This document shows positions 1 to 64,000 of a stretch of 64,000 nucleotides of DNA, piece by piece. Within the stretch, counting starts at the first letter, position 1, and each line of letters begins with the position of its first letter. Origin of the DNA: a virus; the IMG/VR virus record IMGVR_UViG_3300036766_001793, positions 1 through 64,000 of that record. The stretch is one strand, 5' to 3'. Position numbers and translations under genes: made by a program. The notes under the pieces are model-generated. The model saw nothing but the letters and a program-made list of their open reading frames with translations, was not told the origin of the DNA and searched no databases.

Positions 1-99
1 GGGCTGGCCCGCCCCCGGGCGGGGGGCCCCCCCCCCCACGACGGTGAGGAGCCAGAGCAGCAACTCTAGTGGCGACGGGCTCTCGATGCGTGATTTCAT
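1..99 (-). CDS. Partial small protein with N-terminal hydrophobic segment
   Basis: An ATG at 97-99 overlaps the stop of the next gene upstream in an ATGA arrangement, which is the normal coupling in this cluster. The first 33 codons (MKSRIESPSPLELLLWLLTV...) include a Leu/Trp-rich hydrophobic stretch that could be a membrane segment. The gene leaves the window at base 1, so function is unknown. A run of twelve C at about 26-37 falls inside it and could hide a length error. Confidence 0.5.
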   Translation of the reverse strand, partial: MKSRIESPSPLELLLWLLTVVGGGAPRPGAGQP

Positions 100-479
100 C
101 CTTTTTCACCTTCCAGAAGTTTCAGCTTCGCGGCGAGCGCTCTCTCGAGCGCGGAGGGGGCCGGTGTGCACGGCCACTGCCCGGCGAAGTTCTGGTCGCG
201 GAACCGGCGGTACTCGTCAGCCACGTCGATCAGTAGCACGGCGACCTCGGGATCGAAGAGGGCGATGTGACGGACGTCCCTGTTCGGCCTTCCGTCGCCA
301 CTCCTGAATGCCCAAAAGAGCATCACGTGGCCTTCCTGGTCCGTCACTGACGCCGGGAAGAGCTGCCGTTGCTCGCCTGCCGCCGGCTGTGAGGCCTCCT
401 GGTCGTTGGCGGCCCACGGACCCTGAGTCGCCCCCATGGCGACGCGGCGAGCGGCAGCGAGGGCGCTCGGACCGCTCAT
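96..479 (-). CDS. Hypothetical protein, 127 aa
   Basis: ATG start at 477-479 overlaps the stop of the upstream gene (ATGA). The C-terminal half (HIALFDPEVAVLLIDVADEY then a charged AKLKLLEGEKG tail) reads as a folded domain, while residues 1-35 are Ala/Gln-rich and probably flexible. I do not recognise the family. It is part of a run of eleven overlapping genes (99 back to 3266) that must be translationally coupled. Confidence 0.7.
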   Translation of the reverse strand: MSGPSALAAARRVAMGATQGPWAANDQEASQPAAGEQRQLFPASVTDQEGHVMLFWAFRSGDGRPNRDVRHIALFDPEVAVLLIDVADEYRRFRDQNFAGQWPCTPAPSALERALAAKLKLLEGEKG

Positions 480-724
480 ACAGGGTCCTCCCCGAGCTGG
501 AGGCGCCTCAGCCGCTCCGGGCCGATGCCCCCATGGTAGCACACCTGCCGGTCGAGCTCCCGGCCCAGGCAGTCCACGTCCGCTTCGACCGCCTGGCCGT
601 TGCAGGCCGCGCCCGCGGGGGAGCGGGCCAGCCAGACGTGGCAGCACGGCGTGGAGGACCTGGAGGCTAGCAGGCCCTCGCGGAGGACCGCCTCCAGGCG
701 CGGGGCCCAATGGTAGAGCCTCAC
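476..724 (-). CDS. Small ADP-ribosyltransferase-fold-like protein, 82 aa
   Basis: Start is GTG at 722-724, overlapping the upstream stop as GTGA. The N-terminus reads V-R-LYHWAPRLEAVLREGLL followed by HVWLARSP. This matches the opening of ART/KptA/DarT-like folds (LYHxT....IL.EGL) by eye. At 82 aa it is far shorter than a complete KptA or DarT (about 180-210 aa), so it may be a minimal or degenerate relative. It also carries five Cys. Function is inferred only from the N-terminal pattern. Confidence 0.55.
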   Translation of the reverse strand: MRLYHWAPRLEAVLREGLLASRSSTPCCHVWLARSPAGAACNGQAVEADVDCLGRELDRQVCYHGGIGPERLRRLQLGEDPV

Positions 725-1014
725 GGGGCCGCCATCCCGCGCTGGCGGAGACAGTCCTTGTCGGTGCGGGTGCCACTCGGAGACATGACGACGCCCCATC
801 CGTGACCAGTGTCCCAGTAGACGCCGACGTCCCCGAAGTAGGGCGGCCCGGCGGACGGGTACTCCCGACCGTTGTGGTCGATGACGAAATAGCACTCGCT
901 TGGCTGATAGTGATGGTCGGACCAGTTTGTTACGGCATGGACAACGGCATAGCCGGCCAACACTACCGCGACGAGCCAGAGGAGAAACAAGACGAGGTTG
1001 CCCACCGCCTTCAT
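721..1014 (-). CDS. Single-pass membrane protein, 97 aa
   Basis: ATG at 1012-1014 has a strong Shine-Dalgarno (GGAGGAAACGTC before ATG). Residues about 4-26 (VGNLVLFLLWLVAVVLAGYA) form one clear transmembrane helix, followed by an acidic and aromatic outer or periplasmic domain with two Cys. No family is recognised. It overlaps both neighbours by 4 nt. Confidence 0.75.
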   Translation of the reverse strand: MKAVGNLVLFLLWLVAVVLAGYAVVHAVTNWSDHHYQPSECYFVIDHNGREYPSAGPPYFGDVGVYWDTGHGWGVVMSPSGTRTDKDCLRQRGMAAP

Positions 1015-1277
1015 GACGTTTCCTCCGCGCGGTACTCCAGCGCTTCCTTGGCGAGAGCGATGCAACACGCCCTGTCGTCGCCGTTAAAGGAGCCTCCCAA
1101 CGTATTGAGCACCATCCGCAGCCCCTCCCGCAGATGCTCGCGCTGCCACACGAGGCCCCGCACCGTGTCCTCCACGGTGAGGTACGGGCACCCCGCGTGC
1201 GGCCACGCCCTCTCCGGGTGGCGCTCGCATCGTATATCGTCGTGATTCATGTCCACTGTGATGCTGGCGTAGTTCAT
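1011..1277 (-). CDS. Hypothetical protein, 88 aa, possible metal site
   Basis: ATG at 1275-1277 follows GGAGGGAGAGACGGG. Residues 17-30 (CERHPERAWPHAGC) hold two Cys and two His spaced like a small metal site. The rest is helical with QREHLREGL and a GGSFNGDDRACC motif. No family is assigned. The stop overlaps the next start (ATGA). Confidence 0.7.
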   Translation of the reverse strand: MNYASITVDMNHDDIRCERHPERAWPHAGCPYLTVEDTVRGLVWQREHLREGLRMVLNTLGGSFNGDDRACCIALAKEALEYRAEETS

Positions 1278-1642
1278 CCCGTCTCTCCCTCCGATGTCCC
1301 CTCGAGCTGGCCCTCCGCCAGCGCGCAGAAGGCCTCGCACAGAGCGCGGGCCACTCTCTTCGCCAGCACCGCGCGCCTGATGACCCTCGGCCCGTCGACG
1401 ATGACCCTGGCGGTGTTCAGGTCGAACCAGGTCCCGCGCCCGGCCATCCACTCCGCCGGGCCGCGCGGGGCGAAGCAGGCGTCGAGCGAGGTCGAGAAGG
1501 GCTCGGGCTCGAGGCTCGGCCCCGCGACGTCCGGGTGCCTCCATAAGAGGCGCCCACGGGCATTTGAGCCGGGGGCCCAGCCGCAGATCCTGGCCACGCG
1601 CTCGTCGAGCTCGGCGTCGGCGAGCTCGCTGAAGTCGGTCAC
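1274..1642 (-). CDS. Phage ABA-sandwich-like protein, 122 aa
   Basis: GTG at 1640-1642 overlaps the upstream stop (GTGA); GTG at 1643-1645 is an in-frame alternative. The pattern LADAELDERVARICGW ... W(R) ... PEPFSTSLDACF ... then a C-terminal helix RVARALCEAFCALAEGQ resembles the small phage ABA-sandwich proteins, in which an xxDALVAxxVMGW start is followed by PSTDIAAA and a helix with RALxxA. Role unknown. The assignment rests on pattern memory only. Confidence 0.6.
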   Translation of the reverse strand: MTDFSELADAELDERVARICGWAPGSNARGRLLWRHPDVAGPSLEPEPFSTSLDACFAPRGPAEWMAGRGTWFDLNTARVIVDGPRVIRRAVLAKRVARALCEAFCALAEGQLEGTSEGETG

Positions 1643-1758
1643 CACTGCACCCTGAGCCCGAAGCAGGGCAGCGGGAAGACGTAGACCGTCCTGGCGTCCC
1701 TCTGGACGAACACCCCGACCCACAGGTCGTACCAGCGAAAAATCGGGGTGACGGTCAC
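1639..1758 (-). CDS. 39-aa protein (FRWYDLWVGVFV)
   Basis: GTG at 1756-1758 overlaps the upstream stop as GTGA and its own stop overlaps the next GTG, so it is locked into the coupled cluster. The sequence VTVTPIFRWYDLWVGVFVQR then TVYVFPLP is almost all beta/aromatic. Similar WYDLWVGV mini-proteins are common in phages of high-GC hosts (recalled, not checked). Function unknown. Confidence 0.65.
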   Translation of the reverse strand: MTVTPIFRWYDLWVGVFVQRDARTVYVFPLPCFGLRVQW

Positions 1759-1952
1759 GGCCTGGCCCACTTTTGTTCACAGTTGCACACGCCCTCATGT
1801 GCGCCGCCGAGACAGCCATACCCAGCTAGGTGCCCACCGTGGTCGCCCTGCGCACAGGCGTCGCAGAAGTCGCTTTGGCGACGTCGCACAAACCTCTCGT
1901 GGGCCCTGTCCTCACGATAGGACGGCGAGAAGACGAACTTCAGAAAGCTCAC
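1755..1952 (-). CDS. Cys/His-rich small protein, 65 aa
   Basis: GTG at 1950-1952 overlaps the upstream stop as GTGA. It opens with MSFLKFVFSPSY and then has CDAC, HGGH and CNC clusters, consistent with a small zinc-binding fold. No family recognised. Confidence 0.6.
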   Translation of the reverse strand: MSFLKFVFSPSYREDRAHERFVRRRQSDFCDACAQGDHGGHLAGYGCLGGAHEGVCNCEQKWARP

Positions 1953-2146
1953 GGCTTGGCCCCCAGCGACGCCGCGAGGCTCTCGAGCGACGCCGAGATC
2001 CTGAGCATGCGCTCGGCGTTACACGGCTGGCACCACCACCGGCTCCACCGAGTGCCAGCGGGCCGGCCGCAGCCCTCGACGCACAGCCGCCCGGTGCGGT
2101 GCGCCGGGCCGTTGCCCTCGTGGTCCGGGTCTGAGGCGGGGCTCAT
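1949..2146 (-). CDS. Small zinc-ribbon-like protein, 65 aa
   Basis: ATG at 2144-2146 overlaps the stop of the upstream gene. CVEGC and, about 20 residues later, CQPC form a probable four-Cys zinc site, followed by a helix (MLRISASLESLAASLG). Function unknown; Cys4 mini-proteins are a recurring theme in this window. Confidence 0.65.
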   Translation of the reverse strand: MSPASDPDHEGNGPAHRTGRLCVEGCGRPAGTRWSRWWCQPCNAERMLRISASLESLAASLGAKP

Positions 2147-3033
2147 GGCTGGGCCTCCAGCGCGTTGTGCGCCTGGCACGCTTGGCACGCGCAACCGTAC
2201 GTCTCCAGGAACCGCGGGTCAGGGCCGTCGTGGCGCCACCCCGTCCCGGCGCACGCGCCGCACCCCCCGTAGGGGAGCGCCCCGTCGCCGCAGTCGCAGC
2301 TCCACTTGTACCCGCCGCCCGCCGCGCGCACCGCCTCCCTGGACCTGGACCGGCCGAGCAGGGCCCGCGCCGCGGCGAGCTCGCGGCGCAGCCCGGCGAC
2401 CGTCTCCTCGAAGCCGCGGTCCTCGGGGCAGGCCGCCGCCTCGCGCTCCTCCCAGCGGGCGAGCCCGGCCCGGGCGTCGGCGAGCTCGGCCCTGGCCCCG
2501 CGCCACATGGCCGCCAGCCTGCTCGGCCTGCCCCACGGGGAGGCCGCCACGGCCTCCTCCCAGCCATCTGGGGACGGGGTCGCGCCACCCGGCAGCCAGA
2601 ACAATGTCCCGTGGCACGAGCGGCAGACGAAGTAGGCGTTCTCCGTGCCCAGGATCCCGTCCTCCGAGCCGCAGCGGGGGCAGGACGGCGGCCCGCCGGT
2701 CTGGGCGATCTGGCACAGGTGCGAGCGGTACGCGTCGCGCTGCCGGCGGTCCCGCAGCGCGGCGTCCTCGGCCGCCTGCCCAGGCCCGTCGCGGGGCCCG
2801 GCGCCTGGGGGGACGGCCGCGGCCGTGTCCCGCGGCGGCCACCCGCGGTCCGAGGCCGGCGCGAACTCCCGGCAGGGCCCGTGTGTCTGGCACGCCCCCT
2901 CCCCCGCCGGCCCGCGGTGGAGCAGGCGCGGGCACCCGCACTCGCAGGGCCCGGCCCAGGAGACCCGCCCCGCCCCGGCGCCGCCGGGCGCGCCGCGGCG
3001 AAGCTCCCGGCCGTCGCGCTCCTCGGGCGTCAT
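2143..3033 (-). CDS. Multi-zinc-site protein, 296 aa
   Basis: ATG at 3031-3033 is preceded by GGAGGGACGGG. Four separate Cys clusters are visible: CECGC near residue 31, CPRCG...CRSCHG near 121-144, CDCG...CGACAGTG (DnaJ-zinc-like) near 258-275 and CACQAC near 286. A charged coiled-coil-like segment (AELADARAGLARWEEREAAA, then GLRRELAAARALL) lies between the second and third. It may bind nucleic acid or bridge proteins, but no family is assigned. Confidence 0.7.
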   Translation of the reverse strand: MTPEERDGRELRRGAPGGAGAGRVSWAGPCECGCPRLLHRGPAGEGACQTHGPCREFAPASDRGWPPRDTAAAVPPGAGPRDGPGQAAEDAALRDRRQRDAYRSHLCQIAQTGGPPSCPRCGSEDGILGTENAYFVCRSCHGTLFWLPGGATPSPDGWEEAVAASPWGRPSRLAAMWRGARAELADARAGLARWEEREAAACPEDRGFEETVAGLRRELAAARALLGRSRSREAVRAAGGGYKWSCDCGDGALPYGGCGACAGTGWRHDGPDPRFLETYGCACQACQAHNALEAQP

Positions 3034-3266
3034 CCCGTCCCTCCGCGATCGAAATCTGCCGGGGCCCGCCGGACGACAGCCCCCCGGTAGGCGATGGCCG
3101 CCGCGACCAGGGCCGCGCCGGTCGCCCAGAAGAAGGCCGCGACGACGAGGCCCCTCCAGTCGAGCGAGCGGGCCTGCCAGGAGAGGACGGCGGCCGCGGC
3201 CGCCACCCACGCCGTGCCGGCCCCCGCCCCTAGCAGCATCATGAAGGTCTCCTGGCTCTCAGTCAC
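3030..3266 (-). CDS. Two-helix membrane protein, 78 aa
   Basis: GTG at 3264-3266 follows the leader ending GCGGAGGACGGGC. Two Ala-rich hydrophobic segments (about residues 9-29 and 41-60) predict a helical hairpin in the membrane, then RRAPADFDRGGTG. It is the first gene of the coupled eleven-gene cluster; a -10-like CATAAT lies at 3287-3292. Function unknown. Confidence 0.65.
   Translation of the reverse strand: MTESQETFMMLLGAGAGTAWVAAAAAVLSWQARSLDWRGLVVAAFFWATGAALVAAAIAYRGAVVRRAPADFDRGGTG
3040..3055 (-). repeat. Repeated leader element ATTTCGATCGCGGAGG, copy 1
   Basis: The 16-mer ATTTCGATCGCGGAGG (minus strand) supplies the Shine-Dalgarno of the gene starting at 3033. An exact second copy is at 3273-3288, and shortened forms (GAATCGCGGAG near 3363-3374, CGCGGAGG near 4105-4112) lie upstream. 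Confidence 0.7.
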
Positions 3267-3272
3267 GCCCGT

Positions 3273-3288
3273 CCTCCGCGATCGAAAT
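3273..3288 (-). repeat. Repeated leader element ATTTCGATCGCGGAGG, copy 2
   Basis: This is an exact copy of the element at 3040-3055, overlapping a CATAAT -10 candidate (3287-3292) and providing the Shine-Dalgarno for the GTG at 3266. Duplication of leader plus ribosome site suggests the two genes arose or are regulated together. Confidence 0.7.
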
Positions 3289-3387
3289 TATGGCCTGGGC
3301 CCGTCACCCGGCGCCGGCGGCAGCCCTCGGCGCGCCCTGCCCGCCGTCCGTCCGCGCCGGCCACTCCGCGATTCAGTGCGCCCATCA

Positions 3388-3393
3388 TACCGC
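3388..3393 (-). promoter_or_regulatory. Candidate -10 box TATGAT
   Basis: CGGTATGATGGG on the minus strand lies about 125 nt upstream of the GTG at 3266. The leader in between is GC-rich and contains a second -10-like box, so either or both may drive the eleven-gene cluster. No good -35 is seen. Confidence 0.4.
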
Positions 3394-3540
3394 GGCGGCG
3401 GCCCCGGGGGAGGGCCCGGTCTCTCTGCGTGGGCGCCCTGGGCACTTGAGGGCCAGCCGGGGCCCCCTCGGATACATGTTGGGTGCCGGGGGCCCCCCTC
3501 CCACGCAGGATCCATGCGCGGGGTCCCGCATGGCCGGGAG

Positions 3541-3569
3541 GGCGCATGCGGGGCTGCCCCGCATGCGCC
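3541..3569. terminator. Perfect 13-bp GC hairpin
   Basis: GGCGCATGCGGGG, loop CTG, then its exact complement. It lies 15 nt downstream of the stop of the gene ending at 3584. There is no U tract, as in the other hairpins of this phage. The rest of 3394-3583 holds no credible gene; a second hairpin (CCATGCG...CGCATGG, about 3511-3532) is also present. Confidence 0.6.
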
Positions 3570-3583
3570 CCCCACGCGGCGGG

Positions 3584-4078
3584 CTACAGCACGGCGACGA
3601 TGCGGTTGACGAGCCTGCGGAGCGGCCCCGGCCGGCGGGCGCCCACCAGGCCCCGGCGGGCCGCCTCCGACAGGGGAGGGCCCTTGGGCAGCCGGACGGA
3701 GCGCTCCCTGGCGCCGACCTCCGGCCGGGCCCTGCGGGCCACCTCCCGGAGGCTGGCGAAGTAGGCCGCCCCGACGCGGAGCTCCGACCGGCTCATGGTG
3801 CCGGCGAGGCGCAGGGCCTCGACCGGCTCGGCCCGGGCCGCCAGGCCGAGGAAGTCCTCGGGCGGGCGCCTCGCGTCCGCGTACCTGAGGAGGAGCTTCC
3901 CGGCCCTCAGGTACTGGGCCCTGGTGCCGGCCGACCGGCCGGCGGCCGCCAGGTCGGCGGCGTAGGAGATGGCGCCGAGCGCCGCCTCGCGGGCCGGCGC
4001 CGGCGCCGGGGCGCCCGCCACGTCGGCGACCGTCCCGGTCAGCGCCCGGGCCTGGCTCTGGTTCTGGTTCTGGTTCAT
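3584..4078 (-). CDS. Possible stand-alone recombinase core-binding-like domain, 164 aa
   Basis: ATG at 4076-4078, with AGAGGGAGCCAGGG before it. After an NQNQNQ repeat and a Pro/Ala linker, residues about 45-140 (GTRAQYLRAGKLLLRYAD ... MSRSELRVGAAYFASLREVAR) have the helix pattern of the SAM-like core-binding domain of tyrosine recombinases. The catalytic domain (R..HxxR..Y) is absent, so it cannot be an integrase by itself. The alternative is simply an unrelated helical DNA-binding protein. Confidence 0.45.
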   Translation of the reverse strand: MNQNQNQSQARALTGTVADVAGAPAPAPAREAALGAISYAADLAAAGRSAGTRAQYLRAGKLLLRYADARRPPEDFLGLAARAEPVEALRLAGTMSRSELRVGAAYFASLREVARRARPEVGARERSVRLPKGPPLSEAARRGLVGARRPGPLRRLVNRIVAVL

Positions 4079-4116
4079 CCCTGGCTCCCTCTGGTTCCTC
4101 CACCCTCCGCGACATG

Positions 4117-4911
4117 CTACCGGGGCCTGGGGTACGCCGGCTCCAGCGTCGGCCTGAACGACACCGACCTCAGCACGGCGTCGCCCATGTGCGGGTAGGC
4201 GCCCCACAGGAGCCTCTGGAGGCCCGCGAAGCCGCCCGGCGCCCGGCAGCACAGGTCCAGCTCCTCCCTGACCCTCTCCGGGCTCACGGCCTCGGTGCGC
4301 GGGTCCCCGGGGCGGAGGCGGTCGACCCTCCTGAGGGCCCGGGCCAGCTCGTGGTCCGGGGAGAGGCCCCTTGTGATCTGGAACCTCAGAGCCCTGAGCG
4401 CCCGCAGCGGGTCCTCCGCGATCCTGGCGTCGGCCGACCCGACCGCCCTGAGGACCCGCGCCCGCAGGTCCGCCCTGCCGCCGTGCGGGTCGTAGACCGG
4501 GTCCTCGGGGTCGTCCCAGCCGCCGCGGACGGTGGCCCGCAGCATCTCCAGCGGGTCGCGGGTGGCAAGCAGGGTGGTCGGCTCCACCAGGACGGCGATC
4601 GCGTTGCAGGTGAAGTCGCGCCTGGCCAGGTCGTCGGTGATCGTCCCGGGCCGCACCTCGTCGGGCCTGCGCCCGTCGCTGTACGCGCCGTCCGCCCGCG
4701 CCAGGACGAAGTCCGCCGCGGCCAAGCCCAGCCGGGCCCGCACGGTCAGGTACTCCTCCCGCTCCAGGAAGACCTCGCCACCGAGGCCCAGGATCGCGCC
4801 GCGCATCTCCGCGAACGAGCCCGCCTCCACGGTGAAGTCCAGGTCCTTGGACCGGACCCCGAGATACGCGTCGCGGACCGCGCCGCCGACCAGCCAGAAT
4901 CTCGTGTCCAT
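4117..4911 (-). CDS. tRNA nucleotidyltransferase / poly(A) polymerase family enzyme, 264 aa
   Basis: All head-domain signatures of class II polymerase-beta nucleotidyltransferases are present: LVGGAVRDAYLG near residue 6, the catalytic KDLDF (DxD), RRDFTCNAIAV near 100, and EDPLRALRALRF near 165. The C-terminal tail is shorter than in full CCA-adding enzymes (about 400 aa), but the RNA-binding neck is present. It probably adds CCA or repairs tRNA 3' ends. The ATG (4909-4911) lies 6 nt after a TACAAT box, so the mRNA should be leaderless. Confidence 0.88.
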   Translation of the reverse strand: MDTRFWLVGGAVRDAYLGVRSKDLDFTVEAGSFAEMRGAILGLGGEVFLEREEYLTVRARLGLAAADFVLARADGAYSDGRRPDEVRPGTITDDLARRDFTCNAIAVLVEPTTLLATRDPLEMLRATVRGGWDDPEDPVYDPHGGRADLRARVLRAVGSADARIAEDPLRALRALRFQITRGLSPDHELARALRRVDRLRPGDPRTEAVSPERVREELDLCCRAPGGFAGLQRLLWGAYPHMGDAVLRSVSFRPTLEPAYPRPR

Positions 4912-4917
4912 GCCTCT

Positions 4918-4946
4918 ATTGTACCGCGATTCAGTACCGACGTCAA
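4918..4946 (-). promoter_or_regulatory. Sigma-70-like promoter TTGACG-17-TACAAT
   Basis: The -35 TTGACG (4941-4946) is separated by 17 bp from the -10 TACAAT (4918-4923), and the ATG of the nucleotidyltransferase starts 6 nt later. This is the best-matched promoter in the window and implies a leaderless transcript. The spacer carries the ACTGAATCGC sequence seen near other promoters. Confidence 0.8.
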
Positions 4947-4974
4947 GCATGTGGGAGGCCGGGGCCCCCGCGAC

Positions 4975-5457
4975 TTACCTGCCGTCGCGCGCCCGGTCCG
5001 CCCTGGTCTTCGCCAGGTGACACGGCCGGCAGAGGGTGCGCAGGTTCGCCTGGTGGTGGGAGCAGCTGACGGCGCCGTGGGCGCCGAAGGCCCGGGCGAC
5101 GTGGTCCACCTCGTGCGCCTGCCAGCGGAACCGAGGGCCGAGGGCGCCTAGGCGGGCCGCATTAAGCTCCTTCTCGCCGGCACCGCACCCCAGGCAGCGG
5201 TACCCGTCGCGGGCCCTGGCGGCCCTCCTGGCCTCGGTCCACCTGTGGTTGCGCAACCAGTCGAGGCGGCACGCCGGCGAGCACCACCTGGTCCGCCTGC
5301 CGGCCAGGGTGCGCCCGCACCAGACGCAGGTCCCGGGCCCGGCGTGACGGGACAGCGGGCAGCGTTCCGGCCCGGCCGCGGAGGCCGGCCTCGGCCCTCC
5401 CCCGGCTACCCGAGTTCCCCGTTGTCGTGGACGACGTCCCGGTCGCTGGCGGCGCAC
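4975..5457 (-). CDS. HNH endonuclease (start disturbed by probable frameshift)
   Basis: The protein shows a Cys4 site (CVWCG...WCSPAC), RDGYRCLGCG, the HNH core HEVDHV and CSHHQANLRTLCRPCHLAKT, typical of phage HNH nucleases. No good start codon exists in this frame near the conserved part; the first is GTG at 5457, inside the upstream gene and with non-coding-like codons. If one G is added to the GGGG run near 5416 the upstream 77-aa gene reads straight into it, so the true gene may be 4975-5639. Confidence 0.75.
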   Translation of the reverse strand: MRRQRPGRRPRQRGTRVAGGGPRPASAAGPERCPLSRHAGPGTCVWCGRTLAGRRTRWCSPACRLDWLRNHRWTEARRAARARDGYRCLGCGAGEKELNAARLGALGPRFRWQAHEVDHVARAFGAHGAVSCSHHQANLRTLCRPCHLAKTRADRARDGR

Positions 5458-5639
5458 TCGAGGCAGAGCCTCCCGTACCGCGAGCAGTCGTCGGCGAAGC
5501 AGACGTCCCTGAGGGCTCGGCGCTTGGAGCAGCCGTCGCAGGGCTCGGTCGTTCTCCTCCGCTCTGGACCGCTCTGGCCCGGCAGGCCGAAGACGGCAGG
5601 CCAGAGGCGGCTGGCCGCGCGCGTCATTCGTCGGCTCAC
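5406..5639 (-). CDS. Cys-rich protein, 77 aa, possibly N-terminus of the HNH protein
   Basis: GTG at 5637-5639 overlaps the upstream stop (GTGA). CDGCSKRR, CFADDC and CLEC form two probable zinc knuckles. The annotated stop may be artificial, because a one-base change in the G run near 5416 joins it to the HNH reading frame. Confidence 0.6.
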   Translation of the reverse strand: MSRRMTRAASRLWPAVFGLPGQSGPERRRTTEPCDGCSKRRALRDVCFADDCSRYGRLCLECAASDRDVVHDNGELG

Positions 5640-5791
5640 GGGTTCGCCATCACGTGGTGGGCTATGGAGTCGACGGCCCCGGCGTGCTCGGGGCCCGCCT
5701 TGGCGTACCACCAGGACTCCCCGCACGTGCAGACGCTGCGGACGTGGGTGCCGGTGTCGCGGACGTGGTGGATCTGGTGCTTGTGCGCCAT
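5636..5791 (-). CDS. His/Cys-rich mini-protein, 51 aa
   Basis: ATG at 5789-5791. MAHKHQIHHV, CTCGESWWYAK and HAGAVDSIAHHV suggest a compact metal-binding domain. Overlaps the next start as GTGA. Function unknown. Confidence 0.6.
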   Translation of the reverse strand: MAHKHQIHHVRDTGTHVRSVCTCGESWWYAKAGPEHAGAVDSIAHHVMANP

Positions 5792-5793
5792 CG

Positions 5794-5898
5794 CTAGCCT
5801 GCTCGCTCGCCGCGGAACTCGCGGGTGGCCGGGAACATGCAGTTCATGCAATCACACCGGCACCGGCTGGAGCGCCCTCGCCCTTCATGGCAACACAT
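5794..5898 (-). CDS. 34-aa Cys-rich peptide
   Basis: ATG at 5896-5898 is the first start codon of the transcript from the promoter at 5913-5933 and has AGGTGAACCC in front of it. It reads MCCHEGRG... with CRCDCMNC, seven Cys in 34 residues. It is probably a zinc- or metal-binding peptide; function unknown. Confidence 0.55.
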   Translation of the reverse strand: MCCHEGRGRSSRCRCDCMNCMFPATREFRGERAG

Positions 5899-5912
5899 GG
5901 GTTCACCTCGTA

Positions 5913-5933
5913 CGTCTTGATGATCCCATTGTA
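5913..5933 (-). promoter_or_regulatory. Promoter/leader cassette
   Basis: TACAAT (5928-5933) followed by GGGATCATCAAGACG, the standard cassette of this phage, drives the genes from 5898 leftwards. Confidence 0.75.
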
Positions 5934-5995
5934 CCATTCCTCGACCTCCCCGCCGGCGGGGGAGCGGCATGGACGAGGTTACGATCTGGGCCGCA

Positions 5996-6451
5996 TCATG
6001 CCGGGCGGGAGAGCCGGTAGCTGGGGCCGGGCCTGCGCCCGGTCGCCGGCGGGAGCCCCCGGAGCAGGCCCTCGACGAACCTCCACTCGGATGCCGCCGG
6101 GCAGTCGCCGGACCGGCAGACCCCTCCGGGCCGCGCCCCGCCGCAGTCGACGCAGCGCCTGAGCTCCTCCCGCCCGACCCTGCGGCCGGCGGCCAGCTCG
6201 AGGACGCCGTGCACCACCCTGTCCATCTCCGCCCGCCCGTGGGCCCGTATGAACTCGTCCACGTTCTTCCGCCATCTCCGCGCTTGGTCCGCTCCGGCCC
6301 CCGAGGCCTCGGCGAGCGGGCCGCCCTCGTAGAACTTCCCGCCCCTCGGGCCCGTCTGGACGGCCGCGCCGCGCGGAGGACGCTCGCCCGGCCGGAGGTA
6401 CTCCCTGCCGACCGAACCGGAGAGGTCCAGCGCCAGCTCGAGCCTGCGCAT
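5996..6451 (-). CDS. GPRGG-motif protein, 151 aa
   Basis: ATG at 6449-6451 has a near-ideal GAGAAGGAGCC before it. Residues about 20-43 read REYLRPGERPP...QTGPRGGKFYEGG, the motif shared with proteins at 8035-8473 and 59430-60539. After that comes a helical segment (ARRWRKNVDEFIRAHGR) and a Cys cluster (CVDCGG...CRSGDC). GPRGG(K/L/R)(F/Y)Y segments are known from virus head-morphogenesis-type proteins, so virion association is plausible but inferred. It lies directly downstream of the papain-like protease. Confidence 0.65.
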   Translation of the reverse strand: MRRLELALDLSGSVGREYLRPGERPPRGAAVQTGPRGGKFYEGGPLAEASGAGADQARRWRKNVDEFIRAHGRAEMDRVVHGVLELAAGRRVGREELRRCVDCGGARPGGVCRSGDCPAASEWRFVEGLLRGLPPATGRRPGPSYRLSRPA

Positions 6452-6516
6452 GGCTCCTTCTCTGCGGCCCGCCCTCGAAGACGGGCCGACGCTGCGGCCG
6501 GGCGCCCCACCCACCG

Positions 6517-7206
6517 TCAGGCCCCGTCGCCGGCCAGGCCCGGGACCACGACGGCGCCGTCGGGCCTCTTCTCTACGGCCCCGAGCGCGTCGCCGCCCTC
6601 CTCGAACACCAGGCGGACGAGGTCCTCCTCGGAGATCCAGGCCTCGCCCCTCGCCCCCCACCCGGGGCCCCAGGAGTTCCGCATCCTGTACCCGAGCCCC
6701 GGGCAGAACCCGCGGACGAGCCACTCGTGCCCGCCGACCACGGCGCCCTCGGGGCGGAGCCGGCGGTCCGGGCCGGGGTCGAACATCCGCTCGTACCAGT
6801 TGGTCCCGACCATCACCGGGCCGGTCGTCAGGACCCACGCGCGCAGCTCGGCCGGCGTCTGGGCCCAGAGGTAGCGCTCGATCCGCCCCTGGGCGACCAG
6901 CACCTTGGCCAGCGCCCGGTCGTGCGTCCCCTCGGTGCCCGGCGCCAGCCCGTCGACCTTCTTGCACTCGGCGTACAGGTCGAGCCCGGTCTGGTCCGAC
7001 ACCCGGTCCATTATGGGGAGCGCGCCCATCCAGTTGGCGCCGGCGAACCCGACGCACGCCCCCAGGGCCCCCTGGTCGAGCCTGGCGGCCTGGGAGCGCC
7101 ACATGCGGCGCCTGGGCAGGGCGATAGTGGCGGAGGCGAGATGCAGCGCCATGGGGAAAGCCTGATCGCGGTGGTCCGGCACGTGGACCCGTCCGAAGGA
7201 TGGCAT
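6517..7206 (-). CDS. Papain-like (C1A) cysteine peptidase, 229 aa
   Basis: The C1A catalytic set is visible: QGALGACVGFA near residue 46 (oxyanion Gln and nucleophile Cys), GGHEWLVRGF near 160 (His), and RMRNSWGPGWG near 176 (Asn in NSWG, then GxAWI). The front HVPDHRDQAFP is the usual mature-domain start. There is no signal peptide, so it should act in the cytoplasm or from the virion. ATG at 7204-7206 follows GGAGGGACGCCC. Substrate unknown; the neighbours are a kinase upstream and a GPRGG protein downstream. Confidence 0.85.
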   Translation of the reverse strand: MPSFGRVHVPDHRDQAFPMALHLASATIALPRRRMWRSQAARLDQGALGACVGFAGANWMGALPIMDRVSDQTGLDLYAECKKVDGLAPGTEGTHDRALAKVLVAQGRIERYLWAQTPAELRAWVLTTGPVMVGTNWYERMFDPGPDRRLRPEGAVVGGHEWLVRGFCPGLGYRMRNSWGPGWGARGEAWISEEDLVRLVFEEGGDALGAVEKRPDGAVVVPGLAGDGA

Positions 7207-7213
7207 TTGGGCG

Positions 7214-7226
7214 TCCCTCCGTCGAT
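7214..7226 (-). promoter_or_regulatory. Candidate -10 GTATGGT of the peptidase gene
   Basis: The minus strand reads GGTATGGTTATCGACGGAGGG just before the peptidase ATG. TATGGT would be the -10 box and GGAGGG the ribosome site. No -35 match. Confidence 0.4.
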
Positions 7227-7258
7227 AACCATACCACCCAGGCTGGGCCGGAGGGGAC

Positions 7259-8008
7259 CTAGCGCAACGGGCCCATAAAGTCCTTTGATCTGAGGCCTCG
7301 GCGCAGTTCCATGATGTTCAGCCCGAAGTTATGGGCGGCCTCGACGCCCAGGGTGCCGAGCAGCGAGCGTTTGATCTTGGGCAAGCGCCCGAAGACGGTC
7401 TCGAGGTCCGCCGACCATTTGGTCCTGATCGCCTCGCGGTCCCACTCCTCGATCTCTGAGAAGTTCGCCGGCGCGTAAGCGAGCATCCTCTCGCTTGGGT
7501 CTTGCCGGGCGACCACGCCGAAAGAGTTGTCGATCGCCCAGACCTTGTCGTTGTCGTCGTCCACGACGAAGTTTCCGGCGTGCCTGTCGCCGTTCCCGGT
7601 GAGCATGTCCAGAAGGAAGATCCTCATGATGGAGTCCTTTTGTCCCGGGGTCAGCTTCGACAGGCTCTCGGCCCAGCCTAGCTGGCGGGCGGGCCCGCCG
7701 AACCCGGAGTCGTCCACCCACCTCATCGCGAAGGAGGAGTGCCCCGGAGCGACCTGCTCGCCCTCTTCCCGGGCCACCTCGTACACATCCGGCACCTGGT
7801 CCCACTCCAGGATGCGGTCCAGCTCTGCCCTGAAGAGCTCTGCTTTGGCCCAGGGGTTGGCCTGGCGGGTTTTGATGATCAGGCGCGTGTCGGAGAGGCC
7901 GCGGCGCGGCTCGAGGGACCCAGGCTCGACCTCCGCCACCGAGCAGATTTCGCTGTTTATCCCGCCTCGAACACCCATGTCCTCCAGAGACTTCCGGCTC
8001 GTCACCAT
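7259..8008 (-). CDS. HipA / PI3-4-kinase-like protein kinase, 249 aa
   Basis: The C-lobe core LLDMLTGNGDRHAGNFVVDDD followed by VWAIDNSFGVVARQ (residues about 125-160) matches the catalytic loop (D..T.N.DRH..N) and metal-binding (ID) motifs of HipA and PI3/4-kinase-like enzymes. The N-lobe shows RLIIKTRQANPWAKAELFRAELDRIL, with a plausible ATP-binding Lys and helix-C Glu. ATG at 8006-8008 is chosen because coding-type codon use starts there; the same frame is open further upstream. It probably phosphorylates a host protein or lipid. Confidence 0.75.
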   Translation of the reverse strand: MVTSRKSLEDMGVRGGINSEICSVAEVEPGSLEPRRGLSDTRLIIKTRQANPWAKAELFRAELDRILEWDQVPDVYEVAREEGEQVAPGHSSFAMRWVDDSGFGGPARQLGWAESLSKLTPGQKDSIMRIFLLDMLTGNGDRHAGNFVVDDDNDKVWAIDNSFGVVARQDPSERMLAYAPANFSEIEEWDREAIRTKWSADLETVFGRLPKIKRSLLGTLGVEAAHNFGLNIMELRRGLRSKDFMGPLR

Positions 8009-8034
8009 CCCTTGGTCGAGCGTCCCGCCGGAGG

Positions 8035-8473
8035 TCAGCCCACCTCGAGTGCCGCCTGCACCGGGCCCGTGCTCAGTCTCCGGGCCGCCCCCTCCATCCC
8101 GTGCCTCTCCGCCAGGAGCCTCGCCGTCCCCTCCGGCCCCGGGCTCCCGCTGTACCTCCCGTCCTCGAACAGGTGGCCGGTCTCCAGGTACCTCCCGTCC
8201 TTCAGCTCGTAGATCCGTATCGCCTTCACCAGGCTCCCCTCCTTCCTGCTCTCTTGCGGCCCGCCTGGCCCTCCTGCGCTGGGCCTCCCAGCCCCCGTGC
8301 CCCGCGCCGGCCCGCCAGAGGAAGAACTGGCCCCCCCTCGGGCCCCACTGGACCCGCTCGCCGTGGGGTGGGGCCTCGCCGGTCTTGAGGTACACCCGGT
8401 CGCCTGGCCGGTATCCGGCCTCCAGCTGGGATGTCAGGGAGATCACGCCGTCGAGGGCGCGCAGCGCATCCAT
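8035..8473 (-). CDS. GPRGG-motif protein fused to KAIRIYELKDG domain (one-base frameshift)
   Basis: Residues 1-50 (MDALRALDGVISLTSQLEAG ... RVQWGPRGGQFFLW) are in one frame. From 8229 down, coding-quality sequence (KAIRIYELKDGRYLETGHLF ... VQAALEVG) continues in another. Removing one G from the GGGG run at about 8237 fuses them into a 145-aa protein. Alternatively the second part starts at GTG 8229, which has AAGGAGGGGAGCCTG in front. It ends 26 nt before the kinase gene, so the two are probably one operon. Confidence 0.6.
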
Positions 8474-8480
8474 CCCTGGC

Positions 8481-8486
8481 ATCGTA
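8481..8486 (-). promoter_or_regulatory. Leaderless -10 box TACGAT
   Basis: TACGAT ends 7 nt before the ATG at 8471-8473, the same geometry as nine other start sites in the window. This supports the ATG at 8473 rather than the ATG at 8482, which overlaps the box. Confidence 0.55.
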
Positions 8487-8517
8487 CCCAGCGGTTGCCA
8501 GACCCAGGGACCTGTGG

Positions 8518-8780
8518 CTAGGCCGCCCGCCGCCCGGCGCAGACCGGGCCGATGCCGGCCTCGATGCTCTCGAGCGTGGTAAGCTGGCGCCCGCACACCC
8601 AGCAGTTCCCGCTCTCCATCGCGTAGAGCCTGCCGTAGCGCTCGAGGACCGCGTCGTCGAAGGTGAGGACGGTGGCGACCGCGGGCGGGTCCACCTGAAC
8701 CCGGCGTCGCGGATGAGCCCGATGCACACGTAGCTCTCGGGGCCGGTGAGGAGGGCTGAGTCAGGCCCGCCTAGCTCCAA
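8518..8780 (-). CDS. DUF6011-like zinc protein, about 87 aa (one-base frameshift)
   Basis: The C-terminus CWVCGRQLTTLESIEAGIGP VCAGR matches the C-x2-C ... GxGPxC signature of small phage zinc proteins. Upstream, LLTGPESYVCIGLIRDAG reads in another frame. Adding one G to the GGG run near 8701 joins them (…RDAGVQVDPPAVATVLTF…). TTG at 8778-8780 is the likely start. A GTG at 8727 would give a shorter unshifted form. Confidence 0.55.
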
Positions 8781-9091
8781 GCCCTGAGGGCCCTTTGCGC
8801 GGCATCCGCCCACAGCGTGCGCCGCCCGTGCCCGTACTCGGGCTGGCCGGTGAACGGGTCGGCCGACCGGCCGTGGAGGACCGGCTCGATGCCGTACCTG
8901 GCGAGCTCCGGCCCCAGGTGGTACGTGTCGAACCACTCGTCCGCGACGCTGGTCCGCCGGCCCGTCATGCGGGAGTGGAGGCCGGCCAGGCGGAGGGCGT
9001 CGCCGTAGCCCAGGCCCCAGTTGAGCATGAGCCTCGAGCCGCCCTCATCCGTGTCGGCCGGGGAGTAGATGTACCACGTGTTCGCGCTCAC
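8771..9091 (-). CDS. Hypothetical protein, 106 aa
   Basis: GTG at 9089-9091 overlaps the upstream stop as GTGA. It opens NTWYIYSPADTDEGGSRLML and ends in a helix (ADAAQRALRAWS). No family or motif is recognised. The stop is a TAG. Confidence 0.65.
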   Translation of the reverse strand: MSANTWYIYSPADTDEGGSRLMLNWGLGYGDALRLAGLHSRMTGRRTSVADEWFDTYHLGPELARYGIEPVLHGRSADPFTGQPEYGHGRRTLWADAAQRALRAWS

Positions 9092-9246
9092 CACCTCGCC
9101 CTCCCGGTGCGCGTGAGCTCCTTCCTGGAGCGCGTGTCGACGATGATGAAGAGCGGGCCGGCCCAGATGAGGCGCTGCCACCCTGGCTTGTCGGACCAGA
9201 AGCCGACCCGGTGGGCGCTCGTGTTGCGGTAGAAGCGGACGGACAT
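9088..9246 (-). CDS. 52-aa basic protein
   Basis: ATG at 9244-9246 is the first gene after the cassette promoter at 9261-9282. MSVRFYRNTSAHRVGFWSDK ... LFIIVDTRSRKEL is a small beta-rich protein. Function unknown. Confidence 0.6.
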   Translation of the reverse strand: MSVRFYRNTSAHRVGFWSDKPGWQRLIWAGPLFIIVDTRSRKELTRTGRARW

Positions 9247-9260
9247 TTTCAGGTTCCCTC

Positions 9261-9282
9261 GTGTCTTGATGATCCTATTGTA
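9261..9282 (-). promoter_or_regulatory. Promoter/leader cassette
   Basis: TACAAT (9277-9282) then AGGATCATCAAGACACGAGG. Upstream CCGACGC serves as the -35 region, and the TAACCGGATCGCAACC block lies further up, overlapping the previous gene's TAA stop. Confidence 0.75.
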
Positions 9283-9339
9283 CCGCCGCCGGAGGGGGCG
9301 CGTCGGCGGGGGATGCGCATGGGCCTGGTTGCGATCCGG

Positions 9340-9654
9340 TTACTGTCGCAGGGTCTCCACGAAGGCGCGGTAGGCCTCCGGGCGCTCGCCCTTCAGGCTC
9401 GCCAAGCCCGAGACGACCCCCCAGCACCGGCCGCACTTCGCCCTGGCCGAGGGAGACCCGCACATGTCGCAGAGAGCCCCCGGGTCTGGCGCGCCCTGCG
9501 GGTCGGCCGCCGGCTCCCTCCTGGGCGCTGGGGCAGTTCTCCTCGCCGGCTCCCTTCGGGGCGCGGCTGGTGCCTGGGCGACCCTGGTGCCGTACCTCGG
9601 CAGTGTCGGGAACATCGACGCGTCGAGCTTCTGCGGGCGAACGTCCCTGGTCAT
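9340..9654 (-). CDS. Zinc-knuckle protein with Pro/Ala linker, 104 aa
   Basis: ATG at 9652-9654 overlaps the upstream stop. Residues about 20-55 are a Pro/Ala/Arg-rich linker; CDMCGS...KCGRCWG then forms a Cys4 site, followed by a helix ending VETLRQ. The stop TAA is part of the conserved TAACCGGATCGCAACC block. Function unknown. Confidence 0.65.
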   Translation of the reverse strand: MTRDVRPQKLDASMFPTLPRYGTRVAQAPAAPRREPARRTAPAPRREPAADPQGAPDPGALCDMCGSPSARAKCGRCWGVVSGLASLKGERPEAYRAFVETLRQ

Positions 9655-10190
9655 GCTGTGCCGCCCATCCTGTCGATCAGCGGCGGCAGCCGGCGGTCGA
9701 GCTGCCTGAGCCACTCGTCCGCCGCGGCCAGGTCGCGGTTGAGCAGGAGCCACTCGGCGAGCTCCCTGAGGTACTCCAGGGCCTCCCCGCCGGCCCACCC
9801 GAGCCTGTGCTCGCGCGCCTCCCGCTCGAGCTTGGCCTGGCCCTTGGCCAGGCGCTCCGCCCGCTTGGCCGCGACGGCGTCCGGGTCGTGCGCCCGGCAG
9901 TAGCCGTGGGCCAATCCGTCCTCCTTGCCGTCCCGGTCCTGGGCGTGGGCCGTGGACGCCAACCGCCCGCAGTTGCCGTAGCGCGGCCAGCCCCCCGAGT
10001 AGGAGCTGGTGACGGCCTCGCACAGGGCCGTCCCGCAGTCCTCCTCCCCGCACTCCCTGCACCGGCGCCAGAGGCGGCCGGACCAGATGGTGTCGATCGA
10101 GGAGACCTTGTCCTCTTGCTCGCCCCTGGTGAGCCAGAAGTGTGCTTTCCCGGTCTTGGGGCAGACAGACTCGCCCCGCTTGCTAACCAC
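9651..10190 (-). CDS. Cys-rich helical protein, 179 aa
   Basis: GTG at 10188-10190. The N-half has CPKTGKAHFW, CRECGEEDCG and GYCRAHD clusters; the C-half is a long amphipathic helix (RAERLAKGQAKLEREAREHR) followed by a second (LAAADEWLRQLDRRL). It overlaps the upstream gene by 8 nt. No family assigned. Confidence 0.65.
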   Translation of the reverse strand: MVSKRGESVCPKTGKAHFWLTRGEQEDKVSSIDTIWSGRLWRRCRECGEEDCGTALCEAVTSSYSGGWPRYGNCGRLASTAHAQDRDGKEDGLAHGYCRAHDPDAVAAKRAERLAKGQAKLEREAREHRLGWAGGEALEYLRELAEWLLLNRDLAAADEWLRQLDRRLPPLIDRMGGTA

Positions 10191-10449
10191 GGGCGTAGCC
10201 CACCGGGGGATCGCCGGGGCAGCAGGTGCACCGGGAGGAGCAGCCGACGGCGAAGTCGCGGCAGTCGCGCCCAACAGTGTGGTCCGGGTGGACGCAGATC
10301 CCGTGTTCGCGGAGCCTGAGGTCGAGCCACTTGTCGGCTTCGAGCAGGGTCATGCCCTCGACCCCGGGGGACAGCCTCGCCCGCGCCTGGCCAACGTACT
10401 GCGTCGGCAGCCGGCCGCAGAGCTCGTAGAGGATCTCGTACTTGGTCAT
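10183..10449 (-). CDS. Hypothetical protein, 88 aa
   Basis: ATG at 10447-10449 follows AGGAGACGACG. MTKYEILYELCGRLPTQYVG then a charged middle and a Cys-rich tail (CVHPDHTVGRDC...CSSRCTCC). The tail could bind zinc. Function unknown. Confidence 0.65.
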   Translation of the reverse strand: MTKYEILYELCGRLPTQYVGQARARLSPGVEGMTLLEADKWLDLRLREHGICVHPDHTVGRDCRDFAVGCSSRCTCCPGDPPVGYARG

Positions 10450-10481
10450 CGTCGTCTCCTGTCCCGCGAGTCCCGGGCAAA

Positions 10482-10499
10482 GGTGGTGGTGCCATTGTA
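10482..10499 (-). promoter_or_regulatory. Promoter/leader cassette (diverged leader)
   Basis: TACAAT (10494-10499) followed by GGCACCACCAC. The -10 is conserved but the leader differs from the usual one. Confidence 0.65.
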
Positions 10500-10561
10500 C
10501 CGCCCCCGGCCTGGGTAGGGCAGCCGGGAGGGCACATGGGTTCTGGTCCGCCGGCCGGTGG

Positions 10562-10726
10562 CTAGCCGCGCGGCCTGTCCTTGAGTGCGATGCGGACGGA
10601 CCGGACCCGCCGGTCGAACTCGGCCACGAGCTCGACGGGATCACGGAGCTCCCAGCCCTGCTCGCGCATCTTCTTAGCGACGGCTTCTTCGATCGACGGT
10701 GGTTTCTTGACGGTAGTTCGGCTCAT
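10562..10726 (-). CDS. 54-aa basic helical protein
   Basis: ATG at 10724-10726. MSRTTVKKPPSIEEAVAKKM ... DPVELVAEFDRRVRSVRIAL is mostly helical with a basic end and could bind nucleic acid. Single gene on its own cassette promoter. Confidence 0.6.
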   Translation of the reverse strand: MSRTTVKKPPSIEEAVAKKMREQGWELRDPVELVAEFDRRVRSVRIALKDRPRG

Positions 10727-10740
10727 CTTGGGTGCTCCCG

Positions 10741-10763
10741 TGTGTCTTGATGTACTAATTATA
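10741..10763 (-). promoter_or_regulatory. Promoter/leader cassette (TATAAT)
   Basis: TATAAT (10758-10763) followed by TAGTACATCAAGACACA, the canonical leader with a consensus -10. Confidence 0.75.
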
Positions 10764-10832
10764 CACCCTGCCCCTGCGTGGGATCGATAGGGGCGGGGTG
10801 TACGCACGGTTACCGGTTAGTGTTGTCCTGGG

Positions 10833-11027
10833 TCAGTCGTCGCACTCGCTTCGGCCCTCGAAGATGGCCTCGTAGAACCAAGTCTCCACCTCCAACCAAT
10901 CTCCTGTCCCGCCTCGGGCTAAATAGGCCTGGGCCATGCCGATGGCCAGGTCCCCAATGTCCCCCTCGTCTGACCGGCCGTCAGCCACATACTCATCGTA
11001 GATGGCTTGAAGAATGTCCATGTTCAT
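10833..11027 (-). CDS. Acidic 64-aa protein
   Basis: ATG at 11025-11027. MNMDILQAIYDEYVADGRSD ... WLEVETWFYEAIFEGRSECDD is strongly acidic (17 Asp/Glu), a composition common in DNA-mimic or inhibitor proteins of phages; that role is only a possibility. Codon use is less GC-rich than its neighbours. Confidence 0.6.
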   Translation of the reverse strand: MNMDILQAIYDEYVADGRSDEGDIGDLAIGMAQAYLARGGTGDWLEVETWFYEAIFEGRSECDD

Positions 11028-11042
11028 GGCTTGCTCCCGTAT

Positions 11043-11063
11043 GTTCTTGATGATCCAATCATA
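11043..11063 (-). promoter_or_regulatory. Promoter/leader cassette (TATGAT)
   Basis: TATGAT (11058-11063) followed by TGGATCATCAAGAAC. The upstream CCGACGCGG-type region is present. Confidence 0.7.
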
Positions 11064-11165
11064 TCACTCCTCGCCGACCGCGTCGGCCGGGAGGGCACAA
11101 GGATTCGCGGCCGGGCAAAGAGCAACCGCCCGGCCCGGCGGCACGTCGGAACGGCTTCGACGCGG

Positions 11166-11441
11166 TCAGGCGCGCAACACGAACGGCGGGTCTGCCGCCC
11201 AGGCCACCCCGAGGCAGGCCCTGCAGGTGGTGTAGGCCTCTCCGCCCGGCCAGTAGACCGAGGCGAAGCGGTAGTAGATGTTGGGGTTGCAGTCGATCGT
11301 GCCGACCACCGTGTGCCCGTCCTTCCGCGCCACGTTGGCGATGGAGTGCCAGACCCCGCGGGTGCGCACCCGCCCGGTCGGGCCCACCGTCTGGCGGTCG
11401 TTGACGTAGGCCGTCCTGTACTCGTGCTCGCGCGTGGCCAT
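11166..11441 (-). CDS. Hypothetical protein, 91 aa
   Basis: ATG at 11439-11441 overlaps the upstream TGA (TGATG). It is beta-rich (RTAYVNDRQTVGPTGRVRTR; YYRFASVYWPGG) with CRAC near the C-terminus. Function unknown. Confidence 0.65.
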   Translation of the reverse strand: MATREHEYRTAYVNDRQTVGPTGRVRTRGVWHSIANVARKDGHTVVGTIDCNPNIYYRFASVYWPGGEAYTTCRACLGVAWAADPPFVLRA

Positions 11442-11563
11442 CAGCCCTGGGCCTCATAGTCCTCGAGGTCGACGCAGGTGCCGCACGCCGGGCACTCCCC
11501 GTACGTCTCGTCCTGGTCGCACTCGAACTCCGTGTTGCAGTATGGGCAGGTGACGTCTAGCAT
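11441..11563 (-). CDS. 40-aa zinc ribbon
   Basis: ATG at 11561-11563. MLDVTCPYCNTEFECDQD ... CPACGTCVDLEDYEAQG is a textbook Cys4 rubredoxin-like zinc ribbon and little else. It probably acts as a protein or nucleic-acid clamp. Confidence 0.7.
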   Translation of the reverse strand: MLDVTCPYCNTEFECDQDETYGECPACGTCVDLEDYEAQG

Positions 11564-11576
11564 CGCGAGCTGGCTC

Positions 11577-11599
11577 CGTGATTTGGTGATCCCATTGTA
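11577..11599 (-). promoter_or_regulatory. Promoter/leader cassette with CTGACG -35
   Basis: CTGACG about 17 bp upstream of TACAAT (11594-11599), then GGGATCACCAAATCACGGAG. One of the clearer -35 boxes in the family. Confidence 0.75.
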
Positions 11600-11649
11600 G
11601 CGCCCCACCGAGACAGCGTCAGCAGGGGAACGGCCGGGATTTCGGCCGC

Positions 11650-11850
11650 TCACGACCGGCACCGGCCTGTCGCGAGGGCACGGCCGACCCCGAAGGCCTC
11701 GCCGTGGAGCCCGTGGCCCTTGAAGACGCTGATAGGCATGCCCTTGCGGACCCGCATGGCCTCCCGACCCTGGCCGCTCCCGCACCCGCCCGGGCAGATG
11801 TCGCCCGCGGTCTTCGGGGTCTTGCACCTGCGGCACTTCACGATGGTCAT
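11650..11850 (-). CDS. Cys-rich 66-aa protein
   Basis: ATG at 11848-11850. MTIVKCRRCKTPKTAGDICP GGCG carries a Cys4 site, followed by a small basic domain (VRKGMPISVFKGHGLHGEAF). Single gene on its own promoter. Function unknown. Confidence 0.65.
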   Translation of the reverse strand: MTIVKCRRCKTPKTAGDICPGGCGSGQGREAMRVRKGMPISVFKGHGLHGEAFGVGRALATGRCRS

Positions 11851-11861
11851 CCCGCACCTCT

Positions 11862-11884
11862 TGTGTGTTGTTGATCCCATTGTA
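11862..11884 (-). promoter_or_regulatory. Promoter/leader cassette
   Basis: TACAAT (11879-11884) then GGGATCAACAACACACAAG. Confidence 0.75.
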
Positions 11885-11950
11885 CCGCTTCGCCGCCCCG
11901 CCGGCGGCCGGGAGGGCGCTAGGATTTCAGACCCTAGCACCCTGCTGGCG

Positions 11951-12209
11951 CTAAGCCAGCTCGACCTCCATCACCTCGATGTACCCGATTGGATCGTCTT
12001 TCCCGTCCAGCGCGACGAACTTCCGGAGCTTGTGACGTTCAGCGACCGAGCGCGACGGCCAGCCGGCGCATGTGCTTGCAGGTGCGGAACTCCAGCGGCA
12101 CGTGCTGGTACGCCCAGGCGGGGCAGGTGCAGTACGGGCCGAAGCGGCCGAGTCTGAGGTCGTAGGTCTTGCCGGGGACGGTCTCTGAGGGGACGGTCGC
12201 GAGCCTCAT
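11951..12209 (-). CDS. SWIM zinc-finger protein, about 85 aa (one-base frameshift)
   Basis: YDLRLGRFGPYCTCPAWAYQ ... RTCKHMRRL is a SWIM finger (CxCx(n)CxH), a domain for DNA or protein binding. The frame as read stops at 12039, but clear coding sequence (ERHKLRKFVALDGKDDPIGY IEVMEVELA) continues in another frame with no start codon. Deleting one G of the GG near 12046 joins the two and ends at the TAG at 11951-11953. Confidence 0.65.
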
Positions 12210-12222
12210 GGTGGGTCTCCGC

Positions 12223-12243
12223 GTTTGTGATGTATCTATTGTA
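12223..12243 (-). promoter_or_regulatory. Promoter/leader cassette
   Basis: TACAAT (12238-12243) followed by AGATACATCACAAACGCGG. The preceding GCCGACGG lies 17-18 bp upstream. Confidence 0.7.
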
Positions 12244-12303
12244 CCGCCCTGCCAGGCCCGCCGTCGGCGGGGGAGCTGCCTGGATCCGGTTGCGATCCGG
12301 TTA

Positions 12304-12513
12304 CTACTCGAACGATCGGGCCCAGCAGCCGAGGCAGGACATCCCCTGGTGCAGTGGCTTGTCGCCCCCGCAGGTCCAGCACCGGCCGACCCAGTGCCAC
12401 CCGCCGCAGTCGCACTCCTCCGCGCCTGGCGGGCCCTGGAGGCAGGAGCAGAACTCCGGCCGGCACGAGTCGTCGCACGATTCGCAGCACTTGCTACGCG
12501 GCTCGTCCTGCAC
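12304..12513 (-). CDS. Cys-rich protein (14 Cys in 69 aa)
   Basis: GTG at 12511-12513 has GGAGGCGCTCC before it. CCESCDDSC, CSC, CDCGGWHWVG, CWTCGG and CLGC suggest two or three zinc sites. It overlaps the end of the 56-aa gene by 20 nt. Function unknown. Confidence 0.65.
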   Translation of the reverse strand: MQDEPRSKCCESCDDSCRPEFCSCLQGPPGAEECDCGGWHWVGRCWTCGGDKPLHQGMSCLGCWARSFE

Positions 12514-12664
12514 GGAGCGCCTCCTTCGCGGCTCTCAGCCGCCTCTTGGTGATCCTGACTGGCCTCTCCGGCCGGGCGACCGTCAGCAGCCCACGGCCGG
12601 CCATCCCCATCCTTCGACGCTTGGCCTCGAGCCTGCGGTCGCGGTTGGTCTGTTCGTACTCCAT
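12494..12664 (-). CDS. Basic 56-aa protein, leaderless start
   Basis: ATG at 12662-12664 lies 6 nt after TAGAAT. MEYEQTNRDRRLEAKRRRMG ... RPVRITKRRLRAAKEALRAG is highly basic (18 Arg/Lys) and should bind nucleic acid. Confidence 0.6.
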   Translation of the reverse strand: MEYEQTNRDRRLEAKRRRMGMAGRGLLTVARPERPVRITKRRLRAAKEALRAGRAA

Positions 12665-12670
12665 GATCAT

Positions 12671-12676
12671 ATTCTA
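12671..12676 (-). promoter_or_regulatory. Leaderless -10 box TAGAAT
   Basis: TAGAAT, 6 nt, ATG. The site sits where a cassette promoter would be expected, but the leader is missing, so start codon and transcription start coincide. Confidence 0.6.
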
Positions 12677-12766
12677 CCGCCCTATGGAGCCCCCGTCGGC
12701 AGGGAGGACACATGAGTTTGGCCGGGTTCCAATTTGCCGGTTATCCGATGGCCCGAGCTGAGTGGG

Positions 12767-12965
12767 CTAACCCAGCTCAGCCGCACGCAGGCCGCCACGA
12801 TCACTCGCTGCATCACCGGTCCCGCGAGTCCCGAGATGACTCGCGGCAGAATCACGTACTGGGCATCGCCGCGCACGCTCCGTGCGAAGCAGTGTCGGCA
12901 CGTGCTCCGCTGCGTGAGGGTCAGATAGCCCCCGCGACCAGCCGTTGGAACCGCGTCTCCCTCAC
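12767..12965 (-). CDS. Frameshifted small protein with CRHC motif
   Basis: GTG at 12963-12965 overlaps the previous stop (GTGA) and gives VRETRFQRLVAG before an early stop. Adding one G to the GGGGG run near 12926 continues into YLTLTQRSTCRHCFARSVRG DAQYVILPRV..., which has coding character. The end is uncertain (a TAG at 12767-12769 needs a further shift). Function unknown. Confidence 0.4.
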
Positions 12966-13109
12966 CGGCCGACCGCCCACTTGCAAACGAAACACGTGCC
13001 CTCGACCAGGCACGTCCCGCATTCGCGGCACCAGGCCAGCGACCCCGACGGGAGGACAGAACTGGCGGAGCCGGCGCTCGATGCGGCGGCGGGACGGAAG
13101 GATGCTCAT
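12962..13109 (-). CDS. Small zinc protein, about 48 aa (one-base frameshift)
   Basis: ATG at 13107-13109 reads MSILPSRRRIERRLRQFCPP. A one-base deletion in the GGGG run near 13052 then gives LAWCRECGTCLVEGTCFVCK WAVGR and a stop that overlaps the next GTG. The Cys spacing (CREC-C-C..C) in the corrected frame argues it is right. Confidence 0.5.
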
Positions 13110-13492
13110 GGGTCGCCTCGTGTGTTTGATGGTTCCATCTTACCGCCCAGGCCGGCCGGCCGTCGGCCGGGGGGACGCGTGGACGGGGTTGCGATCGGGT
13201 TGCTGCGCGATGTCCGCTTGTCCTTCGTCCATCTCACGTTCGCCGTCCATTCCGGATGCTCGCGGGCGATGTGCCGCTTGAGCCAGGCGCGGAGGCTGGT
13301 GTAATAGGAGGCGAGGTTGGTGTCCGACAGCGGGCGGCCCTCAGCGGCGGCCAGGACCCTGATATAGGCCACACCACCCTTCAGCGGGTCGCGCTCGTTG
13401 GCGGCGGTCCGCCGCTCGAAGCACACCCGGCAGACCTTGTGGTCGAGAGTCAACATGTCGTACCAGCCGACCGGGTTGATGAACTGGTTCAT
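13106..13492 (-). CDS. Hypothetical protein, up to 128 aa
   Basis: ATG at 13490-13492 overlaps the upstream stop. The credible part (residues 1-95) has CRVCFERR, SDTNLASYYTSLRAWLKRHI AREHPEW and a basic end. The frame then runs through the next promoter to 13106, so its true stop may have been lost. Confidence 0.55.
   Translation of the reverse strand: MNQFINPVGWYDMLTLDHKVCRVCFERRTAANERDPLKGGVAYIRVLAAAEGRPLSDTNLASYYTSLRAWLKRHIAREHPEWTANVRWTKDKRTSRSNPIATPSTRPPGRRPAGLGGKMEPSNTRGDP
13121..13142 (-). promoter_or_regulatory. Promoter/leader cassette (TAAGAT)
   Basis: TAAGAT (13137-13142) then GGAACCATCAAACACACGAG. Confidence 0.65.
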
Positions 13493-13707
13493 GCCTTGCC
13501 GGACCTGCCGGCCATGGCCTCGAGGACCTCGATGGTCCTGCCGAGGTCGGCGACCTCGCACAGCCGGCCGCAGTAGGTCATCCGCAGGCCGCTCGTCGAC
13601 CTGGCGGGGTCGAACCTGGTGGAGCATCGCGCGCACGCCTTCAGCCTGGCCGGGTCGTACCGCCAGCCGTCGGTCCTGGGTGGTGGGCTCGTCGTCGTCG
13701 TAGCCAT
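13489..13707 (-). CDS. TYCGxLCE-type zinc protein, 72 aa (paralogue of 48476-48715)
   Basis: ATG at 13705-13707. CARCSTRFDPARSTSGLRMT YCGRLCEVADLGRTIEVLEAM is a Cys4 knuckle followed by a helix. The same arrangement (CLRCG...RKSTSGSLKMTYCGTLCE) occurs in the protein at 48476-48715, so the two are paralogues about 35 kb apart, one in the accessory region and one among tail genes. Confidence 0.7.
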   Translation of the reverse strand: MATTTTSPPPRTDGWRYDPARLKACARCSTRFDPARSTSGLRMTYCGRLCEVADLGRTIEVLEAMAGRSGKA

Positions 13708-13721
13708 TGGGCTCGCCTCGC

Positions 13722-13745
13722 GTGTGTCTTGGTGATCCCATCGTA
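13722..13745 (-). promoter_or_regulatory. Promoter/leader cassette (TACGAT)
   Basis: TACGAT (13740-13745) followed by GGGATCACCAAGACACACG. Confidence 0.7.
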
Positions 13746-13801
13746 CGGCATGGGCGGCCGCGCGTCGGCGGGAGAACTGCGTGAGGCGAGTTGCGATCCG
13801 G

Positions 13802-14002
13802 TTACGCCGACGGGCCGATGACAGTCGCCTGGCACTGCGTGCAGGACCATCCGCCGCGAGGCAGCCCGCCGTACGGGCGGTGCCACCACATCTCCCGGCC
13901 GCAGCCCGGGCAAGGCGGCCCGTCCTCGGCGTCCGTGCCGACGACGCGCCACATCCGCTCGCCCACCTGCACCAGCCTGGTCTCCAGGGCGGTCCGGCTC
14001 AC
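13802..14002 (-). CDS. Zinc-ribbon protein, 66 aa
   Basis: GTG at 14000-14002 overlaps the upstream stop. After a helix (SRTALETRLVQVGERMWRVV) comes CPGCGREMWWHRP...CTQCQ, a Cys4 ribbon. The stop is the TAA of the conserved TAACCGGATCGCAAC block. Confidence 0.65.
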   Translation of the reverse strand: MSRTALETRLVQVGERMWRVVGTDAEDGPPCPGCGREMWWHRPYGGLPRGGWSCTQCQATVIGPSA

Positions 14003-14220
14003 GGCTCGCAGGCCTCGTCCGCGCTCAGCCAGACCAGCCCCCTGCCAGGCTCGTCAGGGTCATCGTCGCAGGTCCAGTAGGCCTCCTCGGAGTCGTAGAG
14101 GCCGACGAGGTTGAAGGCCAGGACGAGGCACCTCCCGCCCTTGAGGTTGACGAACGTGGCGACCTCGCCCCCGCCGACGTTGGCGGTGTGGACGCTCTGG
14201 ACGTATGGGAGGGCTTCCAT
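13999..14220 (-). CDS. Hypothetical protein, 73 aa
   Basis: ATG at 14218-14220 after GAGGTAAAGCC. MEALPYVQSVHTANVGGGEV ATFVNLKGGRCLVLAFNL is beta-rich, then an acidic segment (DDDPDEPGRGLVWLSADEAC). Function unknown. Confidence 0.65.
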   Translation of the reverse strand: MEALPYVQSVHTANVGGGEVATFVNLKGGRCLVLAFNLVGLYDSEEAYWTCDDDPDEPGRGLVWLSADEACEP

Positions 14221-14234
14221 GGCTTTACCTCGCG

Positions 14235-14254
14235 CTCGTGATGAATCCATTGTA
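14235..14254 (-). promoter_or_regulatory. Promoter/leader cassette
   Basis: TACAAT (14249-14254) followed by GGATTCATCACGAGCGCGAG. Confidence 0.7.
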
Positions 14255-14307
14255 CTGCCTCCCGGCCCCAGCGTCGGCTGGGGAGCGGCATGGGACTGGT
14301 TGCAGGA

Positions 14308-14384
14308 TGGTGGCGTCGGGAGTCGAACCGCCTCCTCGCCGGGCGCATCGCCGGCGCGTGCTACCGTTACACCATTCCGCGCGT
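14308..14384 (-). tRNA. Degenerate tRNA-like sequence
   Basis: On the minus strand GGTGTAACGGTAGCAC is a perfect tRNA D-arm and GGTTCGACTCC...GACGCCACCA ends like a tRNA with an encoded CCA. The acceptor halves (GCGCGGA and CGACGCC) do not pair and the T-stem has only two pairs, so it is not a functional tRNA as read. It starts 7 nt after the stop of the 118-aa gene. It may be a relic, a chimera of two tRNA halves, or damaged by sequence errors. Confidence 0.35.
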
Positions 14385-14390
14385 GAAGTC

Positions 14391-14747
14391 CTACCCAAGC
14401 TCGGCCTGCTGTACGCCGATGAAGACGTCCACATCCGTGCTCTTCCCAACGATGGAGCGGTTCGGCCTGGCCTCGGAGTCGGGCAGGTAGACTCCCAGCC
14501 ATCCGGAGTCAGACCACTCGAAGTCGCTCTCGCCCAGCTCCTCATCCGCGAAGGCGTTGACGTATTCGATCACGTTCCGCTTCAGCGTCGCAATCTCGCG
14601 CTTGCCAAACTCGGCGAAGGCGAGGCTGAACTGCGGGAAAAGCACGCCTTCTTCCTGGAAAAATTCGACCAGGGGGTCGAAGCTGTCCTCCTCCACCGCA
14701 TGGATGATGTCATCGCTCGTGCAGAAGCTGGCTACGTAGACTTTCAT
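14391..14747 (-). CDS. Acidic hypothetical protein, 118 aa
   Basis: ATG at 14745-14747. Acidic and aromatic (VEEDSFDPLVEFFQEEGVLF; ADEELGESDFEWSDSGWLGV) with markedly lower GC than its neighbours, which could mean recent acquisition. It is driven by the best cassette promoter (CTGACA-17-TATAAT). No family recognised. Confidence 0.7.
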   Translation of the reverse strand: MKVYVASFCTSDDIIHAVEEDSFDPLVEFFQEEGVLFPQFSLAFAEFGKREIATLKRNVIEYVNAFADEELGESDFEWSDSGWLGVYLPDSEARPNRSIVGKSTDVDVFIGVQQAELG

Positions 14748-14760
14748 GGCTTTTCTCCTC

Positions 14761-14807
14761 GTGTGTCTTGATAACTCTATTATACCCCTCCCCGCCGAAC
14801 GTGTCAG
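14761..14807 (-). promoter_or_regulatory. Cassette promoter with near-consensus boxes CTGACA-17-TATAAT
   Basis: The -35 CTGACA (14802-14807) and -10 TATAAT (14779-14784) are exactly 17 bp apart; the leader AGAGTTATCAAGACACAC follows. This site shows that the CCGACG/CTGACG element of the other cassettes is a sigma-70-type -35. Confidence 0.85.
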
Positions 14808-14819
14808 CCGGGGAGATGG

Positions 14820-14846
14820 CTAGAGTTCCGACTGACCGGAACTAGC
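14820..14846. terminator. Inverted repeat between two operons
   Basis: AGTTCC...GGAACT, with outer GCT/AGC, sits in the 117-nt gap between the genes ending at 14902 and starting at 14747. It is a possible terminator or processing site. Nothing else is seen in the gap apart from the promoter. Confidence 0.4.
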
Positions 14847-14901
14847 GACGCGGGTCGCCGAAGATGGCCACGCTCGTTCGACCGCGTCGGCGGGGAGGGC
14901 G

Positions 14902-15147
14902 CTAGGGTTTGAGGTGGCGCTCGCTGAGCTGGCGGAGGACCTCCTGGGCGATCCCCAGGTCATCCAGCGCCTCGAGTGGCTCGAGCTCGAAGTAGGCGAC
15001 GATCTCGTGCGGCGCCGCGTCGTCCAGGTCGGCCCCGGCGAGGTAGACGTCCACGCACGCGCGCCCCCTCCTGTCCGGCAGGGCGTTCAGCCCGACCCCC
15101 CTGAGGGCAAAGGCCACCGCGGCGGCCCGCTGGTCAGCCGGCCCCAT
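14902..15147 (-). CDS. Hypothetical protein, 81 aa
   Basis: ATG at 15145-15147 with GGGGAGGGCCGGCCCG before it; it overlaps the end of the upstream gene by 14 nt. MGPADQRAAAVAFALRGVGL ... EIVAYFELEPLEALDDLGIA is helical and acidic. Function unknown. Confidence 0.65.
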   Translation of the reverse strand: MGPADQRAAAVAFALRGVGLNALPDRRGRACVDVYLAGADLDDAAPHEIVAYFELEPLEALDDLGIAQEVLRQLSERHLKP

Positions 15148-15502
15148 CGGGCCGGCCCTCCCCGACCGTGACGAAGACTTCGATCCCCATCGGGTTCGGC
15201 GTGTCCACGACGAACGCCGGGGAGCACCCGCAGCCGCACCCGGCGGTCCGGCTCCACGGGGCTTTGGTCCCGGCCGGGAGGCCGAGCCGCTCGAGGACCT
15301 CCGGGAGGACGTGCTTGCGGTAGGCGACGTGCGGCTCGCTGCCGCGGGCGACGAAGCTCTGGAGGATGGTCTGCCTCTCGGTCCAGATGTAGATCCGCGT
15401 CTTGGCGAACCGGCCGTACCCGTAGCCGTTGTACCGGCCGCTCCCGTTAGCGCGGTTGGAGGCGCCCTCGCGGGCCTCGAACTGGGTGATGGCGAGTTCC
15501 AT
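15134..15502 (-). CDS. Hypothetical protein with CGCGC motif, 122 aa
   Basis: ATG at 15500-15502. GSGRYNGYGYGRFAKTRIYI W is Gly/Tyr-rich, followed by a helix (YRKHVLPEVLERLGLP) and CGCGCSP. Shape and size suggest a small alpha/beta protein; no family recognised. Confidence 0.65.
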   Translation of the reverse strand: MELAITQFEAREGASNRANGSGRYNGYGYGRFAKTRIYIWTERQTILQSFVARGSEPHVAYRKHVLPEVLERLGLPAGTKAPWSRTAGCGCGCSPAFVVDTPNPMGIEVFVTVGEGRPDGAG

Positions 15503-15515
15503 GGCTTGCACCTCT

Positions 15516-15538
15516 TTTGTGTTGGTGATCCCATTGTA
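15516..15538 (-). promoter_or_regulatory. Promoter/leader cassette
   Basis: TACAAT (15533-15538) followed by GGGATCACCAACACAAAAG. Confidence 0.75.
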
Positions 15539-15573
15539 CCGCGCGGGGGAGGCGGCCGTCGGCGGGGAAGGCG

Positions 15574-15942
15574 CTAGAAGCGCGGGCGGGCCGGGAAGAG
15601 GAAGTTGAGGGCCTTCTCGAGCATCCGCTCCGTCGCGGCGTCGGACGAGTCGCGGATCCCGGACCAGTCCCCGTGCGTGCCCGCGCCGGCGCCGTATCCG
15701 TCCGCCTCGGCCTCGAGGTCCAGCCCGAGGTCCCACGCCTCGCGGATGAGGAACAGCGGGAAGCCGGCGGAGAAGCTGGAGTAGAAGCCGGACCCCGGGA
15801 GGTCGAGCACGACGTCCTCGCCGTCCGCCATTCTCACGGGGACCCTCGTCGGGCCAAAGCCAGTGTGGTATTCCTCGCCCTCGAAGCCGCTCCAACTCCC
15901 GGACCGGTCGCCGTTCAGCCTGAGGCCCCTGAAGCGGTTCAT
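15574..15942 (-). CDS. Hypothetical protein, 122 aa
   Basis: ATG at 15940-15942 overlaps the upstream stop. Contains VPVRMADGEDVVLDLPGSGF YSSF, an Ala/Glu helix and a C-terminal hydrophobic end (LEKALNFLFPARPRF). The stop TAG leads straight into the next -35 region, as in many operons here. Confidence 0.65.
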   Translation of the reverse strand: MNRFRGLRLNGDRSGSWSGFEGEEYHTGFGPTRVPVRMADGEDVVLDLPGSGFYSSFSAGFPLFLIREAWDLGLDLEAEADGYGAGAGTHGDWSGIRDSSDAATERMLEKALNFLFPARPRF

Positions 15943-16268
15943 GGCCTGGCCTCCGCGCCGCGGCGCGCCTTCAGACGGGCAGCGTACTGGTCCATCGTGA
16001 GGTTCCGCGGCAGCGGCCGGCGGCCGCGGTCGAAGCGGTCGACGTAGGTGCTCGGGATGTCCTCGGGCCGGACCTCGGGGTGCCGGTCGAGGAAGTCAGA
16101 GGCCTCGACGTCCTCCTCCAGGTAGATCGCCCCACGCCCGCCCGTCGCCTCTGAGGCCTGGCCAGCCCAGTACCCGTACCCCGTCGCGCTCTCGAGCGCG
16201 TCCGGGTACTCCGCGAGCTCGACCCTGAGCCATCCGTGGCCGGGGTCCGATACGAACCTGAGCGCCAT
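15939..16268 (-). CDS. Hypothetical protein, 109 aa
   Basis: ATG at 16266-16268. Starts MALRFVSDPGHGWLRVELAE, the style of phage proteins that carry a His-Gly-Trp strand; then GAIYLEEDVEASDFLDRHPE and a basic C-terminal helix. No family recognised. Confidence 0.65.
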   Translation of the reverse strand: MALRFVSDPGHGWLRVELAEYPDALESATGYGYWAGQASEATGGRGAIYLEEDVEASDFLDRHPEVRPEDIPSTYVDRFDRGRRPLPRNLTMDQYAARLKARRGAEARP

Positions 16269-16271
16269 ATG

Positions 16272-16484
16272 TCACCTCGTGTGTGTTGGTGATCCCATTG
16301 TATCGCGCCGCGGCGCGGCCGTCGGCGGGGGAAGCGCTAGGATCGTCGAGCCTCTCTGCTTCGCGAACCGCTCCGCGACCTCCCTGTCGGCGGTGGTGAA
16401 CAGGCCGCCCCTGCGGTCCGCCCTGACCTCGTATGTGAATCTGTCCTGGGCTATCTCTAGGCCCTCCGTTCCTGTTTGGTTCAT
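16272..16484 (-). CDS. Small protein, about 50 aa of credible coding
   Basis: ATG at 16482-16484 overlaps the upstream stop. MNQTGTEGLEIAQDRFTYEV ...TTADREVAERFAKQ is credible. The frame then runs through the next promoter to 16272. The usual TAG before the -35 region (at about 16335) is one base out of frame, so a single-base error near the end is likely. Confidence 0.5.
   Translation of the reverse strand: MNQTGTEGLEIAQDRFTYEVRADRRGGLFTTADREVAERFAKQRGSTILALPPPTAAPRRDTMGSPTHTR
16278..16302 (-). promoter_or_regulatory. Promoter/leader cassette
   Basis: TACAAT (16297-16302) followed by GGGATCACCAACACACACG. Confidence 0.75.
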
Positions 16485-16591
16485 TTCCTGATCGGCTCGG
16501 TCGCCCCGCAGGCCCGGCAGTGGACGTGTGTCTCGGTCGAGAGGGTGCGCGACGACCCGCATTTCTGGCACTTGTCGAGGCCCTGTGCCAT
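16481..16591 (-). CDS. 36-aa zinc ribbon
   Basis: ATG at 16589-16591 overlaps the upstream TGA. MAQGLDKCQKCGSSRTLSTE ... HCRACGATEPIRK is a complete Cys4 ribbon and nothing more. Coupled at both ends. Confidence 0.65.
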   Translation of the reverse strand: MAQGLDKCQKCGSSRTLSTETHVHCRACGATEPIRK

Positions 16592-16815
16592 CAGTCTGCC
16601 CTGAGGAAGCGGAGGGCTGCGTCGAGCTGCTCGAAGACGAGGTCGAAGAGGATGTCCCGCGCGTTCTCGAAGTCGGCGCCGAAGTCGGCCCCGACCTCCT
16701 GGGCCACCAGGCCGGCGATCAGCTCCTTGAAGTCGTCGCCCTCGCTCAGCCCGTCGATGGCGTCCGCCGCGATCAGCCTGGCGGTCTCGGTCGCCTCGTC
16801 TCTATAAGCTACCAT
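16591..16815 (-). CDS. Helical acidic protein, 74 aa
   Basis: ATG at 16813-16815. Helical throughout and acidic (LSEGDDFKELIAGLVAQEVG ADFGADFENARDILFDLVFE). First gene after the cassette promoter. Function unknown. Confidence 0.65.
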   Translation of the reverse strand: MVAYRDEATETARLIAADAIDGLSEGDDFKELIAGLVAQEVGADFGADFENARDILFDLVFEQLDAALRFLRAD

Positions 16816-16829
16816 GGTTTGGTACCGTC

Positions 16830-16854
16830 CGTGTGTCTTGATGATCCCATCGTA
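16830..16854 (-). promoter_or_regulatory. Promoter/leader cassette (TACGAT)
   Basis: TACGAT (16849-16854) followed by GGGATCATCAAGACACACG. Confidence 0.75.
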
Positions 16855-16895
16855 CCGCCCCCGGCCGGCTCGGCGCAGCCGGGAGGGAGCAGGGA

Positions 16896-17273
16896 TCAGG
16901 GCTGGTCCCTGCGGCTCCGCTCGAAGGCCGACTCGAACCCGTGCGCCATCTCGATGAGGTCGTCGACCAGCTCGTCGAACGCTGCCGGGTCGTGCCTGGC
17001 CGGGAAGTGCCCGACTATGCCGTACTCGCTCGGCCTGCGCTTCGCGACGATGGACCAGTCCTCCTTGCCGGCGGACCAGCGGTTGAGGAGGCCGTAGTCG
17101 TGCTGCGCGGACCGCTGGATGCGGACCTGGTACACCGTGCCGCCGGCCTCGAAGACGAGGTTGCGCTCGACCACCGAGGCGAACTGCCCCGACGGCGTGG
17201 GGGCGGTGACGTAGTCGTCGATGGGCGGCCCGTCGGTCTCCCCGCGAACGTAGGTGGGCGTCGTCGTCTCCAC
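16896..17273 (-). CDS. Hypothetical protein, 125 aa
   Basis: GTG at 17271-17273, 1 nt after the upstream stop. Contains a beta-rich middle (GGTVYQVRIQRSAQHDYGLL NRW) and a helical acidic end. No family recognised. Confidence 0.65.
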   Translation of the reverse strand: METTTPTYVRGETDGPPIDDYVTAPTPSGQFASVVERNLVFEAGGTVYQVRIQRSAQHDYGLLNRWSAGKEDWSIVAKRRPSEYGIVGHFPARHDPAAFDELVDDLIEMAHGFESAFERSRRDQP

Positions 17274-17274
17274 G

Positions 17275-17874
17275 CTAGCCCCTCCCGATGCGGCGGCGGA
17301 ACGCGGGCGTCCCGCCCTGGTAGCCCACGGCGCCGTTCCGCCCGGGCTCGACCGGGGCGGCGAGGTCGGACAGCAGCTGCGTCTGGGTCTCCAGCTGGCC
17401 GGCGATCTGCCCCAGGACGCCGAGGATGCTCTCGAGGGTCGCGGCCTGCTCGAGCAGCAGGTCGCTGCTCTGCTTGCCGAGCTCGAACTTCACCATCGCC
17501 ATGACGCGGCGGGTCGTCTCCGGGTCGCCCGGGTCGCCCTCGACGGCCTCCGGGCCGGCCGGCTCCTGGGCGGGCTCCTCGGCGCGCGGCTCTGGCGGCC
17601 TGGGCCTGGGCGGGAACGGCGTGTCCTGGAGCCCCAGGCAGTAGCGCGCCTGGTCCTCAGTGTAGGCCGCGTCGAAGGGCCGGTTCCGGCCCTGGCCGGT
17701 GGCGCGGCCCCTGACGGCGTAGGCGATGGTGGCCACCGCGGCGCTGGTCCGCCCGAGGTCCCGGTAGATCTGCGCCTTGAAGACCTCGTTCAGCTTCCGG
17801 TCGAAGAAGACCGTGCAGGCCCTCTTCAGGTCCTCGAGCTCCCATCTCCGGCGGGCATTCAGTGGCTTAGCCAT
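17275..17874 (-). CDS. DNA-binding-like protein, 199 aa
   Basis: ATG at 17872-17874. Residues 1-75 look like a small helical DNA-binding domain (RRRWELEDLKRACTVFFDRK LNEVFKAQIYRDLGRTSAAV). A Pro/Glu linker follows, then a long helix (LLLEQAATLESILGVLGQIA GQLETQTQLL) suited to oligomerisation. It overlaps the upstream gene by 8 nt. Role unknown; a regulator is possible. Confidence 0.6.
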   Translation of the reverse strand: MAKPLNARRRWELEDLKRACTVFFDRKLNEVFKAQIYRDLGRTSAAVATIAYAVRGRATGQGRNRPFDAAYTEDQARYCLGLQDTPFPPRPRPPEPRAEEPAQEPAGPEAVEGDPGDPETTRRVMAMVKFELGKQSSDLLLEQAATLESILGVLGQIAGQLETQTQLLSDLAAPVEPGRNGAVGYQGGTPAFRRRIGRG

Positions 17875-18208
17875 GTGTCGTCTCCTGTTCCTTCTGCTCT
17901 CCGGCATTAGCTTCCGTGGTCCAGAGGAGGAACCACGCGTTGGCGACCTCGAGGGCGCCGAAGAGCTCGGCCGCCTCGGCGGGCGTGTGCGCCTGGAAGC
18001 TCGGTTCGCCGGCAAGCCCCGCCCCGAGCTCGGCGTCCGTGCAGGCACAGTCCTCGTGCGGCGGGCGCTCGAAGCCCTCGTCTTCCTCGTCCCTGGGCGG
18101 GCAGTCCTCGCAGTCCTCCGGCCGGAGCAGGCCGCAGACCGAGCATGGCTCCGGCTGCGCGAAGCAGCTCCCGCACCAGGGGTCACCGCACAGGCACGGG
18201 CCGCTCAC
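17867..18208 (-). CDS. Cys-rich acidic protein, 113 aa
   Basis: GTG at 18206-18208 overlaps the upstream stop (GTGA). CLCGDPWCGSCF, CSVCG, CEDCPP and CACTD give about four metal knuckles, followed by a helical acidic half (AEAAELFGALEVANAWFLLW). Function unknown. Confidence 0.65.
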   Translation of the reverse strand: MSGPCLCGDPWCGSCFAQPEPCSVCGLLRPEDCEDCPPRDEEDEGFERPPHEDCACTDAELGAGLAGEPSFQAHTPAEAAELFGALEVANAWFLLWTTEANAGEQKEQETTHG

Positions 18209-18549
18209 GATGACAGCCCCGCGCAGCACTTCGCCGCGCAGCCCGCCTTCTTGGGGGCCAGCTCCCTGAGCCACCGGCACTCGCGGCCGTTCAGCTGGTT
18301 CCCGCTCACTTTGCATACGGGCCGCGGCGGGTGGCCCTGCGGGCCGATCTCGATGCTCGCCACCCGGTCGCGGTGGCCCACGCCGAGGCCCAGCCCGGAA
18401 CCGACCCACAGGAAAACCTCGGCGATGCGGTAGGAGGACGAGAGGTAGTTATCGACCGCGACTTTCAGGCGGCCTGTGTAGTGGTAGAGCCTTCGGCGCT
18501 CGTCGAACTCCTCGACGCGCTCCAGGCTGAAGGGCGGGGTGACAGGCAT
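18205..18549 (-). CDS. Hypothetical protein, 114 aa
   Basis: ATG at 18547-18549. VEEFDERRRLYHYTGRLKVA VDNYLSS..., GSGLGLGVGHRDRVASI and a Cys cluster at the end (ECRWL...CAAKCCAG). No family recognised. Confidence 0.65.
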   Translation of the reverse strand: MPVTPPFSLERVEEFDERRRLYHYTGRLKVAVDNYLSSSYRIAEVFLWVGSGLGLGVGHRDRVASIEIGPQGHPPRPVCKVSGNQLNGRECRWLRELAPKKAGCAAKCCAGLSS

Positions 18550-18562
18550 GTCGGGCCTCCTC

Positions 18563-18586
18563 GTTTGCTTTGGTGATCCAATTGTA
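18563..18586 (-). promoter_or_regulatory. Promoter/leader cassette
   Basis: TACAAT (18581-18586) followed by TGGATCACCAAAGCAAACG. Confidence 0.75.
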
Positions 18587-18620
18587 CCGCGTCCCTGCGC
18601 CGGCGTCGGCCGGGGGGACG

Positions 18621-18947
18621 CTAGGATTCCTGGCCCAGCGCCGCGGCCAGGGCCGCCTCCAGGGCCGCCCGCTCCCCGGCGGTGGCTCCGCCGGGAGCGT
18701 CGCCGTACCTGACGGCCGGGCGCCGCTGATCCGGCGGGCGCTTGACGACGCGGGCGGCTGGCGGCTCGGCGGACAGGCGCGCCCTGACGGTCGCCGGCAG
18801 CCTGATGGCAGACCCCCTCCGGGGCCGCGGCTGGCGGACCGGCTTCCCGCGCACTGCCCGGCCGAAGCCGTAGCCGGCGGCGAGGGCGCACGCCGAGAGG
18901 ACCGCCAGGGTGGCGACGAACCCGGTCACTGCGTAGATGATTTCCAT
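18621..18947 (-). CDS. Membrane-anchored basic protein, 108 aa
   Basis: ATG at 18945-18947. One transmembrane helix at residues about 4-26 (IYAVTGFVATLAVLSACALA), then an Arg/Pro-rich cytoplasmic region and a helical Ala/Glu tail. Function unknown. Confidence 0.65.
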   Translation of the reverse strand: MEIIYAVTGFVATLAVLSACALAAGYGFGRAVRGKPVRQPRPRRGSAIRLPATVRARLSAEPPAARVVKRPPDQRRPAVRYGDAPGGATAGERAALEAALAAALGQES

Positions 18948-18948
18948 C

Positions 18949-19266
18949 TCAGTCGGCCTCGGCGTGGATCATCACCGCGCCGCTATTTATTAGGCCCTGG
19001 TAGAGGTCCAGGGTCCGGCCCGCGGCCGCCATGCGGCCCGCGAAGCGGCGGGCGTCCCGGTCGCGGAGGGACTCCCAGTTCCCCGCCTCTAGGAAGGCGT
19101 AGAAGCCGATGCTGACGTCGCCCACGATGCGGACCGCGAGGCGCGGCCCGTCCCCCAGCACTTCCGCCACCCTGCGGCCGCCCCCGAGGTAGGTCTCCCT
19201 GACGGTCACCCCGCCGGCGTGCTCCATGAGCCGGGTCCTCGAGTCCTGGTCCGTCGTCTCTGGCAT
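18949..19266 (-). CDS. Hypothetical protein, 105 aa
   Basis: ATG at 19264-19266, first after the cassette promoter. Beta-rich (GGVTVRETYLGGGRRVAEVL) then a helix (DRDARRFAGRMAAAGRTLDL YQGL). The same frame is open upstream but codon quality supports this start. Confidence 0.65.
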   Translation of the reverse strand: MPETTDQDSRTRLMEHAGGVTVRETYLGGGRRVAEVLGDGPRLAVRIVGDVSIGFYAFLEAGNWESLRDRDARRFAGRMAAAGRTLDLYQGLINSGAVMIHAEAD

Positions 19267-19279
19267 CTCGCGCCCCCTC

Positions 19280-19303
19280 TTGTGTCTTGGTGATCCCATT
19301 GTA
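19280..19303 (-). promoter_or_regulatory. Promoter/leader cassette
   Basis: TACAAT (19298-19303) followed by GGGATCACCAAGACACAAG. Confidence 0.75.
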
Positions 19304-19345
19304 CCGCCCCCGGCCGGCTCGGCGCGGCCGGGAGGACGCAGGGGT

Positions 19346-19581
19346 TCAGGAGATCTCACCGCCTTGGCGGCGCACCCCGGCCACGTCTCGTTGACCTGAG
19401 CCGCATCGGCCTCGGCCAGCGGGCGGGTGGCGTAGGTGACGGCCGGCTGCTCGGTGGGCTCCTCGTCGTCCGCGACATAGTAGCCGGCGAAGCCGCCGGG
19501 CCCGTAGACCTCGACGGCGAACCAGTCCTCGGCGGGCCTGCACTCCTCGCACGCCTCAGGGTCGTGGGACCGCTGGAAGCG
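19346..19581 (-). pseudogene. Coding region without start, in frame behind an amber codon
   Basis: Directly after the TAG that ends the 96-aa gene, the same frame continues with good coding sequence: RFQRSHDPEACEECRPAEDW FAVEVYGPGGFAGYYVADD... up to about 19355. No ATG, GTG or TTG start exists. Near the end one extra G in the GG of AAGGCGG would give the stop TGA at 19346. It is a second half of the preceding gene (broken or read through), or a separate gene whose start was lost. Confidence 0.5.
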
Positions 19582-19872
19582 CTAGTCCTCGAGGGCCTCG
19601 GCCATCAGCTCGGCCGCCCGCGGGCCGAAGCCGCCGACGTGCCACGAGACGAGGGCCTCGCGGCGCATGCCGCGGTTCTTATAGTCGTAGACGGTGGCGA
19701 CGGTCCCGTCCCCGAAGCGGACGACCCACTCCGCGAGGGTCTTGTCCCCTGCCGGCAATGGCTCGCCGAGCATGCCGGCCAGCTCCTCGAAGGTGGTCGG
19801 TTTCGGGAGGTAGCCCTGGAGGCTGGAGCCGAGCGAGCGGCGCCAGTCGTTGACGGTCTTGTAGGTGAGCAT
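19582..19872 (-). CDS. Hypothetical protein, 96 aa, ending in TAG
   Basis: ATG at 19870-19872. MLTYKTVNDWRRSLGSSLQG ... WVVRFGDGTVATVYDYKNRG is an alpha/beta mini-domain. The TAG at 19582-19584 is followed in frame by about 75 more codons of coding character (see the next feature). Confidence 0.65.
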   Translation of the reverse strand: MLTYKTVNDWRRSLGSSLQGYLPKPTTFEELAGMLGEPLPAGDKTLAEWVVRFGDGTVATVYDYKNRGMRREALVSWHVGGFGPRAAELMAEALED

Positions 19873-19885
19873 TGGTTCAGCCTCC

Positions 19886-19909
19886 GTGTGCGTTGGTGAT
19901 CCAATTATG
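19886..19909 (-). promoter_or_regulatory. Promoter/leader cassette (CATAAT)
   Basis: CATAAT (19904-19909) followed by TGGATCACCAACGCACACG. Confidence 0.65.
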
Positions 19910-19951
19910 CCTCCCCGCGGGACCGGCGTCGGCAGGGAGGGCGCATGAGTT

Positions 19952-20182
19952 TTAGAGGGCCAGTTCCCGCGGCCCGCCGTGGGCGGGGCAGGCTAGGGCG
20001 GACGAGTAGCCATGGCTCCACAGGCCGCCGAGCCACTCCCCGTAGCGCCGCTGGCCAGGCTCCTGGTCGCCGTATGCAGGCTCGTCGCAGAACCCTGCGG
20101 GAGAGCCGCCCGCCCAGGATGGGACGCCGCACCTGCCGACGCCATCGGTGAGTTCTTCGTGGTGTCGGCTATGCCGCGCCAT
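19952..20182 (-). CDS. Cys/His protein, 76 aa
   Basis: ATG at 20180-20182. MARHSRHHEELTDGVGRCGV, FCDE and CPAHGG form a plausible zinc site. The start touches the upstream stop. Function unknown. Confidence 0.65.
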   Translation of the reverse strand: MARHSRHHEELTDGVGRCGVPSWAGGSPAGFCDEPAYGDQEPGQRRYGEWLGGLWSHGYSSALACPAHGGPRELAL

Positions 20183-20616
20183 CAGTCCGACCCCCGGTTG
20201 TTCTCGTCCTCTTCGTCCTCGCTGTAGCGGCATTCCTCGCCGCAGTCGCCGCCGCCGCATTCGGGGCACTCCGGGTCGGAGTTGGGATCCTCGTCGAAGT
20301 AGACGTGCAGAGCGACCACGCGCCCCTCGCCGTTCTTCTCGACGTAGACTGGGTACCTCCCATCGCCGTAGCCGGAGGAGGCGGCCACGGCCATCCCTCC
20401 GCCGAGCTCGCCGTGGCCGGCACCCGAGCAGCTGGCCTGGCTCGCGCCCTCGTAGGAGTAGCCGAACGGCGGCTTCGTGGCCCCCTCTGAGTCCAGGTCC
20501 ATGAAGAGCCCATCCGTGTTGACGAACTCCTTCAGGTAGCAGGGGTCGCCGACCATCACCTGCCCGCTGTCAACCATGACGTGGCCGGCCAGGGCGGTCT
20601 CGGTTCCGTGTCTCAT
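20182..20616 (-). CDS. DUF4241-like protein, 144 aa
   Basis: ATG at 20614-20616 after CGAGGTGAACGAA. HVMVDSGQVMVGDPCYL followed by GDGRYPVYVEKNGEGRVVAL HVYFD recalls the DUF4241 pattern (memory-based). The C-terminal 40 residues are Cys/Glu-rich (CPECGGGDCGEEC). Function of the family is unknown. Confidence 0.6.
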   Translation of the reverse strand: MRHGTETALAGHVMVDSGQVMVGDPCYLKEFVNTDGLFMDLDSEGATKPPFGYSYEGASQASCSGAGHGELGGGMAVAASSGYGDGRYPVYVEKNGEGRVVALHVYFDEDPNSDPECPECGGGDCGEECRYSEDEEDENNRGSD

Positions 20617-20628
20617 TTCGTTCACCTC

Positions 20629-20652
20629 GTTTGCGTTGGTGATCCCATTGTA
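20629..20652 (-). promoter_or_regulatory. Promoter/leader cassette
   Basis: TACAAT (20647-20652) followed by GGGATCACCAACGCAAACG. Confidence 0.75.
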
Positions 20653-20686
20653 TCGCGTCTCCGCGGCCTAGTCGATATGGAGGGGG

Positions 20687-27607: not shown

Positions 27608-27793
27608 ATGGCCAAGCGCACCTACAGAGTGACCGTCCAGATAGAGATCCACGGGGCCCTCCTCTCCGACGAGGACTTCGAGGAGACGACGAAGTACATC
27701 GACGACCCGGAAGGCCTGGCATCCGACCTGGAGGCCTTCTTCGACAACGCCATGATCACGGCGACCTCCGTGAGGGTGGAGGCCGGTCCGTGA
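27608..27793 (+). CDS. Small alpha/beta protein, 61 aa
   Basis: ATG at 27608 after CAAGGAGGCCACCG. MAKRTYRVTVQIEIHGALLS DEDFEETTKYID... ends in MITATSVRVEAGP, a strand-helix-strand pattern. Coupled to the next gene (GTGA). Confidence 0.7.
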   Translation: MAKRTYRVTVQIEIHGALLSDEDFEETTKYIDDPEGLASDLEAFFDNAMITATSVRVEAGP

Positions 27794-27966
27794 CCCGCCG
27801 TTTCACCTGGCGCATCCTTCCCGTCACCGTAAAAAGCATACGGGAAGAAATGCAACAGGACTACAGCCACGCACTATTCTCAATTCAACGCATGCGGTGG
27901 CTCGCCGAAGAGCTGTCCAAGCTCCCGGCCGAGGGAACCACCACACAATCAGGACCCAGGCAGTGA
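27790..27966 (+). CDS. 58-aa protein with atypical codon use
   Basis: GTG at 27790-27792. VTRRFTWRILPVTVKSIREE MQQDYSHALFSIQRMRWLAE has clearly lower GC3 than its neighbours (GTA AAA AGC ATA ... CTA TTC TCA ATT CAA), suggesting separate origin. Function unknown. Confidence 0.6.
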   Translation: MTRRFTWRILPVTVKSIREEMQQDYSHALFSIQRMRWLAEELSKLPAEGTTTQSGPRQ

Positions 27967-28175
27967 CGACGGTGTGGCACGCGACGGGGGCCGGCCTCAC
28001 CGCCCTCTGCGGCGCGACGAGCTTCCACCTCATCAACCGCCGCTACGCCGGGCTGGAGCTGGACTACGGGCGGTGGTGCCGGCGCTGCCTCAGGCTCGCC
28101 GGGGAACGAGGGCGCATCCCCCCAGCTGCCGCGGCCCCGCGCCGGGGTGGCACACGTCAGGAGCCTGAGAAATGA
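27963..28175 (+). CDS. CRRC zinc protein, 70 aa
   Basis: GTG at 27963-27965 overlaps the upstream stop. The pattern TTVWHATGAGLTALCGATSF HL...WCRRCLRL is the common small actinophage-type protein with an HxTxxG..TxCG start and a CRRC site (recalled pattern). Function unknown. Confidence 0.65.
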   Translation: MTTVWHATGAGLTALCGATSFHLINRRYAGLELDYGRWCRRCLRLAGERGRIPPAAAAPRRGGTRQEPEK

Positions 28176-28420
28176 CGGTATGCCAGCATGCACTATGCCG
28201 TGGGTACGACGTCTCGGTGCAATTCGAGAGCCACGTCGCTAAGTGCGCCGTCGGGTGTGGCGAGAGCTTCTCCGGCGGGCACAAGCAGACACTAGATTGG
28301 GCGAGCCGGCACGTCGAAGGATGGTACTGGCACATAGTCACGGTGCAGGAGACGACCACCATCCACGGCGTGAAGGCCTGGCCGGGGTTTTCCCGTGGCT
28401 GCGGGCGCGCAAAGCCTTGA
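28172..28420 (+). CDS. Cys/His-rich protein, 82 aa
   Basis: ATG at 28172 overlaps the upstream stop (ATGA). CQHALC, HVAKCAVGCGESFSGGH and a C-terminal SRGCGRAKP suggest a zinc finger. Function unknown. Confidence 0.65.
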   Translation: MTVCQHALCRGYDVSVQFESHVAKCAVGCGESFSGGHKQTLDWASRHVEGWYWHIVTVQETTTIHGVKAWPGFSRGCGRAKP

Positions 28421-28447
28421 CCGCCTGCTTTGACTGGCTGACCCAGC

Positions 28448-28453
28448 TATGAT
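28448..28453 (+). promoter_or_regulatory. -10 box TATGAT
   Basis: CTATGATAAACAATGGGGAA lies 20 nt before the ATG at 28473. It rules out the ATG at 28449 as the start. Confidence 0.5.
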
Positions 28454-28472
28454 AAACAATGGGGAAATTGAC

Positions 28473-28694
28473 ATGGGCTCAGGCGTCGCGATCCGTTGGG
28501 ACGAGGACGGACGGGGGTTCCTGTGGAGGCACCCTGGATGCCGGTCCTGGGCGAGCCTGAGCTTCGCGCCAGGGCTGTGCACCGGCCACCGGCTCGTCTG
28601 CGCCGACCCGCTGACCGTCGAGGGCTCGCTGCTGTGCCCGATGGGGTGCGGCGCCCATGGGTTCATCCGCAACGGGAGCTGGGTGCCGGCGTGA
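28473..28694 (+). CDS. Hypothetical protein, 73 aa
   Basis: ATG at 28473 after GGGGAAATTGAC. VAIRWDEDGRGFLWRHPGCR SW, then CTGHRLVCADP and CPMGCGAHGF: a beta-rich domain with about five Cys and two His. Function unknown. Confidence 0.6.
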   Translation: MGSGVAIRWDEDGRGFLWRHPGCRSWASLSFAPGLCTGHRLVCADPLTVEGSLLCPMGCGAHGFIRNGSWVPA

Positions 28695-28737
28695 GGGTTC
28701 CTGCGATCCCCCAGCTGCGCCTGTCGCCGAGATTCAG

Positions 28738-28760
28738 TACAATTGACACACTACACGCAA
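28738..28760 (+). promoter_or_regulatory. Promoter/leader cassette
   Basis: GATTCAGTACAATTGACACAC then TACACGCAAGAAGGAC. The leader encodes a 4-codon mini-frame METT whose stop overlaps the next ATG. Confidence 0.65.
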
Positions 28761-28779
28761 GAAGGACAATGGAAACCAC

Positions 28780-29082
28780 ATGAACATAACAGTCAGTAAT
28801 ACACAGGGTCGGCTGGCTGAGGTCTCACAAAGGGAGGACGGCGTGTTTGCTTGGGCTCCCACCGGGTTCCCGGTGCCGCTCGACTCGTGCCAAGAGTACG
28901 GGCTGGCCGCGCTGTCATGCTACGACGAGGCCGCCCAGACGAGGGCCGTCCGCCGGGAGAACGGCGAGGTGATGCGCCGGCACCGCGAGCTGCATGGTTC
29001 CGTAGGGCGCTCACGCGAGGAGGCGGCCGAGGTCAGGGCGGCCTTCTGGCGGGTGGCCGCGGGTCGGGGGTTCACCGCATGA
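28780..29082 (+). CDS. Hypothetical protein, 100 aa
   Basis: ATG at 28780 overlaps the stop of the METT mini-frame (28768-28782), which has the ribosome site. Beta-rich front (ITVSNTQGRLAEVSQREDGV FAWAP), helical back (RRENGEVMRRHRELHG...EEAAEVRAAFWRVA). Function unknown. Confidence 0.65.
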   Translation: MNITVSNTQGRLAEVSQREDGVFAWAPTGFPVPLDSCQEYGLAALSCYDEAAQTRAVRRENGEVMRRHRELHGSVGRSREEAAEVRAAFWRVAAGRGFTA

Positions 29083-29399
29083 GCAGCACAGTCAACATCG
29101 CCGAGGCCATCCAGGAGGTCAGGGCGGTCCTCGCGACGGGCTCCACCCGGGCGCCCTGGAAAGAGGGCGGCCGACTCAAGCCGCAGCGACAAAGGGAACA
29201 GGAAGCCCGGTCGGGCGCCCCCGCACCTGCGATCCCGTTCTACATAGCGCCATCCGGAAAGATACACAAGGTCCTCTCCGGGGTCTGCTGCGCCCGGCCG
29301 GGCGCCGAGTCCCTGTGCCACAAGGAGATCGGCCCGGACTGGCTGCCGCTCTTCGAGCCGTGCGGCCCGCCGTGCCTGTGCAAGAGGTGCTTCAGTTGA
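29079..29399 (+). CDS. Cys-rich-tail protein, 106 aa
   Basis: ATG at 29079 overlaps the upstream stop. Helical front (MSSTVNIAEAIQEVRAVLAT), basic linker, then VCCARPGAESLCH and CGPPCLCKRC. Function unknown. Confidence 0.65.
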   Translation: MSSTVNIAEAIQEVRAVLATGSTRAPWKEGGRLKPQRQREQEARSGAPAPAIPFYIAPSGKIHKVLSGVCCARPGAESLCHKEIGPDWLPLFEPCGPPCLCKRCFS

Positions 29400-29421
29400 C
29401 GGAGTCAAGGGGAGAGGACAC

Positions 29422-29556
29422 ATGACGGAGGATGATGCCACCGTCGCCGCGCTCCTCACCGGGATCACCTGCAGCGCCCTCACGGTGGCTGTCCTGTGGC
29501 TTCTCGGGGTGGTGGACCTGCTGCCGGCGGCGGAGTGGGGACTCAGGATATTCTAG
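29422..29556 (+). CDS. Single-pass membrane peptide, 44 aa
   Basis: ATG at 29422 after GGGGAGAGGACAC. One hydrophobic helix (AALLTGITCSALTVAVLWLL GVVDLL) after an acidic N-terminus. Second small membrane peptide of the plus island. Confidence 0.6.
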   Translation: MTEDDATVAALLTGITCSALTVAVLWLLGVVDLLPAAEWGLRIF

Positions 29557-29590
29557 CGCCGCCCCAGCTGTCGACCAGGGCTGAATTCAG

Positions 29591-29616
29591 TACAATGGAC
29601 ACAACAGACCAAGGAG
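29591..29616 (+). promoter_or_regulatory. Promoter/leader cassette
   Basis: AATTCAGTACAATGGACACA then ACAGACCAAGGAG. Confidence 0.75.
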
Positions 29617-29625
29617 AATGCCGCT

Positions 29626-29915
29626 GTGCGAAAACGCAAGATCACCATGGGCAGGGCCCTGGGGGCTGCAACGAGTGGCTAATGGAGCTCTTGGACGAGA
29701 GCTGCGACCCAGGGGCCATGGAAATCCGCCGGCACGTGGCATCCTGCAAGGGCGGCGTGCCGGCCCTGGCGCTACGGAGCACGCTCGACGCCTCTATTCG
29801 GCACCTTGAATCTCTCGTGCTCTCTGGCGCGCCGCACCGAAATGCCGCCGATCTTCGGCACGACCTCGGCGTCTACCGAGGGGCCCTCGGCCGCCCGGTG
29901 CGGGGAGGACGATGA
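29626..29915 (+). CDS. Zinc-binding helical protein, about 96 aa (one-base frameshift)
   Basis: GTG at 29626 lies 9 nt after AAGGAG. It reads VRKRKITMGRALG and, if one G is added to the GGGGG run near 29668, continues as GCNEWLMELLDESCDPGAME IRRHVASCKGGVPALALRST.... As read the frame stops after 18 codons. The Cys/His spacing (C..C...H...C) is that of an anti-sigma-like or C2HC knuckle. Confidence 0.55.
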
Positions 29916-30116
29916 TGACGCTCTACGTTGATATCGAGGGCACCCTGCTCCACCCTGGCACCGGCCAGCCGTGGCCCCCTCGCCGATATTAGGACCGACT
30001 CCATCGTCCACCGCTGCGACGGGTGCGAGCACGAGCACGAGAGCCTCAGGGCGGTCGTCCTTCGAGCAGACTACGTGGGCCCTGTTGCCTCCTCCAATGA
30101 GAACACGGCCCAGTGA
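29912..30116 (+). CDS. HAD-like N-terminus with zinc knuckle, about 67 aa (one-base frameshift)
   Basis: ATG at 29912 overlaps the upstream stop. MMTLYVDIEGTLLHPGTGQP W resembles the DxxGTLL nucleophile motif of HAD enzymes or a 3'-5' exonuclease start (DIEGT). Deleting one C of the CCCCC run near 29977 continues it as LADIRTDSIVHRCDGCEHEH ESLRAVVLR.... Too short for a full enzyme. Confidence 0.5.
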
Positions 30117-30129
30117 AAGGGGTACATGA

Positions 30130-30309
30130 GTGGCGACAATAAAGCTGGAGACCAGTGTGACGCTGGAGATGAGCCTGCAGGAGGCCTGCTTCCTGTACCG
30201 GCTCCTGCGGGAATCCAGGCCAGAGTGGGTGGGTAACGACCTCCTGTCGGGACTGTCCAGCGTCATCGACGAGGTGCGCCGGTGGACGACCTTGGAGGCC
30301 TTCCCGTGA
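30130..30309 (+). CDS. Helical protein, 59 aa
   Basis: GTG at 30130-30132 after GGGGTACATGA. VATIKLETSVTLEMSLQEAC FLYRLLRESRPEWVGNDLLS is helical and looks like a small regulatory or anti-host peptide. Its stop overlaps the next GTG. Confidence 0.6.
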   Translation: MATIKLETSVTLEMSLQEACFLYRLLRESRPEWVGNDLLSGLSSVIDEVRRWTTLEAFP

Positions 30310-30620
30310 TCGCCGCCGCCTTCGCGGCCCTGGTGCTGGTCCACATCTGCCTCGTGGCCGCGGCGCTCCTCGGGCTGCTCGAGAGCTGGTGCCCGCTGCC
30401 GGCTGAGGGGCCTGCCCTGCACATCGCCGGAAGGCCCAACGGGCCCAGGCTCTCGCTGTGGCAGTCCACGCGGCGCCTTCTGGGCCTGCCCCACCGCGGC
30501 TACCCGCTCTGGTGCGGCTATTGCGGGACGGAGGTGCGCGGCCGCTGGCTCTGGGGGTACAGATTCGACTGCTCCCGCGGGAGGCCGTACTTCGGGGTCC
30601 GCGCTGGGCCGGGGGGTTAG
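30306..30620 (+). CDS. Membrane protein with zinc site, 104 aa
   Basis: GTG at 30306-30308. One strong transmembrane helix (AAAFAALVLVHICLVAAALL GLL), then a soluble part with WCGYCGTEVRGRWLWGYRFD C. It ends 4 nt into the convergent minus-strand gene, which marks the right border of the plus island. Confidence 0.65.
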   Translation: MIAAAFAALVLVHICLVAAALLGLLESWCPLPAEGPALHIAGRPNGPRLSLWQSTRRLLGLPHRGYPLWCGYCGTEVRGRWLWGYRFDCSRGRPYFGVRAGPGG

Positions 30621-31147
30621 CGGGGCTGATCCTGGATGATTCTCTTCCTCCAGCCCATCTCGTGGCAGCACAGGTCGCCCTGGCCCCTTCTGCACGGGCA
30701 GGCAACCGTCCACTCGTCCCCATCGCATTGGTCACACCTGTGGTCTTGGCTTGTGGCTAGGAGGGCCAGTTCCGCTACAGCCAGGGCCGAGGCAGCCGCG
30801 AGGGCCGAAGCCGGCGTCGCCCCTTGCGCATCGAAGGGCTGGCCCTCGCGGGACCAGACAGTGCAGAAGAACCTGCCCTTGCCCAGGGTGCCGAGGCTCC
30901 AGTCGGATCCCCGGGAGTCCAGGAGCGGCACCACGTGGGCGCACAGCGCGTCCATGCTCATGGTGAACCTCTCCTCCTCCGGCCACGGGGCCCAGGAGTA
31001 GTCCCCTTCCCCCGGCCAGTCCGCCCTGTGGTGCATCACCGAGTCGAAGCGCTCCCCTGTGTCGAAATACGTCCCTTGGACGGTCCTGGTCTTCCATCCG
31101 AGGGCCTCTGCCAGGATCCTGTCTGCCGGGTCGAGGGCCTCACCCAC
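30617..31147 (-). CDS. Hypothetical protein, 176 aa
   Basis: GTG at 31145-31147, overlapping the upstream gene by 8 nt. An alpha/beta N-domain (GYxDTGERFDSVMHHRADWP GEGDYSWAPW style) is followed by a helical Ala-rich region and a Cys cluster (CDQCDGDEWTVACPCRRG... CC). Function unknown. Converges on the plus island. Confidence 0.65.
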   Translation of the reverse strand: MGEALDPADRILAEALGWKTRTVQGTYFDTGERFDSVMHHRADWPGEGDYSWAPWPEEERFTMSMDALCAHVVPLLDSRGSDWSLGTLGKGRFFCTVWSREGQPFDAQGATPASALAAASALAVAELALLATSQDHRCDQCDGDEWTVACPCRRGQGDLCCHEMGWRKRIIQDQPR

Positions 31148-31358
31148 GGTGCAGCGCCTGCCGGAGCGCGTCTATGGCGTCCGGCTCCATCCAGCCGCCG
31201 ATCTCGAGCCCGTTCCTGAGGGCTATGGTGACCTTGGTCCTGGCCCTGTCGAGGGAGCTCTGCTCGACGTAGACCACCTCGCCGGGGTCGATCCACATGA
31301 GCCCGAACAGCGCCGGCCCGTCCTCGGCGACGTCTTGGAACACCTTTATCTCTACCAT
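31140..31358 (-). CDS. Hypothetical protein, 72 aa
   Basis: ATG at 31356-31358 after GGAGGGTAGGACGGGA. MVEIKVFQDVAEDGPALFGL MWIDPGEVVYVEQSSLDRAR TKVTIALRNG is beta-rich. Function unknown. Confidence 0.65.
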   Translation of the reverse strand: MVEIKVFQDVAEDGPALFGLMWIDPGEVVYVEQSSLDRARTKVTIALRNGLEIGGWMEPDAIDALRQALHRG

Positions 31359-31365
31359 TCCCGTC

Positions 31366-31695
31366 CTACCCTCCAACTGGCTCCGGGGCGGCCCGGAAGA
31401 TCGCTTTGAACTCGTCGTTTGTCATCACCCTGATTCGCTCGCCGCCGCCGCCCTTTCTGGGCCAGACGACGACCCAGTCCCCGTGATCTACCCACTCGAT
31501 GTCCTTGTCTGTGCTGACGAAGAAGTCATTATGCCCGATGGACCGGTGAGTCCCCCACCCGAAGTAGGCGATTGCAGAGAGGTGCCCCTTGAGCCAGTCG
31601 TAGATCTTTCTGGTCGACTTGTGGTCGTCTAGGCCGCTTGCCCGGTCTTCGTTCTGCATCGCCTCCACCGCGACCGCCCTGGCGGCGTATCTCAT
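31366..31695 (-). CDS. Hypothetical protein, 109 aa
   Basis: ATG at 31693-31695 overlaps the upstream stop. Helical front (MRYAARAVAVEAMQNED), then IAYFGWGTHRSIGHNDFFVS TDKDIEWVDHGDWVVVWPR. Aromatic-rich; no family recognised. Confidence 0.65.
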   Translation of the reverse strand: MRYAARAVAVEAMQNEDRASGLDDHKSTRKIYDWLKGHLSAIAYFGWGTHRSIGHNDFFVSTDKDIEWVDHGDWVVVWPRKGGGGERIRVMTNDEFKAIFRAAPEPVGG

Positions 31696-32147
31696 TCGTG
31701 CGCCTCCCGGCCGAGGAGGCAATGCTTGCACCTGAAACTCGAGTGCCCCGGGCCCCTGGCCTCGAACTGGTGCATCGGCAGGTCGGGGTCCTCCGCCTCG
31801 CCGAAGTCCGCTGCAGTCAGTGTCCCCCAGTCCGTGGTCCTGTCAGCGTCATCGGCCCGCTCCCTCCGCCAAGCCTCCCACTCCCCCTGATCCCCGAAGG
31901 ATGTGAGCGGGTTAGGGCAGCCTGGCTGCGGGCACCACCGCCCGTTCCACTGCGACTCGCCGTGCCAGAGGGCCCTGCAATGCACGAACGCCTCGTTCTT
32001 CTGGGAGGACCCGTGCATGGAGATGACGTTGCTGATGACGTTCGAGAGGTGCGCCCACTCACGGTCTGAGTCGAGGGCCACGGACAGGCTCTCGAGGAGG
32101 GCGGCGTTCATCCGCCTCTGGTCGTCCGGGGTGAGGGTCATGAGCAT
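31692..32147 (-). CDS. Hypothetical protein, 151 aa
   Basis: ATG at 32145-32147 (or 32141). Starts LTPDDQRRMNAALLESLSVA, middle WCPQPGCPNP, acidic stretch DPDLPMHQFEARGPGH, end FRCKHCLLGREAHE: two CxxC-type half-sites 70 residues apart. Function unknown. Confidence 0.65.
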   Translation of the reverse strand: MLMTLTPDDQRRMNAALLESLSVALDSDREWAHLSNVISNVISMHGSSQKNEAFVHCRALWHGESQWNGRWCPQPGCPNPLTSFGDQGEWEAWRRERADDADRTTDWGTLTAADFGEAEDPDLPMHQFEARGPGHSSFRCKHCLLGREAHE

Positions 32148-32151
32148 CGGA

Positions 32152-32322
32152 TCACCTCTGGGCCTTCTTGGCCGTCGCGTGGAGCTCCGCGACGGCCTGG
32201 GCCAGCCCGTCCAGCGCGTCGAGCGTGAGGACGGACGCCAGCAGCGCGAGGTGCGCCCCGGCCGAGAGCTGCCCCTCTATGTCGGCCAGGGCCGCCTTGA
32301 GGGCGTCTGAGCGGGCGCTCAC
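32152..32322 (-). CDS. Helical protein, 56 aa
   Basis: GTG at 32320-32322 overlaps the upstream stop (GTGA). All-helical, Ala/Leu-rich (ALKAALADIEGQLSAGAHLA LLASVLTLDALDGLAQAVAE). Could be a small coiled-coil. Confidence 0.6.
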   Translation of the reverse strand: MSARSDALKAALADIEGQLSAGAHLALLASVLTLDALDGLAQAVAELHATAKKAQR

Positions 32323-32543
32323 CTCAGCGGCCTTCTACAGGTGCACGGGTCGCACGTCGGGCATACGTCGCGGCCGTGCTCGCACTCTATCCCGACGGCG
32401 CAGGTGGCTGCCCTCCTGAACTTGCAGCTGGGCCGGTGTGCGGCCCTTACGGCGCACGTCTCGCACCCCTGGCCGGCCAGGGTGAGGTGGCCGCATCCTT
32501 GGCACCCTTCCACCCGCAGCGTCGCTGGTGCGTCCGTGCTCAT
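32319..32543 (-). CDS. Cys-rich protein (11 Cys in 74 aa)
   Basis: ATG at 32541-32543. CQGCG, GCETC, CKFRRAATC, CEHGRDVCPTCDPCTC: two or three zinc knuckles. Promoter TATAAT lies upstream. Confidence 0.65.
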   Translation of the reverse strand: MSTDAPATLRVEGCQGCGHLTLAGQGCETCAVRAAHRPSCKFRRAATCAVGIECEHGRDVCPTCDPCTCRRPLR

Positions 32544-32607
32544 GGTCTTTACCTCGCCGGCCAGTTCGGCTTGGCCTCGGCGGCGCGGCTGGTCCAGCCT
32601 GTGTTCG

Positions 32608-32862
32608 TCACCCTTGGATTATACCGGCTGTGGGCTTCCCCTTGGAGGTCCTGCGTGGCGGCAGCTCGCCCCTGTCCTGGAGGCCTCGGACGAGCACGTG
32701 GTACTGGCGCCTGGTCAGGACCTGGCCGCCCACCGAGTACGCCGACGGCTGGCCGTTCCTGTAGCGCTCGACGACCTCGGCGGAGGGGAGGACCGGCCTC
32801 CGGCCCCGCCCGGCCCTGTGGCCCTCCAGCACCGCCCTGACCTCTGAGTCGATGTTAATCAT
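32608..32862 (-). CDS. Basic hypothetical protein, 84 aa
   Basis: ATG at 32860-32862 with GGAGGCACT before it. INIDSEVRAVLEGHRAGRGR RPVLPSAEVVERYRNG is basic and helical; may bind nucleic acid. Confidence 0.65.
   Translation of the reverse strand: MINIDSEVRAVLEGHRAGRGRRPVLPSAEVVERYRNGQPSAYSVGGQVLTRRQYHVLVRGLQDRGELPPRRTSKGKPTAGIIQG
32617..32622 (-). promoter_or_regulatory. -10 box TATAAT
   Basis: CGGTATAATCCAAGG on the minus strand. Not the cassette leader; the ATG is about 75 nt downstream. Confidence 0.5.
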
Positions 32863-32872
32863 AGTGCCTCCA

Positions 32873-32878
32873 TCATAC
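32873..32878 (-). promoter_or_regulatory. -10 box TATGAT
   Basis: GGTATGATGGAGGCACTATG: -10, ribosome site and start within 20 nt, a very short leader right behind the tail-lysin gene. Confidence 0.55.
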
Positions 32879-32891
32879 CATGTGTGTGCGC

Positions 32892-35800
32892 CTAGGATAC
32901 ACAACCGGCGGGCACGAGGTTCTCCGGGCACACCGTGACCCCGTTCACCCTCACCTCGTAGTGGAGGTGAGGCCCGGTCGAGAACCCGGTGTTGTCCGAC
33001 ACCGCTATCTGCTGCCCGGCAGAGACGTGGTCCCCGACGGCCGGGAAGGCAGACGAGGTCGGCATGGACTGGTCAAGGTGGCCGTACCTCATGCTCGTCT
33101 GCCCGTCGTCGCAGTCGACGCTCATCATCACTCCGTAACCGCACGGCAGGAAGCCGAGGATGGTCCCGTCCCAGTCCCTGTAGGCACAGAGCGGGGGGTT
33201 CGGACCGTACCTCTGGTCCCAGTCGCGATAGGAGACGACACCGCCGCACGTGGCGTAGACGGCGGTGCCGCCCGGGACGCCGACGTCTATGGCCTGCAGG
33301 TTCTCGACCGCCTGGTGCCAGGCGCAACCCGCCGTCATCGTGAACCCGGCCTCGCACGGGCAGCCCGTCGACGCGGCCGGGGCGCCTCCCCCCGACCCGG
33401 GGGGTGGCCTCGCGCCGGGTGTGCCCCGCGGCGCCGGGATCTCCGCGGCGGGGGTGGTCGCCCCGAGGCACCACTCCTCCGCACTCTCCCACACCTCCGG
33501 TATCCGGCCGCCGGACTTCCGCGGGGCGTGGGAGTGGAGGGCCCCAGCGACGTCGACTATCTCCGTGATGGCCGGCCGGCTGATCGGTATTCCTGAGGGG
33601 GCGACCCCGGCGGTGTCCCTCATCCTGGCCGGGTCCGCCACGGGCAGGATCAGCGTGAACTTGGTCCTGAGGTCGCCGTCGGACTGGGACCGCCTGACCT
33701 CGATGAAGAGCGGCAGCTGCCCGTCGTCCCCGGGCAGCGGGGTGCCGGATAGCACTAGCTGCCCGTCCGGGAGGGGTGTCCCGTGCGGCTCAGAGAGGGG
33801 CCTGATCCCGTTCAGCTCCAGCCACCCGTCGGCGAGGCGCCTCGTTCCCCTCGCTCCCGCGCAGTCGGGGGTCGCGACCTCCGCCCACTGCGGGAAGTGC
33901 GAGTCACCGAGGTGGCCGGTCTTCCAGTTCTCGGTCGAGACGTAGATCCTCGGCGAGCCGCCTGGCGCCGGAAGGCCGGCAGGCGGCTCTTGGGAGGGCC
34001 CGGCTTCCGGGGACCCGCCGCCGTCGAGATCGTAGGGGAAGCCAGCCCGGAACGACCCCCAGCCGGTCTGGTAGTTCCCGCCTGGGAGCTCGCCCCACGG
34101 GTAGAACACCTCCTTCCCGTTCGGGTCCACCCCGCCGGCGTCCGAGGCCAGGAGCAGGTCGTAGGCCGCCTGGACCTGCTCGGGGATGGGCCTCGCGAGC
34201 CCGTCGCCGACGGTCAGCGGACGGTAGGGGGGGCAGGGGGCATAGGCGACGAACCCCCACGGGTAGGTGCACGCCTCCATCTGGAAGATGCCGGTGCCCG
34301 GGCCCCCGCCGGATTGCTGGACGTTCAGGCCGCCGGACTCGTGCTGGACGGTCCACAGCGCCTTGTTGACGAGGCCCGCCGGGAACACGGCTGCCACCGC
34401 CGCGCGGTGCTGCTCGACCTCCGGCGGGAAGGAGAGGGACGACCCTCCGCCGCCCGGCGCGGGGACCGTCCCGGGGGCTGACCCGAAGTGGGCGCCAGCG
34501 ACTATCGGGGGGAACGGGTCCGGGTCGTAGACGGGGACGACGGCGCCCTCGAGGGGGTTCAGCCCGTCGTACTCCCAGTATCCGGATGGGTCAGCCCCCT
34601 CTGGGCCATGGGCCGAGAGAGCGTCCAGGTCGTCGTAAACCACCAGACCGCTCCTGGGCGTCCAGTTCGTCCTCTGCTGGGGGAACGTCACGGTGACGGC
34701 CCCGTCGGTCACGGCGAGGTCCACGGTGGCCCCAGGGGACTGTCCGTTGCGCACGTCCACGACGAGCTCCGCCCTGCCTATCCCCCTTCCGCTCTCGTCC
34801 CACGGCCGGCACCATTGCCACGCGGCCGCCAGCGAGGTGGACCCGGCGGGGACCCTCGGGGCGGCGAAGGTCGCCGGACCAGAGTACCCGTTGACGAACG
34901 GCTCGAAGCACCCGTCAGCCGAGAGGAGCTCGCCCCACCCGGCGGTGGCCGGCGGGAGGACCGCGAAGGTCGGGCAATGCTGGCTCAGCCTCGGGACCCG
35001 CGGGCCGTGGCGGCTCCTCACATACTGTCCCTGGACGTGCTGGAACAGGGCCAGGGCCTTGCTCCTCGCCATGCGGCCCTTCCACGCCTCGTCGGTGATG
35101 TCTATCATCACGAAGTCCAGGTTCAGCCTGTTCCTCGCGTGGGCGACCGCTCTCGCGGCGAGCGACGGGGACTCGAACGCATCCCGCCCGAGCTCGAAGA
35201 GGCCTCCGATCACGAGCCCACCCGCCCTCAGCGTCTGCGCGCCGGCGAGCTGGGACCCGACCGCCTGGCCTGGGAGCTGGTCCGCAAGAAGCTGGGCCTG
35301 GTGGACCTGCCAGTCCTCGCCCTGCAGCGACGGGCTCCACCCGGGCGCCCGGGAGAACGAGCTGAGTTTGAGGACTACCCCGCGGAGCCCGTGGCCATTC
35401 ACCTGCTGGGAGAGTTGACCCAGGCTCGGCCTCGGAGCCCTCGAGACAACGTACTTTCCGGACGGGACCCGGTCGCAGAGGTTGACCTGGGCCCGCGGCT
35501 GACCGCCGGTCTGCTGGGTCGCGGCCGGCGCGTCGTACAGCACCGACCTCCCGCAGCCCCTCGGAGGGACTCCGAATGGCGGCGGCTGCGCCGGCGCGGC
35601 CTCGACGGAGAACTCCCTCTCTGCCGGGTTGCACGCCCCGTCGAAGACCCTGAGCCACCTCTGGCCGACGGACGGCTCGGCCACCCTCTCGGCGACCTGC
35701 TGCCCGGACGTCGCCGTGCCGCCCGCCAGAAGGGCCCCTCCGCCGTCGGAGGCGTCCCTCCACTCCCACCTGATCTCCCCGGGGTCGAGGGAGAGGTCGT

Positions 35801-38192
35801 CGGTCGCCGTGAAGGAGAGGTCGTACCCGGAGCCGTCAGAGTCACCGACGCCGACCTGGAACCAGTTGGGCGGCCACGAGTCGTCCCGCCTGACGAGGAC
35901 CTGGGCCTCGTTCGAGAAGGCCTGGCCGTCGCTGGCCCGGAGGTACAGGTGGTTGTCGCCGTCCGTGAGGCCAGGGGCGTTGTACGCCACCTGGAAGGAC
36001 CGCTGCGCGCCGGTCTGGGCCGAGCCGGAGGCGACCGACGTCCCTCCGCCCCCGGGGCCCGTCCTGAGGTCCCACTGGATCGAGGCCTGCTCCTGGTCCG
36101 CGGCGGTCAGCCTGAGGGTCCAGCTGGGGTTGCCGGGGCCCGTCCTGGAGCACGCCCCGTACCCGACCGGCCCGGCGGACAGAGTCGGCGGCGTATTCGG
36201 CTGCGGGATCTGGGCCTGGATGGCCAGCTCGTGCGGGTTGAGGGCCCCGTCCCAGAACCTGAGATAGGCGACCGCCGGCGGGGCCGGCACGAAGTCGCCC
36301 GCGAGGGCGGCCCCGGAGGTGGCCGTCCCGGAGGCGAGCAGGGCCCCGGCGCCGGCCGCCTGGGTCCTGAGCTCCCAGTGGAGCTCTCCGGGGGCGGTCG
36401 ACAGGTTGTCGTACAGGGTGGCGGAGAGCCGCCAGCCGGCCCCGCCAGGGGCGACGGCCCCGGAGGACGCCCCGGGGGCGGCGACCTGGTCGGCCAGGAC
36501 GGTGAACGGGAGGGCGTTGCTCTGCTGGAGGGTGCTCGGGTTGTACGCTATGAGGTACACCACCCTGTCCCCGTCCGGGAACGTGTAGGCGGTGGAGGGG
36601 TTCGTCCAGAGGACCGGGTACCTGTCGTCGGTGTCGGTCCCGAAGGTCCCGGGCTCGCCCCCGGGGCCGTAGCCGCCGTTCTGGACGAGCTGCCCGCTGG
36701 AGAGGCCTGCCCCGGTCCTGACCTGCCAGAGGAACTCCTGGGCGGGGGACGCGGCCAGGGTCGCCCGGAGCCTCGCCGCCATGGAGTTCGGGCCGATCCT
36801 GGTCGCCTGGAACGGGGCGGCCTCGGCGTACTCGACCCTCGGCTCCCCGCCGTAGGACAGGGTCACGAAGCCGGCCGTCGCCGGGTCCAGGTACACCTGG
36901 AACCTGGTCTCCTGCGGGTTGCCGGCCCCGTCGTACCACCTGATCCACCTGTCGGCGGGGACCCCGACCACGACCGACGGGTCGGACTGGACGGCGAAGC
37001 TCTCGGCCTGGCCGGCCGTCGCCCTCCCTGATGCCAGGGTGGCCCCGCTTCCATCTCCGCCGGTGCGGATCTCCCACCGCAGCTCGCCTGCGCCCGAGGA
37101 CAGGTCGTCCTGCAGGGCCGTGGTGAGCGACCAGGATCTGTCCGCCTGCACGCTCGGGTTGGCGAACCCGGAGGTCCCCCCGGCGGCCTGGTCGTCCCTC
37201 TTGAGGGCGAACGGGTAGTCCTGGGACACCAGGCCTGGGCCGGCGTTCGGGGAGTTGTCGACCGTGAAGTAGAGGGTCTGGTTCCCGTTCTGCAGCCCGG
37301 GGGCGTCCCTGGCTATCAGGACGGCCTGCCCCACGTCGCTGCCCAGGAAGGCCAGGCCCGCCACGAGCGTCCCGGACCTGCCCGGCCCGGTCCTGACCTG
37401 CCCGGCGAGGCTCCTCCCCGGGATGTTCGGATCGTCGGCTGTGAAGAAGAGGAACCACGGGGTGTTGAGCGGCCCGGTCCTCGTCCACGTGGGGCCGTAG
37501 TACGCCGCCGGCCCGCCGGTGACGGCCGGCGGCTGGGACGGCGGTGGGGCCGGCCCGAGGAGGACGATGGAGGTCGACTGCGCCTGGACGATGGGGGACC
37601 CTGAGCTGGCCGTCCTGTCAGGCGTGAACCCGCCCGAGGCGAGCTGCGCCCACGAGATGTCGCGCCCCATGCCGGCGATGGGGGCCGCGTCGTCGTCGTG
37701 GGAGATGATGCCCGAGGCCCTGGGGCCGACGATCGGCGGGAGGCCGGCCGCCCTCCTGGCCAGGTAGCTGTTGATGAGCGCGCACCCGGCGTAGGGGGTC
37801 GTGACCCCGGGTGAGGTCATGACGGTCCCAGAGGTCTGCCTGGCCCCGGCGACCTGCCCGACCTGCCCGACTCCGCCGCGGAAGGCGTGCGCCTCCAGGG
37901 TGCTCCACGAGACGGCCTGGGAGAACCCGCAGGAGAACGTCGGGCTGGACCCGAGGGCTGCCGTGGCCTCCATGTGCCAGATCTCCGACTTTTGCGAGGG
38001 GCCGTAGTCGCTGTCTATCCTGGAGAAGCCGGCGGGCGCGACGAAGTCGGCCGCGAGGGGGCTGGCCCACTGGACGAAGAGGACTATGTCGTCCCCGGGT
38101 TGGAGTCCGACCCCGCCCTGCCTGGAGAGGGCCGGCGCCGCGTTTGGGTAAGCCCCGGAGGGCGCCCACTTCGCGACGTAGCTCCAGCCCAC
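32892..38192 (-). CDS. Giant tail lysin / tail-tip protein, 1766 aa
   Basis: GTG at 38190-38192. Domain order by eye: N-terminal virion-attachment part (1-215); about five Ig/Fn3-like repeats (217-870) with the recurring pattern (D)xLS..PGELRWE(L)RT...GxxLASGxATSG; a barrel-like domain (about 915-1190) with LDFVMIDITDEAW; a lytic-transglycosylase (SLT) domain near 1270 (ALWTVQHESGGL...GTGIFQM, catalytic Glu in HESGG); and a C-terminal M23 LytM-type endopeptidase (1634-1766) with VGDHVSAGQQIAVSD..GFSTGPHLHYEV. It probably digests peptidoglycan during entry and binds the host. Confidence 0.85.
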   Translation of the reverse strand: MGWSYVAKWAPSGAYPNAAPALSRQGGVGLQPGDDIVLFVQWASPLAADFVAPAGFSRIDSDYGPSQKSEIWHMEATAALGSSPTFSCGFSQAVSWSTLEAHAFRGGVGQVGQVAGARQTSGTVMTSPGVTTPYAGCALINSYLARRAAGLPPIVGPRASGIISHDDDAAPIAGMGRDISWAQLASGGFTPDRTASSGSPIVQAQSTSIVLLGPAPPPSQPPAVTGGPAAYYGPTWTRTGPLNTPWFLFFTADDPNIPGRSLAGQVRTGPGRSGTLVAGLAFLGSDVGQAVLIARDAPGLQNGNQTLYFTVDNSPNAGPGLVSQDYPFALKRDDQAAGGTSGFANPSVQADRSWSLTTALQDDLSSGAGELRWEIRTGGDGSGATLASGRATAGQAESFAVQSDPSVVVGVPADRWIRWYDGAGNPQETRFQVYLDPATAGFVTLSYGGEPRVEYAEAAPFQATRIGPNSMAARLRATLAASPAQEFLWQVRTGAGLSSGQLVQNGGYGPGGEPGTFGTDTDDRYPVLWTNPSTAYTFPDGDRVVYLIAYNPSTLQQSNALPFTVLADQVAAPGASSGAVAPGGAGWRLSATLYDNLSTAPGELHWELRTQAAGAGALLASGTATSGAALAGDFVPAPPAVAYLRFWDGALNPHELAIQAQIPQPNTPPTLSAGPVGYGACSRTGPGNPSWTLRLTAADQEQASIQWDLRTGPGGGGTSVASGSAQTGAQRSFQVAYNAPGLTDGDNHLYLRASDGQAFSNEAQVLVRRDDSWPPNWFQVGVGDSDGSGYDLSFTATDDLSLDPGEIRWEWRDASDGGGALLAGGTATSGQQVAERVAEPSVGQRWLRVFDGACNPAEREFSVEAAPAQPPPFGVPPRGCGRSVLYDAPAATQQTGGQPRAQVNLCDRVPSGKYVVSRAPRPSLGQLSQQVNGHGLRGVVLKLSSFSRAPGWSPSLQGEDWQVHQAQLLADQLPGQAVGSQLAGAQTLRAGGLVIGGLFELGRDAFESPSLAARAVAHARNRLNLDFVMIDITDEAWKGRMARSKALALFQHVQGQYVRSRHGPRVPRLSQHCPTFAVLPPATAGWGELLSADGCFEPFVNGYSGPATFAAPRVPAGSTSLAAAWQWCRPWDESGRGIGRAELVVDVRNGQSPGATVDLAVTDGAVTVTFPQQRTNWTPRSGLVVYDDLDALSAHGPEGADPSGYWEYDGLNPLEGAVVPVYDPDPFPPIVAGAHFGSAPGTVPAPGGGGSSLSFPPEVEQHRAAVAAVFPAGLVNKALWTVQHESGGLNVQQSGGGPGTGIFQMEACTYPWGFVAYAPCPPYRPLTVGDGLARPIPEQVQAAYDLLLASDAGGVDPNGKEVFYPWGELPGGNYQTGWGSFRAGFPYDLDGGGSPEAGPSQEPPAGLPAPGGSPRIYVSTENWKTGHLGDSHFPQWAEVATPDCAGARGTRRLADGWLELNGIRPLSEPHGTPLPDGQLVLSGTPLPGDDGQLPLFIEVRRSQSDGDLRTKFTLILPVADPARMRDTAGVAPSGIPISRPAITEIVDVAGALHSHAPRKSGGRIPEVWESAEEWCLGATTPAAEIPAPRGTPGARPPPGSGGGAPAASTGCPCEAGFTMTAGCAWHQAVENLQAIDVGVPGGTAVYATCGGVVSYRDWDQRYGPNPPLCAYRDWDGTILGFLPCGYGVMMSVDCDDGQTSMRYGHLDQSMPTSSAFPAVGDHVSAGQQIAVSDNTGFSTGPHLHYEVRVNGVTVCPENLVPAGCVS

Positions 38193-38193
38193 C

Positions 38194-38739
38194 CTATCCC
38201 CCCGCCCCGATGTCCCTCAGGTGCTGCCTGGCGGGGGCGTCGTGGTCCGCGTCGGGGTCTACCAGGCAGAAGCCCTGGGCGGTCGGGCCGTACGGGTGGA
38301 CGCCGCCCTCGATGAGATCCCTGAGCGGCGCGAAGGCAGGCTCGGCCTCAGCCCTCGCGAGCAGCCTGGCGACCCTCCACTGGAGCCCCTGCGCCAGCGC
38401 CCAGGGAGGGCAGTCCGTCCCCGCCCTCGCGTCCCACTCCGGGTCTAGCTGCACCTTCCCGGCTGTCCTGGGGTGGGCCCACCAGACGCCTGAGAGCGGG
38501 ATCCCGGCCGCGACCGAGTGCCGGTCGACCAGCCTCTGGCACTCCCGGTCCGAGAGCTGCCTGCCCGACGGCGCCGGGGGCGCGACCATCCCGGCCGCCT
38601 CCCACACCTGGGCCGGCGCCCCCCACTCGGCCAGGCGCTCGGCCAGCCTGCGCTCGTCCAGGGCCCTGGCCTCGACGACCCTCGCCGGGGTCGCGACCCC
38701 GGACCGGTGCATCTGCGCGACCAGCGCGGCCCTGCTCAA
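38194..38739 (-). CDS. Hypothetical protein, 181 aa, TTG start
   Basis: TTG at 38737-38739 overlaps the upstream TGA (TTGA). Helical with LSRAALVAQMHRSGVATPAR VVEARALDERRLAERLAEWG at the front, a winged-helix-like look, and HPYGPTAQGFCLVDPDADHD near the end. Two CDS downstream of the RNA ligase gene, in the accessory block behind the tail genes. Function unknown. Confidence 0.6.
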   Translation of the reverse strand: MSRAALVAQMHRSGVATPARVVEARALDERRLAERLAEWGAPAQVWEAAGMVAPPAPSGRQLSDRECQRLVDRHSVAAGIPLSGVWWAHPRTAGKVQLDPEWDARAGTDCPPWALAQGLQWRVARLLARAEAEPAFAPLRDLIEGGVHPYGPTAQGFCLVDPDADHDAPARQHLRDIGAGG

Positions 38740-39089
38740 GCGTCCGCCATCCCGGAGGACGGGGATGCAGGGTGCCCCGCCCGGGTCACCCTCCTCCACA
38801 GCTCCTCGATCTCGCGGCCCATGGTCGTCTCGGTCGCCACCTCGAACCTCAGGACCCCGTCGTACTCGAGCACCCTGGCGACCCAGCCCGGCCCCTCAGA
38901 CTGGAGCGTCCTGAACCGGCCGCCGACAGAGGACTCCGAGCAGAGGACCTCGCCCTCACCGGTGGCGCACCCGCAGCCTGCCGAGGCGCACAGGCACAGG
39001 CACTCGCACGCGTCCGCGAGGAGGGCCTTGATGTAGGCCTCCCTGGCCTCCCCGCGCTGGAGGTGCACGGTCCACCCGAATACCTTCAT
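38736..39089 (-). CDS. Cys-rich protein, 117 aa, leaderless
   Basis: ATG at 39087-39089, 6 nt after TAAAAT. MKVFGWTVHLQRGEAREAYI KALLADACECLCLCASAGCGC then a beta-rich C-terminal half. The seven Cys between residues 28 and 43 probably bind metal. Confidence 0.65.
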   Translation of the reverse strand: MKVFGWTVHLQRGEAREAYIKALLADACECLCLCASAGCGCATGEGEVLCSESSVGGRFRTLQSEGPGWVARVLEYDGVLRFEVATETTMGREIEELWRRVTRAGHPASPSSGMADA

Positions 39090-39093
39090 GGTC

Positions 39094-39816
39094 TCATTTT
39101 AGCGCGTCCGGCCCCTCGAGGTCCCTGGCCCTGATCTTGGTGAGGACCGGCCTCCCGCGGCGGTCGCGGAGCCCTGGCAGGGTCCTGGCCACCAGCCCCT
39201 CGGCCATCTTGCGCGCGGCCGTGAGCTCTGAGTAGACCCCCAGCCTGACGGCCTCCTCCATCTCCCCGAGGGTCCCGGTGCCGACCACCGGCACGCACTC
39301 GAGGCCAAGCTTGTCGGCCACGTCCTGGGCGTCCCCCATGGACAGCCACCAGCCGTCGATGACCACGTCGAAGACGATGAACGACGGCTGGCCGTAGTCG
39401 CCCCCGCCCTTCTGGATCCCGGCCCCGTAGCCCTCCCCGTAGATGGTCGCCCTCGGGAGGGCAGACCTCCCGAGGGTCGCCAGCAGGTTCATTTCCGAGA
39501 AGGCCTTGAGCAGCGCCGGTGGCATTTGCGCCCGGTCGGTCCGGCCGCCGACGCGCACCGAGCCGGCCGCGGGGTCCCACCCGATCCTGACGTTCGTCCC
39601 GTCGACCTTCTCGGTCCACAGCCACTCGCAGTCCCTGAGCCACTCCAGCTCTGGGGTGGACCACTGGCCGAGCAGCATCTCTCCGCCCGGCCCCCTTTTG
39701 TAGAGCGATTGGATCTTCGGGTACTCCGCCATGAACCAGTCCGGCGGCTCCGCCGGCATCGTCCTCCAGGTAGGCTCGCGAAGCCCCGCCAGGACAGTCT
39801 CCGTCAGCCCTGTCAT
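39094..39816 (-). CDS. RNA ligase (T4 Rnl2-like family), 240 aa
   Basis: Nucleotidyltransferase motif I is EKVDGTNVRIGWDP (lysine nucleophile, KxDGxN) near residue 59. Then RTDRAQMP, ATIYGEGYGAGIQKGGGDYG (motif III-like), PSFIVFDVVIDGWWL (IIIa), VEGLVAR-like EGLVARTLPG (IV) and VLTKIRARD (motif V). ATG at 39814-39816 overlaps the upstream stop. It should seal RNA nicks; with the CCA-enzyme and tRNA it suggests tRNA repair, which is inference. The frame is also open upstream through a separate 55-aa gene, which is taken as a sequence-error effect. Confidence 0.85.
   Translation of the reverse strand: MTGLTETVLAGLREPTWRTMPAEPPDWFMAEYPKIQSLYKRGPGGEMLLGQWSTPELEWLRDCEWLWTEKVDGTNVRIGWDPAAGSVRVGGRTDRAQMPPALLKAFSEMNLLATLGRSALPRATIYGEGYGAGIQKGGGDYGQPSFIVFDVVIDGWWLSMGDAQDVADKLGLECVPVVGTGTLGEMEEAVRLGVYSELTAARKMAEGLVARTLPGLRDRRGRPVLTKIRARDLEGPDALK
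39096..39101 (-). promoter_or_regulatory. Leaderless -10 box TAAAAT
   Basis: TAAAAT, 6 nt, ATG. The box overlaps the stop region of the RNA ligase gene. Confidence 0.6.
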
Positions 39817-39980
39817 TTCTTCAGGCCCGCCGCGAGCCTGTCGATGTTCGTCGTCCCGTGGAGGTTCGGCCCCGCCTTGACAGAGCGGACCACCGTCACC
39901 TCCACCACCAGGGCGTAGTACCGCTCCCCGCCGCCCTGGATCGCCCTCCAGATCGTCCCGTCGTTGGTCGCCAGCAGCAT
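39813..39980 (-). CDS. 55-aa protein
   Basis: ATG at 39978-39980. MLLATNDGTIWRAIQGGGER YYALVVEVTVVRSVKAGPNL is beta-rich. ATGA overlap with the RNA ligase start. Function unknown. Confidence 0.6.
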   Translation of the reverse strand: MLLATNDGTIWRAIQGGGERYYALVVEVTVVRSVKAGPNLHGTTNIDRLAAGLKK

Positions 39981-39982
39981 CG

Positions 39983-40200
39983 TCAGTCCCCTCGAGCCTC
40001 GCCCTGAGGCCTTGTATCGTTCCTTCGTAGTGCTCGCGTTGCCGCGCGAGCCCGGTCCGCTTGGCGTTCACGGCGTGGTTCGCTCTCCCCTCTGCCATCA
40101 GTGCCCTGCGGCGCCAGTACCTCAGCGCCTCTGCCGAGTCCGGCCGCGGGGCTTTCAGGACTTTGAGGAGCGCCCGAGTGTAGTCCCCGTCACCAGACAT
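39983..40200 (-). CDS. Helical protein, about 72 aa (stop lost by probable one-base error)
   Basis: ATG at 40198-40200. MSGDGDYTRALLKVLKAPRP DSAEALRYWRRRALMAEGRA ... HYEGTIQGLRARLEG is helical and basic. The frame lacks a stop as read; one extra G in the GGGG near 39988 would end it at the TGA at 39983-39985. Confidence 0.55.
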
Positions 40201-40549
40201 CGCCGCTCTCGGCCTCGTAGTCCTCGAGGGCCCTCGCCGCCTCTGTGTCCGCTGCCGCGATGGCGTCGGCGCTGATCCTGCCGTAGTTCGTTCTGAGGAG
40301 ACTGGTGCGCCTCAAGGCCCTCAGGGCGACCACCGCGAGCCTGAGCTCTTCCCCCGTCATGGCGGATGGGTCCGGCCCGGAAATCTGTGGCACGAGAGCG
40401 ACTATGCCGCAGAGGCGGCACCGCAGCAATCTCGACCCGCCCACGGTCACGTGGGCGGAGGCCAGAAAGGAGTGCGCGCATCCGGCGGGCAGATCCCTGG
40501 CCGTCGCGTTGCTGAGCTCCGCGCTCACCTGGCTGTCCTTATACTCCAC
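40190..40549 (-). CDS. Zinc-knuckle helical protein, 119 aa
   Basis: GTG at 40547-40549 overlaps the upstream gene. CAHSFLASAHVTVGGSRLLR CRLCG is a Cys/His zinc site; the rest is two helices (MTGEELRLAVVALRALRRTS; ADTEAARALEDYEAES). Function unknown. Confidence 0.65.
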   Translation of the reverse strand: MEYKDSQVSAELSNATARDLPAGCAHSFLASAHVTVGGSRLLRCRLCGIVALVPQISGPDPSAMTGEELRLAVVALRALRRTSLLRTNYGRISADAIAAADTEAARALEDYEAESGDVW

Positions 40550-40772
40550 CGAGCGCCTCCCTCCGGACCATCTCTTCGTACTCCCGCTCGGACGCCTCGT
40601 GGCAGCTGCACAGGCACCCGTCTGCCAGGCACTGCTCCGCGGGGTCGTCAGAGAAGCACCCCATGCAGTAGGCGCCGGGCCAGCCGCTCCACCAGTGGTG
40701 GGCCCCGTCGGAGAGCCCGTGGGGGCTCGGGCAGTCGTGGGCCCCGCGGCGGCAGGACCAGCACTCGGTCAA
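40539..40772 (-). CDS. Cys-rich protein, 77 aa, TTG start
   Basis: TTG at 40770-40772 has an excellent GGAAGGAGCAACC and overlaps the upstream TGA. CWSCRRGAHDCPSPHG (the CxxC..GxHxC style of phage zinc proteins), CMGCFSDD, CLADGCLCSCHE. Function unknown. Confidence 0.65.
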   Translation of the reverse strand: MTECWSCRRGAHDCPSPHGLSDGAHHWWSGWPGAYCMGCFSDDPAEQCLADGCLCSCHEASEREYEEMVRREALGGV

Positions 40773-41047
40773 GGTTGCTCCTTCCGGCGCGCGTCCAGGA
40801 GTGTCTTCGTCTCCTTCGCCAGCTCCCACACCTGTCTCCTGTCCGCGTCGCACGCCTCCTCGGTCACCCCCAGCCTCCCGGACCTCCACTCGTCGAACCA
40901 GCTCTGAGCCAGGGTCGTGAGCAGGCGCGCCTTCTCCTGGGCGACCTCCAGCGGGCTCAGCGACCCCTGCGAATCCGCTTGCTCGGCGTCCTTCGCCGCG
41001 CTCGTCGCCACCTCTTTGCCTAAACCTAGCCACCTGCAAAGTCTCAT
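40769..41047 (-). CDS. Helical protein, 92 aa
   Basis: ATG at 41045-41047 overlaps the upstream stop. Almost all helix (SLSPLEVAQEKARLLTTLAQ SWFDEW; CDADRRQVWELAKETKTLLD). Could be a coiled-coil partner of the adjacent small proteins. Confidence 0.65.
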   Translation of the reverse strand: MRLCRWLGLGKEVATSAAKDAEQADSQGSLSPLEVAQEKARLLTTLAQSWFDEWRSGRLGVTEEACDADRRQVWELAKETKTLLDARRKEQP

Positions 41048-41319
41048 CGAAGGGCCTCCTCCAGCGTCGCGCGGGCCTCTGAGAGTTTGCGGCTGACCTG
41101 GGCGGAGGCGCTACCTTCCGCCGCCGAGATGGCCGCCCACGCCGCCACCGCCGCAGCCCTGAGCTCGCGGCAGCCCTGGGTCTGGCAAGCGGCCCTGGGG
41201 CCCCGCGCCGTGCGCTTCCAGCACTCCCGGGAGTGCCCGGAGTCCAAGGGGCCCCAGCAGATGAGGCAGCGCCCGTAGGAGCTTGGCGCCGCCGACCCGG
41301 CGCCCTCCGACTGTTCCAT
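41044..41319 (-). CDS. Zinc-knuckle helical protein, 91 aa
   Basis: ATG at 41317-41319. CLICWGPLDSGHSRECW and CQTQGC give a zinc site, followed by a long helix (ELRAAAVAAWAAISAAEGSA...KLSEARATLEEALR). Function unknown. Confidence 0.65.
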   Translation of the reverse strand: MEQSEGAGSAAPSSYGRCLICWGPLDSGHSRECWKRTARGPRAACQTQGCRELRAAAVAAWAAISAAEGSASAQVSRKLSEARATLEEALR

Positions 41320-41321
41320 GG

Positions 41322-41968
41322 TCAGCCCTCCGTCAGCCCGAGGCCCAGTATCGCCTCGAGCAGCCTCTCCGCCTGGGGGTTCCCGCGGAGCATCCCCAGG
41401 GCCTCCGTGGCCCCCCTGGCGGCCGCCGCGAGCTCCGCCAGGGCGTCCACCTCGTTGTCGTGCCACTCCATCGCCTGCTCGAAGACGGGGCCCAGGTCGT
41501 CGCCGTCCCTGATGGCCTCGTCCATCCTCTCTATCGCCGACTTCAGGACGGACACCCGCACGCTCGAGCGGATGACCTCCTGCGAGAGGGACTCGACCCT
41601 CGCCCGCCAGTGCCGGCTGACCCGGCACCTGGCGCAGAGGCGGCTCTCCTGTCCGCTCCTGGCGTCCGTCGCCCTCCCGCACTCCGGGCATGCCTCGACC
41701 TCGGTCACCCTTCGCCTGTTGGGCCTGCGGCGGCTCCGGCGCCACTGGCGCCTCCTGAGGTCGTCCTCGCTGAGCCCGAGGCCCGGCGGGATGATCGGCG
41801 GGACCGCCAGGCCGTCGACGACCCTCGGGCGCCCCCTGAGGGATAGGCACGCAGTCCCAGCAGCCTCGCCTCCAGGACGTCCATCTGCCTCAGGTACTCC
41901 TCGTCGGCCGGGCTCGCCCTCACCATCTCCCACAGGAAGCCTCCCTCCCCCGGGCAGAAGCTCTTCAT
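41322..41968 (-). CDS. Helical/zinc protein, about 215 aa (one-base frameshift)
   Basis: ATG at 41966-41968, leaderless. MKSFCPGEGGFLWEMVRASP ADEEYLRQMDVLEARLLGLR AYPSG is one frame; VVDGLAVPPIIPPGLGLSED DLRRRQWRRSRRRPNRRR... CPECG...CARC and the long C-terminal helices are in the next. One extra G in the GGGGG run near 41844 makes it continuous. It has the size and the DLRRRQWRRxRRR basic patch of a phage DNA- or tail-associated accessory protein. Confidence 0.6.
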
Positions 41969-41974
41969 GCCCTG

Positions 41975-41980
41975 ATGGTA
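41975..41980 (-). promoter_or_regulatory. Leaderless -10 box TACCAT
   Basis: TACCAT, 6 nt, ATG. Confidence 0.55.
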
Positions 41981-41987
41981 CCGGGCC

Positions 41988-44918
41988 CTAGGGGAATACC
42001 CTGAACCTCGTGAGGGTGTTGAGGTTGGCCGTGGTGAGCCACATCCCGGCCCCGTCGGAGTAGGCGATGTGGTAGGCGAAGCTGAGGCCAACGTAGTCCG
42101 CCGCGACCTTCGTGACCGACGCGCCGACGTGCTGGCCCTCGGCCGGGTCCCAGTGGTGCCCCTGCACCTGCACCGTCGTCCCGAGGATGGGGACCGGCTG
42201 CCCGTTCGGGTCGGTAGATCCGCCGTCCCAGAGGCCGACCTCGATCGTGACCCTCGACGGCTTCACGCCGAGCTTGTGTTCGATGTTCATCTGGCCGTCT
42301 CCGTTGACCGGAAACCACGACGTCGCGTAGCTGTCGTTCAGGCCCGCCATCCCCTGGGCGGCCATCCTGGCCATCCTGAGAAGCTGCTGGCCTATGCTGG
42401 AGTAGGACTGCCTCGCGAGGGTGTAGGTGGTGATCGTCTCAGGCCACTGGAAGGTCCAGCCATCGATAACGAACTCCTTGGCCTGGGAGGCCTGCCCGGG
42501 GTCGACTATTCCAGCATGCGGGATATAGAGGCCACAGAGAGTGCCTGGGCTCACGACGCCGCCCCACGGGAGGTTAGGCAAGTCAGCCACCGTAACCGAC
42601 CCGCGGTTAAGACCGCCCCTCGTGTTCTCGAGTCCGTCGTGCCCCGAAACCAGGCTGGCATACGCCGAGTCCCTGAGCGAGCGGGCGGTGGTGGCGTCGT
42701 TGCCGTCCTCCTTGGTGGAGTACTCCCACTCCCCGGCCCGACCCTGGTCGCGATTGGGGCTCTCCCTCCTGACCCTGAACCGCCCGTTGGTCGGGTCCCA
42801 CTCCTCCTCCATCTCCTTCACGACGATGGCAGTGCCAGTGAGGTTGTCCTGCTCGTTCTGCTTGCTATTGTCGGAAGCTGCCTCGCCCTTGCCCTGCACC
42901 CTCGACCTAGAGAAGATGTCGAAGCCCTGCTTGTCGAAGCTGTGCTCGATGATGTAGTTCACGTCGCTGCCGTCCGTCACGGCGCTGCCCGGGAAGGGCC
43001 CGTAAGAGAAGAACTTGTTAGAGCTGAGGCTGCCTCGCCTGAAGTACGCTGCCACTTGCCCGTTGTTGCCGACCGTGTCGCATATGATCTGGAATTCCCC
43101 GCCGAACCCGGACCCCTTGGGGAAGTTGTTCTGGTAAAGCCAGAGGGCGTCCACGCTCTTCTCCTCGCCGTCGAGCGGCCCGATGTTTGCCCCGGAGGAG
43201 CTCACGAACCATGGGTCAGACATCGAGAGCTCCCTGATCGCGTCGAGAATGCTGCTCTGCTTTGTCCCCCTCCAGTCGGCCTGGATGCGCCGGCTGTTTG
43301 GGGCCTGGTCGATGATTACCCCCCACAAGCCGGTGCCGGCGCTCGCTATGACATTGAGGGCCAGGTCAGAGATGATGGACATGCGCCGTTCCCCGAAGAC
43401 GCCACTGGGCCCCTTGGACCAGTTGCCGACGTACACCGGATCCCACGGCTTACCGACGAGAGATACGTCGAGGCCGCGGTGGGGCGGCATGGTGAACCAC
43501 TTCCCCTTGTCGACGTAGTTGTCGGCCAGGGCGCCGAGCCAGTCCCTGGCCGTGACCTTCCAAACGCGCCCCATCTGCTCGTCCTCGACGAGCTTCGCCT
43601 CGTCCAGCCTTCCTATGAAGTATTGGCGCGTGTTCAGCCCGGGGACGCTCTCCTGGTCGTCGAGTTCCACCACCCTCAGCTTGATGAACGGGTACCACCG
43701 GTTGAGCGACCCGGGGGCTGGCGCGGCCCCAGACTTGGACAGCTCGAACTTGACCACCGCCGCGGGGTACTGGTTAGTAGTCCCGTAGGCCGCCCCACCG
43801 TGGAGGGCGAGGGCCCGCCCCTTGTCGAAGCCGGACGGCGCGTTGGTCGTCGACACCTTGCTCATGCTCCCGGCGGTGTCCACCTTGACGAGCTTCATCG
43901 GGCTCGTGTGGAGGGCGTAGAGGTAGCCGCTCGACGGGTCGGCGTCGATGGAGAAGATGCCCCTGTCGATGGCCGGCAGCTGGAGCTCGGCCACCTTCGC
44001 CGGCAGGGTGCCCCCGATGTCGAACTTGACCAGGGTCGCCGGGCCAGGCCCGTTCGGGGAGAAGTTGCACGCCACGTACCCGGTCCCGTCGGTGAGGAGG
44101 TCTATGGAGTAGGCGTACTTGAGGGCGTCGAACGGCGCGGTGCCGACGAACGACGGGGAGCCGGCGCCCGCGCTGAGGCCGAACTTGGTGATGGCTATGG
44201 CCCCGCCCTCGCGATTGCCGACCGCGTAGATGGTCTGCCCGAGGCCCCTCATCGCCGTGATCTCGCCCCAGCCGGCGTTCAGGAGGATGGCCCCCGTCTC
44301 CGTTATCCCGGCCCCGTTGACGTCGAACTGGACGAGCCGGGTGTCGGTGGCCACATAGAGCCGGTCGCCGGCCGACGAGGCGATGGAGGGCCCTCCCCCG
44401 CCGGCGAGGGCGCTGACGGTCGCGTGGGCCACCCTGGCCATATCAGACGCCCTAATCTTGACGACCCTGGCCGGGTTTGAGGCGGTGACGGCGTAGACGT
44501 ACTGGCCGTTGCCATCCACAGTGATGGACCTGAACCCCTGCTCCGCCGGGTCGGTAAGCTGCACGGCCGCCACCCTGGTCGGCGGGCCGGCCTGGTTGAG
44601 CCTGACCTTCACCACGGTGCCAGGAGGGCCAAGGCCGGTGGACGTCGTGACATAGGCGAGGCCGGAGTTCTCGTCCACGGCCATCCAGAAGGCGCCGTTC
44701 TCCCCCGGGCCGAGGGTCAGCGCATCGGCCCCCGAGTCGAAGCCTGGCGGGTTGTAGGGGGCCTTCGCGTCCGCGTCCACGTCGGCCGTCACGGTCATCT
44801 CCAGCATCCCCGGCGACGAGTACCCACCGCGCGTGACCTGGAGGCTGATGACGCCCCTGAGGGTGCCGAACACGGTGTTGGTCTCGGCGTCGGCGACCTG
44901 GACCACGGGGATGCCCAT
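41988..44918 (-). CDS. Tail hub protein with inserted beta-propeller, 976 aa
   Basis: ATG at 44916-44918 overlaps the upstream stop (TGATG). Residues 1-60 and 395-976 look like a baseplate/tail hub: VQVADAETNTVFGTLRGVIS L..MLEMTVTADVD, then FIKLRVVELDDQESVP...YFIGRLDEAKLVEDEQM, then TARDWLGALAD and a long D-protein-like region. Residues about 66-393 are six or seven repeats of the type LYVATD..LVQFDVNG / IYAVGNREGGAIAITKFGL / LYALHTSPMKLVKVDTAG, i.e. NHL-like propeller blades. A hub with a propeller inserted is unusual; it may display a receptor-binding surface. Confidence 0.75.
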   Translation of the reverse strand: MGIPVVQVADAETNTVFGTLRGVISLQVTRGGYSSPGMLEMTVTADVDADAKAPYNPPGFDSGADALTLGPGENGAFWMAVDENSGLAYVTTSTGLGPPGTVVKVRLNQAGPPTRVAAVQLTDPAEQGFRSITVDGNGQYVYAVTASNPARVVKIRASDMARVAHATVSALAGGGGPSIASSAGDRLYVATDTRLVQFDVNGAGITETGAILLNAGWGEITAMRGLGQTIYAVGNREGGAIAITKFGLSAGAGSPSFVGTAPFDALKYAYSIDLLTDGTGYVACNFSPNGPGPATLVKFDIGGTLPAKVAELQLPAIDRGIFSIDADPSSGYLYALHTSPMKLVKVDTAGSMSKVSTTNAPSGFDKGRALALHGGAAYGTTNQYPAAVVKFELSKSGAAPAPGSLNRWYPFIKLRVVELDDQESVPGLNTRQYFIGRLDEAKLVEDEQMGRVWKVTARDWLGALADNYVDKGKWFTMPPHRGLDVSLVGKPWDPVYVGNWSKGPSGVFGERRMSIISDLALNVIASAGTGLWGVIIDQAPNSRRIQADWRGTKQSSILDAIRELSMSDPWFVSSSGANIGPLDGEEKSVDALWLYQNNFPKGSGFGGEFQIICDTVGNNGQVAAYFRRGSLSSNKFFSYGPFPGSAVTDGSDVNYIIEHSFDKQGFDIFSRSRVQGKGEAASDNSKQNEQDNLTGTAIVVKEMEEEWDPTNGRFRVRRESPNRDQGRAGEWEYSTKEDGNDATTARSLRDSAYASLVSGHDGLENTRGGLNRGSVTVADLPNLPWGGVVSPGTLCGLYIPHAGIVDPGQASQAKEFVIDGWTFQWPETITTYTLARQSYSSIGQQLLRMARMAAQGMAGLNDSYATSWFPVNGDGQMNIEHKLGVKPSRVTIEVGLWDGGSTDPNGQPVPILGTTVQVQGHHWDPAEGQHVGASVTKVAADYVGLSFAYHIAYSDGAGMWLTTANLNTLTRFRVFP

Positions 44919-45451
44919 CAGGGGTGCATCCCGACCGGCCAGTAGGTCACCTGAAAGGCCATCTTCCACTCCCACCTGAGGGTGCCACCGACCCGGCTCG
45001 AGTCGAGCCTGATGATGATCCCCTGGAACCACTTTATGCCGCCCTGCCCGGGCCCCATGTCGATGAGGAGCCTGGCCCCGCCGTGCATCCTCAGCAGGCC
45101 GTTCGGCCCGCCGCCGCCGGAGGTCACCGTAGCCCAGTGGGTCCTGACTATCTCCTGAAGATCGGAGATCGACGGCACGAGCGGGTCGAGGTTGTTGTCG
45201 GGGACTATCCCAGAGAGGCTGATCATCTCCTGGGCAGTGCCCAGGTCGAGTGCCCACGCGATCGGCCTGTTCTCCGCCACCGACCTGGCGGTCTGCCGGC
45301 CGGTCGGGAAGGACACGACGACCGGCATCCTCGTGATGTTCATCTGGACCGTCTCGACGAGCAGCTTCAGGGCAGGACCGCCCTGGTACGGGGAGTCGTC
45401 GCTGCCGAGCAGCTGGAGGGTCACCGTGGGGATGATGTCTGGCGCTGCCAT
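44918..45451 (-). CDS. Tail protein next to tape measure, 177 aa
   Basis: ATG at 45449-45451. Between the tape measure and hub genes, the slot of distal-tail-type proteins. Content: PDIIPTVTLQLLGSDDSPYQ, VQMNITRMPVVVSFPTGRQT, LDLGTAQEMISLSGIVPDN, GGARLLIDMGPGQGGIKWFQ GIIIRLDSSRVGGTLRWEWK. The LDLGxxxExIxLxGxVP pattern is typical of Dit/LysM-adjacent tail proteins. The assignment is by position and pattern. Confidence 0.65.
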   Translation of the reverse strand: MAAPDIIPTVTLQLLGSDDSPYQGGPALKLLVETVQMNITRMPVVVSFPTGRQTARSVAENRPIAWALDLGTAQEMISLSGIVPDNNLDPLVPSISDLQEIVRTHWATVTSGGGGPNGLLRMHGGARLLIDMGPGQGGIKWFQGIIIRLDSSRVGGTLRWEWKMAFQVTYWPVGMHP

Positions 45452-46726
45452 CTAGATGAACAGTCCCCCTAGCCTTTTGAGCCCGCCCACCGCCGTGCCG
45501 AACGGGGTTCTGCCGCCGCCGAGCGCCTGGATGACCCTGGCCGTCTGCGGGATTGACCGCCCGGCAAGCACGTACCCGGTCCTCTTCTCTATCTGCTCCA
45601 CGGCCTGGTTGACCGAGGCCCCGTAGTCCCCCCCGCCGGCGAAGCTGTTGTTCTGGGTGAAGTTGATGGTGTTATTCGAGTTAACCATGGACACCCCACC
45701 ACCTAAGACGCCCTGCTGCTGGGCTTGCTGCTTGTTCTTCATCCAGGCCATGCCACCCTCGGCAAAAGCGCCGATGCCAGCCCCAATAGCAGTACCCCAT
45801 CCCGGCATAATCATAGACCCTATAGCGCCACCTTCAATAGCGCCCTTACCAGCAGCTGCCAAGACATTCGTCTTCTTCTGACCTACTCCGACCATTGGAA
45901 GCGCAGTCTGAAGTATGCCCTCCGCCGCCTGACCTCCGAAATAGCCAATCATAGCTTTCTGGCCAATAGTACCCATGAGACCGCCCTTCCCAGCTGTTGG
46001 GATGCCGATCATGGCCTCCTCGGCTTTGGCAGCCTTGCCGCCTATCCCGAACATTCTAAATCCTAGCCCCACCAAACCCTCTCCGGCTCTCACAACACGC
46101 CCGAGAAGAGGGAAGTTCCTAGCAAAGAGATAGCCTAAGGCTAGGGTTCCAGCGGTGGCCGCGGCGGCCGTCGGGTTGGTCACCGCCTCCTTCACGGTCG
46201 CCTTGACCGCGTCCGCTATCAGGGACCCGACCTTACCGAAGTCAAGGTCCTTGATGGCCCTCAGCATCTCTATGAGCCACCTAGCCATGGCAGCTATGTT
46301 CTTCGCCACCTCCTCCATGATCTTGGTCATCTTCTCCAGGTACCCTGACGAGATGAGCCACATGATCAGCTTGGAGATGCCGACCATGAGGAGGTTGAAC
46401 AGTGGGATGAACGGGATCAGGAGGATGTCGATCGCGGCGCCGAACATCTTCCCCATGGCGCCCATGTAGGTGTTGGCTACGGCGCTGTTCTTGAGGATCC
46501 CGCCGAGGGCCTTCTCTATCCCGAAGAGGAGGGCGAGGGGCTTGAAGATGCCCTGCCCACCGGCCCCCGGGGGGACTCCCCCCTGGCCGGCGCCCGCGCC
46601 GGCGGACGCGCCGCCGAGCGCCGCCCCGGCCGGGCCGCCGACGCCCTGGGACGCGAGGAGGCGCCTCAGGTCTGAGGTGTCCACCTTCATCGTGAAGACG
46701 AGGTCCTGGGCGCTGGGCTGGGTCAT
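45452..46726 (-). CDS. Tape measure-like protein, 424 aa
   Basis: ATG at 46724-46726. Directly after the tail-assembly chaperones, as tape measures are. Contains a Gly/Ala-rich head, hydrophobic membrane-active helices (FGAAIDILLIPFIPLFNLLM; ISKLIMWLISSGYLE), a central helical part, Gly-rich segments (GAIEGGAIGSMIMPGWGTAI GAG) and an Asn-rich stretch (VNSNNTINFTQNNSFAGG). At about 1.5 A per residue it predicts a tail near 60 nm. The DNA around 45.7-46.1 kb is markedly AT-richer than its surroundings. Confidence 0.75.
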   Translation of the reverse strand: MTQPSAQDLVFTMKVDTSDLRRLLASQGVGGPAGAALGGASAGAGAGQGGVPPGAGGQGIFKPLALLFGIEKALGGILKNSAVANTYMGAMGKMFGAAIDILLIPFIPLFNLLMVGISKLIMWLISSGYLEKMTKIMEEVAKNIAAMARWLIEMLRAIKDLDFGKVGSLIADAVKATVKEAVTNPTAAAATAGTLALGYLFARNFPLLGRVVRAGEGLVGLGFRMFGIGGKAAKAEEAMIGIPTAGKGGLMGTIGQKAMIGYFGGQAAEGILQTALPMVGVGQKKTNVLAAAGKGAIEGGAIGSMIMPGWGTAIGAGIGAFAEGGMAWMKNKQQAQQQGVLGGGVSMVNSNNTINFTQNNSFAGGGDYGASVNQAVEQIEKRTGYVLAGRSIPQTARVIQALGGGRTPFGTAVGGLKRLGGLFI

Positions 46727-47360
46727 CTGCTGTAGGCCTCAGATTTCATTTTGACGCGTTCGTTCGCCACCACGAACCACCTGAGCACCGTCTGCTCGTC
46801 GGGAGCGCCCTCGATGGCCGGCCACGGGATCCCGCCCTCCAGGAGGACCGCCTCCACGTGGGCCCTCCACAGGTCCTCGTCGGCCATCTGCGCGTCTCTG
46901 TCCCCTAGGAGGAGCTCCCGGTACCTTTTCCCATCTCTGCAACCCCGGCGGAGCTGAACGGGTCTGGGATGATGGCGTCGAACTGGGCTCCGACCGCCTC
47001 CGGGAAGCGCTCGATGACGCTCTCGGACATGGCGAACGGGCAGGCCGTGACCATCTCCACGAGGGCCTTCTTCTTGTAGACGTCGAGGTGGAACACGGCC
47101 TTGACTATGGACGCCCCGGTCTGGGGGTTGGTGTCGGAGGCGTACTCGGTCGCGGCCGACACCGCCCGGCTCTTGCCGGTCCAAGTGAGCGGCCTCCAGC
47201 GGACCTCGAAGGATACCTCGTCGTTCACCGCGATGGTGAGCGGCTCGCCCTCCTCCGCCCCGGCCTCGAGGATGGCGGCCAGGATCTCCTGGCCGCTCCT
47301 GTCGATGCGTGGGAGGCCCTGCGCTGCGGGCCTCGCCGCGCGGCTTCTCTGTGCGGTCAT
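46723..47360 (-). CDS. Tail assembly chaperone, frameshift product (gpGT-like), about 212 aa
   Basis: The upstream frame (46905-47360) reaches GGA-AAA-GGT; slipping back one base at GGGAAAA (46926-46932) continues as RYRELLLGDRDAQMADEDLW RAHVEAVL...WFVVANERVKMKSEAYSR and stops at 46723. The downstream frame has no start codon of its own but clear coding quality. Position just before the tape measure is the conserved slot of gpG/gpGT chaperones. Confidence 0.85.
46905..47360 (-). CDS. Tail assembly chaperone, unshifted product (gpG-like), 151 aa
   Basis: ATG at 47358-47360. AxTIAVNDEVSFEVRWRPLT WTGKSRAVSAATEY is a beta-rich core, and the end VAEMGKGTGSSS is the short tail made when no slippage occurs. 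It should bind the tape measure during assembly together with the frameshifted form. Confidence 0.85.
   Translation of the reverse strand: MTAQRSRAARPAAQGLPRIDRSGQEILAAILEAGAEEGEPLTIAVNDEVSFEVRWRPLTWTGKSRAVSAATEYASDTNPQTGASIVKAVFHLDVYKKKALVEMVTACPFAMSESVIERFPEAVGAQFDAIIPDPFSSAGVAEMGKGTGSSS
46926..46932 (-). promoter_or_regulatory. -1 frameshift slippery site GGGAAAA
   Basis: A G-GGA-AAA heptamer of the lambda G-T kind (GGGAAAG in lambda), about 9 codons before the stop of the 0-frame. Both frames are coding on the correct sides. Confidence 0.85.
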
Positions 47361-47386
47361 GTGCGTACCTCTCTGGTGGGGCCCTT

Positions 47387-48454
47387 CTACGGGACCTGGA
47401 TGCTGACCGTGTCCACGTCCACCTGCCAGGACGACGGGAACAGGCCCGTCGGGGGCCCGGGGACGCTGATCTTGCCGCCGGTGACGATGGCCCCCGGCTT
47501 GCCGGTTTGCGAGAAGACCCCGCCGGCCGTGATGACGAGGCTCCCCGCGCCCTCCCCGGGGGTGAGGTCGAACTGGGCCCTGATGGTGCCGCCGACGCTC
47601 GGGCCGGCCGTCCCGCCTATGCCGCCGCCGCTGGCCCCCTCGTTCATGAGGGCCCTGAACAGGACAAGGTCGGTCCCCTTGTCGACCACGTCCACCTCGA
47701 GCTCCATCGTGTACCGGCGCTTCCCCTCCACCAGGTCGGTGAGGACCTGGGTCATGGCCCCATTGGGGTTGCCTGACGCCCTGCAGAGGTAGTACCTCGG
47801 CTCGAGCTGGTTGTCAATCGAGAGGGAGATCCTCCTGACGCGGCAGAGCTGCTGGTCGAAGACCGTGATGGTGGCACCGGCGAAGACGAACCTGCCACCG
47901 AAGCCCGGGCCCGGGTCTGCGGCCTCGGAGGGCGACCCGAATTTGGAGACCCCGCTGAGGTTGTGGGAGGTGTCCTTGAAGATCATCTCGTCGATCGAGA
48001 GGCGGAGCTCCTCCCCCTCGGCCGCCGACAGGGTCATCCTGTTGATCTTCCCGCCGTGGTAGTCGCGGATGAAGGTGTACTGCCCGTCCGTGTCCCTCAT
48101 CGCGATCTGCATCATGAGGGACGGGATCCTGCCGTCGTGGGCCGTTATCCCCTCGCTGACGGTCCCCGCCGAGAACCTGCCGAACGCCAGCTCGAGCAGC
48201 TCGCCGAGCGCATCGGAGTCCCTGATCTTGATGTCCGGGATCGATCCCGTGAGCTTCCACCGCCCGCGGAGCATGTCGCCGCGGTTGCGGTCTGTGCCGA
48301 CGCCGAAGAACGGGTACCACTCCTGCTCCGGGTCAGGGGCGCTTACGGTCTCGTGCAGCCCGAACCTCTTGTTCGGGATTTGGGCCCCTGTCCCGCCGAA
48401 GACGGATTCCTTTATCCAGGTGACAAGACAGTTTTCCGTACGATAGATTGCCAC
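47387..48454 (-). CDS. Major tail tube protein, about 355 aa
   Basis: GTG at 48452-48454 after CGAGGGGGCGCT. Gene order (connector genes, this gene, chaperones, tape measure) identifies it. Features: VAIYRTENCLVTWIKESVFG G, RWKLTGSIPDIKIRDSDALG, LSIDNQLEPRYYLCRASGNP NGAMTQVLTDLVEGKRRYTM ELEVDV and an Ig-like C-terminal part rich in Gly (TPGEGAGSLVITAGGVFSQT). The TQ(V/L).D.VEGKRRYTxEL pattern is typical of long-tailed phage tube proteins. Confidence 0.8.
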   Translation of the reverse strand: MAIYRTENCLVTWIKESVFGGTGAQIPNKRFGLHETVSAPDPEQEWYPFFGVGTDRNRGDMLRGRWKLTGSIPDIKIRDSDALGELLELAFGRFSAGTVSEGITAHDGRIPSLMMQIAMRDTDGQYTFIRDYHGGKINRMTLSAAEGEELRLSIDEMIFKDTSHNLSGVSKFGSPSEAADPGPGFGGRFVFAGATITVFDQQLCRVRRISLSIDNQLEPRYYLCRASGNPNGAMTQVLTDLVEGKRRYTMELEVDVVDKGTDLVLFRALMNEGASGGGIGGTAGPSVGGTIRAQFDLTPGEGAGSLVITAGGVFSQTGKPGAIVTGGKISVPGPPTGLFPSSWQVDVDTVSIQVP

Positions 48455-48475
48455 AGCGCCCCCTCGGATCACATC

Positions 48476-48715
48476 CTAGCCGGGGGACAGCCCCGCGGGA
48501 GCCCGTGGCGGCCTCGTCGCGGCCAGCAGCGACTCGATGGTCGTCCCGGTGCCGGCGATCTCGCACAGGGTCCCGCAGTAGGTCATCTTGAGGGACCCGG
48601 AGGTGGACTTGCGCCAGTCGTACGCAGTCCCGCACCTGAGGCAGGCCCTGATGTGGCCACCCGCCGGGCGCTCGGCGTTCCCGGCGGTCTGGCAGTCTCT
48701 GGTTGCGGTGACCAT
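48476..48715 (-). CDS. TYCGxLCE-type zinc protein, 79 aa (paralogue of 13489-13707)
   Basis: ATG at 48713-48715 after GAGGGGTGAGGCC. CLRCGTAYDWRKSTSGSLKM TYCGTLCEIAGTGTTIESLL A is the same zinc-knuckle-plus-helix as the protein at 13489-13707. A non-structural gene inserted between tail genes; it has its own CATAAT box. Confidence 0.7.
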   Translation of the reverse strand: MVTATRDCQTAGNAERPAGGHIRACLRCGTAYDWRKSTSGSLKMTYCGTLCEIAGTGTTIESLLAATRPPRAPAGLSPG

Positions 48716-48743
48716 GGCCTCACCCCTCAGCGTCCTTGCTCCG

Positions 48744-48749
48744 ATTATG
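48744..48749 (-). promoter_or_regulatory. -10 box CATAAT
   Basis: GGGCATAATCGGAGCAAGG upstream of the zinc-protein gene, within the structural operon. Confidence 0.5.
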
Positions 48750-48788
48750 CCCGCTGGCGTCCGTGCCGAGGGCCCGCTTACAGGATAC

Positions 48789-49352
48789 CTAGACGCCCCC
48801 CGGGAACTGGCCGGGGTCCGTCGAAGGAGATTCTTCTCCACCCACCCGGCGCTTGAAGACGGGGACGGCCCCGGCGGTCAGCCTGATCCTCATGATCCCG
48901 CTGAAGTTCTTGGGCCCGAGGTAGTCCGGCTGGAACCCGTCGAAGTAGAGGCTGTGGTAGGGCTGGAGGGCCAGGATCCACCGGTAGACGATCCGCCTGC
49001 ACTCGGCCATGAGGTTCCACATGCGCTGCCTGGAGTGCACGGACCGGACCGTTATGCCGATGGACACCTCGACGTCCACGAACTCGTGCCGGTGGCCCGT
49101 GAACCGGTCCTCGTAGTTCTCCACCTCCACCACCAGGGCGTCGCCCCGGGCGAGGTCGGCCTGCATGGCCTCGTCCTTGACGAGGAACCTCGGCGTCGGG
49201 GCGGCCTCCGTGGCGAGCCACTCCCGCTGGAGCAGGTCCCTGACGAGCTCGTCAGGGACCACCTCGTTGCCGGCCGCCTGGAGGGACAGGGTCGGGATCG
49301 GGTAGGAGTTGTCCCTGATCTGGGTGTCCGGGGCTCCGTCCACGTCTGGCAT
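48789..49352 (-). CDS. Head-tail connector / tail terminator protein, 187 aa
   Basis: ATG at 49350-49352. LVVEVENYEDRFTGHRHEFV DVEVSIGITVRSVHSRQRMW NLMAECRRIVYRWILALQPY has the DVxVxIxxxx...RMWNLMAECRRI pattern of phage tail-terminator/minor tail proteins that dock the tail. Position between the connector at 49.4 kb and tube protein supports this. Confidence 0.7.
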   Translation of the reverse strand: MPDVDGAPDTQIRDNSYPIPTLSLQAAGNEVVPDELVRDLLQREWLATEAAPTPRFLVKDEAMQADLARGDALVVEVENYEDRFTGHRHEFVDVEVSIGITVRSVHSRQRMWNLMAECRRIVYRWILALQPYHSLYFDGFQPDYLGPKNFSGIMRIRLTAGAVPVFKRRVGGEESPSTDPGQFPGGV

Positions 49353-49361
49353 CGTCCTACC

Positions 49362-50465
49362 TCACGCGATGAGCGGCATGCGGAGCTCGTCCGCCCGCTC
49401 GATGCTCTGCTCGATGTACTGCCGGGCCTTGTCCGGCTTCGGGACCGCGTCGGGGTTGTTCACGAGGACGGCCGTCCAGTCCTGCATCAGGACGATGTCG
49501 GCCGCGGTCCTCTTGACGACGATGTCCGCGACCTGCTCCCGCTTCTCGCTCACGTCGAAGTCCTCACCGTACACGTAGTCCATCTCCACTGAGCCCGGGA
49601 GCCTGAGGTACCTGCTGGAGATGCTGGCCCACGGGAGGCCGCGGCCGAGGGCGATCCTGGTGAAGTAAATCATCGAGTTGTCGGACAGGTAGAAGTCCCT
49701 CTGCCGGCCCTCGAAGAGCTCGGTCGCCGTGGTCCCGCCGGTCCACACCGACACCCGGGAGACGAACCAGACCGGGTGCATCCTCAGGAGCATCCCGTAC
49801 GGGTTGAGGGTCGCCCTCTCGTTGTAGACGGTCCTCATCCTCCAGGCGCGCCTGGTGTACACGTCGAGCCAGTCCTCGTTGGCCCGGATCCTCTTGCGGA
49901 CGAAGGACTGGAGCGGGTCGTTCACCTCGGTGAACTCCGGTAGGCCCATGAACTGGGCGACCTCCTGGTGGCTCGCGTAGGTGTTGTAGAGCGACGGGAG
50001 CGCCCTGGCTATCGTGAGGGACGTGGGGCCCCCGTTGACGAGCCTCACCCAGTAGAGGGTGGGGGTCGACGGCGGCTCGGCCCCGTACTCCGGGAACTCC
50101 GCGCCCGCCACCTTCAGTGTCCAGAGCCACTGCGAGGTCCCCCAGTAGGCCACCCCCGGCCTCTTGAAGGAGAACCCGGCGGGGACGAGGGCGTGCCCGC
50201 CCTGCCCGATCTGGTCGACCCTCTCCTGGAGGGGGAGCCTCTTCCACTCGCCGGTCGCCCCGTCGTAGGTCTCGACCCGCATCTGCGGGTTCCCGTCCGG
50301 GGCCAGGTCGACCTGCAGGTAGAGCCCGCTGATCCAGTCCTGGTGCCCCACGTAGAGGGCGTCGCCCTGGGCCAGGGTGGCCGGGGCGCTCCCGTCGCCC
50401 AGGGACTGCGTGACGTCGGCCAGGGCGGCCCCGTCCCACTTCCATAGGGCATCTGCGCGTCTCAT
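49362..50465 (-). CDS. Head-tail adaptor, 367 aa
   Basis: ATG at 50463-50465. The C-terminal half (residues about 170-367) is the helical adaptor: FTEVNDPLQSFVRKRIRANE DWLDVYTRRAWRMR, EMDYVYGEDFDVSEKREQVA DIVVKRTAADIVLMQDW. The N-terminal half is an extra beta domain with LAQGDALYVGHQDWISGLYL QVDLAPDGNPQM, which looks like a carbohydrate-binding or jelly-roll insert. That fusion is unusual for adaptors (normally about 110-200 aa). Confidence 0.7.
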   Translation of the reverse strand: MRRADALWKWDGAALADVTQSLGDGSAPATLAQGDALYVGHQDWISGLYLQVDLAPDGNPQMRVETYDGATGEWKRLPLQERVDQIGQGGHALVPAGFSFKRPGVAYWGTSQWLWTLKVAGAEFPEYGAEPPSTPTLYWVRLVNGGPTSLTIARALPSLYNTYASHQEVAQFMGLPEFTEVNDPLQSFVRKRIRANEDWLDVYTRRAWRMRTVYNERATLNPYGMLLRMHPVWFVSRVSVWTGGTTATELFEGRQRDFYLSDNSMIYFTRIALGRGLPWASISSRYLRLPGSVEMDYVYGEDFDVSEKREQVADIVVKRTAADIVLMQDWTAVLVNNPDAVPKPDKARQYIEQSIERADELRMPLIA

Positions 50466-50469
50466 CTCG

Positions 50470-50967
50470 TTAGTGAACCTCTCCGTACACGCCGAATGTG
50501 AATGCCGCGCCGCCCGCGTCGGTGAGAGTCGCCCGCAATCGGATCAGGTCTCCGGCCCATGCGCCTGGAGTCGCCCCGGCGCCCACATCATTCGTCACGT
50601 TGGCGTAAGTCGCAGCCGTGCCCGCCGAGCACGCGAGCGCCTGGTAGGGGACACTTGTAGTCCCGAGAATCTGGACGAAATGAATGACATTGAACCATGA
50701 GCCCCCCTCGTCCATCGATGAGTCGACATAGAGATCGAGCTTGTCCCCGGCGGCGGCCGCCGCCGCGGTGATCACCAAATAGATGTGCAGCTGCTGCCAG
50801 CCTCCCAGTGGGAGCTTGATCGTATTGATGATGGTGTTCGTGCCGAGGCCCACTGGCATCAAGGCGGTCTCATACAGGACGAAATCACGTCCTATGAGCA
50901 CGCGTAAAGATTCGCGCGAGGTCTGGTCATCTTCCCCATAGATCACTTGATCGAGTGTCGTTTTCAT
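50470..50967 (-). CDS. Head decoration/fibre-like protein, paralogue A, 165 aa
   Basis: ATG at 50965-50967, 1 nt after the upstream stop. Beta-sandwich-like: VLYETALMPVGLGTNTIINT IKLPLGGWQQLHIYLVITAA and LIRLRATLTDAGGAAFTFGV YGEVH. About 35-40% identical by eye to the next gene upstream. Both are less GC-rich than their neighbours. Confidence 0.6.
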   Translation of the reverse strand: MKTTLDQVIYGEDDQTSRESLRVLIGRDFVLYETALMPVGLGTNTIINTIKLPLGGWQQLHIYLVITAAAAAAGDKLDLYVDSSMDEGGSWFNVIHFVQILGTTSVPYQALACSAGTAATYANVTNDVGAGATPGAWAGDLIRLRATLTDAGGAAFTFGVYGEVH

Positions 50968-51465
50968 CTAGTGAATGCTCCCATACACGCCAAATGAAAA
51001 CTGGGCGAGCGTGCTGTCATTCACGAAGGTGGCCCGCAGTCTGAGGGCGTTTCCACACCAGTTAGCAGGTGGTACTCCGGCCGCGATGTTGCCGCTGACG
51101 TTCGCGTAGCTCCCGGATCCCATCTGCGATACCACCAGGTTCTTGAGTGGCACCACCATGTTGCCCTTTAGCTGGTTGAAGTGGACGAGATTGTACCAGT
51201 GGACGTCATCTATCATGCTATCGACGTAAAGATCGAGCGTGTCCGCCACCGTGCTGGCCGCCGCGGTGACACGCAGATAGAGGTGGAGCTGCTCCCAAGA
51301 TTTCTCCGGAATACGAATGACATGAATGATCGAGTTCGTGCCGAGGCCTGCCGGCATCGGTTCCGTCTCGTACAGGGCGAATTTCATGCCGAGCAATTTC
51401 CGAGTGGCACCTCTTTCCATGTCATCGATTTCTCGATAGATGGCCTGGTCCACGTTTCTAGTCAC
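50968..51465 (-). CDS. Head decoration/fibre-like protein, paralogue B, 165 aa
   Basis: GTG at 51463-51465 with GGAGGTTTTAGGCATC before it. FALYETEPMPAGLGTNSIIH VIRIPEKSWEQLHLYLRVTA and LRLRATFVNDSTLAQFSFGV YGSIH align along their length with paralogue A, so this is a tandem duplication. Role in the capsid or neck is by position only. Confidence 0.6.
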   Translation of the reverse strand: MTRNVDQAIYREIDDMERGATRKLLGMKFALYETEPMPAGLGTNSIIHVIRIPEKSWEQLHLYLRVTAAASTVADTLDLYVDSMIDDVHWYNLVHFNQLKGNMVVPLKNLVVSQMGSGSYANVSGNIAAGVPPANWCGNALRLRATFVNDSTLAQFSFGVYGSIH

Positions 51466-51541
51466 GATGCCTAAAACCTCCAAAAACGAAAGAGGGACCG
51501 GAAATCGAATCCAATCCCCCTTTTCCTTTCGGCTCGCCGGT

Positions 51542-52546
51542 TTAGATCGGTACCGCCACGATGTCGGCGGCGGTGTCTGTGACCTTGTTGCGCCACACGT
51601 CGCCGGTCGAGGGCTTGTACCCCTTGGCGACGGTCACGTTCCCCACGGCGTCGGCGAAGATGTTCCCCGTCACGTGGTTGCCAGTGGCAGGGTCCACCGT
51701 GTAGGCGAGGTTGACGGTGACTGGGTGGGCGGAGACGTGGTAGGCGGTCATGAACCGGTTGTCCGCCACCACGCACCGACTGCCATTGAAGGCGACGTCG
51801 TTCGTGTTGCCGTCGAAGACGCACCTGCGGATGGTGTTCCTGAGCGGCGCCGCTATGGACACGTTCGTGGCCACGATGGCGGATACCAGCTGGGCGAACT
51901 CGCAGTCCTCCACGAGGTAGTGGTGGTTGCCGCCGTAGTCCTCGATGCCGATGCCGCCGGCGGAGCCGAAGGCTACGTTCCCGATGAACTTGCAGCCTCC
52001 CACGATGAAGTGGCTGGAGTCCGGGTGCGCCGCGTCCTCGGCCCTCCAGGCCTTGATAGCGGAGTAGCCGGTCTGCGGCACGAAGAGGATGTTGCGGAAC
52101 TCCCAGCCCTGCTCGTGGATGATGACGAGCGGGGCGTTCCCGGCGACCGCGGCCTGCTTCCAGCGCGCGCCGTCGTCGTGGCGCGGGCGGCCGCCGGCGT
52201 AGCCGATGACCTTCACGCCCTGCACCCCGAGGGGCGCCGAGATCTGCTCGGCGACGACGCCCTTGACGTAGACGGTGCCGTTGTCGGCGACCGCCGCGAA
52301 GGCGGCGGCCATGGTCTGGAGGGCCGTCTCCGGGCTGACCCCTGAGTGCAGGTCGCTCCCGGAGACGGTGTCCACCCAGAGGACGTTCGGCTGCGAGAAG
52401 AGCCGGGCGAAGTTGAAGGCCAGGCCGTCGCGGACGCCCATCCTCGTCACGTAGAAGAAGGCCTCGGGGATGCCCTGGTCCTGGACCCCGTAAACCTCGA
52501 TAGGCTTGATGCCAGCCACGCTGTCGTAGTCTATGCTCGAGACCAT
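51542..52546 (-). CDS. Right-handed beta-helix protein, 334 aa
   Basis: ATG at 52544-52546 after GATGAGGGGAC. From residue 55 on (VLWVDTVSGSDLHSGVSPET ALQTMAAAF) it has the G-S-D...G.SPETALxT start of pectate-lyase-like helices, followed by coils such as FIVGGCKFIGNVAFGSAGGI, LVEDCEFAQLVSAIVATNVS and TIRRCVFDGNTNDVAFNG. Probably a fibre or enzyme on the virion; lies among head genes. Confidence 0.75.
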   Translation of the reverse strand: MVSSIDYDSVAGIKPIEVYGVQDQGIPEAFFYVTRMGVRDGLAFNFARLFSQPNVLWVDTVSGSDLHSGVSPETALQTMAAAFAAVADNGTVYVKGVVAEQISAPLGVQGVKVIGYAGGRPRHDDGARWKQAAVAGNAPLVIIHEQGWEFRNILFVPQTGYSAIKAWRAEDAAHPDSSHFIVGGCKFIGNVAFGSAGGIGIEDYGGNHHYLVEDCEFAQLVSAIVATNVSIAAPLRNTIRRCVFDGNTNDVAFNGSRCVVADNRFMTAYHVSAHPVTVNLAYTVDPATGNHVTGNIFADAVGNVTVAKGYKPSTGDVWRNKVTDTAADIVAVPI

Positions 52547-52629
52547 GTCCCCTCATCCCCCCGGTTGGCTGGCCCGCTGGCCCTTCTCGGCCGCGAGCGC
52601 TTTTGCGTCTGTCTGACGGTCAGTACCTG

Positions 52630-53100
52630 CTAGATGCCGTCGTCGTATGACCCGTACGTGTGCGCCCTGGCGTTCTGGTCGTAGACGGGGATGTCCACCC
52701 CGACCCTGACGGAGATGGACCCCGGGGCGGCGGCGTTGTCGCCCGGGAACACCCCCACGACCGTGACCGGGGTCCCGGCCGGGATCCTGCGGTTGGCGGC
52801 TGTGACGCTCACGGCGGTCGGCACCTGGAGGACGAAGCCGTCCGGGTCTATCTGCGTGCAGACCTTCACCGCGCCGGAGACCGTCCCCTTGTAGAGGTCG
52901 ACCGTGTTGGACGTGCCCGCGGGGGCGGCCCCGACGGTGACCTCGATGTCCATGACGTCGACGTCCACCTCCCACGGCCCGAGGACGTGGATGTAGGTGC
53001 CGCTCCCGGCGAGGGCGTCTACCAAGTTGGCCTGGCCGAACCTGAGGGCCTCGACGCCCTTGCCGACCTCGGACCTCACCCTGTTCCTGGGGGTGCTCAT
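52630..53100 (-). CDS. Putative head-associated protein, 156 aa
   Basis: ATG at 53098-53100 after GTAGGAGAATGCAGAG. FGQANLVDALAGSGTYIHVL GPWEVDVDVMDIEVTVGAAP AGTSNTVDLYKGTVSGAVKV is beta-rich, like capsid decoration or trimer proteins. The 120 nt upstream hold no gene but a hairpin (GCGGGCTTTTTCCCGC, about 53195-53210). Confidence 0.6.
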   Translation of the reverse strand: MSTPRNRVRSEVGKGVEALRFGQANLVDALAGSGTYIHVLGPWEVDVDVMDIEVTVGAAPAGTSNTVDLYKGTVSGAVKVCTQIDPDGFVLQVPTAVSVTAANRRIPAGTPVTVVGVFPGDNAAAPGSISVRVGVDIPVYDQNARAHTYGSYDDGI

Positions 53101-53221
53101 CTCTGCATTCTCCTACGCCATTGCCTCTTTCGCCGCCTGCCGGCGGCCGGGCTATGGGACTCCCGTAGGTTACACCTTGCGGCGCCCGAGGGCGGGAAAA
53201 AGCCCGCGGGCCGAAGAAAAG

Positions 53222-53428
53222 TCACCGTTCCGCGGAGGGGCGGCCCGGCGGAAGCCCGCGGCAGCGGCAGACCAGGTAGCGCCCGCCCTCCCCGCCCGCC
53301 CAGTGGGCGTGGCCGAACGGCTCGTACCCGTGCCTGAACCGCGGGTCCCGGCAGCTGGAGCAGTGGCGCGGCTCGCCGCGCTGGCCAGGGTGGTGCCAGA
53401 AGGAGCCCTCCACCGCCTCACTCGGCAT
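53222..53428 (-). CDS. Zinc protein, 68 aa
   Basis: ATG at 53426-53428 overlaps the upstream gene by 11 nt. GEPRHCSSCRDPRFRHGYEP and YLVCRCRG form a CxxC...CxC site. Function unknown. Confidence 0.6.
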   Translation of the reverse strand: MPSEAVEGSFWHHPGQRGEPRHCSSCRDPRFRHGYEPFGHAHWAGGEGGRYLVCRCRGLPPGRPSAER

Positions 53429-53696
53429 CGGCCAGCTCCGCCAAGACCTCAGCGTGGCAGGTCTCCGGGGCGCACCAGCACCCGAGCACCAGGCCCTTCA
53501 GCTCGTGCAGGCTGGCCACCAGATCAGGCTGCTGGACCACCCACGCCCGGTACTTCCCGATGACCTCCTCGCGCGTCCCGTCCCTGCCGATGGAGAATGG
53601 GTTGCCCCACCTCGAGGGCCTCCCAACGTACACGTCGTAGAGCCTGGCCCTCTTGACATTCACGACCTCAGTCAACCCATTGGCCCCTCTCAGCAT
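53418..53696 (-). CDS. DUF4326 protein, 92 aa
   Basis: ATG at 53694-53696 overlaps the upstream TGA. EVVNVKRARLYDVYVGRPSR WGNPFSIGRDGTREEVIGKY RAWV...ELKGLVLGCWCAPETCHAEVLAEL is the full DUF4326 signature. Family function is not established; it often sits near nucleotide-metabolism genes, as here. Confidence 0.85.
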   Translation of the reverse strand: MLRGANGLTEVVNVKRARLYDVYVGRPSRWGNPFSIGRDGTREEVIGKYRAWVVQQPDLVASLHELKGLVLGCWCAPETCHAEVLAELADAE

Positions 53697-54028
53697 GTGA
53701 TGCACCAGCCCCTCGCGGTCGCCCGCCCGCACCGTGGGCAGGCCCGGTTCGTGACGGACTCCCACGCCGTCGGCTTGTACCGCGGTGGCCCGGGCCTCCT
53801 CGTGGCTCCCGCATCGGCCTCCCCAGCGCCCCGCATCACCTGCCCCTCGGTCATCCCCAGCTCGGCGCCCATCCTGACCACGGACTCCCTAGTGACGTAC
53901 GCAGCCCGATCCACCCTGACGACGGTCAGCTTGTCGTCCCTCATCCATTTCTGGACGGTCCTCCCGGAGGTGAACAGGCGCCTGCAGACCTCGGCGGTGG
54001 TCATCATCTCGTCGGCGGCCTGCGTCAT
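53690..54028 (-). CDS. Excisionase/MerR-like HTH protein with C-terminal zinc knuckle, 112 aa
   Basis: ATG at 54026-54028. MMTTAEVCRRLFTSGRTVQK WMRDDKLTVVRVDRAAYVTR ESV is a classic Xis/MerR winged-HTH (TTxEVxxxLxxSxxTVxKW). It ends in CPRCGRATARGWCITC. It probably regulates the local operon. Confidence 0.7.
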   Translation of the reverse strand: MTQAADEMMTTAEVCRRLFTSGRTVQKWMRDDKLTVVRVDRAAYVTRESVVRMGAELGMTEGQVMRGAGEADAGATRRPGPPRYKPTAWESVTNRACPRCGRATARGWCITC

Positions 54029-54462
54029 GGCCCGCCGCCGGCGCCGCCGCCCCTGTTGAAGAGGACCACCTCGCCGACCACGTCCAGGCCCCTCTCCAGG
54101 CATGCGGCCCTCAGCTCGGAGAGCGTTCGCCCGGTCGTCCTGACGTCGTCGAGGAGGACGACCCTGGTGCCGGCTGGCGGCCGCGGGCTCCACTCCACGC
54201 CGTGGCCCTTCGGGTTCCACAGGTATCCGGTCCCGACGGTGGCTAGCATGATGGCGCCGCCGGTGCCGGTGGCCACCGGGAGGGCAGGGCCGAACGCGGA
54301 GATCTTCCGGTGCAGGAACTTCCTGAATGTCTCCGGGTGCTCCAGCATCGCGGCCCTGCAGTCCACGTACGTGCCGGCCCGCAGGCCGGAGCTGAGCCTG
54401 AAGTCCCCCTCGAGTGTGTGCCTCCTCAGGATCTCCAGTATGTCGCTGTCCGTCACGTCCAC
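54025..54462 (-). CDS. Phosphoribosyltransferase (orotate PRTase-like), 145 aa
   Basis: GTG at 54460-54462. The PRPP-binding loop VVLLDDVRTTGRTLSELRAA CLERGLDVVGEVVLFNRGGG is unmistakable, and FRLSSGLRAGTYVDCRAAML matches the start of PyrE-type enzymes. It is shorter than PyrE (about 210 aa). Substrate unknown (orotate or another base or nicotinate). Confidence 0.8.
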   Translation of the reverse strand: MDVTDSDILEILRRHTLEGDFRLSSGLRAGTYVDCRAAMLEHPETFRKFLHRKISAFGPALPVATGTGGAIMLATVGTGYLWNPKGHGVEWSPRPPAGTRVVLLDDVRTTGRTLSELRAACLERGLDVVGEVVLFNRGGGAGGGP

Positions 54463-54809
54463 ATTACCACCGTCACTTCCTTCCCCGCCCGCCTGGCCCT
54501 CGCTATGGAGTCCGCGGTGCCGCGGCTCTCCCCGTCCCAGAAGGCTACAAGCCTGTCGCTAGCGTCCACTATCAGCTGGTTCCTGGCGTTGGCGCGGCGT
54601 GCGAACTCGCCCCGGCTCGCCGCGCCCTCGGCGTCGACCCGGTAGATCTCGGTCGCCATCCCCAGCCTCCCGGCCTCCTTCTCCGCCACCGAGTCCACCC
54701 CGAGGGCGCCCCCGCTGACGACCACCGTGCCCGGCTGGAGGCCGCGCACGTACCTCGCCACCTGGGCGAGGTCCCCGAATCCGCGGGAGCCGACGATGCC
54801 TACCTTCAT
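54453..54809 (-). CDS. SLOG-family protein (DUF2493/YspA-like), 118 aa
   Basis: ATG at 54807-54809. MKVGIVGSRGFGDLA, VVVSGGALGVDSVAEKEAGR LG, RNQLIVDASDRLVAFWDGES RGTADSIARARRAGKEV: this is the YspA branch of the SLOG nucleotide-binding superfamily (SGGAxGVD...AFWDGxSxGT). Such proteins are thought to bind nucleotides or nucleotide-derived signals. Confidence 0.8.
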   Translation of the reverse strand: MKVGIVGSRGFGDLAQVARYVRGLQPGTVVVSGGALGVDSVAEKEAGRLGMATEIYRVDAEGAASRGEFARRANARNQLIVDASDRLVAFWDGESRGTADSIARARRAGKEVTVVMWT

Positions 54810-54817
54810 GTGCCCTG

Positions 54818-54823
54818 ATAGTA
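54818..54823 (-). promoter_or_regulatory. -10 box TACTAT
   Basis: TACTAT ends 8 nt before the ATG of the SLOG gene, close to leaderless geometry. Confidence 0.5.
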
Positions 54824-54843
54824 CCGGGGCCGCGGGCAAGCGA

Positions 54844-54869
54844 AAGGGGGCCTGTAGCCAGGCCCCCTT
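54844..54869. terminator. Strong 11-bp hairpin between lysis and SLOG operons
   Basis: AAGGGGGCCTG, loop TAGC, CAGGCCCCCTT. It lies just after the holin gene's stop. On the minus strand it is followed by TCGC, not a U-run. Confidence 0.7.
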
Positions 54870-54894
54870 GGGGGTGGTCGCCGATCAGTGGACG

Positions 54895-55284
54895 TTAGCC
54901 GGTCTGGCCCGAGACGCCGCTAGATGCGCCGTCCCCCGGGCCTCGCTGGAGGATCTGGCCGGCGAGGCCGGGGATGCTCGTCCCGGCCATGGCGGCGATG
55001 TTGTTGACCACCCCGGCGGCGGATGCGCCGACCGCCAGGGCGTAGACCGCGGCGCTCGCCGTCGGGCTCAGCACGAACGCCGCGCCCCACGCGGCGCCCA
55101 TCCAGAGGCTCTTCTTCGCGATGTCGAACACGCGGCTCCAGTCGAAGGCGTTGCTCTTGAGCGCCAGGAGCACCCCCGTGACGAACTCGAGCGCCAGGAG
55201 GGTGACGAGCCACTGGACCATGGTCGGGTCGTAGGCGGCGAAGATGTCGCCCCACGCCCTGACGGAAGAATCTGCGATGCCCAC
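54895..55284 (-). CDS. Holin, 129 aa
   Basis: ATG at 55282-55284. Three hydrophobic segments: MVQWLVTLLALEFVTGVLLA (about 22-41), SLWMGAAWGAAFVLSPTASA (about 58-77) and AVYALAVGASAAGVVNNIAA (about 78-97). The phrase LLALEFVTGVLLALKS(N) is typical of phage holins that sit beside the amidase. Co-transcribed with the endolysin. Confidence 0.75.
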   Translation of the reverse strand: MGIADSSVRAWGDIFAAYDPTMVQWLVTLLALEFVTGVLLALKSNAFDWSRVFDIAKKSLWMGAAWGAAFVLSPTASAAVYALAVGASAAGVVNNIAAMAGTSIPGLAGQILQRGPGDGASSGVSGQTG

Positions 55285-55296
55285 TTTGGGCTCCTT

Positions 55297-55527
55297 CTAC
55301 TCCCTGCGGGAGTCGTTGCTGTTGGTCTCGCTGACCGCGGCCTCGAGGGCCTCGATGAGCCTGCTTATCGTTGCGCCGGTCCCGTAGAGCGGGCCCCCGA
55401 CCGCGATCCTCGTGCCCCTCTCGGCATCACCTCCTTTGATGAACGGGACTATCGAGACCCGCCCTCCCTCGGAGGTCCCCACGAAGAGCCCGCCGCCCTC
55501 CAGCAGGACTTCCGCGGGGAGGCGCAT
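55297..55527 (-). CDS. Hypothetical protein, 76 aa, in the lysis operon
   Basis: ATG at 55525-55527. MRLPAEVLLEGGGLFVGTSE GGRVSIVPFIKGGDAERGTR then a helix (ATISRLIEALEAAVSETNSN). Lies between endolysin and holin genes. Function unknown. Confidence 0.65.
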   Translation of the reverse strand: MRLPAEVLLEGGGLFVGTSEGGRVSIVPFIKGGDAERGTRIAVGGPLYGTGATISRLIEALEAAVSETNSNDSRRE

Positions 55528-55529
55528 CG

Positions 55530-56369
55530 CTACATCAGGTCCGCGGCGCCGGGGTCCGTGGCGACGAGCTGCATGACGCGGCCCCTCTTAACCACGGCCG
55601 CGTTGAGGCTGTCGTCCGCGAGCGCGAGGCCCTCGCCCGGGATGCGCCCGAGCTTGACCAGCTTGTCGTAGACCAGCTTCATGTAGTCGTAGTCGCCCCA
55701 GGCGACCCCGGTGATCTTCTTCTCCTGCGGTGACATCCCGGTGTTCCCCTCCCTGAGGGCCGCGAGCCCCCTGGCGTACCTGTCGCTCGCGCAGGCCGTC
55801 GGGTCGTACCCGTACCTCGCGGCGACCTGCTTGTGCTGGAGGAGGTTGTCCCCCTCCACGAGCCTGAACGGCCGGCCAAGGCGCCTGCTGTTCCATCCCT
55901 CCAACGCCCCGACGTACTCCGTCCAGGTGGCGACCTGGAGGTCGTTCATAGGTTCCCCGAAGTTCTGGGTCCCGTCCGGCAGGTAGCCGCCTCCCTCCAT
56001 CTCCATGGAGAGGAACCGCTCGTTGGCCTCGCTCCCGCCGCTCGTCCAGGTGCTCGAGGTGAGCGGGTACATCTGGATGAGGGTCGCGTAGCCGGCCGTC
56101 ACGGTGTCGAACTTCCTGAGGACCACCTGGACCGAGGCGGCCGCGTAGGGGGTGAACCTGTAGACCCCGTAGGCGGGGTCGTAGTAGGTAGACGTGTCCA
56201 TGAACCTGTTGGGCACGCCGTCCTGGAACTCAGACTCCTGCCCCACGATGGAATGCAGAGCGAACGAGTCCCCGGCGTTCCTGCGGCTGTTCTGCTTTCC
56301 CGGGATGCCTGGGATCTGCACGACCATCGGGCCGTGGACAGTCCCCGCCTCGTCGATCTCTATGGTCAT
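55530..56369 (-). CDS. Endolysin, N-acetylmuramoyl-L-alanine amidase-like, 279 aa
   Basis: ATG at 56367-56369 after AGGGGGTTGGGG. FALHSIVGQESEFQDGVPNR FMD, YAAASVQVVLRKFDTVTAGY, ANERFLSMEMEGGG and GEPMNDLQVATWTEYV match Amidase_2/PGRP folds (HS..G first ligand, N..+xEMEG, NDxQ). The C-terminal 100 residues (ITGVAWGDYDYMKLVYDKLV KLG) are a probable cell-wall-binding region. Confidence 0.75.
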   Translation of the reverse strand: MTIEIDEAGTVHGPMVVQIPGIPGKQNSRRNAGDSFALHSIVGQESEFQDGVPNRFMDTSTYYDPAYGVYRFTPYAAASVQVVLRKFDTVTAGYATLIQMYPLTSSTWTSGGSEANERFLSMEMEGGGYLPDGTQNFGEPMNDLQVATWTEYVGALEGWNSRRLGRPFRLVEGDNLLQHKQVAARYGYDPTACASDRYARGLAALREGNTGMSPQEKKITGVAWGDYDYMKLVYDKLVKLGRIPGEGLALADDSLNAAVVKRGRVMQLVATDPGAADLM

Positions 56370-56386
56370 CCCCAACCCCCTGGGCT

Positions 56387-56392
56387 GATACT
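56387..56392 (-). promoter_or_regulatory. -10 box TAGTAT
   Basis: TTAGTATCAGCCCAGGGGG upstream of the endolysin. Confidence 0.5.
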
Positions 56393-56443
56393 AACAGTGC
56401 GCCGGCCAGCCCTCCCGGCGAAACCCTCGCGGCCGCCCGCCGG

Positions 56444-56641
56444 TCAGACGGCCTTCTGGCCATGGTACACAGCTGAGGCGATGTGGAGTGCGGCGGCGGC
56501 CGACAGCAGGGCGGTGGCGGCGACCTTCGCGGCGAGGCGCCTGGCCCTCAGGACATCGGAGACGACCACGTAGACGGCGACCCCGGCAGCCGCCATGTGG
56601 AGGGCCGCCCAGGCGGCCTGGAACTGCCTGCCGGGCGGCAT
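56444..56641 (-). CDS. Two-helix membrane protein near lysis genes, 65 aa
   Basis: ATG at 56639-56641. Two hydrophobic segments (QAAWAALHMAAAGVAVYVVV; VAATALLSAAAALHIASAVY). As a neighbour of the endolysin it may be a second holin or antiholin; that is inference. Confidence 0.6.
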   Translation of the reverse strand: MPPGRQFQAAWAALHMAAAGVAVYVVVSDVLRARRLAAKVAATALLSAAAALHIASAVYHGQKAV

Positions 56642-56726
56642 GCTCACCCTGGGGAGATGGCCCACCTGGCGCCCCCTGCTCCTGGCCTATAGGCCACACT
56701 CTAGGCCTGGCCGCCCGGACGACAAA

Positions 56727-56743
56727 GCCCCGCCTAGCGGGGC
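56727..56743. terminator. Hairpin GCCCCGC-CTA-GCGGGGC
   Basis: On the minus strand GCCCCGCTAGGCGGGGCTTTG follows the gene ending at 56789, i.e. a stem with a short U-run, the most canonical terminator in the window. Confidence 0.7.
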
Positions 56744-56788
56744 CCTGCCGAGCTGGAGAGGTACTGCCAGCGGGGTGATCTTACGCCG

Positions 56789-56977
56789 CTAGATGGCCGG
56801 TGGGGCCCCGACGACCGCCACGTACCGCTCCCTGGTCCCGTGGATCTCCTGGACGACGAGGGGCCCGGGCTCGCTGGGGAGGAAGGCCGCCTGCCCCACG
56901 TAGGGCATCCTGTAGGGGTAGTTCGCTTCCCGGCGGAGCACCTCGCCGGTGGTCGTCTGGTAGACTAGCTCCGTCAT
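56789..56977 (-). CDS. Hypothetical protein, 62 aa
   Basis: ATG at 56975-56977 overlaps the upstream stop. MTELVYQTTTGEVLRREANY PYRMPYVGQAAFL is beta-rich. Function unknown. Confidence 0.6.
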   Translation of the reverse strand: MTELVYQTTTGEVLRREANYPYRMPYVGQAAFLPSEPGPLVVQEIHGTRERYVAVVGAPPAI

Positions 56978-57210
56978 CGCTGGGGCGCCTCCGCGGATGT
57001 GGGTTGCTGTCCATCGTACCGCGCGCCGCCCCCCGGCGCCACCCGGCCCCTGATCGCCTCCAGCTCCGCCGGGACGGTCCCGGTGTAGATCCGCGGGTAC
57101 TGCCAGGCCGGGTCGTGGACGTTCCACGGGGACGGGGAGACCGCCTCCTTCGCCACGGCGTAGCACAGGTAGGCGGCGACCGCCAGCTTGGCCTTAGTCC
57201 TGCCGGACAC
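56974..57210 (-). CDS. Hypothetical protein with hydrophobic N-terminus, 78 aa
   Basis: GTG at 57208-57210. SGRTKAKLAVAAYLCYAVAK is a basic start plus short hydrophobic helix, then a Pro/Trp-rich soluble part. Could be membrane-anchored. Function unknown. Confidence 0.6.
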   Translation of the reverse strand: MSGRTKAKLAVAAYLCYAVAKEAVSPSPWNVHDPAWQYPRIYTGTVPAELEAIRGRVAPGGGARYDGQQPTSAEAPQR

Positions 57211-57212
57211 GC

Positions 57213-57404
57213 CTAGTGGCCGGCGGTCGGCCAGGGCTCGAAGGCCTCCGGCGCCGGGGCGTAGCCGACGTTGTGCCCGGACGCGCCGCAGGCGCAGCGC
57301 CGCGTCACGAAGCGCCCGCGCGCCTCGTAGTCCCGGGCGGTCGCGGGGTCCCCGTTGGCGGCAGAGTAGGCGTAGCGGTGCTTGTGGAGGGTGCGCGATA
57401 GCAT
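57213..57404 (-). CDS. Hypothetical protein, 63 aa
   Basis: ATG at 57402-57404 after CTAGGAGCCAGC. RTLHKHRYAYSAANGDPATA RDYEARGRFVTRRCACGASG H: basic with CACG and several His, probable zinc site. Promoter TAACAT lies upstream (57432-57437). Confidence 0.6.
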   Translation of the reverse strand: MLSRTLHKHRYAYSAANGDPATARDYEARGRFVTRRCACGASGHNVGYAPAPEAFEPWPTAGH

Positions 57405-57429
57405 GCTGGCTCCTAGAGGGTTGGTGAGC

Positions 57430-57642
57430 CTATGTTACCGCATTCAGTACCATCTGTATGCTGCCGGAACCGCTTCCTGCGCGGATCATGCGCTCCACCA
57501 CGTCGTCGTCCAGCTCGGCCTCCACCCAGCCCTTCGCGGTCACCCCGACGACGGTGCCGACCCTCTCGCCGTTCAGGTTCACCGGGCAGCCCGGGACGAG
57601 CGGCACGGAGCCATAGACGCTCATGTCGAACCTGGCCCGCAT
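57430..57642 (-). CDS. Small beta-rich protein, 70 aa
   Basis: ATG at 57640-57642 after CAGGAGGCCTCCC. MRARFDMSVYGSVPLVPGCP VNLNGERVGTVVGVTAKGWV EAELDDD recalls the small jelly-roll or SH3-like phage proteins encoded near capsid proteases. Function unknown. Confidence 0.6.
   Translation of the reverse strand: MRARFDMSVYGSVPLVPGCPVNLNGERVGTVVGVTAKGWVEAELDDDVVERMIRAGSGSGSIQMVLNAVT
57432..57437 (-). promoter_or_regulatory. -10 box TAACAT
   Basis: TGCGGTAACATAGGCTCACC, with ACTGAATGCGG just before it, the same pre-(-10) sequence as the nucleotidyltransferase promoter. Confidence 0.55.
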
Positions 57643-57704
57643 GGGAGGCCTCCTGAATGGACGGTCGGCGGCGGGGCCCTGGTCGCCCCGCCGCCGCCGC
57701 GCCC

Positions 57705-58202
57705 TTATCTTACCGGGCGGCGCGCCCCTCTGATCCAGTCCTCGAGCCTTCTGGCCTCGTCGGACTTGGCGGCCTGGAACTCTGCCCTGGTCATGAGCGG
57801 CCTGGCGTCCTGGTCGAGCTCCTGGACCCCGTAGTCCCGCACGAGCCTGCGGACGCGGTCCCACCTAGCGCCCTCGGGCCTGGCGGCGCTCGGCTCGATC
57901 GCCCTGTACCCGAGCCCCCTGAGGAACCCGTAGGCGAGCCCGGCGGCCCTGGCCTCAGGTCGGACCTCGGCCCGGCGGTGGGCGCGGAGCCCGGCGCGCC
58001 AGCGCCAGTGCCTGTAGTCGACCCTGGGCCTCTTCCTGGTCCCGTAGGGCTTCCCGTCCACGACGGTCGGCTCCGGCCTCGCGTCGGCCTCCGTGGGCCT
58101 CCTGGAGCGGCCCTGGCCCTCCATCCGCCGGATGGTGCGCGCCTCGTCCCCGAGCGAGATGATCTTCACCTTGAGGTAGACCCTCTGGTCCCTGACTTCC
58201 AC
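57705..58202 (-). CDS. Basic hypothetical protein, 165 aa
   Basis: GTG at 58200-58202. VRDQRVYLKVKIISLGDEAR TIRRME is a strand-turn-helix start followed by a basic middle (YGTRKRPRVDYRHWRWRAGL) and a helical end. The VYLKVKxxSLxxEAxxIRxxE phrase is known from uncharacterised phage proteins. Function unknown; possibly DNA- or RNA-binding. Confidence 0.65.
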   Translation of the reverse strand: MEVRDQRVYLKVKIISLGDEARTIRRMEGQGRSRRPTEADARPEPTVVDGKPYGTRKRPRVDYRHWRWRAGLRAHRRAEVRPEARAAGLAYGFLRGLGYRAIEPSAARPEGARWDRVRRLVRDYGVQELDQDARPLMTRAEFQAAKSDEARRLEDWIRGARRPVR

Positions 58203-58278
58203 TTCTGCTGTCTCCTTGCTTGGCCGGTCGTCGACGACTGTTGTTCAGCAAGGGGACGGGGGCGGCCTACCGGTGTAT

Positions 58279-58482
58279 TCAGCCGAACGCCGAGGCGGCC
58301 AGGCACATCGGGGTGTGGCGGCCCCTGAGGGACCGCGCCCACTCCGCCTTGTCCCTACTGCCCCGCGGCGCCGGGACGAACCTTGGGCGCCTCGGCAGCG
58401 GGCGGCCGGTAAAGGACTCTTCGGTCACGATGTGCGCGATCTCGCCGTCCGTCAGGCCCATCTCTTTCAGATCCTTCAGCAT
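58279..58482 (-). CDS. Basic helical protein, 67 aa
   Basis: ATG at 58480-58482 (M6 of the longest frame; the first two ATGs overlap the -10 box TATGAT). MLKDLKEMGLTDGEIAHIVT EESFTGRPLPRRPRFV. Located right after the tRNA; function unknown. Confidence 0.5.
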   Translation of the reverse strand: MLKDLKEMGLTDGEIAHIVTEESFTGRPLPRRPRFVPAPRGSRDKAEWARSLRGRHTPMCLAASAFG

Positions 58483-58503
58483 GCCTGCCCCCATCATATC
58501 GTG

Positions 58504-58580
58504 TGGAGCGCGCGGGGGGACTCGAACCCCCGGCGGCGCGGGGTTGAAATCCCGCCGCTCTGCCCCTGAGCTACGCGCGC
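58504..58580 (-). tRNA. tRNA with encoded CCA and 8-nt anticodon loop (UUC, Glu, if one C is an error)
   Basis: Acceptor GCGCGCG/CGCGCGC pairs perfectly, D-arm GCTC...GAGC, T-arm GGGGG-TTCGAGT-CCCCC, discriminator T and CCA are all present. The anticodon stem GCGGG/CCCGC encloses ATTTCAAC, eight nt. If one C of the CCCC run is a homopolymer error the loop is ATTTCAA and the anticodon UUC (Glu). If genuine, the loop resembles +1 frameshift-suppressor tRNAs. A -10 box TAACAT ends exactly 6 nt before the 5' end, so the transcript may start at nucleotide 1. Confidence 0.85.
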
Positions 58581-58586
58581 GGTCCC

Positions 58587-58592
58587 ATGTTA
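58587..58592 (-). promoter_or_regulatory. -10 box TAACAT of the tRNA gene
   Basis: TAACAT lies 6 nt before the mature 5' end, the same spacing as the leaderless mRNAs. It overlaps the TAA stop of the gene ending at 58590. Confidence 0.6.
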
Positions 58593-58862
58593 CCGCGGCG
58601 CGCCGCCGTCGCGGAGCGCGCCCAGCCCGGAGGCGACCTCCAGGCCGCCTGCCTCCTCGGCGTCCGATATGAAGTTGTCCACGGAGCTGGACGCGGAGAT
58701 GGGGCCGCCCCCCGCCGCCTCGAGGGCGGCGCGGTAGTCGGCGACCGGGTCGCCGGTGGAGAACCTCGCGGGGGCGGCCCAGAGGTCCCTGGCCTCGGAG
58801 AGCTCCACGGCCCTGTACGTGCCGGGGTGGAACTCGTCGTAGTCTATCCCGATGATCTTCAT
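58590..58862 (-). CDS. Hypothetical protein, 90 aa
   Basis: ATG at 58860-58862 after GGGAGGAGAGGGAG, overlapping the Fic stop. MKIIGIDYDEFHPGTYRAVE LSEARDLWAAPARFSTG then a Ser/Ala-rich helical end. Transcribed with Fic, so a candidate cofactor or antidote, but it carries no antitoxin signature. Confidence 0.65.
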   Translation of the reverse strand: MKIIGIDYDEFHPGTYRAVELSEARDLWAAPARFSTGDPVADYRAALEAAGGGPISASSSVDNFISDAEEAGGLEVASGLGALRDGGAPR

Positions 58863-59401
58863 CTCCCTCTCCTCCCTGGTGGTCGCGCCGCGTTCTGCGC
58901 CTCCCACTCCTCGATGCTCCGGTAGTAGGCGAACCTGTCCTCGTACCGCACGGTGAGCCACCGGAGCCCCACGGTGAGCCTGAGGGCGTTCATCCACAGC
59001 CTCCCCGTCCTGCCGTTGCCGTCCCAGAAGGGGTGGACCCACTCCAGCCTGTGGTGCATGCCCCAGCACCACCCCTCCGGGTCCTCGGGCACGGCCGCCG
59101 CCGCCGCCGCGAGCAGGGCCGGGAACTCGCCCCTGACCTCGGCCGGGCCCATCTTCAGGCGGCCGCCGACCGACACGCCGACCTGCCTGAGCTCGCCCGG
59201 GAACTTCCCGGGCTGCGAGGCCATCAGCCTCCTGTGGATCCCCAGCGGGTCCAGCCACTCCTCCGGTCGGGCCGCTACGCCCCTGGCCACGGAGAGGTGG
59301 TCGTCGTACAGCGGGTGCCCCGGCGCGTCCGGCTCGCCCTCTATCCGGTTGGACTGGGCGACGAACTCGGCGAGGTCGGCGTCAGGCGTCTGTCTCTGCA
59401 T
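58859..59401 (-). CDS. Fic-family AMPylase/protein-modifying enzyme, 180 aa
   Basis: The Fic core HPFWDGNGRTGRLWMNALRL (HxFxDGNGRxxR complete; Pro for the usual Ala) lies at about 115-135. Near the N-terminus FVAQSNRIEGEP contains SxxxEG, the inhibitory helix motif of class II/III Fic proteins, so activity is probably autoinhibited until triggered. ATG at 59399-59401 lies 6 nt after TACGAT. It lies downstream of a GPRGG protein, in the same direction. The target is unknown; host translation or cell-division proteins are typical. Confidence 0.9.
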   Translation of the reverse strand: MQRQTPDADLAEFVAQSNRIEGEPDAPGHPLYDDHLSVARGVAARPEEWLDPLGIHRRLMASQPGKFPGELRQVGVSVGGRLKMGPAEVRGEFPALLAAAAAAVPEDPEGWCWGMHHRLEWVHPFWDGNGRTGRLWMNALRLTVGLRWLTVRYEDRFAYYRSIEEWEAQNAARPPGRRGR

Positions 59402-59407
59402 GCTGCC

Positions 59408-59413
59408 ATCGTA
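59408..59413 (-). promoter_or_regulatory. Leaderless -10 box TACGAT of the Fic gene
   Basis: TACGAT, 6 nt, ATG. Confidence 0.6.
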
Positions 59414-59429
59414 CCGTGGCGCCCGGCGC

Positions 59430-60539
59430 CTACCACACGTCCGGGATCCCGAGCGCCTCCGCGATGCTGGCCCTGCCGTGGGTCCTGTACGCGTTGACGA
59501 GTCCCGCCAGGCGGCCCTCCGCCTCCTCGGACCTCCCCCGGAGGCGGGCCGCCTCCCCCTGGGTGGTCGCCGCCAGCTCCGCGCGCTCCGCCGCCCCCAG
59601 GGCGCCCCTCAGCCTCCCGTACTCCGGGTCGCCCTCGGCCATCCGCCTCGCCACCCCGGCGGCCACCCGGCGCACCGCGGCCGGCAGCTCGCCGGCGACG
59701 AGGCCCTCCCTGCGGACTCCCGCCCCACGCAGCTCCCGGAGCGCCTCGTCGACGCCACCGGCCTCCCTGAGGTCCTCGAGCGCCCTGGCCGCCCTGTCCT
59801 CCCACCCGGCGGCGAACATGCCGCGGGCCCGCCGCGGCTCCGGGGTGCGGTCGGCCGCGCCCTGGTCGCGGGCCCAGTCGAGCATCCACCTGGCGGCCTG
59901 GGAGACAGCCTCGTCCGCCCCGGCGGCGTGCCCGCCGTACAGCAGCTCGGCGACCGGCCCGTTGTCGTGCGCCGCGGACATCGCCTGGTCTATAGCCAGG
60001 ACCTGCGACCTCCTGTCCCCGTGCGCCGAGGTCTCCAGGTCCCTGGTCACCTTCTCCAGGAGGGCGTTGAGCTCGGGCGACCTGCGGTAGAACGCGAAGA
60101 GGCGCTTGCGGGCCCGGCCCGCGAGGTCCTTGGCGAGCCTCCTGACCCCGTCGTCGCTCAGGTCGCTCACCCTCGAGTACTGGAGGATGCCGCCCGCCAT
60201 CTCGCGGACGTCCTGGGCCTCGAGCCGGCCCAGGCCCTCGGTGAACTCGTCCAGCCCGTGCCCGCTGGCCTGGCGGAACGCCTCGTCAGCGGTCGCCGGG
60301 GACGCCTCCTCCCCGGCCGCGGCGGTGCCACCGGTGCGCCTCCAGTAGCGCCCCCCGCGCGGCCCGGTCCACGTCGCCGCGCCGGCCGGGGGCCGGAACC
60401 TCTCGGGGTCGTAGTTCTTCCACTGGCCGTCGGCCTTGTAGATGGCCCACGACACGCGCTCGGCCATGTCCAGCCGCGCCCACATGGCCACCGCCGCCGA
60501 CAGCCTGAGGACCCTATCTACGCCCGTCACCAGTCCCAT
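59430..60539 (-). CDS. Large GPRGG-motif protein, 369 aa
   Basis: ATG at 60537-60539. Residues 30-66 (WAIYKADGQWKNYDPERFRP...TWTGPRGGRYWRR) contain the GPRGG motif. The remainder is mostly helical (LAKDLAGRARKRLFAFYRRS PELNALLEKVTRDLET; ELPAAVRRVAAGVARRMAEG) with an AHDNGPVAELLYGGHAAG patch. Length and helicity suit an internal head or ejection protein. It lies between the capsid gene and Fic, consistent with virion packaging, which is inferred. Confidence 0.65.
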   Translation of the reverse strand: MGLVTGVDRVLRLSAAVAMWARLDMAERVSWAIYKADGQWKNYDPERFRPPAGAATWTGPRGGRYWRRTGGTAAAGEEASPATADEAFRQASGHGLDEFTEGLGRLEAQDVREMAGGILQYSRVSDLSDDGVRRLAKDLAGRARKRLFAFYRRSPELNALLEKVTRDLETSAHGDRRSQVLAIDQAMSAAHDNGPVAELLYGGHAAGADEAVSQAARWMLDWARDQGAADRTPEPRRARGMFAAGWEDRAARALEDLREAGGVDEALRELRGAGVRREGLVAGELPAAVRRVAAGVARRMAEGDPEYGRLRGALGAAERAELAATTQGEAARLRGRSEEAEGRLAGLVNAYRTHGRASIAEALGIPDVW

Positions 60540-60546
60540 TCACCGT

Positions 60547-60552
60547 ATTCTA
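60547..60552 (-). promoter_or_regulatory. Leaderless -10 box TAGAAT
   Basis: TAGAAT, 7 nt, ATG of the GPRGG protein. Confidence 0.55.
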
Positions 60553-60690
60553 ACCAGGCGCCCGCGGCGTCGGGACCTCTCCGGGGACGGCGCCGTGCGC
60601 CGCGGACGCGGCGAGGAGCCCGGCCCGGCCGCGGAAGTGCTCGACGAGCCGGCGGGCCCGCGCGCCGGCCGTGGCGGCCGCCCCTGTCAC
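60550..60690 (-). CDS. 46-aa basic peptide
   Basis: GTG at 60688-60690 overlaps the upstream stop (GTGA). VTGAAATAGARARRLVEHFR GRAGLLAASAAHG is a basic helix. It ends beside the promoter of the GPRGG gene. Function unknown. Confidence 0.5.
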   Translation of the reverse strand: MTGAAATAGARARRLVEHFRGRAGLLAASAAHGAVPGEVPTPRAPG

Positions 60691-61082
60691 TGGCGGTGCC
60701 CCCTCAGGAAGGCCTCGGCCGACCCGGCGGTGCCGCCCTCCTCGAACGAGAGGCAGTACCCGTCGAACGTCAGCAGGCCGGCGCGCACCAGGGCGTCGAC
60801 GGCCCGCCCGAACTCGGCCGTGCCGAGCCAGCCGAGGCGGCCGACGACCCAGTCGGGCCCGAGGGCAGTCGGGTCGCCCTCGTCCCAGTCCTCCTCGGCG
60901 GCGAGCAGCGCGAGGGCGGCGTCCACCGACCCGAGCCTCGCGGCCGCGGCCGCGACGTCCGCGGCGGGGAGCTGGGCGAGCAGGTGCACCAGGGAGGCGG
61001 CGTCCGCCTCCTGGGCCTCGGTGAGCCCGGCCCAGCACGCCGGGTGGCCGCACTCGCAGCCCTGTTCGTCTTCCTCTGTCAT
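60687..61082 (-). CDS. Helical protein with Cys3 N-terminus, 131 aa
   Basis: ATG at 61080-61082, 6 nt after TATCCT. MTEEDEQGCECGHPACWAGL TEAQ has a small metal site. The rest is helical and includes VVGRLGWLGTAEFGRAVDAL VRAGLL, a winged-helix-like element. Function unknown. Confidence 0.65.
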   Translation of the reverse strand: MTEEDEQGCECGHPACWAGLTEAQEADAASLVHLLAQLPAADVAAAAARLGSVDAALALLAAEEDWDEGDPTALGPDWVVGRLGWLGTAEFGRAVDALVRAGLLTFDGYCLSFEEGGTAGSAEAFLRGHRQ

Positions 61083-61086
61083 GCCA

Positions 61087-61341
61087 CTAGGATACCGGGC
61101 TGCCTCCCGTCACATCGCCGTCCCACCGGGTCCGTGGCAGCCCAGGCCATCCCGTCGCCCTGTAGTAGTCCTCGAACGCTGCCAAAAGGAGCGGGAGATG
61201 GTCCAAGAATATCTCCGCCTCCGCTCTCGCGCTCTCGGCGCCCCACCGGATGATCCCCTCCTCCGTCTCGCCGCGCCTCAGGCGCCTCCTGACGTTGCCC
61301 TCGCTCAGGCCCGAGGCCTCGGCCAGCTCCGCCGCCGTCAC
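61087..61341 (-). CDS. Helix-turn-helix protein, 84 aa
   Basis: GTG at 61339-61341 overlaps the upstream stop. MTAAELAEASGLSEGNVRRR LRRGETEEGIIRWG is a well-formed HTH (AELAExSGLSExxVRRRL). The C-terminal half is helical (AEAEIFLDHLPLLLAAFEDY YRA). It probably regulates the downstream genes. Confidence 0.7.
   Translation of the reverse strand: MTAAELAEASGLSEGNVRRRLRRGETEEGIIRWGAESARAEAEIFLDHLPLLLAAFEDYYRATGWPGLPRTRWDGDVTGGSPVS
61089..61094 (-). promoter_or_regulatory. Leaderless -10 box TATCCT
   Basis: TATCCT, 6 nt, ATG. Confidence 0.45.
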
Positions 61342-61649
61342 GGCGCCGTCCCGCCGAGCCGTGCGCCCCTCTCTAGGAGTGGCGCCATCGCCACGTCGGG
61401 GTGGCGCGAGAGGCGGCCCACCGCATCCATAGGAACATTAGCGCACAGCGTCCGCCGCGACGCGGAGGACTCGGTAATTACGCCGGTGAGGCTCCATACG
61501 AGGTCTTCCACCGGGCGGAACCCCTCCATCCGCGGCCCCGGCTCAAGGTCGTCCCTAAGCCTAATCCCCACATCCGGGAACCATTTCAGCCTGGCCGCCA
61601 GCTCGGGGGAGACCCGATCGGTATCCGTCAGGTCGTAGTCGAGCGTCAT
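61338..61649 (-). CDS. Hypothetical protein, 103 aa
   Basis: ATG at 61647-61649 overlaps the HNH stop. MTLDYDLTDTDRVSPELAAR LKWFPDVGIRLRDD..., DLVWSLTGVITESSASRRTL CANVPMDAVGRLSRHPDVAM: alpha/beta. Function unknown. Confidence 0.65.
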   Translation of the reverse strand: MTLDYDLTDTDRVSPELAARLKWFPDVGIRLRDDLEPGPRMEGFRPVEDLVWSLTGVITESSASRRTLCANVPMDAVGRLSRHPDVAMAPLLERGARLGGTAP

Positions 61650-62353
61650 AGTGGCCCCCTTCTCGCCGTCAACATGCCGAGGTCGGAGGGCCACTCGTTC
61701 TTGCGGTGGCCGCCCAGGTGGCAGGGCGTGCACAGGGTCGCTAGGTTCCCGGGCTGGCAATCCCGCTTGTCGTAGTTCAGGTGGTGCGCGTGCGGGCTCC
61801 CGCCGCGGAGGTCCGCCCCGCACAGGGCGCACGCGTACCCGTCCCTCTCCCAGACCCTGCGCCGGGTCCTGGGCCACCCCGGCGGGTACGCCTGGCCCGC
61901 CGCCGGCGCCCTCCCGTGGGCCCGGCAGCACCCCTTGACCCTGGCGAGCGAGGGGGAGGTGACGATGACCGCGTCGCAGCCGGGGTAGTGGCAGGTGCGT
62001 GAGACAGACTGGTCCTTGTTGGGAGGTTTGGCTCCCTTCGGCCATTTCCAGCTCTTCCCTTTGGTCGTGCCGCCCGCCAGGCGTCTGGGGTCGTCCTCGG
62101 GCCATTTATGACCCAGAGTTGGGGTCTTGCCGGCCCTCTTCTCTCGCAGCTTTGACTTGGTCTCGTCGCTGTGGACGCCGCACCCGCACCCCTCCTGGCA
62201 CGGCTGGCGGCCGGCGGGCTCGATCCCGAGCCTCTTGAATGCGTAGCTCACAGCGGAGACAGAGCACCCGACCTCCTCTGCGACGTGCCTCAGGGGCTCC
62301 TCTGCCCTGGCGATGACCCAGTCCTGGTCTGCTAGCTGCGGATACCTTGGCAC
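61646..62353 (-). CDS. HNH endonuclease with HTH N-terminus, 235 aa
   Basis: Start taken as GTG at 62351-62353 (VPRYPQLADQDWV..., the usual opening of this family), 6 nt after TATCAT; an ATG at 62422 is possible. Residues 1-45 hold an HTH (LRHVAEEVGCSVSAVSYAFK RLGIEP). The C-terminal part has ERDGYACALCGADL, HAHHLNYDKRDCQPGNLATL CTPCH, the HNH catalytic site. It sits directly downstream of the capsid gene, a common place for homing-type nucleases. Confidence 0.85.
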   Translation of the reverse strand: MPRYPQLADQDWVIARAEEPLRHVAEEVGCSVSAVSYAFKRLGIEPAGRQPCQEGCGCGVHSDETKSKLREKRAGKTPTLGHKWPEDDPRRLAGGTTKGKSWKWPKGAKPPNKDQSVSRTCHYPGCDAVIVTSPSLARVKGCCRAHGRAPAAGQAYPPGWPRTRRRVWERDGYACALCGADLRGGSPHAHHLNYDKRDCQPGNLATLCTPCHLGGHRKNEWPSDLGMLTARRGPL

Positions 62354-62359
62354 GCTCAC

Positions 62360-62365
62360 ATGATA
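62360..62365 (-). promoter_or_regulatory. Leaderless -10 box TATCAT
   Basis: TATCAT, 6 nt, GTG of the HNH gene; this geometry decides the start. Confidence 0.6.
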
Positions 62366-62466
62366 CCGGATCCACCGACGGACAGGGTGCAGGAAGTAGC
62401 AAAGGCTCGCTCTGCGCTCCATTGATGTCAGTATTAGGTGTCTTTATTATTGGACCATGGATAGCA

Positions 62467-62492
62467 AGAGGCCCGCATCTCTGCGGGCCTCT
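62467..62492. terminator. 11-bp hairpin after the capsid gene
   Basis: AGAGGCCCGCA, loop TCTC, TGCGGGCCTCT; on the minus strand followed by TGCTATCC. Located 28 nt past the capsid stop. Confidence 0.75.
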
Positions 62493-62519
62493 GGTGGTCG
62501 TCGTTGCTGGCGCTTGGGA

Positions 62520-63938
62520 CTAGGTCAGGTTTAGCCCATCGGAAAGATCCGTGATCTTGCTCTGCTTGACGAAGTCGTAGCAGCGCAGCTGGAGACTCGT
62601 GAGAAATATGCCCTTTATCCCAAGCATATTGTTCTGCAGGTAGTCCCTCGACTCGAGGTACTGCGTGGTGAACAGCACCGGGAGCTCCAGGAACCTGGTG
62701 TCGAGGACGTACACGTTGGCGCCGCGCCTCGAGTCGCCGTTCGCGGCGAGCTGGTAGGAGGTGGCGGAGTCGAAGTCGTGGAAGAGCGGGATGCCCTTGT
62801 AGGTCGCTACCTGGAAGCCGGTCGGGTAGCCGAGGAGCGTGCCCTCCCCGCCCTGCTTCACCTGGAAGGTGCCCTCCCCGATGAAGTGCTGGTTGGCCTG
62901 CAGGATGGTGCCGAGCCGGGTGACCTGCTCGATGCCGGTGTAGATGAGGTCCGGCTCGCCGGCGTTGCGGCGGACGCTGTCGATGGCCTGGTCGATCATG
63001 CCGGTGCTGAGGTGCCTGAGGGCCCCCGCGCCCTGCGAGAAGACCTGGCTGGCGCTCCAGGCGGCCGGGTCGCGGTCGGCGGTGACCAGCGAGCCGTAGC
63101 CCGCGGCCTCGGCGCCGGAGAACCCGGTCCCGTTGACGTTCAGCCCCGTGACGTTCACGACGTCGTCGAGGGACGAGAGGCCCGCCCTCTGGCGGACGTA
63201 CAGGATGCGGTCGGTCGTGGTCGTCTGGTCGAACTGCAGCGTGGTGCTGAGGCCGCCGACGGTCACGACGATGTCCTGGGACTGGCCCGCCTCGCGGAGG
63301 ACGTCGCCCTCGGTGAGCCAGGAGGCGTCGACCACGGCGACGTTGTTGTTGGCGGCGGCGCCGGTGACGACGCGCTGGTTAGAGGACGCGACCAGCATCT
63401 GGTTGACCCTCTTGATGTGGTCGATCATCGCGGTCTCCTGGGCGACGGCGAGGGCGTCCCCGATGCCGCCTTCGAGCGTCCCGAGGAACTGGGCCAGCGC
63501 CGAGACGCCGAGGGAGGTCACGATGAAGACCGGCTGGACGTACACCGTCTGGAGCGTCGGGCTCGCGATGGTCGGCAGGGCGCCGATCTCGGAGACCGCC
63601 CTCGTCGAAGTGTTGCGGCCGGACCTGATCCTGTAACCAGTGGTGTTGCCCCACGCGACCTTGCGGATCAAGTTGAAGACGCGGGTCTGGCTGTTGAGCG
63701 AGTCCCACACCTTCGAGCCGAAGGTATTCGTGAAGAAGGACGTCCCGATGACCGGCGAGCCGGCGGAGGTGATGTCCTTGGAGAGGACCGAGCTGCCGGG
63801 CCCGAAGTACCCGTAGTTCAGATCGACCCCGCTGCCACCAGGGGTGCGCTGCAGCCAGTCGGCGATGCTGCGGGGCTGGTAGATGCCGGTCCCGAACCCG
63901 TCGGCCTTGGAAATCGTGGAAGCTGGAATTGACGTCAT
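62520..63938 (-). CDS. Major capsid protein (HK97-like), 472 aa
   Basis: ATG at 63936-63938 after GGAGAGCACACGAAA. N-arm rich in Ser/Thr/Gly, then TRVFNLIRKVAWGNTTGYRI RSGRNTSTRAVSEIGALPTI, a spine helix (GDALAVAQETAMIDHIKRVN QMLVASSNQ), and the C-terminal PLFHDFDSATSYQLAANGDS...NVYVLDTRFLELPVLFTTQY and KGIFLTSLQLRCYDFVKQSK, i.e. the P-domain/A-domain order of HK97-fold coat proteins. Size and position (first structural gene) fit. Confidence 0.85.
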   Translation of the reverse strand: MTSIPASTISKADGFGTGIYQPRSIADWLQRTPGGSGVDLNYGYFGPGSSVLSKDITSAGSPVIGTSFFTNTFGSKVWDSLNSQTRVFNLIRKVAWGNTTGYRIRSGRNTSTRAVSEIGALPTIASPTLQTVYVQPVFIVTSLGVSALAQFLGTLEGGIGDALAVAQETAMIDHIKRVNQMLVASSNQRVVTGAAANNNVAVVDASWLTEGDVLREAGQSQDIVVTVGGLSTTLQFDQTTTTDRILYVRQRAGLSSLDDVVNVTGLNVNGTGFSGAEAAGYGSLVTADRDPAAWSASQVFSQGAGALRHLSTGMIDQAIDSVRRNAGEPDLIYTGIEQVTRLGTILQANQHFIGEGTFQVKQGGEGTLLGYPTGFQVATYKGIPLFHDFDSATSYQLAANGDSRRGANVYVLDTRFLELPVLFTTQYLESRDYLQNNMLGIKGIFLTSLQLRCYDFVKQSKITDLSDGLNLT

Positions 63939-63970
63939 TTTCGTGTGCTCTCCTGCAGTCCCTGATGGGC

Positions 63971-64000
63971 TTAGATGACGCCAGCCGGCAGATCGCCGAG
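63971..64000 (-). CDS. C-terminal end of the gene upstream of the capsid gene (partial)
   Basis: The frame LGDLPAGVI followed by TAA enters from the window edge. LGDLPAGVI-type endings are common in small head-decoration or stabilisation proteins encoded just before capsid genes. Too short for certainty. Confidence 0.4.
   Translation of the reverse strand, partial: LGDLPAGVI

What the first reader, a model, noticed from the sequence alone, without database searches (positions are those of the whole stretch)
58859..59401. Autoinhibited Fic enzyme as part of the structural-gene neighbourhood
The Fic core is complete and an N-terminal SNRIEG inhibitory motif (S/TxxxE) is visible, so the enzyme carries its own switch. 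It sits between a large GPRGG protein and a small co-translated 90-aa protein, within 5 kb of the capsid gene. This placement suggests late expression and possibly packaging rather than a toxin-antitoxin pair.
Basis: partly seen in the sequence, partly recalled or inferred. Interest (0 to 1): 0.6.

Follow-up and report, generated by a model that had tools for sequence, protein, structure and literature searches.

The report
Phage Fic enzyme with built-in brake
A large phage carries a small Fic enzyme, predicted to attach AMP to other proteins and to hold its own inhibitory helix; it is a cargo gene of a known and common kind, and a related phage shows that its place beside the capsid gene is not a conserved feature.

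Summary
The gene is real: window 58859-59401(-), 180 aa, Pfam Fic 46 bits, motif HPFWDGNGRTGR, N-terminal SNRIEG. A confident AlphaFold model (pLDDT 93.8) matches human FICD over residues 1-171 (Z 18.8); counted from the alignment ends, E21 falls on FICD's inhibitory E234. It is a compact class II Fic of a kind common in uncultured phages (57 of 73 relatives with an HPF[VW]DGN core carry S[NSD]xxE). The motif call stands; the placement argument does not. In the closest relative (capsid 79% identical) the structural gene order is kept, but the Fic orthologue (62% identical) lies past the tail genes, 27 kb from the capsid. The co-translated 90-aa gene is missing from all seven relatives held, and no neighbour is conserved across 65 phage Fic loci. 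Most coding in this genome runs on one strand, so shared orientation says little about late expression. Best reading: an accessory, self-restrained AMP-transferase, possibly also de-AMPylating, acting on an unknown protein in the infected cell. Packaging in virions is untested and unsupported; a separate antitoxin is unlikely. The motif does not prove inhibition: a close structural match, C. difficile Fic, is reported active despite it.

The parts
58859..59401 (-). Fic gene, 180 aa, compact single-domain class II Fic
   Evidence: Pfam Fic 46 bits; AlphaFold pLDDT 93.8; FICD Z 18.8 over residues 1-171
59336..59353 (-). codons of SNRIEG (residues 17-22), predicted inhibitory helix motif with E21
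   Evidence: sequence; conserved SNxIE in 54 of 65; end of helix 6-20 in the model
59144..59176 (-). codons of residues 76-86, the flap hairpin expected to dock the target
   Evidence: short strands at 77-78 and 81-82 in the model; V76, V/I78, G79 conserved
59000..59035 (-). codons of the catalytic motif HPFWDGNGRTGR (residues 123-134)
   Evidence: sequence; most positions invariant in the alignment
58590..58862 (-). 90-aa gene, start codon overlapping the Fic stop (ATGA); not conserved
   Evidence: found in none of seven relatives
59430..60539 (-). 369-aa GPRGG protein, upstream neighbour, function unknown
   Evidence: 35% relative in G001, 5 kb beyond its Fic; no family match

Best explanation
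A compact class II Fic AMP-transferase carried as an accessory gene by a large tailed phage. Shown: intact catalytic motif, flap and N-terminal inhibitory helix in sequence and predicted fold; an orthologue in a related phage at another place in the genome. Inferred: ATP binds; E21 pairs with the second Arg of the motif (R134) and keeps AMP transfer low; during infection the brake is eased (by oligomeric state, metal ions or target binding) and the enzyme adds AMP to a hydroxyl of an unknown protein, most likely of the host. By analogy with FICD and EfFIC the same glutamate may also let it remove AMP.
For: Pfam and solved-structure matches; AlphaFold pLDDT 93.8; FICD Z 18.8 and C. difficile Fic Z 17.9, both including the N-terminal helix, whereas VbhT, NmFic and EfFIC match only from residue 22-29 on; SNxIE kept in 54 of 65 sequences; orthologue moved relative to a syntenic structural module; no conserved neighbour; class definition and role of the Glu from PMC3667792, AMP removal from PMC6408439.
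Against: No activity measured. C. difficile Fic is reported to AMPylate independently of its motif, and several class II Fic proteins stayed inactive after the motif was abolished (PMC7479194). Glu position was inferred from alignment range ends, not coordinates. The G001 orthologue has SNRIER, not the strict E(G/N). Host target is a guess.
Confidence: 0.62

Rival explanations
1. A gene that guards the infected cell against competing phages (superinfection exclusion), working like the single-gene SoFic or PDC-S04 defence candidates.
For: PADLOC matches PDC-S04 E 1.5e-13 and SoFic E 1.1e-10; accessory, movable position.
Against: The matches cover mainly the Fic core, which all Fic proteins share, so they do not single out defence. 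No phage challenge data.
Confidence: 0.2
2. Toxin-antitoxin pair in which the 90-aa protein is the antitoxin.
For: Start codon of the 90-aa gene overlaps the Fic stop, suggesting coupled translation.
Against: 90-aa gene absent from all seven relatives, G001 with a Fic orthologue included; 54 downstream neighbours in 46 families; inhibitory motif already in cis.
Confidence: 0.06
3. A late protein packaged in the virion and injected with the DNA.
For: 3.1 kb downstream of the capsid gene on the same strand; in both phages it lies within or just past the structural region; terminase-like genes occur within 8 kb in 12 of 65 other loci.
Against: Position not conserved while structural order is; most of the genome is on one strand, so orientation is uninformative.
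Confidence: 0.08

Closest known systems
FICD/HYPE (human class II Fic)
   Same: Fold over residues 1-171 (Z 18.8, rmsd 2.2), motif, N-terminal inhibitory Glu
   Different: 24% identity; the phage protein lacks FICD's N-terminal membrane and TPR parts
C. difficile Fic 0569
   Same: Small class II Fic; Z 17.9, with E21 falling on E35 by range count
   Different: 20% identity; cellular; reported active independently of its motif (PMC7479194)
SoFic (Shewanella class II Fic)
   Same: N-terminal inhibitory helix; Z about 16
   Different: About 370 aa; the phage protein lacks its C-terminal part; far below the NCBIfam SoFic cut-off (24 against 550 bits)
Fic family protein ORF98 of Fusobacterium phage FNU1
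   Same: Phage-encoded Fic; best BFVD match, E 1.3e-6 (PMC6591296)
   Different: 289 aa, 17% identity; function not tested in that paper's passages read

Membership tests
Fic (PF02661) | Match to the family model over its cut-off | tested here: met
   46 bits against 24
Fic (PF02661) | Signature HxFx(D/E)GNGRxxR | tested here: met
   HPFWDGNGRTGR, residues 123-134
Fic (PF02661) | AMP transfer to a protein | not testable with these tools
   needs enzyme assay
Class II Fic | (S/T)xxxE(G/N) before helix 1 of the Fic core | tested here: met
   SNRIEG at 17-22, end of helix 6-20; definition from PMC3667792
Class II Fic | Glu suppresses AMP transfer | not testable with these tools
   needs E21G protein; motif can be present without inhibition (PMC7479194)
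Class I Fic toxin-antitoxin | Separate antitoxin carrying the inhibitory motif | tested here: not met
   motif is in cis; the 90-aa sequence holds no (S/T)xxxE(G/N) by reading and is not conserved
SoFic / PDC-S04 defence candidates | Full-length match to the defence model | tested here: inconclusive
   matches cover mainly the Fic core: SoFic profile 122-208 of 361, PDC-S04 115-216 of 244
SoFic / PDC-S04 defence candidates | Protection against phage | not testable with these tools
   needs plating assay

The most novel reading that the evidence does not exclude
The compact SNxIEG Fic proteins form a widespread phage-borne class of bifunctional AMPylase/de-AMPylase that reversibly modifies a host protein during infection, a phage counterpart of FICD.
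Probability: 0.25. Interest if true: 0.5.

Novelty: new member of a known kind. Interest (0 to 1): 0.24.

Why it matters
If active, it would be a phage enzyme that modifies proteins under its own control, and about 90 relatives in uncultured phages suggest the strategy is common; the papers searched here gave no biochemical study of one. The orthologue at another place in a related phage makes the cargo reading directly testable.

Tried and rejected
A direct peptide scan of IMG/VR with the single Fic found nothing; an alignment-based scan was needed. The GPRGG query found no related viral contig and no phage record, so its function stays open. A conserved operon partner was sought by clustering flanking ORFs of 65 loci with a simple longest-first gene caller: none. 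Late expression inferred from strand: rejected as uninformative. Decoding by the odd tRNA was checked by looking for G001 proteins split over two minus-strand frames in this genome: none that fits. Paper searches gave no study of a characterised phage-encoded Fic AMP-transferase.

Full report
Observation. The ORF at 58859-59401(-) encodes 180 aa from the first possible start in its frame. Pfam Fic scores 46 bits, and the nearest solved proteins by sequence are FICD. HPFWDGNGRTGR (residues 123-134) is complete. SNRIEG lies at 17-22. A plain (S/T)xxxE(G/N) occurs in 5% of shuffles of residues 1-110, so the pattern alone would be weak; SNxIEG was never seen in 20,000 shuffles.

Relatives. The window is part of a 165,484-base IMG/VR record. 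An alignment-based scan of IMG/VR gave 91 relatives, 80 kept. In the alignment with usable relatives SNxIE is present in 54 of 65 sequences. Because the scan used the inhibitory motif as one of its two patterns, I also counted only relatives with HPF[VW]DGN, which the other pattern would find regardless: 57 of 73 carry S[NSD]xxE and 44 of 73 the strict (S/T)xxxE(G/N). The distance from Glu to catalytic His is 90-129, median 101; here it is 102. Bacterial and archaeal genomes also hold many Fic relatives.

Structure. AlphaFold with 50 aligned sequences gives pLDDT 93.8, pTM 0.89. FICD aligns over residues 1-171 with 214-411 (Z 18.8, rmsd 2.2, 170 residues). Counting from the start of that range, E21 falls on E234; by the same count it falls on E35 of C. 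difficile Fic. VbhT, NmFic and EfFIC, with the brake on a partner or at the C-terminus, match only from residue 22-29 on. That is what class II predicts. The class definition and the role of the Glu are from PMC3667792; its role in AMP removal from PMC6408439. A warning comes from C. difficile Fic, reported to work independently of its motif (cited in PMC7479194).

Neighbourhood. Seven viral contigs share the capsid protein at 60-79% identity. Only the closest, G001 (171,975 bases), has a Fic; the other six contigs are 36-110 kb and may be fragments, so absence there is inconclusive. Window and G001 share gene order from the capsid through the tail genes. In G001 capsid and holin-like gene are 2.5 kb apart; in the window 7.2 kb lie between them, including Fic. 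The G001 Fic (59% by tblastn, 62% by global alignment) lies after the relative of the window's 1766-aa protein, which carries a C-terminal peptidase domain, 27 kb from the capsid. So Fic has changed place relative to a stable structural module. A 35% relative of the GPRGG protein lies 5 kb beyond the G001 Fic, so the two may share a variable region, though not as neighbours.

The 90-aa gene. It overlaps the Fic stop, which suggests coupled translation, but it is absent from all seven relatives and from phage records. Across 65 phage Fic loci, 54 same-strand downstream neighbours fall into 46 families, the largest with five loci. There is no sign of a dedicated partner. ORFs there were called by a simple longest-first rule, so small genes may be missed.

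Expression. A composition-based call puts most of the genome on the minus strand, so the shared strand with the capsid gene carries little information. No expression data exist here.

Mechanism. Most likely a self-restrained AMP-transferase that acts on an unknown protein in the infected cell. Target, trigger and chemistry are inferred. Protection against competing phages is the main rival, resting on PADLOC matches to the Fic core.

Verdict. The conclusion drawn from placement is not supported. New member of a known kind.

Noticed in passing
58504-58580 (-): Solitary tRNA gene just downstream of the 90-aa gene (ARAGORN; Rfam tRNA 48.5 bits) with an 8-base anticodon loop AUUUCAAC, read by ARAGORN as a four-base anticodon UUCA, so it might read UGAA or UGA. 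No split reading frame fitting this was found against G001.
   Followed up: partly
L181:11212-19295 and L182:161-3257 (same genome, about 95-107 kb): Cluster of 41 tRNA genes of nearly all kinds, all on the minus strand, one with an unresolved two-base anticodon.
   Followed up: no
39094-40200 (-): RNA ligase (PHROG 548, E 7e-17), possibly for tRNA repair in a phage rich in tRNA genes.
   Followed up: no
L100:9136-14301 (-): Two adjacent large ORFs (686 and 1031 aa) made of short degenerate repeats of the type 'xxxAxxxLES', perhaps fibre-like proteins.
   Followed up: no
46723-47360 (-): Two overlapping ORFs both matching G001 in the same order, upstream of the tail genes, offset by a -1 frame; might be a programmed frameshift pair of tail assembly genes.
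   Followed up: no
59430-60539 (-), L015:1375-2340, L016: The segment WxxYDPxRFxxPxGAxTxxGPRGGRY of the GPRGG protein recurs in G001, and a second weak match lies in this genome at 6185-6409; no family model matches it.
   Followed up: partly
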